DNA of 15,537 nucleotides from Labilithrix luteola (GTDB taxonomy: Bacteria; Myxococcota_A; Polyangia; Polyangiales; Polyangiaceae). The notes below the pieces were generated by a model, which saw only the letters and a list, made by a program, of their open reading frames with translations, searched no databases and was not told where the DNA came from. Shown here one piece after another: positions 1 to 15,537 of this stretch; positions within the stretch are counted from its first letter, which is position 1, and each line of letters starts with the position of its first letter. The stretch lies in NCBI GenBank assembly GCA_026225435.1, contig JAMFST010000821.1, positions 1 to 15,537 on the forward strand. The letters are read 5' to 3'. Made by a program: the position numbers and the translations under genes.

Positions 1-555
1 CCGGGCGCCTTCGATGACGCCGTTCTCGCCGAGCTCGCCCGCGGTTGCGAGCGACCCATCGTCTTCCCGCTATCGAACCCGACCAGCTCGAGCGAGGCGA
101 CGCCGGAGCCGATCGCCAAGGCGACCGGCGGCAAGGCGGTCATCGCCACCGGCAGCCCGTTCCCCAAGCTGGTGCTCGATGATGGGCACGGGCCGTCCCA
201 TCAGGGTCCGGGCCCGGACCCGGGCGAGGTCGAGGTCGGCCAGGGGAACAACGCCTTCATCTTCCCCGGCGTCGGCTTCGGCGCCATCCTCGCCGAGGCG
301 AGCAAGATCACCGACGGGATGGTCTCGGCGGCGGCCTACGCGCTGGCCGACTACACGACGGAGAAGCACGCGGCCGCCGGGCGCATCTACCCGCCGACCT
401 CGGAGCTGCGCGAGGTGAGCCTGCGCGTGGCCACGGCGGTGATGCTGCAGGCGTTCGCCGATGGCGTCGCGCGCACCGATCGCACCGACGCCGCAGGTGC
501 GGCCGAGTACGTGCGGAGCCGCGCCTTCCATGCCGAGTATCTGCCCATCGCGTGA
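1..555 (+). CDS. NAD(P)-dependent malic enzyme, C-terminal part (5' end outside window)
   Basis: The gene enters from the left edge in frame 1 and stops at the TGA at 553-555, so about 184 C-terminal residues are visible. Malic enzyme decarboxylates malate oxidatively to pyruvate and CO2 in the cytoplasm. Family signatures seen: the segment reading FPLSNPTSSSEATPE near the left edge (the conserved LSNPT motif of the dinucleotide domain), ATGSPF just after it, then GQGNNAFIFPGVGFGAI and ITDGM, followed by the usual helical C-terminus. Between SPFP and GQGNN there is a Gly/Pro/Asp-rich stretch (about residues 60-80 of the visible part) that looks some 15 residues longer than I remember for relatives. 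The length resembles the single-domain ~550-residue malic enzymes, not the MaeB type with a phosphotransacetylase tail, because the protein ends right after this domain. Cofactor preference cannot be read here. Confidence 0.93.
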   Translation, partial: PGAFDDAVLAELARGCERPIVFPLSNPTSSSEATPEPIAKATGGKAVIATGSPFPKLVLDDGHGPSHQGPGPDPGEVEVGQGNNAFIFPGVGFGAILAEASKITDGMVSAAAYALADYTTEKHAAAGRIYPPTSELREVSLRVATAVMLQAFADGVARTDRTDAAGAAEYVRSRAFHAEYLPIA

Positions 556-636
556 GACGCGGCTCGTGCGCGACAGGGGCGCGTGAATGAATCGGCACGG
601 ACCGCCGTCTTCTTTCCTGCCACCCCTGCCAGGTGA

Positions 637-658
637 TTCGGCTTACATTCGGCTTACA
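637..658. repeat. Perfect 11-bp tandem duplication upstream of the lipoprotein gene
   Basis: TTCGGCTTACA occurs twice back to back (637-647 and 648-658). It lies just before the AGGAGG Shine-Dalgarno (666-671) and the GTG start at 677. The 11-bp period is about one DNA helical turn, so two identical half-sites would face the same side of the helix. It could be an operator for a tandem-binding regulator or a simple slippage duplication. No factor is assigned. Confidence 0.6.
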
Positions 659-676
659 CATCCCGAGGAGGATTCC

Positions 677-1168
677 GTGCGCACCATTGGAAACTTGACC
701 GCCGTCGCCGCTGCCACTCTTTGCGGTCTGATCATCGTCGCTTGCCAGAAGAGCGATCCGGATCCCAACACCGCCGCCAACGCGAACGGTCAGTACCCGC
801 AGCAGGGCTATCCCCAGCAGGGCGGTTACCCGCAGGCGGGTCAGCCGCAGGCCGGTGCGTACCCGGCCGCCTCTGGCTACCCGGCGCCCAACGGCGCTCC
901 CCAGGCGTACCCGACCGGGGCGCCGACCGCCTACCCGACGGCCGCGCCCGGCGCTGCTCCCGGCGCTCCGCCCGCCGCCGGTGGTGGCCAGATGGCGACG
1001 CCGAACCAGTTCGCCCTCGCCTGTCAGAACGACCAGGCCTGCGGCCTCGCCCACTGCAACGTGCCCGCGGGCAAGTGCGCCTTCCCCTGCCAGAACAGCG
1101 CCGTCGACTGCATCCAGGGGGCCAGCTGCAACACGATGAGCGGCTTCTGCCTCCCCGGCGGCGGCTGA
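677..1168 (+). CDS. Tyr/Pro/Gln-rich lipoprotein with a C-terminal eight-cysteine region
   Basis: A 163-residue protein of unknown function. I chose the GTG at 677 because AGGAGG lies at 666-671 and the product then begins with a clean lipoprotein signal (basic start, hydrophobic run, lipobox ending at Cys23). An in-frame ATG at 587 would put about 30 odd residues before the signal peptide. Residues ~40-105 are low complexity with repeating YPQQG / GYPQ / YPTGAP units. Residues 116-158 contain eight cysteines (116, 122, 127, 134, 138, 145, 151, 158), which suggests a small disulfide-stabilised domain that would fold in the periplasm or at the cell surface. The layout (membrane anchor, flexible spacer, Cys-knot-like head) resembles the secreted Cys-rich proteins abundant in myxobacteria, but I do not recognise a named family. 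The gene stands alone between malic enzyme and a strong terminator. Confidence 0.85.
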   Translation: MRTIGNLTAVAAATLCGLIIVACQKSDPDPNTAANANGQYPQQGYPQQGGYPQAGQPQAGAYPAASGYPAPNGAPQAYPTGAPTAYPTAAPGAAPGAPPAAGGGQMATPNQFALACQNDQACGLAHCNVPAGKCAFPCQNSAVDCIQGASCNTMSGFCLPGGG

Positions 1169-1207
1169 TCGCGACGACGCCCGGGCGCTCAGCTCGGCGT
1201 GAAGAAG

Positions 1208-1243
1208 AAGGTCAGGCCCCCTCGCGGGTCTGGCCTTTTTTTT
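1208..1243 (+). terminator. Intrinsic terminator of the Cys-rich lipoprotein gene
   Basis: A 12-bp stem (left arm 1208-1219, right arm 1226-1237; two G-U pairs, otherwise fully paired) has a 6-nt loop and runs into eight consecutive T (1236-1243). It lies 39 bp after the TGA at 1166-1168. It is the clearest Rho-independent terminator in the window and separates the lipoprotein from the decayed locus that follows. Confidence 0.93.
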
Positions 1244-1269
1244 CGGCAAAATCGTTGCCCTGGCGGACG

Positions 1270-1570
1270 ATGGAGGTCCGCCGCAAGCTCGAGATCCTCG
1301 CCGAGCAGGCCGGACGCTTCGCTGATCGCCTGAGCGTGAACGTGGAGCTGCCGACCAGCCGCGACCTCGCCGAGCTGGCGCCGGAGAAGTCGATGGGCTC
1401 GGTCGCCCGGGCGAAGGACGAGGCCGTCGACGAAGCGGCCGCAATCGTTCGCCCCCGCGGGGCAGAGCACGCAGATGATCGTCGGGGCGAGCTCGGCAAC
1501 GGACGCGGACATCCTCGGCGTCGCCGATCATCTGTACAAATCGTACCGGCTACGGCGGGTGTATTGCTCG
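1270..1570 (+). pseudogene. Remnant of a DNA-repair-linked radical SAM protein (rSAM_link_UDG family)
   Basis: The reading frame from ATG 1270 begins MEVRRKLEILA, the usual N-terminus of the 'putative DNA modification/repair radical SAM protein' family (TIGR03916-type, recalled). It jumps directly into GRFADRLSVNVELPTS, a segment that normally lies near the middle of that protein. The region between, including the CxxxCxxC iron-sulfur cluster motif, is absent. The homology runs on as LAPEKS, then continues one frame over, from about 1442, as FAPAGQSTQMIVGA and YRLRRVYCS. The last two are conserved stretches of the same family. So there is a large internal deletion, a net one-base frame change at about 1428-1445, and loss of the C-terminus at about 1565-1575, where the sequence switches to a uracil-DNA glycosylase end. 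No radical SAM activity is possible. The homology is from memory of the family, but several blocks match in the correct order. Confidence 0.85.
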
Positions 1571-1882
1571 GTCAAGCCGAACCGCGACGAGATCGACGCC
1601 TGCCGCGAGCGGATGAGCGCGGAGCTCGAGCTGGTGAAGCCGAAGATGATCCTGTGCCTCGGCGCGACCGCCGCGCAGAGCTTCGCCGGCGCGAAGTTCC
1701 GCGTGCGGCGCGATCGCGGCAAGCCGATGGCCACGCCGTGGGCGCCTTGGTGGATGGCGACGTACCACTCGTCGGCCCTGCTGCCCGCGCCCGATCCCGA
1801 GGCGCGGCAGCGGATTGAGGAGGAATTCCTCGCCGACCTGGCGCTCGCCCGCGATCACCTGCGTAGTCTGCATGCCGCGTGA
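1571..1882 (+). pseudogene. C-terminal remnant of a UdgX/family-4-like uracil-DNA glycosylase
   Basis: In frame with the end of the radical-SAM remnant, the sequence continues as KPNRDEIDACRERM, ELELVKPKMILCLGATAAQ, FRVRRDRG and TYHSSALLPAP, stopping at TGA 1880-1882. This matches the C-terminal half of UdgX-type and family-4 uracil-DNA glycosylases, which excise or trap uracil in DNA. The N-terminal half, with the GxxPG-type uracil pocket and the [Fe-S] cysteines, is missing, as is the R-I-H element of UdgX just before KPN. The usual HPS motif reads HSS. In intact genomes a UDG of this kind sits next to the radical-SAM gene, so both remnants probably come from one two-gene operon collapsed by deletion. 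The longest single reading frame here (ATG 1475, 135 codons) mixes both pieces and is unlikely to encode a working enzyme. Confidence 0.85.
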
Positions 1883-1900
1883 TGTGAGAAGCTCCGGCCA

Positions 1901-3004
1901 ATGGCCAAGGCACGCGCGGCAACCCCGAGCAGCATCGACCTGCGGGGGCTGAACCGTGCGTTGCTCGCCCGGCAGCTGCTGCTCGAGCGCGCCGATCTGA
2001 CGGTGGCCGAGGCGGTCGCCCGGGTCGGCGGGCTGCAGGCGCAATGGCCCAAGCCGCCGCACCTCGGGCTGGCGACGCGGCTCGCGCGCTTCTCCCCGGC
2101 CGACGTGGTCGCCGCCGCCAACGCCAGCACCATCGTGCGCGGCACCTTGCATCGCGGCACGCTCCACCTGACGAGCGCCGCCGCCTACCGCACCCAGCGG
2201 CTCGCCCTGCAGCAGGTGTTCGACAAGGGGCTCGCCTCGATCCTCAAGAACCGGCCGCCCTTCGACATCGACGCGGTGCTGGAGACGGCGCGCGCGGTCC
2301 TGGCGGAAGGGCCGATGACGTTCGGCATCCTGCGCGAGCAGCTCCTTCGCGCGCACCCGTCGGTCGACGAGCGCGCCATGGGCTACACGGTGCGCATGAA
2401 GCTGCCGCTGTTGATGGTTCCCACCGAGGACACCTTCGGCTGGCCGGCGGACTCTCGCTTCGCGCTCGCCGAGCAGCGCATCGGCAAGCTCGGCGCCGAG
2501 CGAGAAGGGCGGCGCGCGTTCGTGCTCGACTACCTCGCCGCCTTCGGCCCGGCCTCGGTGCACGATGCGCAGGCTGCCTCCGGCTTCGCCGCGCTCACGC
2601 CGGAGTTCGCGGCGCTGGAGAAGGCGGGAGAGCTGTTGCGCTTGCAGGGTCCGGGTGATGGCGCCAGCGCGCTGCTCTTCGATCTCGTCGACGCGCCGCG
2701 ACCGCCGGCGAAGGCGGCCGCCCCTGCCCGCCTGTTGCCGGAGTTCGACTCTACCCTGCTCGCGTACCGCGACCGCGCGCGCATCGTTCCGCCAGCGCAC
2801 CGGCCGAAGGTGAGCTTGCCCGGCCTGCGCATCCCCGCCACCTTCCTCCTGGACGGCTTCGTCGCCGGCACGTGGGCGGTGGAGGGGCGCGCGGCGAAGG
2901 CCACGGTGACCTTCCAGCCCTTCGATGGGCCCCTCAAGAAGCGCGATCGGACCGCGCTCGAGGAGGAGGGCGCCCGCCTTTTGTCCATGGTCCCGAGCGC
3001 CTGA
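1901..3004 (+). CDS. Winged-helix DNA-binding protein of the HTH_42/AlkZ-like family (possible DNA glycosylase)
   Basis: A 367-residue protein of normal family length. Signatures seen: LARQLLLER with GLQAQWPKPP (residues 23-52), the repeated RGTLHRGTLHL hairpin (80-90), LLPEFDS (278-284) and FLLDGFVAGTW (315-325). The family (Pfam HTH_42, PF06224) consists of tandem winged-helix domains. It includes Streptomyces AlkZ, which unhooks azinomycin DNA crosslinks, and E. coli YcaQ/AlkX. AlkZ uses a Gln-hydrophobic-Gln catalytic motif and YcaQ a Gln-x-Asp. Here Gln46-Ala-Gln48 has the AlkZ form. The RGTLH/HL segment resembles the lesion-contacting hairpin region. I infer repair of bulky or alkylated bases, with the substrate unknown. 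The gene starts 18 bp after the UDG remnant, in a neighbourhood with another glycosylase at 4786-5748. The ATG start has no strong Shine-Dalgarno. Confidence 0.85.
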   Translation: MAKARAATPSSIDLRGLNRALLARQLLLERADLTVAEAVARVGGLQAQWPKPPHLGLATRLARFSPADVVAAANASTIVRGTLHRGTLHLTSAAAYRTQRLALQQVFDKGLASILKNRPPFDIDAVLETARAVLAEGPMTFGILREQLLRAHPSVDERAMGYTVRMKLPLLMVPTEDTFGWPADSRFALAEQRIGKLGAEREGRRAFVLDYLAAFGPASVHDAQAASGFAALTPEFAALEKAGELLRLQGPGDGASALLFDLVDAPRPPAKAAAPARLLPEFDSTLLAYRDRARIVPPAHRPKVSLPGLRIPATFLLDGFVAGTWAVEGRAAKATVTFQPFDGPLKKRDRTALEEEGARLLSMVPSA

Positions 3005-3036
3005 GCCGGCTCACGAGGGTCGCCCAGGAGCCTTTA
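3002..3036 (+). terminator. Weak candidate terminator after the HTH_42 gene
   Basis: The TGA stop (3002-3004) lies next to or within the palindrome GAGCCGGCTC (3003-3012). GGCTC at 3008-3012 can also pair with GAGCC at 3028-3032, just before TTT. The stem is only 5 bp and the U run is short, so this is a tentative call. Confidence 0.25.
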
Positions 3037-3084
3037 CCAGCGCGGCTCTAGCTTTGTAGTGCCACGGTCGAGTCGTCTTCGGCT

Positions 3085-4254
3085 ATGCAGCGCGTCACGA
3101 TGCGCTTTCACGTTCTTCGCTCCAGTGGCCGCTCGCTTGCGAGCATCCCCGTCTTCCTCACGACGTCGCTCCTTGCGAGCAGCGCTCTCGCCCAGACGCT
3201 GACGGTCGACGGCTCGCCGCAAGGCGCCCCGCCCGCCGACGTGACCGCGCTGGTCGCCGCGCCTGCCAAGCCGACCGCCGCGCCGGACATCGCCGCCAAG
3301 GCGAACGACTCGGAGTCCGCCACCGTGTCGGCCGGCGGCCAGCTCTCCACCGGCAACAGCAAGCTGCTCGCCGGCACCGCCAACGCCATCTACGCCCTGC
3401 GCCGCGGGCAGAACGCCTTCGGCGCGTCGCTCATCGGCAACTACGGCGAGAGCGCGGTCCGTCCGTCGGACCCGATCCTCACCACCGAGAACGTCCAGGG
3501 CAAGCTGCGCTACGACCGCTTCCTCTCGGATCGCTTCAGCATCTTCGGCCTCGTCACCGGTCGCCACGACTACTTCCAGGGGCTCGCCTTCCGCCTCAAC
3601 GCCGACCCGGGCGCGAAGTACATCTTCGTCAAGAACGCGCACACCGCGTTCTGGGGAGAAGGCGGCTACGACTTCCAGCAGGACGTGCGCGAGGACAAGG
3701 CGCGCCACATCGCCGCGGTCACCGACGCGACCACTGGCGCGGTCACCACCCCGGCGTACTCCTTCGAGAAGTACCACCCCGATCACTCGACCCGCCTCTA
3801 CGCCGGCTGGCATCACGACTTCAACGAGCACGTGAACTTCACCACCGGCCTCGAGTACCTCCAGAGCTTGGAGGCGAGCGATCGCTACCGCTTCAACTAC
3901 GACATCCTCCTCGCGGCGGGCATCGGCGCGGGCTTCTCGGTCGGCGCCGGCTTCAGCGCGCGCTACGACCACTCCCCGCTCGGCGGCAAGGTGAACCTCG
4001 ACACCATCACCACCTTCAGCTTGATCTACGCCTTCACCGGAAACAGCACCGCGGCGGCGCCGGCGCAGGTCGCCACCTGCCCGTGCACCGAGGTCAACCC
4101 GTCGCCCCAGTCCGGGGAGGCTCCGGGCGGCCCGGCCCCCACGCCTGCTCCGGCCACGGCCCCCGCCACCGCTCCGGCGGTCGCTCCCGGCGCCTCGCCG
4201 TCCAACGCGCCCGACTCGACGAACACCACCACCACCAAGCCGCAGAACGAATAA
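3085..4254 (+). CDS. Outer-membrane beta-barrel protein, DUF481 (YdiY)-like, with a Pro/Ala/Thr-rich C-terminal tail
   Basis: A 389-residue protein with a long basic signal peptide ending ...SALA|Q at about residue 36 (in-frame ATG at 3100 is an alternative start; neither has a good Shine-Dalgarno). After a short Ala/Pro linker, residues ~74-317 show alternating beta-strand pattern with the DUF481 hallmarks: SAGGQLSTGNSK, GKLRYDRFLSDRFSIFG and paired strands up to LIYAF. DUF481 proteins are salt- or stress-associated outer-membrane barrels of unclear function. A barrel normally ends at such a final aromatic residue. Here 71 more residues follow, with Cys-Pro-Cys and then Pro/Ala/Thr and Thr/Asn repeats. 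The mscL gene starts 12 bp downstream, so the two are almost certainly co-transcribed. This hints at an envelope or osmotic-stress role, by context only. Confidence 0.85.
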   Translation: MQRVTMRFHVLRSSGRSLASIPVFLTTSLLASSALAQTLTVDGSPQGAPPADVTALVAAPAKPTAAPDIAAKANDSESATVSAGGQLSTGNSKLLAGTANAIYALRRGQNAFGASLIGNYGESAVRPSDPILTTENVQGKLRYDRFLSDRFSIFGLVTGRHDYFQGLAFRLNADPGAKYIFVKNAHTAFWGEGGYDFQQDVREDKARHIAAVTDATTGAVTTPAYSFEKYHPDHSTRLYAGWHHDFNEHVNFTTGLEYLQSLEASDRYRFNYDILLAAGIGAGFSVGAGFSARYDHSPLGGKVNLDTITTFSLIYAFTGNSTAAAPAQVATCPCTEVNPSPQSGEAPGGPAPTPAPATAPATAPAVAPGASPSNAPDSTNTTTTKPQNE

Positions 4255-4266
4255 AGGATCCGCACC

Positions 4267-4746
4267 ATGGCGCTCTTCGAAGACTTCAAGAAGTTCGCGT
4301 TCAAGGGGAACGTGGTCGATCTCGCCGTCGGCGTGATCATCGGCGGCGCTTTCCAGAAGATCGTCACCGCGCTGGTCGGCGATCTGATCATGCCGGTGGT
4401 CGCGCTCATCCTCCCCAGCGGAGACTGGCGCGAGTCGGCGAAGGTCTTGAGAGCCGCGCCGCTCGCCAAGGACAACGTGTCTCTCAAGTATGGGGACTTC
4501 GCCGGCAACGTCCTCGACTTCCTCATCGTCGCCTTCGTCCTCTTCCTGATCGTGTCGCGCATCATCAAGGCGGCCGAGGTGAAGTTCATCAAGAAGGACG
4601 AGAAGCCGGCGGAGCCGACGATCAAGGAGTGCCCCTTCTGCTTCGAGACGATCCCGGTCAAGGCGACGCGCTGCAAGGCGTGCACCTCGACGGTGCCGGA
4701 GAAGCCGGAAGTCAAGGTGGCCCCGGCCGCCGCCGCGACCACCTGA
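4267..4746 (+). CDS. mscL: Large-conductance mechanosensitive channel MscL with C-terminal zinc ribbon
   Basis: A 159-residue inner-membrane channel that opens under high membrane tension to release solutes during osmotic downshock. The N-terminal helix and TM1 match the family closely (FKKFAFKGNVVDLAVGVIIG, residues 7-26). The periplasmic loop (~50-78) is followed by TM2 (NVLDFLIVAFVLFLIVSRII, 81-100). E. coli MscL ends in a cytoplasmic helical bundle. Here residues 122-139 form CPFC-x10-CKAC (Cys122, Cys125, Cys136, Cys139), a rubredoxin-type zinc ribbon, followed by a short Pro/Ala tail. AAAGGA lies upstream of the ATG. The gene is 12 bp after the outer-membrane barrel gene, which suggests an operon of one outer- and one inner-membrane protein. 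Confidence 0.95.
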   Translation: MALFEDFKKFAFKGNVVDLAVGVIIGGAFQKIVTALVGDLIMPVVALILPSGDWRESAKVLRAAPLAKDNVSLKYGDFAGNVLDFLIVAFVLFLIVSRIIKAAEVKFIKKDEKPAEPTIKECPFCFETIPVKATRCKACTSTVPEKPEVKVAPAAAATT

Positions 4747-4750
4747 AAGA

Positions 4751-4796
4751 AGACGCCCGGCTCGATCCGTAGAAGGATCGGGCCGGTGCGGCGTCT
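4751..4796 (+). promoter_or_regulatory. Long inverted repeat between mscL and the glycosylase gene
   Basis: A 12-bp stem (4757-4768 with 4775-4786; one G-U pair) closes a 6-nt loop. It is extended outward, after a 4-nt one-sided bulge, by AGACGC (4751-4756) pairing with GCGTCT (4791-4796). There is no T tract, so a simple intrinsic terminator is less likely. The structure contains the AAGGA (4773-4777) and the GTG at 4786 that could start the downstream gene, so in RNA it would hide that start. It may attenuate expression or simply mark the end of the mscL operon. Confidence 0.65.
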
Positions 4797-5748
4797 CGAG
4801 GTCCGGGAGATGGAGCCGGAGTTCGGCCCCTACGATCTCGCGCTCAACGTGCGCGGGCGGGGGCTGGTGGCCTTGCGTGGAGATCCCGAGCCGCTGCTGG
4901 TGCGGATGCGCAGCGTGGTCGGCGACGACAAGACGCGGCGGGTGCAGCTGTCGGTGTACGGGACGGCGCAGACGAGCAGCGACGACGTGGAGCGCGCGCT
5001 GCGCGTGGGGCACGACGCGGCCGGGCTGGCGGACGATCCCGGCGACTTCACCGCGCGGCTCACCCCGCACCCGGTGCTCGGGCCGCTGGCCACGCGCTTC
5101 GCCGGTGCGCGCCTGACACGAACGCCGACGGTGTTCGGCGCGTTCATGACCGCGGTGAGCGAGCAGCTGGTCACCTGGGCCGAGGCGCAGATGACGATGC
5201 GGCGCATCTGGCGGCGCTACGGCGAGCGCGTCGCGGGCCTGTCGCGCCTCTCGGCGGCGGACACCCGGCGGGAGAGCTTCCTCGTCGTCACGCCGCGCGC
5301 GGAGCGGATCGCGCAGCTGGCGCCGGTGGACCTGCGGCCGCTCGGTCTGTCGATGCGGCGCGCGAGCACGCTGCTCTACGGGGCGCGCAACGCGAGCGTG
5401 CTGGAGCAGCTGCGCGAGCTGCCCATCGAGGAGGCGATGCGCCGGTTGCAGGCGATGCCCGGGGTCGGGCCGTGGACGGCGAACGTGGTGGCCATGCGGG
5501 CGCTCGGACACGCCGACGGCGTGCTCGTGGGGGACGCGGGCGCGCCGTTCGTCACCTCGATGGCGCTCACCGGCGAGCGCGGCGACGACGCGAGGATGCT
5601 GCAGCTGCTCGAGCCGTTCCGCCCGCACCGGGCACGGGTGCACCAGCTGTTCGACCTCGCGCAGCGGCGCGGGGGGAGGATTCCGGGCGTGCCCGAGCGT
5701 CCGCTGCCGGTGGTCGACCGCCACCGGCTGGAGCCGTGGCGGACGTAG
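4786..5748 (+). CDS. AlkA-like HhH-GPD base-excision DNA glycosylase
   Basis: A 320-residue protein from GTG 4786 (AAGGA 8 nt upstream). The ATG at 4810 (312 residues, GAGG upstream) is an equally reasonable start. The helix-hairpin-helix is clear: LQAMPGVGPWTANVVAMRALG (residues 221-241), followed by VGDAG with Asp250 in the position of the catalytic aspartate, then GDDARMLQLLEPFRPHRARV, typical of the 3-methyladenine glycosylase II (AlkA) group. The enzyme removes alkylated purines as the first step of base excision repair in the cytoplasm. Residues ~10-110 form the N-terminal beta domain of AlkA-like proteins. There are no cysteine-cluster residues, so it is not an EndoIII/MutY type. A large RNA hairpin spans the GTG start. 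It converges with the redoxin gene, whose stop is 5 bp away. Confidence 0.88.
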   Translation: MRRLEVREMEPEFGPYDLALNVRGRGLVALRGDPEPLLVRMRSVVGDDKTRRVQLSVYGTAQTSSDDVERALRVGHDAAGLADDPGDFTARLTPHPVLGPLATRFAGARLTRTPTVFGAFMTAVSEQLVTWAEAQMTMRRIWRRYGERVAGLSRLSAADTRRESFLVVTPRAERIAQLAPVDLRPLGLSMRRASTLLYGARNASVLEQLRELPIEEAMRRLQAMPGVGPWTANVVAMRALGHADGVLVGDAGAPFVTSMALTGERGDDARMLQLLEPFRPHRARVHQLFDLAQRRGGRIPGVPERPLPVVDRHRLEPWRT

Positions 5749-5753
5749 CGCGC

Positions 5754-6320
5754 TCAGTGGATCTGGAGCGCGCAACCTAGCGTCTTGGCTTCCGGCACCC
5801 GGACCGGTCGATCCGCCAGCGCATCGTCGAGCGCGTTGGCCAGGTACGGCGTGGCGTCGTCGTGGAGGTCGCGCTTGTCCGAGTCGATCCCCCCGCGGTA
5901 GAGCACCCGGCCCTGCGGATCGACGACCAGCGTGTAGGTCGCGTAGTCGGCGCCCAGCGTGCGCGCCAGCTGGCCCCCTTCATCGTGCACCAGCGGGAAG
6001 GGATAGCGACGGCGCGTCGCCTCCTTCGCCTCGCCGGCGCGATCGAGCGACTCCTCCGAGGAGACCGCGCGGAACGACGCACCGAGCGGGGCGTAGCGAT
6101 CGTGCAGGGCGCGCAGGCGAGCGTCGTGCTGCGCCTGGCAGGGGCAGTGGGCGGAGAAGAACTCGAGCACCGTCACCTTGGCGGCGGGGTCGACGAGCTT
6201 GGCCTCGGCGGGCGCGCCGTCGGTCAACGACGCCGGCAGCGTGGTGGAAGGGACGGTCGCGGCGGCGTGAGTCGCGCAACCGGCGACGAGAACGAAGACG
6301 GAGAGGAGCAGGTGGCGCAT
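5754..6320 (-). CDS. Redoxin/thioredoxin-fold lipoprotein (AhpC/TSA-like)
   Basis: A 188-residue envelope protein. Start ATG 6318-6320 gives a short signal with lipobox VAG-Cys15. The thioredoxin fold is shown by VTVLEFFSAHCPCQ (residues 49-62), a Pro/Asp-rich central part and LVVDPQGRVLYRGGIDSD (131-148), typical of redoxin-family extracytoplasmic proteins. The redox site is Cys59-Pro-Cys61 (C-x-C, not the thioredoxin C-x-x-C). A further conserved-looking Cys183 lies near the C-terminus (LGC). It is the third gene of a leftward operon and starts 2 bp after the stop of the outer-membrane barrel gene. Likely roles are thiol-disulfide exchange, peroxide reduction or metal-thiol chemistry at the membrane. 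SCO-like copper delivery is possible but the family's CxxxC is not present. Confidence 0.88.
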   Translation of the reverse strand: MRHLLLSVFVLVAGCATHAAATVPSTTLPASLTDGAPAEAKLVDPAAKVTVLEFFSAHCPCQAQHDARLRALHDRYAPLGASFRAVSSEESLDRAGEAKEATRRRYPFPLVHDEGGQLARTLGADYATYTLVVDPQGRVLYRGGIDSDKRDLHDDATPYLANALDDALADRPVRVPEAKTLGCALQIH

Positions 6321-6322
6321 CG

Positions 6323-7264
6323 TCAGATCCAGGAGCAGATGAGCGTGAGCGAGAGGCCCGCCGCGGCCGGTTGGCCGGCGCCGAGGGTGGAGATCGGCAG
6401 GTCGTCGAAGACCGCCCCCTGCAGGCGGAAGCGGTCGGACAGCGGAGCGACGCCGGAGATCGTCAGCACGGGCAGGCGCCGCGCGCTCTCGGTGTCGGCG
6501 GTACCGCCGATGGTCGCGTCCCCCTCGACGGTGTACGAGGCGCTCGCCGCCAGGGCCATCTCGTTGGGGAAGATGTACGCGGCGACGGCCAGCCCGGTCC
6601 ACTGCGGGGCGAGGCGCTCGTGCACCTCGCTCGGCCCCTCGCCGACGGTGCGCGCGGTGCGCTGCGCGTAGATGCCGCTCACGCCGACGAGCCAGGGGCC
6701 GTAGGTCTGCTCGAGGGCGAGGCCCACGTTGATCTGGTACGCGCCGATGCCGGTGGCGCCGGTGGCGAGCGTACCCGCGCTGCTCGAGTCGGCGGGGCGG
6801 CCGCTGGGGATGGTGAGGCCGGCGAGCAGGGCGATCCCCGGGACGATGCGCGAGGCGCCGGCGAGGGTGAAGTCGTAGCGACCGGCGAAGTTGACGTCGC
6901 CGATGCCGCCGCCGGCGCCGGTCACGCCGCTAGCGGTGCGCCGCGTCTCGACGAAGGGGACGAGCACCGCCAGCTGGCCGCGCTCGAAGATGCGGACGGC
7001 GCCGAAGAGATCCTCCTCGAAGTCCTGCTCCGAGGCGCGCGCCGGGAGCGCGTGGTAGCTGCCGCCGCCGTCGTAGGAGCCGGTGACCAGCCCCGCCTTG
7101 AGCACCGTGCCGACCAGCGCGGTCTCGTGCAGCGCCAGCCGACCGGGCGTGACCGCTCCGGCTCCGGCGCAGCAAGCCTGCGCATGGGCGACCGACTCGC
7201 GACCGACCGCAACGAGCAGCGCGACGGACAGCGCGGTGGAGGTGGCTCGCCGGGCGCGCGTCAC
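6323..7264 (-). CDS. Outer-membrane beta-barrel (transporter-like) protein with N-terminal Cys-Cys
   Basis: A 313-residue protein beginning at GTG 7264, overlapping the stop of the upstream lipoprotein gene by GTGA. The signal peptide ends near AHA|QA (residue 28). The mature protein starts with ACCAGAGAVTPGRLALHE (Cys31-Cys32), then a run of alternating, Gly- and aromatic-containing strands (FAGRYDFTLA, SGIYAQRT, AYIFPNEMALAASASYTV) as in outer-membrane 8-12-strand barrels. Substrate is unknown. The vicinal cysteines next to the membrane, and its position between a YtkA/FixH-like lipoprotein and a redoxin lipoprotein, suggest a metal- or redox-linked envelope function. It belongs to the leftward operon 7698 to 5754. 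Confidence 0.82.
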   Translation of the reverse strand: MTRARRATSTALSVALLVAVGRESVAHAQACCAGAGAVTPGRLALHETALVGTVLKAGLVTGSYDGGGSYHALPARASEQDFEEDLFGAVRIFERGQLAVLVPFVETRRTASGVTGAGGGIGDVNFAGRYDFTLAGASRIVPGIALLAGLTIPSGRPADSSSAGTLATGATGIGAYQINVGLALEQTYGPWLVGVSGIYAQRTARTVGEGPSEVHERLAPQWTGLAVAAYIFPNEMALAASASYTVEGDATIGGTADTESARRLPVLTISGVAPLSDRFRLQGAVFDDLPISTLGAGQPAAAGLSLTLICSWI

Positions 7265-7698
7265 GGGACGTTGAGCGACGGCGACACCTTGTCCGCGGCG
7301 CCGGCGTCGGCGCTGGCGGCGATTGAGGTGCGCATCTCCCAGACGCCGGGCATGAAGAGATCGGCGTTGGCGATGGTGTACGTCCCCGGCGAGGTCTCGC
7401 TCACCGTCGGGACGATCGAGGTGCCGTGCTGCATGGCCGGCATCCAGGGGACGACGGTCAAGGCGAGCCCGGCCGCGGGTGCGCCGCCGTCGATGTAGAC
7501 GAGATCGAGCGCCACCGACTGGTTGCCAAGCGGCGGCGGATCGCTCGACGCGTGGAGCGTCGCCTGCAGCGCGCCCGAGGTGCTGGTCGCCACGCTGGAG
7601 CCGCCGCCGCTCGAGCCACTGCTGGAGCTGCAGGCGGCGAGCGCGGCCGACGCGACGAGCGCGACGACGCCGGTGAAGCGGTACGAGACCGAGAGCAT
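7261..7698 (-). CDS. YtkA/FixH-like lipoprotein
   Basis: A 145-residue lipoprotein with Cys23 in an AAC lipobox, then a Ser/Gly linker. The domain from about residue 42 carries PWMPAMQHG (84-92) and TYTIANADLFMPGVWEMR (106-123). This is the pattern of the YtkA-like/FixH-like beta-sandwich families, where conserved Met and His residues in the MP-x-M-x-HG turn could bind a metal. Family members cluster with copper and cytochrome-oxidase assembly genes, but none with this context has a role known to me. Start ATG 7696-7698 has an AGAGGG Shine-Dalgarno at 7703-7708. It is the first gene of the leftward operon, and its TGA overlaps the next gene's GTG. Confidence 0.82.
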   Translation of the reverse strand: MLSVSYRFTGVVALVASAALAACSSSSGSSGGGSSVATSTSGALQATLHASSDPPPLGNQSVALDLVYIDGGAPAAGLALTVVPWMPAMQHGTSIVPTVSETSPGTYTIANADLFMPGVWEMRTSIAASADAGAADKVSPSLNVP

Positions 7699-7831
7699 GG
7701 TGCCCTCTTAGGCGGCGAAGGCGCTCCTGGCGATGTGGCAAATCGACGCACCGCCCGGCGCATGTCGACCGACCGCGTGCGACGATTCGCCGCACGACCA
7801 GGCGCCTCACGGCGGTCTAGGGTCCGCCGCC
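7699..7831. promoter_or_regulatory. Divergent intergenic control region with two RegA/PrrA-box-like sites
   Basis: This 133-bp region separates the two divergent operons. Site 1 (7735-7749) reads GTGGCAAATCGACGC and site 2 (7779-7793) GCGACGATTCGCCGC. They share GYGRCRAWTCGMCGC and both fit the RegA/PrrA half-site layout G-N-G-R-C...G-N-C-G-C as I recall it. Their centres are 44 bp apart, about four helical turns. Site 2 lies in a 19-bp near-palindrome (7777-7795; 8 of 9 arm positions pair). I see no convincing -35/-10 elements. Because the rightward operon ends with a RegB/RegA pair, autoregulation of both operons is a natural inference. G+C-rich DNA gives such matches by chance a few times per window, so the pair, not a single site, is the evidence. 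Confidence 0.55.
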
Positions 7832-8470
7832 ATGAACGTACGATTGATCCCGCTGGCCGCGCTGGCCGGCGTCGCCGCGATGACCGCCGCCTGCTCGAAC
7901 AGCTCGTCGACCGGCGGCAGCGACACGAACCTCGACGTGCAAGGGCTCTCGTTCACCACCGCGGCGGCCGTCGGCTACGACGACGGCGGGAGCGGCGTGG
8001 CTCACTGCATCGCCTCCGACGGCACGCCCATCACGCAGACAACCAGCGAGTCCTCCTGCTACACCGACGCCGGTACGGGCGACGACAGCACCACGTCCGA
8101 CTACGGCGCGACGATGAACGGGAGCACCGGCAACGACGACGACTGCAAGTACCTGGTGTCCTGGCAGTCCACCGCGGTGAGCGAGAACGCGCCGGTGTAC
8201 TTCCAGGTCACCGTCGACCAGACGGATCCGAGCGGCCAGCCGGTGACCGGCGCGCCGCCGCGGCTCGAGGTCTACCTCGACGACACGCACCCGGCCCCCA
8301 ACACCACGGTGAAGAACGACGAGACGACCCCGGGCACCTACGTGGTCGGCCCCATCCTCTTCGACGCGCCGGGCGACTGGACCGTGCGCTTCCACGTGCA
8401 CGAGGAGTGCGCCGACATCCTCGACGACTCGCCTCACGGACACGCGGCGTTCTTCGTGCAGGTCCCGTGA
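7832..8470 (+). CDS. FixH/YtkA-like lipoprotein with HVHEEC and SPHGH motifs
   Basis: A 212-residue lipoprotein with Cys21 in an AAC lipobox. ATG 7832 has AGGG 10 nt upstream. Residues ~45-110 form an Asp/Ser/Thr-rich segment with Cys59, Cys76 and Cys105. Residues ~110-212 are a beta-sandwich-like domain: PVYFQVTVDQTD, LEVYLDDTHPAPNTTV, TPGTYVVGPILFDAPGDWTVRF (167-187), then HVHEECADI (188-196) and SPHGHAAFFV (200-209). The GTY...PGDW pattern is that of FixH/YtkA-like domains, also present in the divergent gene 7261-7698. The clustered His188, His190, Cys193, His202 and His204 form a plausible metal site. Its TGA overlaps the GTG of the cytochrome gene (8467-8470), so the two are translationally coupled. 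Confidence 0.82.
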   Translation: MNVRLIPLAALAGVAAMTAACSNSSSTGGSDTNLDVQGLSFTTAAAVGYDDGGSGVAHCIASDGTPITQTTSESSCYTDAGTGDDSTTSDYGATMNGSTGNDDDCKYLVSWQSTAVSENAPVYFQVTVDQTDPSGQPVTGAPPRLEVYLDDTHPAPNTTVKNDETTPGTYVVGPILFDAPGDWTVRFHVHEECADILDDSPHGHAAFFVQVP

Positions 8471-8868
8471 GGCGCTGGCTGCTCTCGGTCCCCGTGGCCG
8501 CGGCTCTCCTCGCCAGCGCGGCGTGCGGCAACGGAGGAATGTCCGCGCCCGATTACGGCCCCGCAGAGGCCGTCATCTGCCCGAACGATCTGCCGAGCAG
8601 CTGCCCCGTCCCCACGCCGAGCTACGCCAGCGACGTGCAGCCGATCATCGCCCAGCGCTGCGTCATCTGCCACGAGAGCGGAGGGCTCGAGGTCGCCCCG
8701 TTCGATCTCGGCACCTACTCCGACGTGTTCACCGATCGCAGCGCGGTGCTCGATCAGGTCTACGCTTGCGCGATGCCGCGGGTCGACAGCGCCGGCGCGC
8801 TCCCGCTGACCGAGAGCGAACGGACGACCTTGCTCGGCTGGCTGGTCTGCGGCGCGCCACAGAACTAG
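8467..8868 (+). CDS. Single-haem c-type cytochrome-like lipoprotein
   Basis: A 133-residue protein from GTG 8467 (GTGA overlap with the preceding gene). The signal peptide ends in an SAAC lipobox (Cys20). The haem c motif CVICH lies at Cys65-Cys68-His69, preceded by YASDVQPIIAQR, the usual lead-in of myxobacterial small cytochromes. Met103 in ACAMPR is the candidate second axial ligand. The end LTESERTTLLGWLVCGAPQN is typical of that group. It probably carries electrons, or senses redox state, on the outer face of the inner membrane or on the outer membrane. It is the second gene of the rightward operon, directly before the redox histidine kinase. Confidence 0.87.
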   Translation: MRRWLLSVPVAAALLASAACGNGGMSAPDYGPAEAVICPNDLPSSCPVPTPSYASDVQPIIAQRCVICHESGGLEVAPFDLGTYSDVFTDRSAVLDQVYACAMPRVDSAGALPLTESERTTLLGWLVCGAPQN

Positions 8869-8883
8869 AGACGTCGCTTCGTC

Positions 8884-10167
8884 ATGCTCTCCCCGTCTGC
8901 CATCACCTTGCGCTGGGTCTCCCGGCTGCGCTGGGGAGCGGCGGTCGGCCAGGCGCTCACCGTGGTCGCCACCGCGACGCTGTTTCATCTGCCGGTGCCG
9001 ACCGGGTGGCTCGCGCTGGTCATCGGGGCGACCGTGGTGACCAACATCGCGCTCGTCACCTGGCTGCGCCGGCCGCGCGAGGTGTCGCCGCGGCTGCTCG
9101 CCGGCGTGCTCGCCTTCGACACCGCCTCGCTCTACGCGCTGCTCTACCTGACCGGCGGGCCCTCCAACCCGTTCAGCGTGCTCTTTCTCGTGCAGATCGC
9201 GCTCGCCGCGCTGGTGCTCGGCCTCGGCTACGCGCTCGGCATCACCGTCCTGTCGACCGCGGCCTACGCGGCGCTCTTCGCCAGCAACGTGCCGCTCGCG
9301 GGGATGGAGCACATGCACCACGCCGGTACCTCGGCGTTCAGCGTGCACCTGCAGGGGATGTTCGTCGCCTTCCTCCTGGCCGCGGTGCTCATCGCCTACT
9401 TCGTGACCCGCGTGGCTCTCGAGCTCCGCACCCGCGAGCGCGCGCTGGCCATCGCCGAGCGCCGGGCGCAGACCAACGAGAAGCTCGCCTCGCTGAGCAC
9501 CCTGGCGGCAGGCGCCGCGCACGAGCTGGGGACGCCGCTGGCCACCATCGCCGTCATCGCCACCGAGCTCGAACGCGCCGCCGCTCGACTCCCCGACGAG
9601 GCCGGGGCGCGCAGCCTGCTCGAGGATGCGCGGCTGGTGCGCGCCCAGGTGGAGCGCTGCAGCGCGATCGTCCGCCAGATGAGCCGCGACGCCGGCGGCA
9701 CGCCCGGGGAAGCGCCGGAGCCGCTGGCCGCGCGCGAGGTGACCGCGAGGCTCCTCCGTGGTGTGGAGCCGGAGCAGGTCGATCGCCTCGACGTGGAGAC
9801 GGTCGACGTCGAGCTGCACCTGCCGCCGCGCGCGCTGGTCCAAGTGCTGGGCAGCCTCGTCAAGAACGCCTTCGACGCCAGCCAGGCCGACGGACGGGTG
9901 CGCCTGTCGCTGGAGACGCGGGTGGAGGACGGCTCGCCGCGCGCCCGCTTCGTGGTGGGCGATCGCGGACTCGGGATGAGCGACGACGAGCTGGCGCGCA
10001 TCGGCGAGCCCTTCTTCACCACCAAGCCGCCGGGCGCGGGGTTGGGGCTCGGCGTGTTCCTCGCGCGCGCCTTCGCCGATCGTCTCGGCGGTCACCTCTC
10101 GTTCACGTCGCAGCCCGGTCAGGGGACGACGGTGGTGCTCGACCTTCCCACGGCGTGCCCCGAGTGA
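8884..10167 (+). CDS. regB: RegB/PrrB/ActS-like redox-sensing histidine kinase
   Basis: A 427-residue membrane kinase with six hydrophobic segments in residues ~18-178. It carries the RegB quinone-associated heptapeptide GGxxNPF as GGPSNPF (91-97). The phosphoacceptor box AAGAAHELGTPLATI (208-222, His213) is the RegB type. ATPase boxes follow: N (Asn328, KNAFDAS), G1 (DRGLGM 360-365), F (PFFTTK 376-381) and G2 (GAGLGLG 384-390). Cys259 (VERCSAIV) sits 46 residues after His213, in the region where RegB has its redox-active cysteine (40 residues after its His). In RegB family members, oxidised quinone or an oxidised thiol turns the kinase off. A loop at 141-155 (MEHMHH...H) is Met/His-rich. The stop overlaps the next gene's GTG. 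The gene starts 15 bp after the cytochrome gene. Confidence 0.92.
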   Translation: MLSPSAITLRWVSRLRWGAAVGQALTVVATATLFHLPVPTGWLALVIGATVVTNIALVTWLRRPREVSPRLLAGVLAFDTASLYALLYLTGGPSNPFSVLFLVQIALAALVLGLGYALGITVLSTAAYAALFASNVPLAGMEHMHHAGTSAFSVHLQGMFVAFLLAAVLIAYFVTRVALELRTRERALAIAERRAQTNEKLASLSTLAAGAAHELGTPLATIAVIATELERAAARLPDEAGARSLLEDARLVRAQVERCSAIVRQMSRDAGGTPGEAPEPLAAREVTARLLRGVEPEQVDRLDVETVDVELHLPPRALVQVLGSLVKNAFDASQADGRVRLSLETRVEDGSPRARFVVGDRGLGMSDDELARIGEPFFTTKPPGAGLGLGVFLARAFADRLGGHLSFTSQPGQGTTVVLDLPTACPE

Positions 10168-10739
10168 CCGACAGCGCGCGCACCATCCTGGTCGTCGACG
10201 ACGACGACGCCTTGCGCACGCGGCTGGTGCGCGCCTTCACCGAGCGAGGGCTCGAAGCGCGCGGCGCCGCCAGCGCCGAGGCGGCGGTCACCCTGGCCAC
10301 GAGCGACAGCCCCGAGCTCGCGGTGGTCGATCTGCGGATGCCGGGCAGCTCCGGCCTGCAGCTGGTCCGCGAGCTGGTCACCATCGACCGCGCGACCCGC
10401 GTGGTGGTGCTCACCGGCTACGGCAGCATCGCGACCGCGCTCGAGGCGGTCCGCCTGGGCGCCGTGCACTACCTGACCAAGCCGGCGGACGCCGAGCAGA
10501 TCCTCGCCGCCTTCGACCGCCCCACCGCCGCCGACGGGAGCGCCGCCAGCGACGACGCCGGTGGCGAGCAGGAGCCGGTGGTCATCGGCGAGGTCGCCTC
10601 GCTGGCGCGCGCCGAGTGGGAGCACATCCAGCGCGTCCTCACCGACTGCGGCGGAAACGTCTCCCAGGCGGCGCGCCTCCTCGGAATCCACCGCCGCAGC
10701 CTGCAGCGCAAGCTGTCCAAATATCCGCTACCGCGCTGA
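10164..10739 (+). CDS. regA: RegA/PrrA/ActR-like response regulator
   Basis: A 191-residue regulator from GTG 10164, overlapping the kinase stop by GTGA. The receiver domain has the acidic pocket Asp12-Asp14 (VVDDDDA), phosphoacceptor Asp56 (VVDLRMPG), Thr84 and Lys106 (TKPAD). A flexible Ala/Asp/Gly linker (~119-135) leads to a Fis-type helix-turn-helix: CGGNVSQAARLLGIHRRSLQ (162-181), with the HRRSLQRKL end characteristic of RegA/PrrA/ActR. In alphaproteobacteria this regulator controls respiration, cytochrome oxidases and carbon or nitrogen fixation by redox state. It ends the rightward operon and overlaps the end of the convergent GST gene by 12 bp. Likely targets include the twin sites at 7735-7793. 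Confidence 0.92.
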   Translation: MTDSARTILVVDDDDALRTRLVRAFTERGLEARGAASAEAAVTLATSDSPELAVVDLRMPGSSGLQLVRELVTIDRATRVVVLTGYGSIATALEAVRLGAVHYLTKPADAEQILAAFDRPTAADGSAASDDAGGEQEPVVIGEVASLARAEWEHIQRVLTDCGGNVSQAARLLGIHRRSLQRKLSKYPLPR

Positions 10740-11456
10740 GTCCAGCTCCTTGTAGTGGCGGAAGATCCCGTCGCGGTTGAAGTGGACGCGGCGATCCGAC
10801 TCCAGGTACGCCGCGATGCGCGGGCGCTCGGCGATGCGCTTCTGCAGACGGATCAGGCCGCGGAAGCTCGGCGCCAGCTTGGTCATCGTCTTCGGGAAGG
10901 CGTACTGCAGCCCGGACATGATCTGGAAGAGCGACAGGTCGACGTAGGTGTGGCGATCCATCAGCATCGCCTTGCGACCCACGAGCTTCTCGAAGTAGCC
11001 GAGGAACTTGGGGATGCGCTCCTGGCGAAAGGCCTTCGAGCGCGCCTTCGCCTCGCTCGTCTGGTCCTCGTAGTAGGCGCTGCTGGAGATCGGGTGGTGC
11101 GTGTCGTGCGCCTCGTTGATCAGGTCCGAGATGGTCATCTCGACGCCCAGGAGGTACACGCGCGTCGCCTCGTCGCGCGGCGCCAGGCGCAAGGTCGGCC
11201 CGATGGCGTGGAGGATGTTCGCCCGCTGCCAGACCAGGCCCCCTTTCCACTTCAGCGCCGGGGGAGCGAAGGGCGGGTCGCTCCTGCGCCCGAGGAGCTT
11301 CATCATCGCGTCCATGCCCTTCCCCTTGCCTTCGAGCCGGGCGATGTCGAGATAGGCGGCGCCCGCGTCCTCGAGGGCGAGGCGGACGAACTCGCCGCGC
11401 CCCTGGATGGTGGGCCAATAGTAAAGTTCGTACTCGGGGGTAGTCACGATGCCCAT
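10728..11456 (-). CDS. Glutathione S-transferase-family protein
   Basis: A 242-residue cytoplasmic protein. The N-terminal thioredoxin-like domain begins YELYYWPTIQGRGEFVRLALEDAG, like sigma-type GSTs, where a tyrosine (Tyr12 or Tyr13) activates glutathione thiol. An all-helical C-terminal domain follows (EMTISDLINEAHDTHHP, KFLGYFEKLVG, TYVDLSLFQIMSGL, RIAAYLESDRR). The likely role is conjugation or peroxidase detoxification; substrate unknown. The start is ATG 11456, but GTG 11447 has a better-spaced AGGTAGGA. The stop codon and last residues overlap the end of the response-regulator gene on the other strand. It diverges from the PLD-like gene with 41 bp between starts. Confidence 0.87.
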   Translation of the reverse strand: MGIVTTPEYELYYWPTIQGRGEFVRLALEDAGAAYLDIARLEGKGKGMDAMMKLLGRRSDPPFAPPALKWKGGLVWQRANILHAIGPTLRLAPRDEATRVYLLGVEMTISDLINEAHDTHHPISSSAYYEDQTSEAKARSKAFRQERIPKFLGYFEKLVGRKAMLMDRHTYVDLSLFQIMSGLQYAFPKTMTKLAPSFRGLIRLQKRIAERPRIAAYLESDRRVHFNRDGIFRHYKELDSAR

Positions 11457-11497
11457 CCTACCTCGACGGATGCCCGGCGGCGCGCTACCAGCGCCGG

Positions 11498-12646
11498 ATG
11501 AGATTCGGCCTCGGATTCGGCTTGAGCAGCGTGAGCGTCGCCTGCGTCGCGCTGGCGCTGTCCTGCAACGGCGCCGAGCTGAACGTCGCCGCCCAGCCGT
11601 CCTCCGGTGACGACGCCGGCGCCACCACCAAGGACGCGGGCAAGAAGAAGGACGCCAGCGCCGAGGCGAGCACCGGCGACGACGATGACGACGACGATGA
11701 CGATTCGGCCGGCGACGCCTCCTTCCCCGCCGAGGCCGGTGTCCCGCCGGGCGGCACCGCCGCGGTGACCGTCCAGGCCGAGCCGAGCGACAAGACGGCG
11801 GCGTTCCTCGCGGCGGTCAAGGCGGCCAAGACGTCGGTCGACATGACGATGTACCTGCTCAGCGACGACACGCTGATCAGCGAGCTGACCACCCTGGCAC
11901 CGAAGATCCCGGTGCGGGTGATCCTCAACCAGACCTTCCCCTCGAGCGGCTCCGACTCGGGCAACAACGACGCCGTGTACACCCAGCTGCAGAACGCCCA
12001 GGTGAGCACCGTCTGGGCGTCGAACGCCTTCACGTACACGCACGAGAAGTCGGTCGTCATCGACGGCACGCAGCTGTGGATCCTGACGGCCAACGCGACC
12101 TACTCCGGCTTCACCACCAACCGCGAGTTCATCGTGGGCGACAGCGACACCGACGACGTGGCCGAGGCGGAGGCGATCTTCGAGGCCGATTTCGCCGGCA
12201 AGTCGATCACCCCGAGCGGCAAGCTCCTCGTCTCGCCGGTCAACATGCGCAGCGGGCTCTACTCACTCATCGACAGCGCCACCTCGACGCTCGATTTCGA
12301 GGTCGAGGAGTTCTACGACACCGGCATGGCCAGCGCCTTCTGCTCGGCGGCGGGCCGCGGCGTCACGGTGCGCGGCGTCGTCGCCGACCTCGGGCAGAGC
12401 AGCACGGACACGCCCTACCCCACGCTGAGCGGGTGCGGCGTCACCTTCGTCCAGGTGCAGTCGCCGTACATCCACGCCAAGGCGATCGTCGCGGACGGCG
12501 CGCTCGCCTACGTCGGTTCGGCCAACTTCAGCTCCACCTCGCTCGGCCACAACCGCGAGCTCGGCGCCATCCTCGACGACGCCACCGCCGTGAAGACGGT
12601 CGCCAAGACGATCGCCGGCGACATCGCCGCCGGATCCTCGTTCTGA
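11498..12646 (+). CDS. Phospholipase D-like lipoprotein with two HKD motifs and a poly-Asp run
   Basis: A 382-residue secreted or anchored protein. The signal peptide ends ALSC at Cys23 (a non-canonical lipobox). The linker at residues 30-85 is Asp/Ala/Lys-rich and contains nine consecutive Asp (61-69), encoded by GAC/GAT triplets. Two PLD half-sites follow: His182-x-Lys184-x4-Asp189 (THEKSVVID, then TANATYSGFTTNREF) and His326-x-Lys328-x4-Asp333 (IHAKAIVAD, then GSANFSSTSLGHNREL). The PLD superfamily cleaves or transfers phosphodiesters, such as phospholipids, cardiolipin or nucleic acids; PLD-type nucleases usually have one HKD per chain, two-motif proteins are mostly lipid enzymes. It probably acts outside the cytoplasm. 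It is followed, 39 bp later, by another phosphoesterase lipoprotein. Confidence 0.9.
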   Translation: MRFGLGFGLSSVSVACVALALSCNGAELNVAAQPSSGDDAGATTKDAGKKKDASAEASTGDDDDDDDDDSAGDASFPAEAGVPPGGTAAVTVQAEPSDKTAAFLAAVKAAKTSVDMTMYLLSDDTLISELTTLAPKIPVRVILNQTFPSSGSDSGNNDAVYTQLQNAQVSTVWASNAFTYTHEKSVVIDGTQLWILTANATYSGFTTNREFIVGDSDTDDVAEAEAIFEADFAGKSITPSGKLLVSPVNMRSGLYSLIDSATSTLDFEVEEFYDTGMASAFCSAAGRGVTVRGVVADLGQSSTDTPYPTLSGCGVTFVQVQSPYIHAKAIVADGALAYVGSANFSSTSLGHNRELGAILDDATAVKTVAKTIAGDIAAGSSF

Positions 12647-12685
12647 CGGGAAGTTCGCTTTGGACGCCGTTCAGGTAGGCGGAGT

Positions 12686-14404
12686 ATGACGGTGCCGATG
12701 GCCCCCCGTGCGCTCGCGCTGCTCGCCTCGATCTCGCTGGCCGCCTGCTCGTCGCCGCCGCCGCCGGCCGCTCCTGCGCCTCAACCGCCGCCCGCCGCTG
12801 CGCCCGCCGCACCGGTAGCGGGCTCGGTGGTGATCACCCTCGTCGGCACCAACGACGTCCACGGGCGGATCGACTCGCTCCCCATCCTCGGCGGCTACCT
12901 CGCCAACCTGCGCGCCGTGCGCGGAGACGACGGCGTGGTGGTGGTCGACGCCGGCGACATGTTCCAGGGGACGCTCGAGTCGAACCTCGCCGAGGGCGTG
13001 CCGATGGTCCTCGGCTACGACGCGCTCCGCTACGACGCCGTCACCCTCGGCAACCACGAGTTCGACTACGGCCCGGTGGGCCCCTCCTCCACGCCGCGGG
13101 GCAAGAGCGACGATCCGCGCGGCGCGCTCAAGGCCCGGGCGAAGGAGGCGGGCTTCCCTTTCCTCACCGCGAACATCGTCGACGGCGCGACCGACCGACC
13201 GCTCGACTTTCCCAACTTCCACCCGACCGCGCTCCTCACCAAGAAGGACGGCGTCAAGATCGGCCTCATCGGCATCTCCACCGAGGACACGCCGAAGACG
13301 ACCATCGCCATCAACTTCGCCGGCCTCAAGGTGCTGCCGCCGGCGGACGTGGTGAAGACGCGCGCCGCCGAGCTGCGCAAGCAAGGCGCCAACCTGGTGG
13401 TCGTGATCGCCCACGCTGGCGGCAAGTGCCTCACGTACGGCGACGACGATCAGAGCTGCGACGAGAAGCAGGAGATCATGCGGCTGGCCGAGGCGATCCC
13501 CGAGGGGACGGTGGACGCCATCGTCGCCGGCCACACCCACGACGGGATGGCCAACCGGGTCCACGGCACGCCGATCATCGAGTCGTTCTCCTACGGGAAG
13601 GACTTCGGGCGCATCGACTTCACCTTCGACGCGGCGTCGCACGCGCTGAAGAAGACGGACATCCTCCCGCCGACGCCGCTCAAGACGGACGTGGCGTACC
13701 TCGGCAAGCCGGTCGTCCCCGACGAGGCGCTGGCGGCGAAGCTGAAGCACTTCACCGACGACTCGCGCGCGCTCAAGGAGTCGCTGCTCGGCGTCGAGCT
13801 GGCGACGCCGCTCACCCGTGACCACGGCCACGAGTCACCGCTCGGCAACCTCTTCGCCGACATGCTCCTGCGCTCGCGCCCGAACGCGCAGGTGGGGATG
13901 ATGAACGGCGGCGGCCTGCGCTCCGACTTGCCGGCCGGCCCGCTCCACTACGGTTCCCTCTTCGAGGCGATGCCCTTCGACAACCGCCTCGCCGTCGTCC
14001 ACCTGACCGGCGCCGACCTGCGGCGGATCGTCGTCGACAACCTCGAGTCGAGCCACGGCATCGCCAGCTGGGCGGGCATCCGCGTGCTGGCGGAGTGCGC
14101 CGGTGACAAGCTCATGGTGAAGATGCAGAAGACCACCGGCAAAGGGGGCACCGCAGGCGGCGGCGGCTTGATCGCCGACGGCGATCGCATCACGCTGGTC
14201 ACCAGCGACTTCATCGCCCTCGGCGGCGACAACGTGGTCGTCCCGCCCAACTCGGTGACCTTCGAGGACGAGCTGCTGCGCGACGCCTTCGAGACCCAGC
14301 TGCGCGGCCTCGCCGGGCATCCGCTGAGCTCCGGCGCCCTCTACGATCCGGGGCACCGCCGCGTCGTCTACCCGGGCGAGCGCCCCGTCCACTGCAAGCC
14401 CTGA
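12686..14404 (+). CDS. UshA-like 5'-nucleotidase / 2',3'-cyclic phosphodiesterase lipoprotein
   Basis: A 572-residue two-domain lipoprotein. ATG 12686 follows GGCGGAG (12677-12683); ATG 12698 is possible. The signal ends AAC (Cys21), then a Pro/Ala linker. The metallophosphoesterase domain shows NDVHG (Asp57, His59), DAGDMFQG (Asp91), GNHEFD (Asn123, His124), IAHAGG (His243) and GHTHD (His283, His285), all metal ligands of the dinuclear site. The C-terminal 5'-nucleotidase domain (~345-560) has NLFADMLL, NGGGLRSDLPAG and FEAMPFDNRL, which form the substrate pocket. It releases phosphate and nucleosides from external nucleotides. Length is normal for UshA (about 550). It converges with another metallophosphoesterase lipoprotein; only a 12-bp palindrome (14415-14426) lies near the two stops. 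Confidence 0.93.
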   Translation: MTVPMAPRALALLASISLAACSSPPPPAAPAPQPPPAAAPAAPVAGSVVITLVGTNDVHGRIDSLPILGGYLANLRAVRGDDGVVVVDAGDMFQGTLESNLAEGVPMVLGYDALRYDAVTLGNHEFDYGPVGPSSTPRGKSDDPRGALKARAKEAGFPFLTANIVDGATDRPLDFPNFHPTALLTKKDGVKIGLIGISTEDTPKTTIAINFAGLKVLPPADVVKTRAAELRKQGANLVVVIAHAGGKCLTYGDDDQSCDEKQEIMRLAEAIPEGTVDAIVAGHTHDGMANRVHGTPIIESFSYGKDFGRIDFTFDAASHALKKTDILPPTPLKTDVAYLGKPVVPDEALAAKLKHFTDDSRALKESLLGVELATPLTRDHGHESPLGNLFADMLLRSRPNAQVGMMNGGGLRSDLPAGPLHYGSLFEAMPFDNRLAVVHLTGADLRRIVVDNLESSHGIASWAGIRVLAECAGDKLMVKMQKTTGKGGTAGGGGLIADGDRITLVTSDFIALGGDNVVVPPNSVTFEDELLRDAFETQLRGLAGHPLSSGALYDPGHRRVVYPGERPVHCKP

Positions 14405-14414
14405 GGGCGCTCGG

Positions 14415-14439
14415 CGGTCGCGACCGTCACTTGCCGCCG
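14415..14439. terminator. Possible weak bidirectional terminator between convergent phosphoesterase genes
   Basis: CGGTCGCGACCG (14415-14426) is a perfect 12-bp palindrome beside the leftward stop codon. CGGCGG (14412-14417) can alternatively pair with CCGCCG (14434-14439). There is no T run on either strand, so termination would be inefficient or Rho-dependent. Confidence 0.3.
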
Positions 14440-15440
14440 TCCGTCTCCGCTTCACGCAGCGTGCGCACGTGGCCGCCGGCGATCTCCAGGACCTGGATCG
14501 GGCCGCCGTACGCGCGCGACATGCCGACGTCGATGCGCCACACGTGCTGCCCGCAGGCGCTGGTGACGCCGTCCTTCTGTACGGTGTGGCCGACGACCAT
14601 GCGGGTGATGCCGAGGCGGCTCTCGGCGATGGCGAGGCGCGCGCAGTCCTCGTGCCCCGGGTCCGAGTAGACGCGGCTCCAGACCGGGCCGTCGTCGGCG
14701 AGGGCGAGCTTGGGCGGCTGGGGGCGCTTGGCGAGGAGCCAGTCGCGCACCCCCTCGTCGAGCGCGTCGAGCCCGAAGTCGACCTGCCCGGGGAGCACGC
14801 CGCCGTGGACGAAGAGCGTGTCGCCGACCTTCACGAAGATCGGTCGTTCGGCGAGGATCTTCGCGTACGAGCCGCCCGGAGCGAAGGCCGCGGCCCGGCC
14901 ACGCTGGACGGCGGGGAGCTCGGGAGGGATCTCCGCGAGCACGCTCGCCGGCGCGTTGCTCGCCTGGTCGGCGAAGGCGCTGAACCCGCCGGGGGTGACG
15001 TAGCGGAAGTCGAGCGTGGCGTTCATCAGCTCGTGGTTGCCGTCGAGGGCGATGAGCTCCCCGCCCGCCGCCTTCGCTTCGCGCTTCCAGACGTCCACCT
15101 GGTCGACGATGGCGCGGTCGTCGTCGCCGCGGTCGATCTCGTCGCCCGTCTGCACGACGACGAGCTTGCCGCCCTTCCACTTGTCCGCGTTGTCGATCGC
15201 GCCCGCGAGCCGGAGCGCTCGCCGGGTGGCGTCGAGGTCGCCGTGCAGGTCGCCGATCGCGACGATTCGCTCGGCCGCGGCCACCGTATCCGGAAACGCC
15301 GCCGCTGCGGCGACGGGCGGAGGCGGCGGGGCGGTCGCGCTCGAAGCAACAGGCGCGGGACGATCGGGGCGATCCGGTTCCGACGGACGCGAGCAGCCCG
15401 CGATCGCCAGCATTCCTAGCACAAACGCGGACCATCGCAT
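14427..15440 (-). CDS. PPP-family (Shewanella-like) metallophosphatase lipoprotein
   Basis: A 337-residue lipoprotein. ATG 15438-15440 gives a good signal peptide ending AGC at Cys16. Upstream in-frame extension to 15524 would add 28 charged residues and is unlikely. A purine-rich GGAAGG directly touches the ATG. The PPP/calcineurin-like signature is complete: AIGDLHGD (Asp64, His66), VQTGDEIDRG (Asp100), LDGNHELM (Asn135, His136), FVHGGV (His212) and VVGHTV (His285). The GDLHGD...GDEIDRG...GNHE spacing and periplasmic targeting fit the bacterial Shewanella-like protein-phosphatase (Shelph) group, which may dephosphorylate proteins or small esters. Cys266 and Cys296 could form a disulfide. 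It is transcribed toward the 5'-nucleotidase gene. Confidence 0.9.
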   Translation of the reverse strand: MRWSAFVLGMLAIAGCSRPSEPDRPDRPAPVASSATAPPPPPVAAAAAFPDTVAAAERIVAIGDLHGDLDATRRALRLAGAIDNADKWKGGKLVVVQTGDEIDRGDDDRAIVDQVDVWKREAKAAGGELIALDGNHELMNATLDFRYVTPGGFSAFADQASNAPASVLAEIPPELPAVQRGRAAAFAPGGSYAKILAERPIFVKVGDTLFVHGGVLPGQVDFGLDALDEGVRDWLLAKRPQPPKLALADDGPVWSRVYSDPGHEDCARLAIAESRLGITRMVVGHTVQKDGVTSACGQHVWRIDVGMSRAYGGPIQVLEIAGGHVRTLREAETDGGK

Positions 15441-15470
15441 CCTTCCGCACTCTATACTGCGAGGGCCCCG
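15441..15470. promoter_or_regulatory. Short divergent upstream region with a TATACT element
   Basis: Between the leftward phosphatase start (15440) and a possible rightward start (15471) lies TATACT (15453-15458), one mismatch from a sigma-70 -10 box for the rightward direction. The other strand reads TATAGA at 15451-15456, which would put transcription start almost at the phosphatase ATG. No good -35 hexamer is seen on either side. Confidence 0.3.
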
Positions 15471-15537
15471 ATGGTGCCTCTCGTCACGAAAGATTTCACG
15501 CGCTCGACGCTCCGGCCGCGGCATCGGCCGATCGTCC
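15471..15537 (+). CDS. Possible start of a rightward gene (cut by window end)
   Basis: ATG 15471 follows GAGGG (15461-15465) and stays open for 22 codons to the window edge (begins MVPLVTKDFT, ends RHRPIV). The base composition is less G+C-rich than its neighbours at 15484-15500. RHRPIV is reminiscent of the lead-in to some receiver domains, but this is too short to name. Confidence 0.3.
   Translation, partial: MVPLVTKDFTRSTLRPRHRPIV

Follow-up and report, generated by a model that had tools for sequence, protein, structure and literature searches.

Gene content of the locus

The window analyzed here is a 15,537-nt stretch of Labilithrix luteola DNA, and the locus under study occupies positions 5754 to 10739 within it. 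Two arms of genes diverge from a 133-bp promoter region (7699 to 7831). On the minus strand are a YtkA lipoprotein (7261 to 7698), an outer membrane channel (6323 to 7264), and a redoxin lipoprotein (5754 to 6320), and on the plus strand are a second YtkA-like lipoprotein (7832 to 8470), a small lipoprotein with a heme motif (8467 to 8868), a RegB-like membrane histidine kinase (8884 to 10167), and a RegA-like regulator (10164 to 10739). All seven genes lie where an earlier note on this DNA had placed them, and the extreme packing that it reported, three GTGA overlaps (7261 to 7264, 8467 to 8470, and 10164 to 10167) and a 2-bp gap between the redoxin and channel genes (6321 to 6322), was verified in the sequence.

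The lipoprotein leading the leftward arm scored 28.1 bits against PF13115 (cut-off, 25.9 bits) and carries a LAAC lipobox, which places it in the YtkA/CtaK family. Its closest solved fold is that of the copper resistance determinant CrdA (22% identity), and the alignment showed invariant Met and His residues. The lipoprotein leading the rightward arm, at 21.1 bits, fell under the YtkA cut-off and has different conserved residues (DD(D/E)CK, FH...C, and HxH in the alignment). Therefore, judged by their sequences, the lead lipoproteins of the two arms are not close twins; they had been described as two related FixH-like proteins, and for the second the family evidence is weaker than that description implies. 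The invariant Met and His residues and the copper-protein fold suggest that the YtkA lipoprotein of the leftward arm may bind copper.

The other envelope proteins were largely as described before. The channel is of the FapF/COG4313 type, with a PF13557 match of 23.5 bits over a cut-off of 22 and a matching barrel fold; FapF and 4rl8 were the top fold matches (TM to query, 0.63 to 0.71), and the model (pLDDT 91.4) has about 12 to 13 long strands. The Cys-Cys pair is present right behind the signal peptide, and its second Cys was invariant in 37 of 37 sequences and found in 51 of 58 in another alignment, in a stretch (residues 32 to 38) that is modeled with low confidence (pLDDT below 50). The redoxin matched the AhpC/Redoxin family in Pfam (1.9e-10), with 2ywi as its nearest solved chain (2.6e-11), and comparison with relatives showed a CPC...H motif and a C-terminal GC. 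No SCO/SenC family member was detected by Pfam among the seven genes, the redoxin in the divergent arm matching AhpC/TSA. As for the small lipoprotein, its single CxxCH heme motif (CVICH) is there, but the family match that would make it a cytochrome stayed below threshold.

The kinase, with an HATPase_c domain, and the regulator, with Response_reg and a Fis-type HTH (HTH_8), share several features with RegB and RegA. First, GGPSNPF in the membrane part of the kinase corresponds to GGxxNPF, described as the RegB quinone motif (PMC8191878), and the motif was found in 44 of the 51 aligned kinases, window included. Second, the H-box His (H213, in AHELGTPL) was conserved in 51 and the redox-box Cys (C259) in 46 of these 51. 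The two residues are 46 positions apart, compared to 40 between the H-box His and Cys265 of Rhodobacter capsulatus RegB, and C259 is a putative counterpart of that Cys. Third, a Cys ahead of the HTH (LTDCGGN, continuing as VS, in the window) was present in 37 of 48 regulators, window included, at the position of the invariant RegA Cys156, which is described as just N-terminal to the HTH in VYELCDR (PMC9147068); in 3rqi, the closest regulator of solved structure, this position is Asn. RegB has six transmembrane segments; in the kinase, hydropathy showed six candidate stretches, some overlapping, within residues 33 to 182. A Pfam search found no further sensor domain. The RegB/RegA assignment thus holds as a resemblance, but both proteins scored under the curated NCBIfam equivalog cut-offs (247.3 versus 350 bits for NF033792, RegB, and 162.2 versus 250 bits for NF033791, RegA). 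None of 1470 records of plasmid-borne RegB-like genes exceeded 60% identity.

Conservation of the neighborhood

A search of 144 genomes, among them that of the window, found the channel in 46, and 41 channel loci were compared on codon-model open reading frames with profile-based labels, any single one of which can be wrong. A YtkA or YtkA-like gene lay within 1.5 kb of the channel in 35 of the 41 loci, whereas the complete set of families occurred together in only three, window counted, which rules out a fixed seven-gene operon. In 19 of the 41 loci, no gene within 2 kb was labeled as a redoxin. In relatives, MbnP/MbnH partners occur beside the sensor and the channel, and MbnP and YtkA recur as partners far above chance; MbnP was not found in the window's own genome, which is 80% complete. 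The recurring core is the RegB/RegA-like pair, a YtkA lipoprotein, and the channel, with the redoxin and the cytochrome optional.

The RegB-like kinase was present, at one search tier, in 91 of the 144 genomes and in only 24 of the 46 that bear the channel, indicating that the pair is not obligatory for the channel. Further, in 16 of 40 loci chosen by their kinase, neither a channel nor YtkA nor MbnP lay within 6 kb; kinases already fetched with a channel were excluded from this sample, which, if anything, underestimates the number of partners. It might be argued that the sensor pair lies beside the envelope genes without any relation to them and that the operator described below belongs to another Fis-type regulator, as the pair was absent within 6 kb in 27 of the 41 channel loci, some of these regions stopping at contig ends. 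However, the linkage was seen again in further families of this phylum (of 20 loci fetched, 6 had the pair next to the channel), and we regard such a coincidence as very improbable. The link between the sensor and its neighbors is not accidental.

The earlier note's picture of a self-contained seven-gene unit is not supported: the core is smaller, the other genes are optional, orientation varies, most channel loci show no pair within 6 kb, and predicted targets lie beyond the cluster.

A predicted operator and its association with RegA

A predicted RegA-type operator, TGCGACGATTCGCCGCA, lies at 7778 to 7794, inside the divergent promoter. The PrrA consensus GCGNC-N5-GNCGC was the starting point of the search, and the 17-bp pattern here is YGCGRCRA-N-TYGYCGCR, which the genome (6.8 Mb) matches exactly at this site and at one other. 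The target proposed for PrrA/RegA in PMC4263372 is only a degenerate inverted repeat of GCG whose spacer varies, and example sites are given in PMC7561615. Upstream of module genes, the operator core with a 5-bp spacer occurred at 53 sites compared to 8.0 in shuffles. The position before genes is what differs; the strict pattern showed no genome-wide excess in 10 relatives (29 versus 29 reversed, a single genome contributing 12 of the latter), and such an excess was rejected. Nor can the operator be read from the sequence of the window by itself, as the loose core occurred there 8 times against 8.08 expected by chance.

The association between operator and RegA was tested three times, in several forms, RegA being scored as present with a match at 1e-22 or better and weak matches in G002 and G029 being counted. 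When all YtkA/channel upstream regions were scanned with the original loose pattern, 5 of the 41 loci being omitted for want of a usable upstream region, a site was found in 18 of 23 loci with RegA versus 2 of 13 without (p 4e-4). The same test confined to loci without a local kinase gave 8 of 13 RegA-positive versus 1 of 12 RegA-negative (p 0.011). When only an interval of fixed length before the channel gene was scanned, so that operons in which two YtkA genes precede the channel were missed, the counts with and without RegA were 9/25 versus 2/14 for the strict pattern (p 0.27), 15/25 versus 2/14 for the broad one (p 0.008), and 18/25 versus 6/14 for the loose one (p 0.095). All of these p-values are optimistic because sites in close relatives (for example, L080/L103, L121/L122, and L106/L107/L109; G019, G058, and G078 are one genus) are not independent. 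One genome, G113, was scored RegA-negative though kinase and regulator fragments adjoin its module. In another, G016, a site is present although no RegA match reaches 1e-22, as expected if a different Fis-type regulator bound it; across the loci, however, site presence tracks RegA presence.

A proposed role in copper supply and comparison with known systems

That many relatives have the predicted operator as well suggests control of the putative copper genes by the sensor, which would link the supply of copper to respiration. Building on what was computed directly (genes, residues, fold match, conserved linkage, operator, and operator-RegA association), we consider it probable that the RegB/RegA-like pair controls an envelope copper-handling set through the site at 7778 to 7794, as a redox-gated copper supply for respiration. 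The set would comprise the two YtkA-type lipoproteins, the Cys-pair channel, the thiol redoxin, and the small c-type cytochrome. A redox change in the electron-transport chain would lead the kinase to set the phosphorylation of the regulator, which would then turn both arms up or down. The channel may let copper in or hand it on, the lipoproteins may hold it by Met and His, and the redoxin and cytochrome may keep the copper and its ligands in the right oxidation state until delivery to respiratory copper and heme enzymes. The earlier guess of copper handling or respiratory-chain protection is well supported, though indirectly, by the copper-protein fold, the MbnP/MbnH partners, and predicted sites that elsewhere precede nosZ, heme O synthase, ccmH, and YcnI-like genes. 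One relative carries the channel, YtkA, and a YcnI-like gene that has a site of the strict pattern.

Two other readings concern the same genes. The set could serve copper defence rather than supply, sequestering or expelling excess periplasmic copper as is thought for Helicobacter pylori CrdA, with the sensor answering copper-damaged respiration or thiols. The best fold match, to a resistance determinant, and the tolerance operons with two-component systems in myxobacteria, CorSR/curA (PMC3707914), are in line with this. We find it less likely than supply, since the kinase has RegB features and no other Pfam sensor domain and the other predicted targets are copper or heme enzymes or their assembly factors; in addition, the window genes that were scanned include neither a P1B ATPase nor a multicopper oxidase nor an RND pump, a weak point because the window ends and most of the relatives' neighbors lie outside the scan. 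Less likely still is a general respiration regulator next to envelope proteins of thiol or oxidative stress, copper being beside the point. RegA-type regulators govern broad energy metabolism (PMC5359404), the module has a redoxin and a cytochrome, and predicted sites also lie upstream of QrcA-like cytochrome genes and of a ClpX-like gene; against this, it is MbnP and YtkA that recur as partners, and a labeled redoxin is often missing.

Copper supply thus remains our preferred reading. More tentatively, the pair may be a dedicated regulator of periplasmic copper supply across the Myxococcota, in which one 17-bp operator would link quinone-pool redox to interchangeable YtkA or MbnP/MbnH, one channel family, and copper and heme enzymes including NosZ. 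Little is known of how bacteria match copper delivery to respiratory state, least of all at the outer membrane, and no published report of a YtkA/RegB/MbnP link was found within the literature searched. In the loci compared here, position and a common predicted operator join a redox sensor to two alternative types of copper protein and to a single channel family, which gives a testable regulon.

Among known systems, Myxococcus xanthus CorSR/curA, as described in PMC3707914, is a two-component system within a copper operon of the same phylum; CorR differs from the regulator here in its sigma-54 interaction domain, and tolerance is served by a P1B ATPase and a multicopper oxidase that the operon also encodes. 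CrdA is described as a copper protein that is small and secreted and has a site rich in Met (PMC9182242); in contrast to its fold relative at 7261 to 7698, it lacks both His and Cys. Bacillus subtilis CtaK (YtkA), implicated in CuA assembly (PMC13344008), and YcnJ share the Pfam domain of that lipoprotein but belong to a Gram-positive setting with the copper-dependent repressor YcnK, where an outer membrane channel is inapplicable. MbnP/MbnH pairs, absent from the matches in the window's own genome, are in relatives an alternative partner for a like sensor and channel; according to a 2013 survey (PMC3621798), conservation of the pair extends well past the organisms that make methanobactin and its role is unclear; that role would gain a regulatory context. 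Another close system is RegB/RegA (PrrB/PrrA, ActS/ActR), which agrees with the pair here in the architecture of both proteins and in the redox residues, although the pair here is under the equivalog cut-offs and its predicted operator prefers a 5-bp spacer whereas that of the PrrA target varies. In group 1 systems, senC, encoding a copper-binding protein, is described as invariably cotranscribed (PMC9147068); here the place of SenC/Sco is taken by YtkA-type lipoproteins, a channel, and a different redoxin. Copper supply under redox control may explain why RegB/RegA and the copper chaperone SenC travel together in alphaproteobacteria, and if the broader proposal is true, RegB-SenC-RegA would be a single instance of a more general and older rule.

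Linkage of the sensor pair, the channel and putative copper-protein genes

The window (71% G+C; contig C87 of a 6.8-Mb, 1,502-contig, 80% complete genome) carries seven tightly spaced genes in two arms separated by a 133-bp divergent promoter. The leftward arm (−) encodes a YtkA lipoprotein, an outer-membrane channel (6323..7264) and a redoxin lipoprotein, and the rightward arm (+) encodes a second YtkA-like lipoprotein, a CxxCH lipoprotein, a RegB-like kinase (8884..10167) and a RegA-like regulator (10164..10739). The extreme gene packing described in the earlier note, three GTGA overlaps and one 2-bp gap, was verified in the window sequence. The flanking genes scanned (DNA-glycosylase-like proteins, a DUF481 protein, MscL, a GST-like protein, a PLD protein, and a phosphoesterase) appear unrelated to the module.

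A scan of named genomes found close channel relatives at 26 loci, in Myxococcota or in MAGs labelled Deltaproteobacteria or Proteobacteria; Minicystis rosea, Labilithrix, Sorangium, and Byssovorax were represented. We fetched 40 regions around channel matches and 40 around kinase matches outside the channel set. Among the 41 channel loci, window included, the proposed co-occurrence of the seven genes held for YtkA or YtkA-like genes, found within 1.5 kb of the channel at 35 loci, but not for the complete family set, present at only 3. A redoxin lay within 2 kb at 22 loci, and the sensor pair and a cytochrome-labelled gene lay within 6 kb at 14 and 8, respectively. In other families of the phylum, 58 of 282 genomes had the channel, and at the 20 loci fetched from them YtkA adjoined it at 18 and the sensor pair at 6. 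The kinase of the search tier used occurred in just 24 of 46 channel genomes versus 91 of 144 genomes overall, which counts against an obligatory kinase-channel link.

The 40 kinase-chosen loci had the channel at 17, YtkA at 7, and MbnP at 12; any of the three was present at 24 and all were absent at 16. By whole-genome match lists, the kinase was within 10 kb of MbnP in 22 of 60 genomes having both and of YtkA in 20 of 43, compared to roughly 0.2 expected by chance for each. Because these two sets share no genome, YtkA and MbnP look like alternatives to each other. At locus L107, curated models confirmed MbnP (286 bits; cut-off, 140) and MbnH (519 bits; cut-off, 363).

Other neighbors also recurred. 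A lipoprotein-like family (206 to 255 aa; three members without a Pfam match, one without an NCBIfam match) accompanied the channel, in most cases lying between it and MbnP/MbnH, at L104, L106, L107, L109, L116, L117, L119, and L120. Multiheme cytochromes were near YtkA genes at L082:4890-6233 (C554-like), L081:9174-10454, L071, L076, L080, L093, L094, and L103, with a 4-bp overlap with the kinase gene at L080, L082, and L103. In one family of the order, the kinase adjoins a presumed dnaK at L117, L118, L120, L124, L125, and L141, mostly together with presumed grpE-like genes and sometimes with hrcA-like ones.

A predicted operator and its possible wider targets

Since the window HTH resembles that of PrrA/RegA, a consensus for such sites, GCGNC-Nk-GNCGC, was tried upstream of module genes. 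Among 125 such regions only k=5 was enriched, with 53 sites in 48 regions compared to 8.0 ± 3.2 in shuffles; other upstream regions were positive in 28 of 329 cases (P = 6 × 10⁻¹³, close relatives not being independent). Fifty full sites gave the 17-bp consensus YGCGRCRA-N-TYGYCGCR, which matches the window's genome exactly at two places (reversed control, one). The first is the predicted operator at 7778-7794, between the two arms. The second, on contig C865 (L192), lies 48 bp before a gene (3396-3890) whose 164-aa product has an N terminus resembling a signal peptide and belongs to no confident family. A second RegB/RegA-like pair in this genome (G000:C193:656-1858) has a variant site upstream, GCGTC-N5-GACGC. 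The spacer preference was repeated at new loci from other families (6 of 27 regions; 5 distinct sites versus 0.76 expected), the other 21 regions having no predicted site.

Predicted sites at channel loci went with RegA: 18 of 23 loci with a RegA match in the genome had one, versus 2 of 13 without (P = 4 × 10⁻⁴). Where no kinase was nearby, the counts were 8 of 13 versus 1 of 12 (P = 0.011). The association was weaker in two previous forms of the test.

Across 10 relatives with largely complete genomes, the strict and the reversed pattern each occurred at 29 places. One strict place (G078) precedes the MbnP operon; the remaining 28 were classified, with 12 lying no more than 300 bp upstream of a gene, 14 within genes, and 2 elsewhere. 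Upstream placement exceeded the control (12/28 versus 1/29; P = 4 × 10⁻⁴), also with the two MbnP cases removed (10/26; P = 0.0016). The predicted targets are MbnP (two) and the CcmH family (two), all four from one genus; two QrcA-like multiheme cytochromes, under their cut-off; a Sec-dependent NosZ (851 bits; cut-off, 625); a heme O synthase (283 bits; cut-off, 210); a DUF1775/YcnI-like gene; a presumed ClpX-like protein; and two further genes. A fasciclin-domain protein gene (L197:6144-6713) adjoins nosZ and its predicted operator. A RegA table for R. capsulatus includes nosZ and further nos genes (PMC5359404), and a fasciclin protein of Rhodobacter sphaeroides is under Prr regulation (PMC7561615).

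The sensor pair, its likely role and known systems

The window kinase has GGPSNPF, His213 of the H-box, and Cys259, conserved in 44, 51, and 46 of 51 aligned kinases, respectively. In the Fis-type HTH region of the regulator, a Cys lies three residues N-terminal of the N in NVS and is retained in 37 of 48 regulators. These residues, like the linkage and the operator, are computational results. Both proteins score under the NCBIfam equivalog cut-offs and are therefore named RegB/RegA-like rather than assigned as members.

Most likely, the kinase would sense quinone or thiol redox and set the regulator, which would act on both arms via the predicted operator. The arms would supply the channel together with copper-binding lipoproteins and auxiliary redox proteins, and these products may deliver copper to copper- and heme-containing respiratory enzymes; we infer the copper binding, the direction, and the regulatory sign. 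The main rival reads the same module as copper defense.

No YtkA-RegB or MbnP-RegB link was found in the literature searched. Published accounts describe YtkA/CtaK as postulated to act with Sco in CuA assembly (PMC13344008), MbnP/MbnH as a conserved pair whose role is unclear (PMC3621798), and group 1 RegB/RegA as having senC invariably cotranscribed and RegA as binding copper (PMC9147068). The window regulator's Cys stands at the position of Cys156 in R. capsulatus RegA (VYELCDR; PMC9147068), whereas the closest solved regulator, 3rqi, has Asn there.
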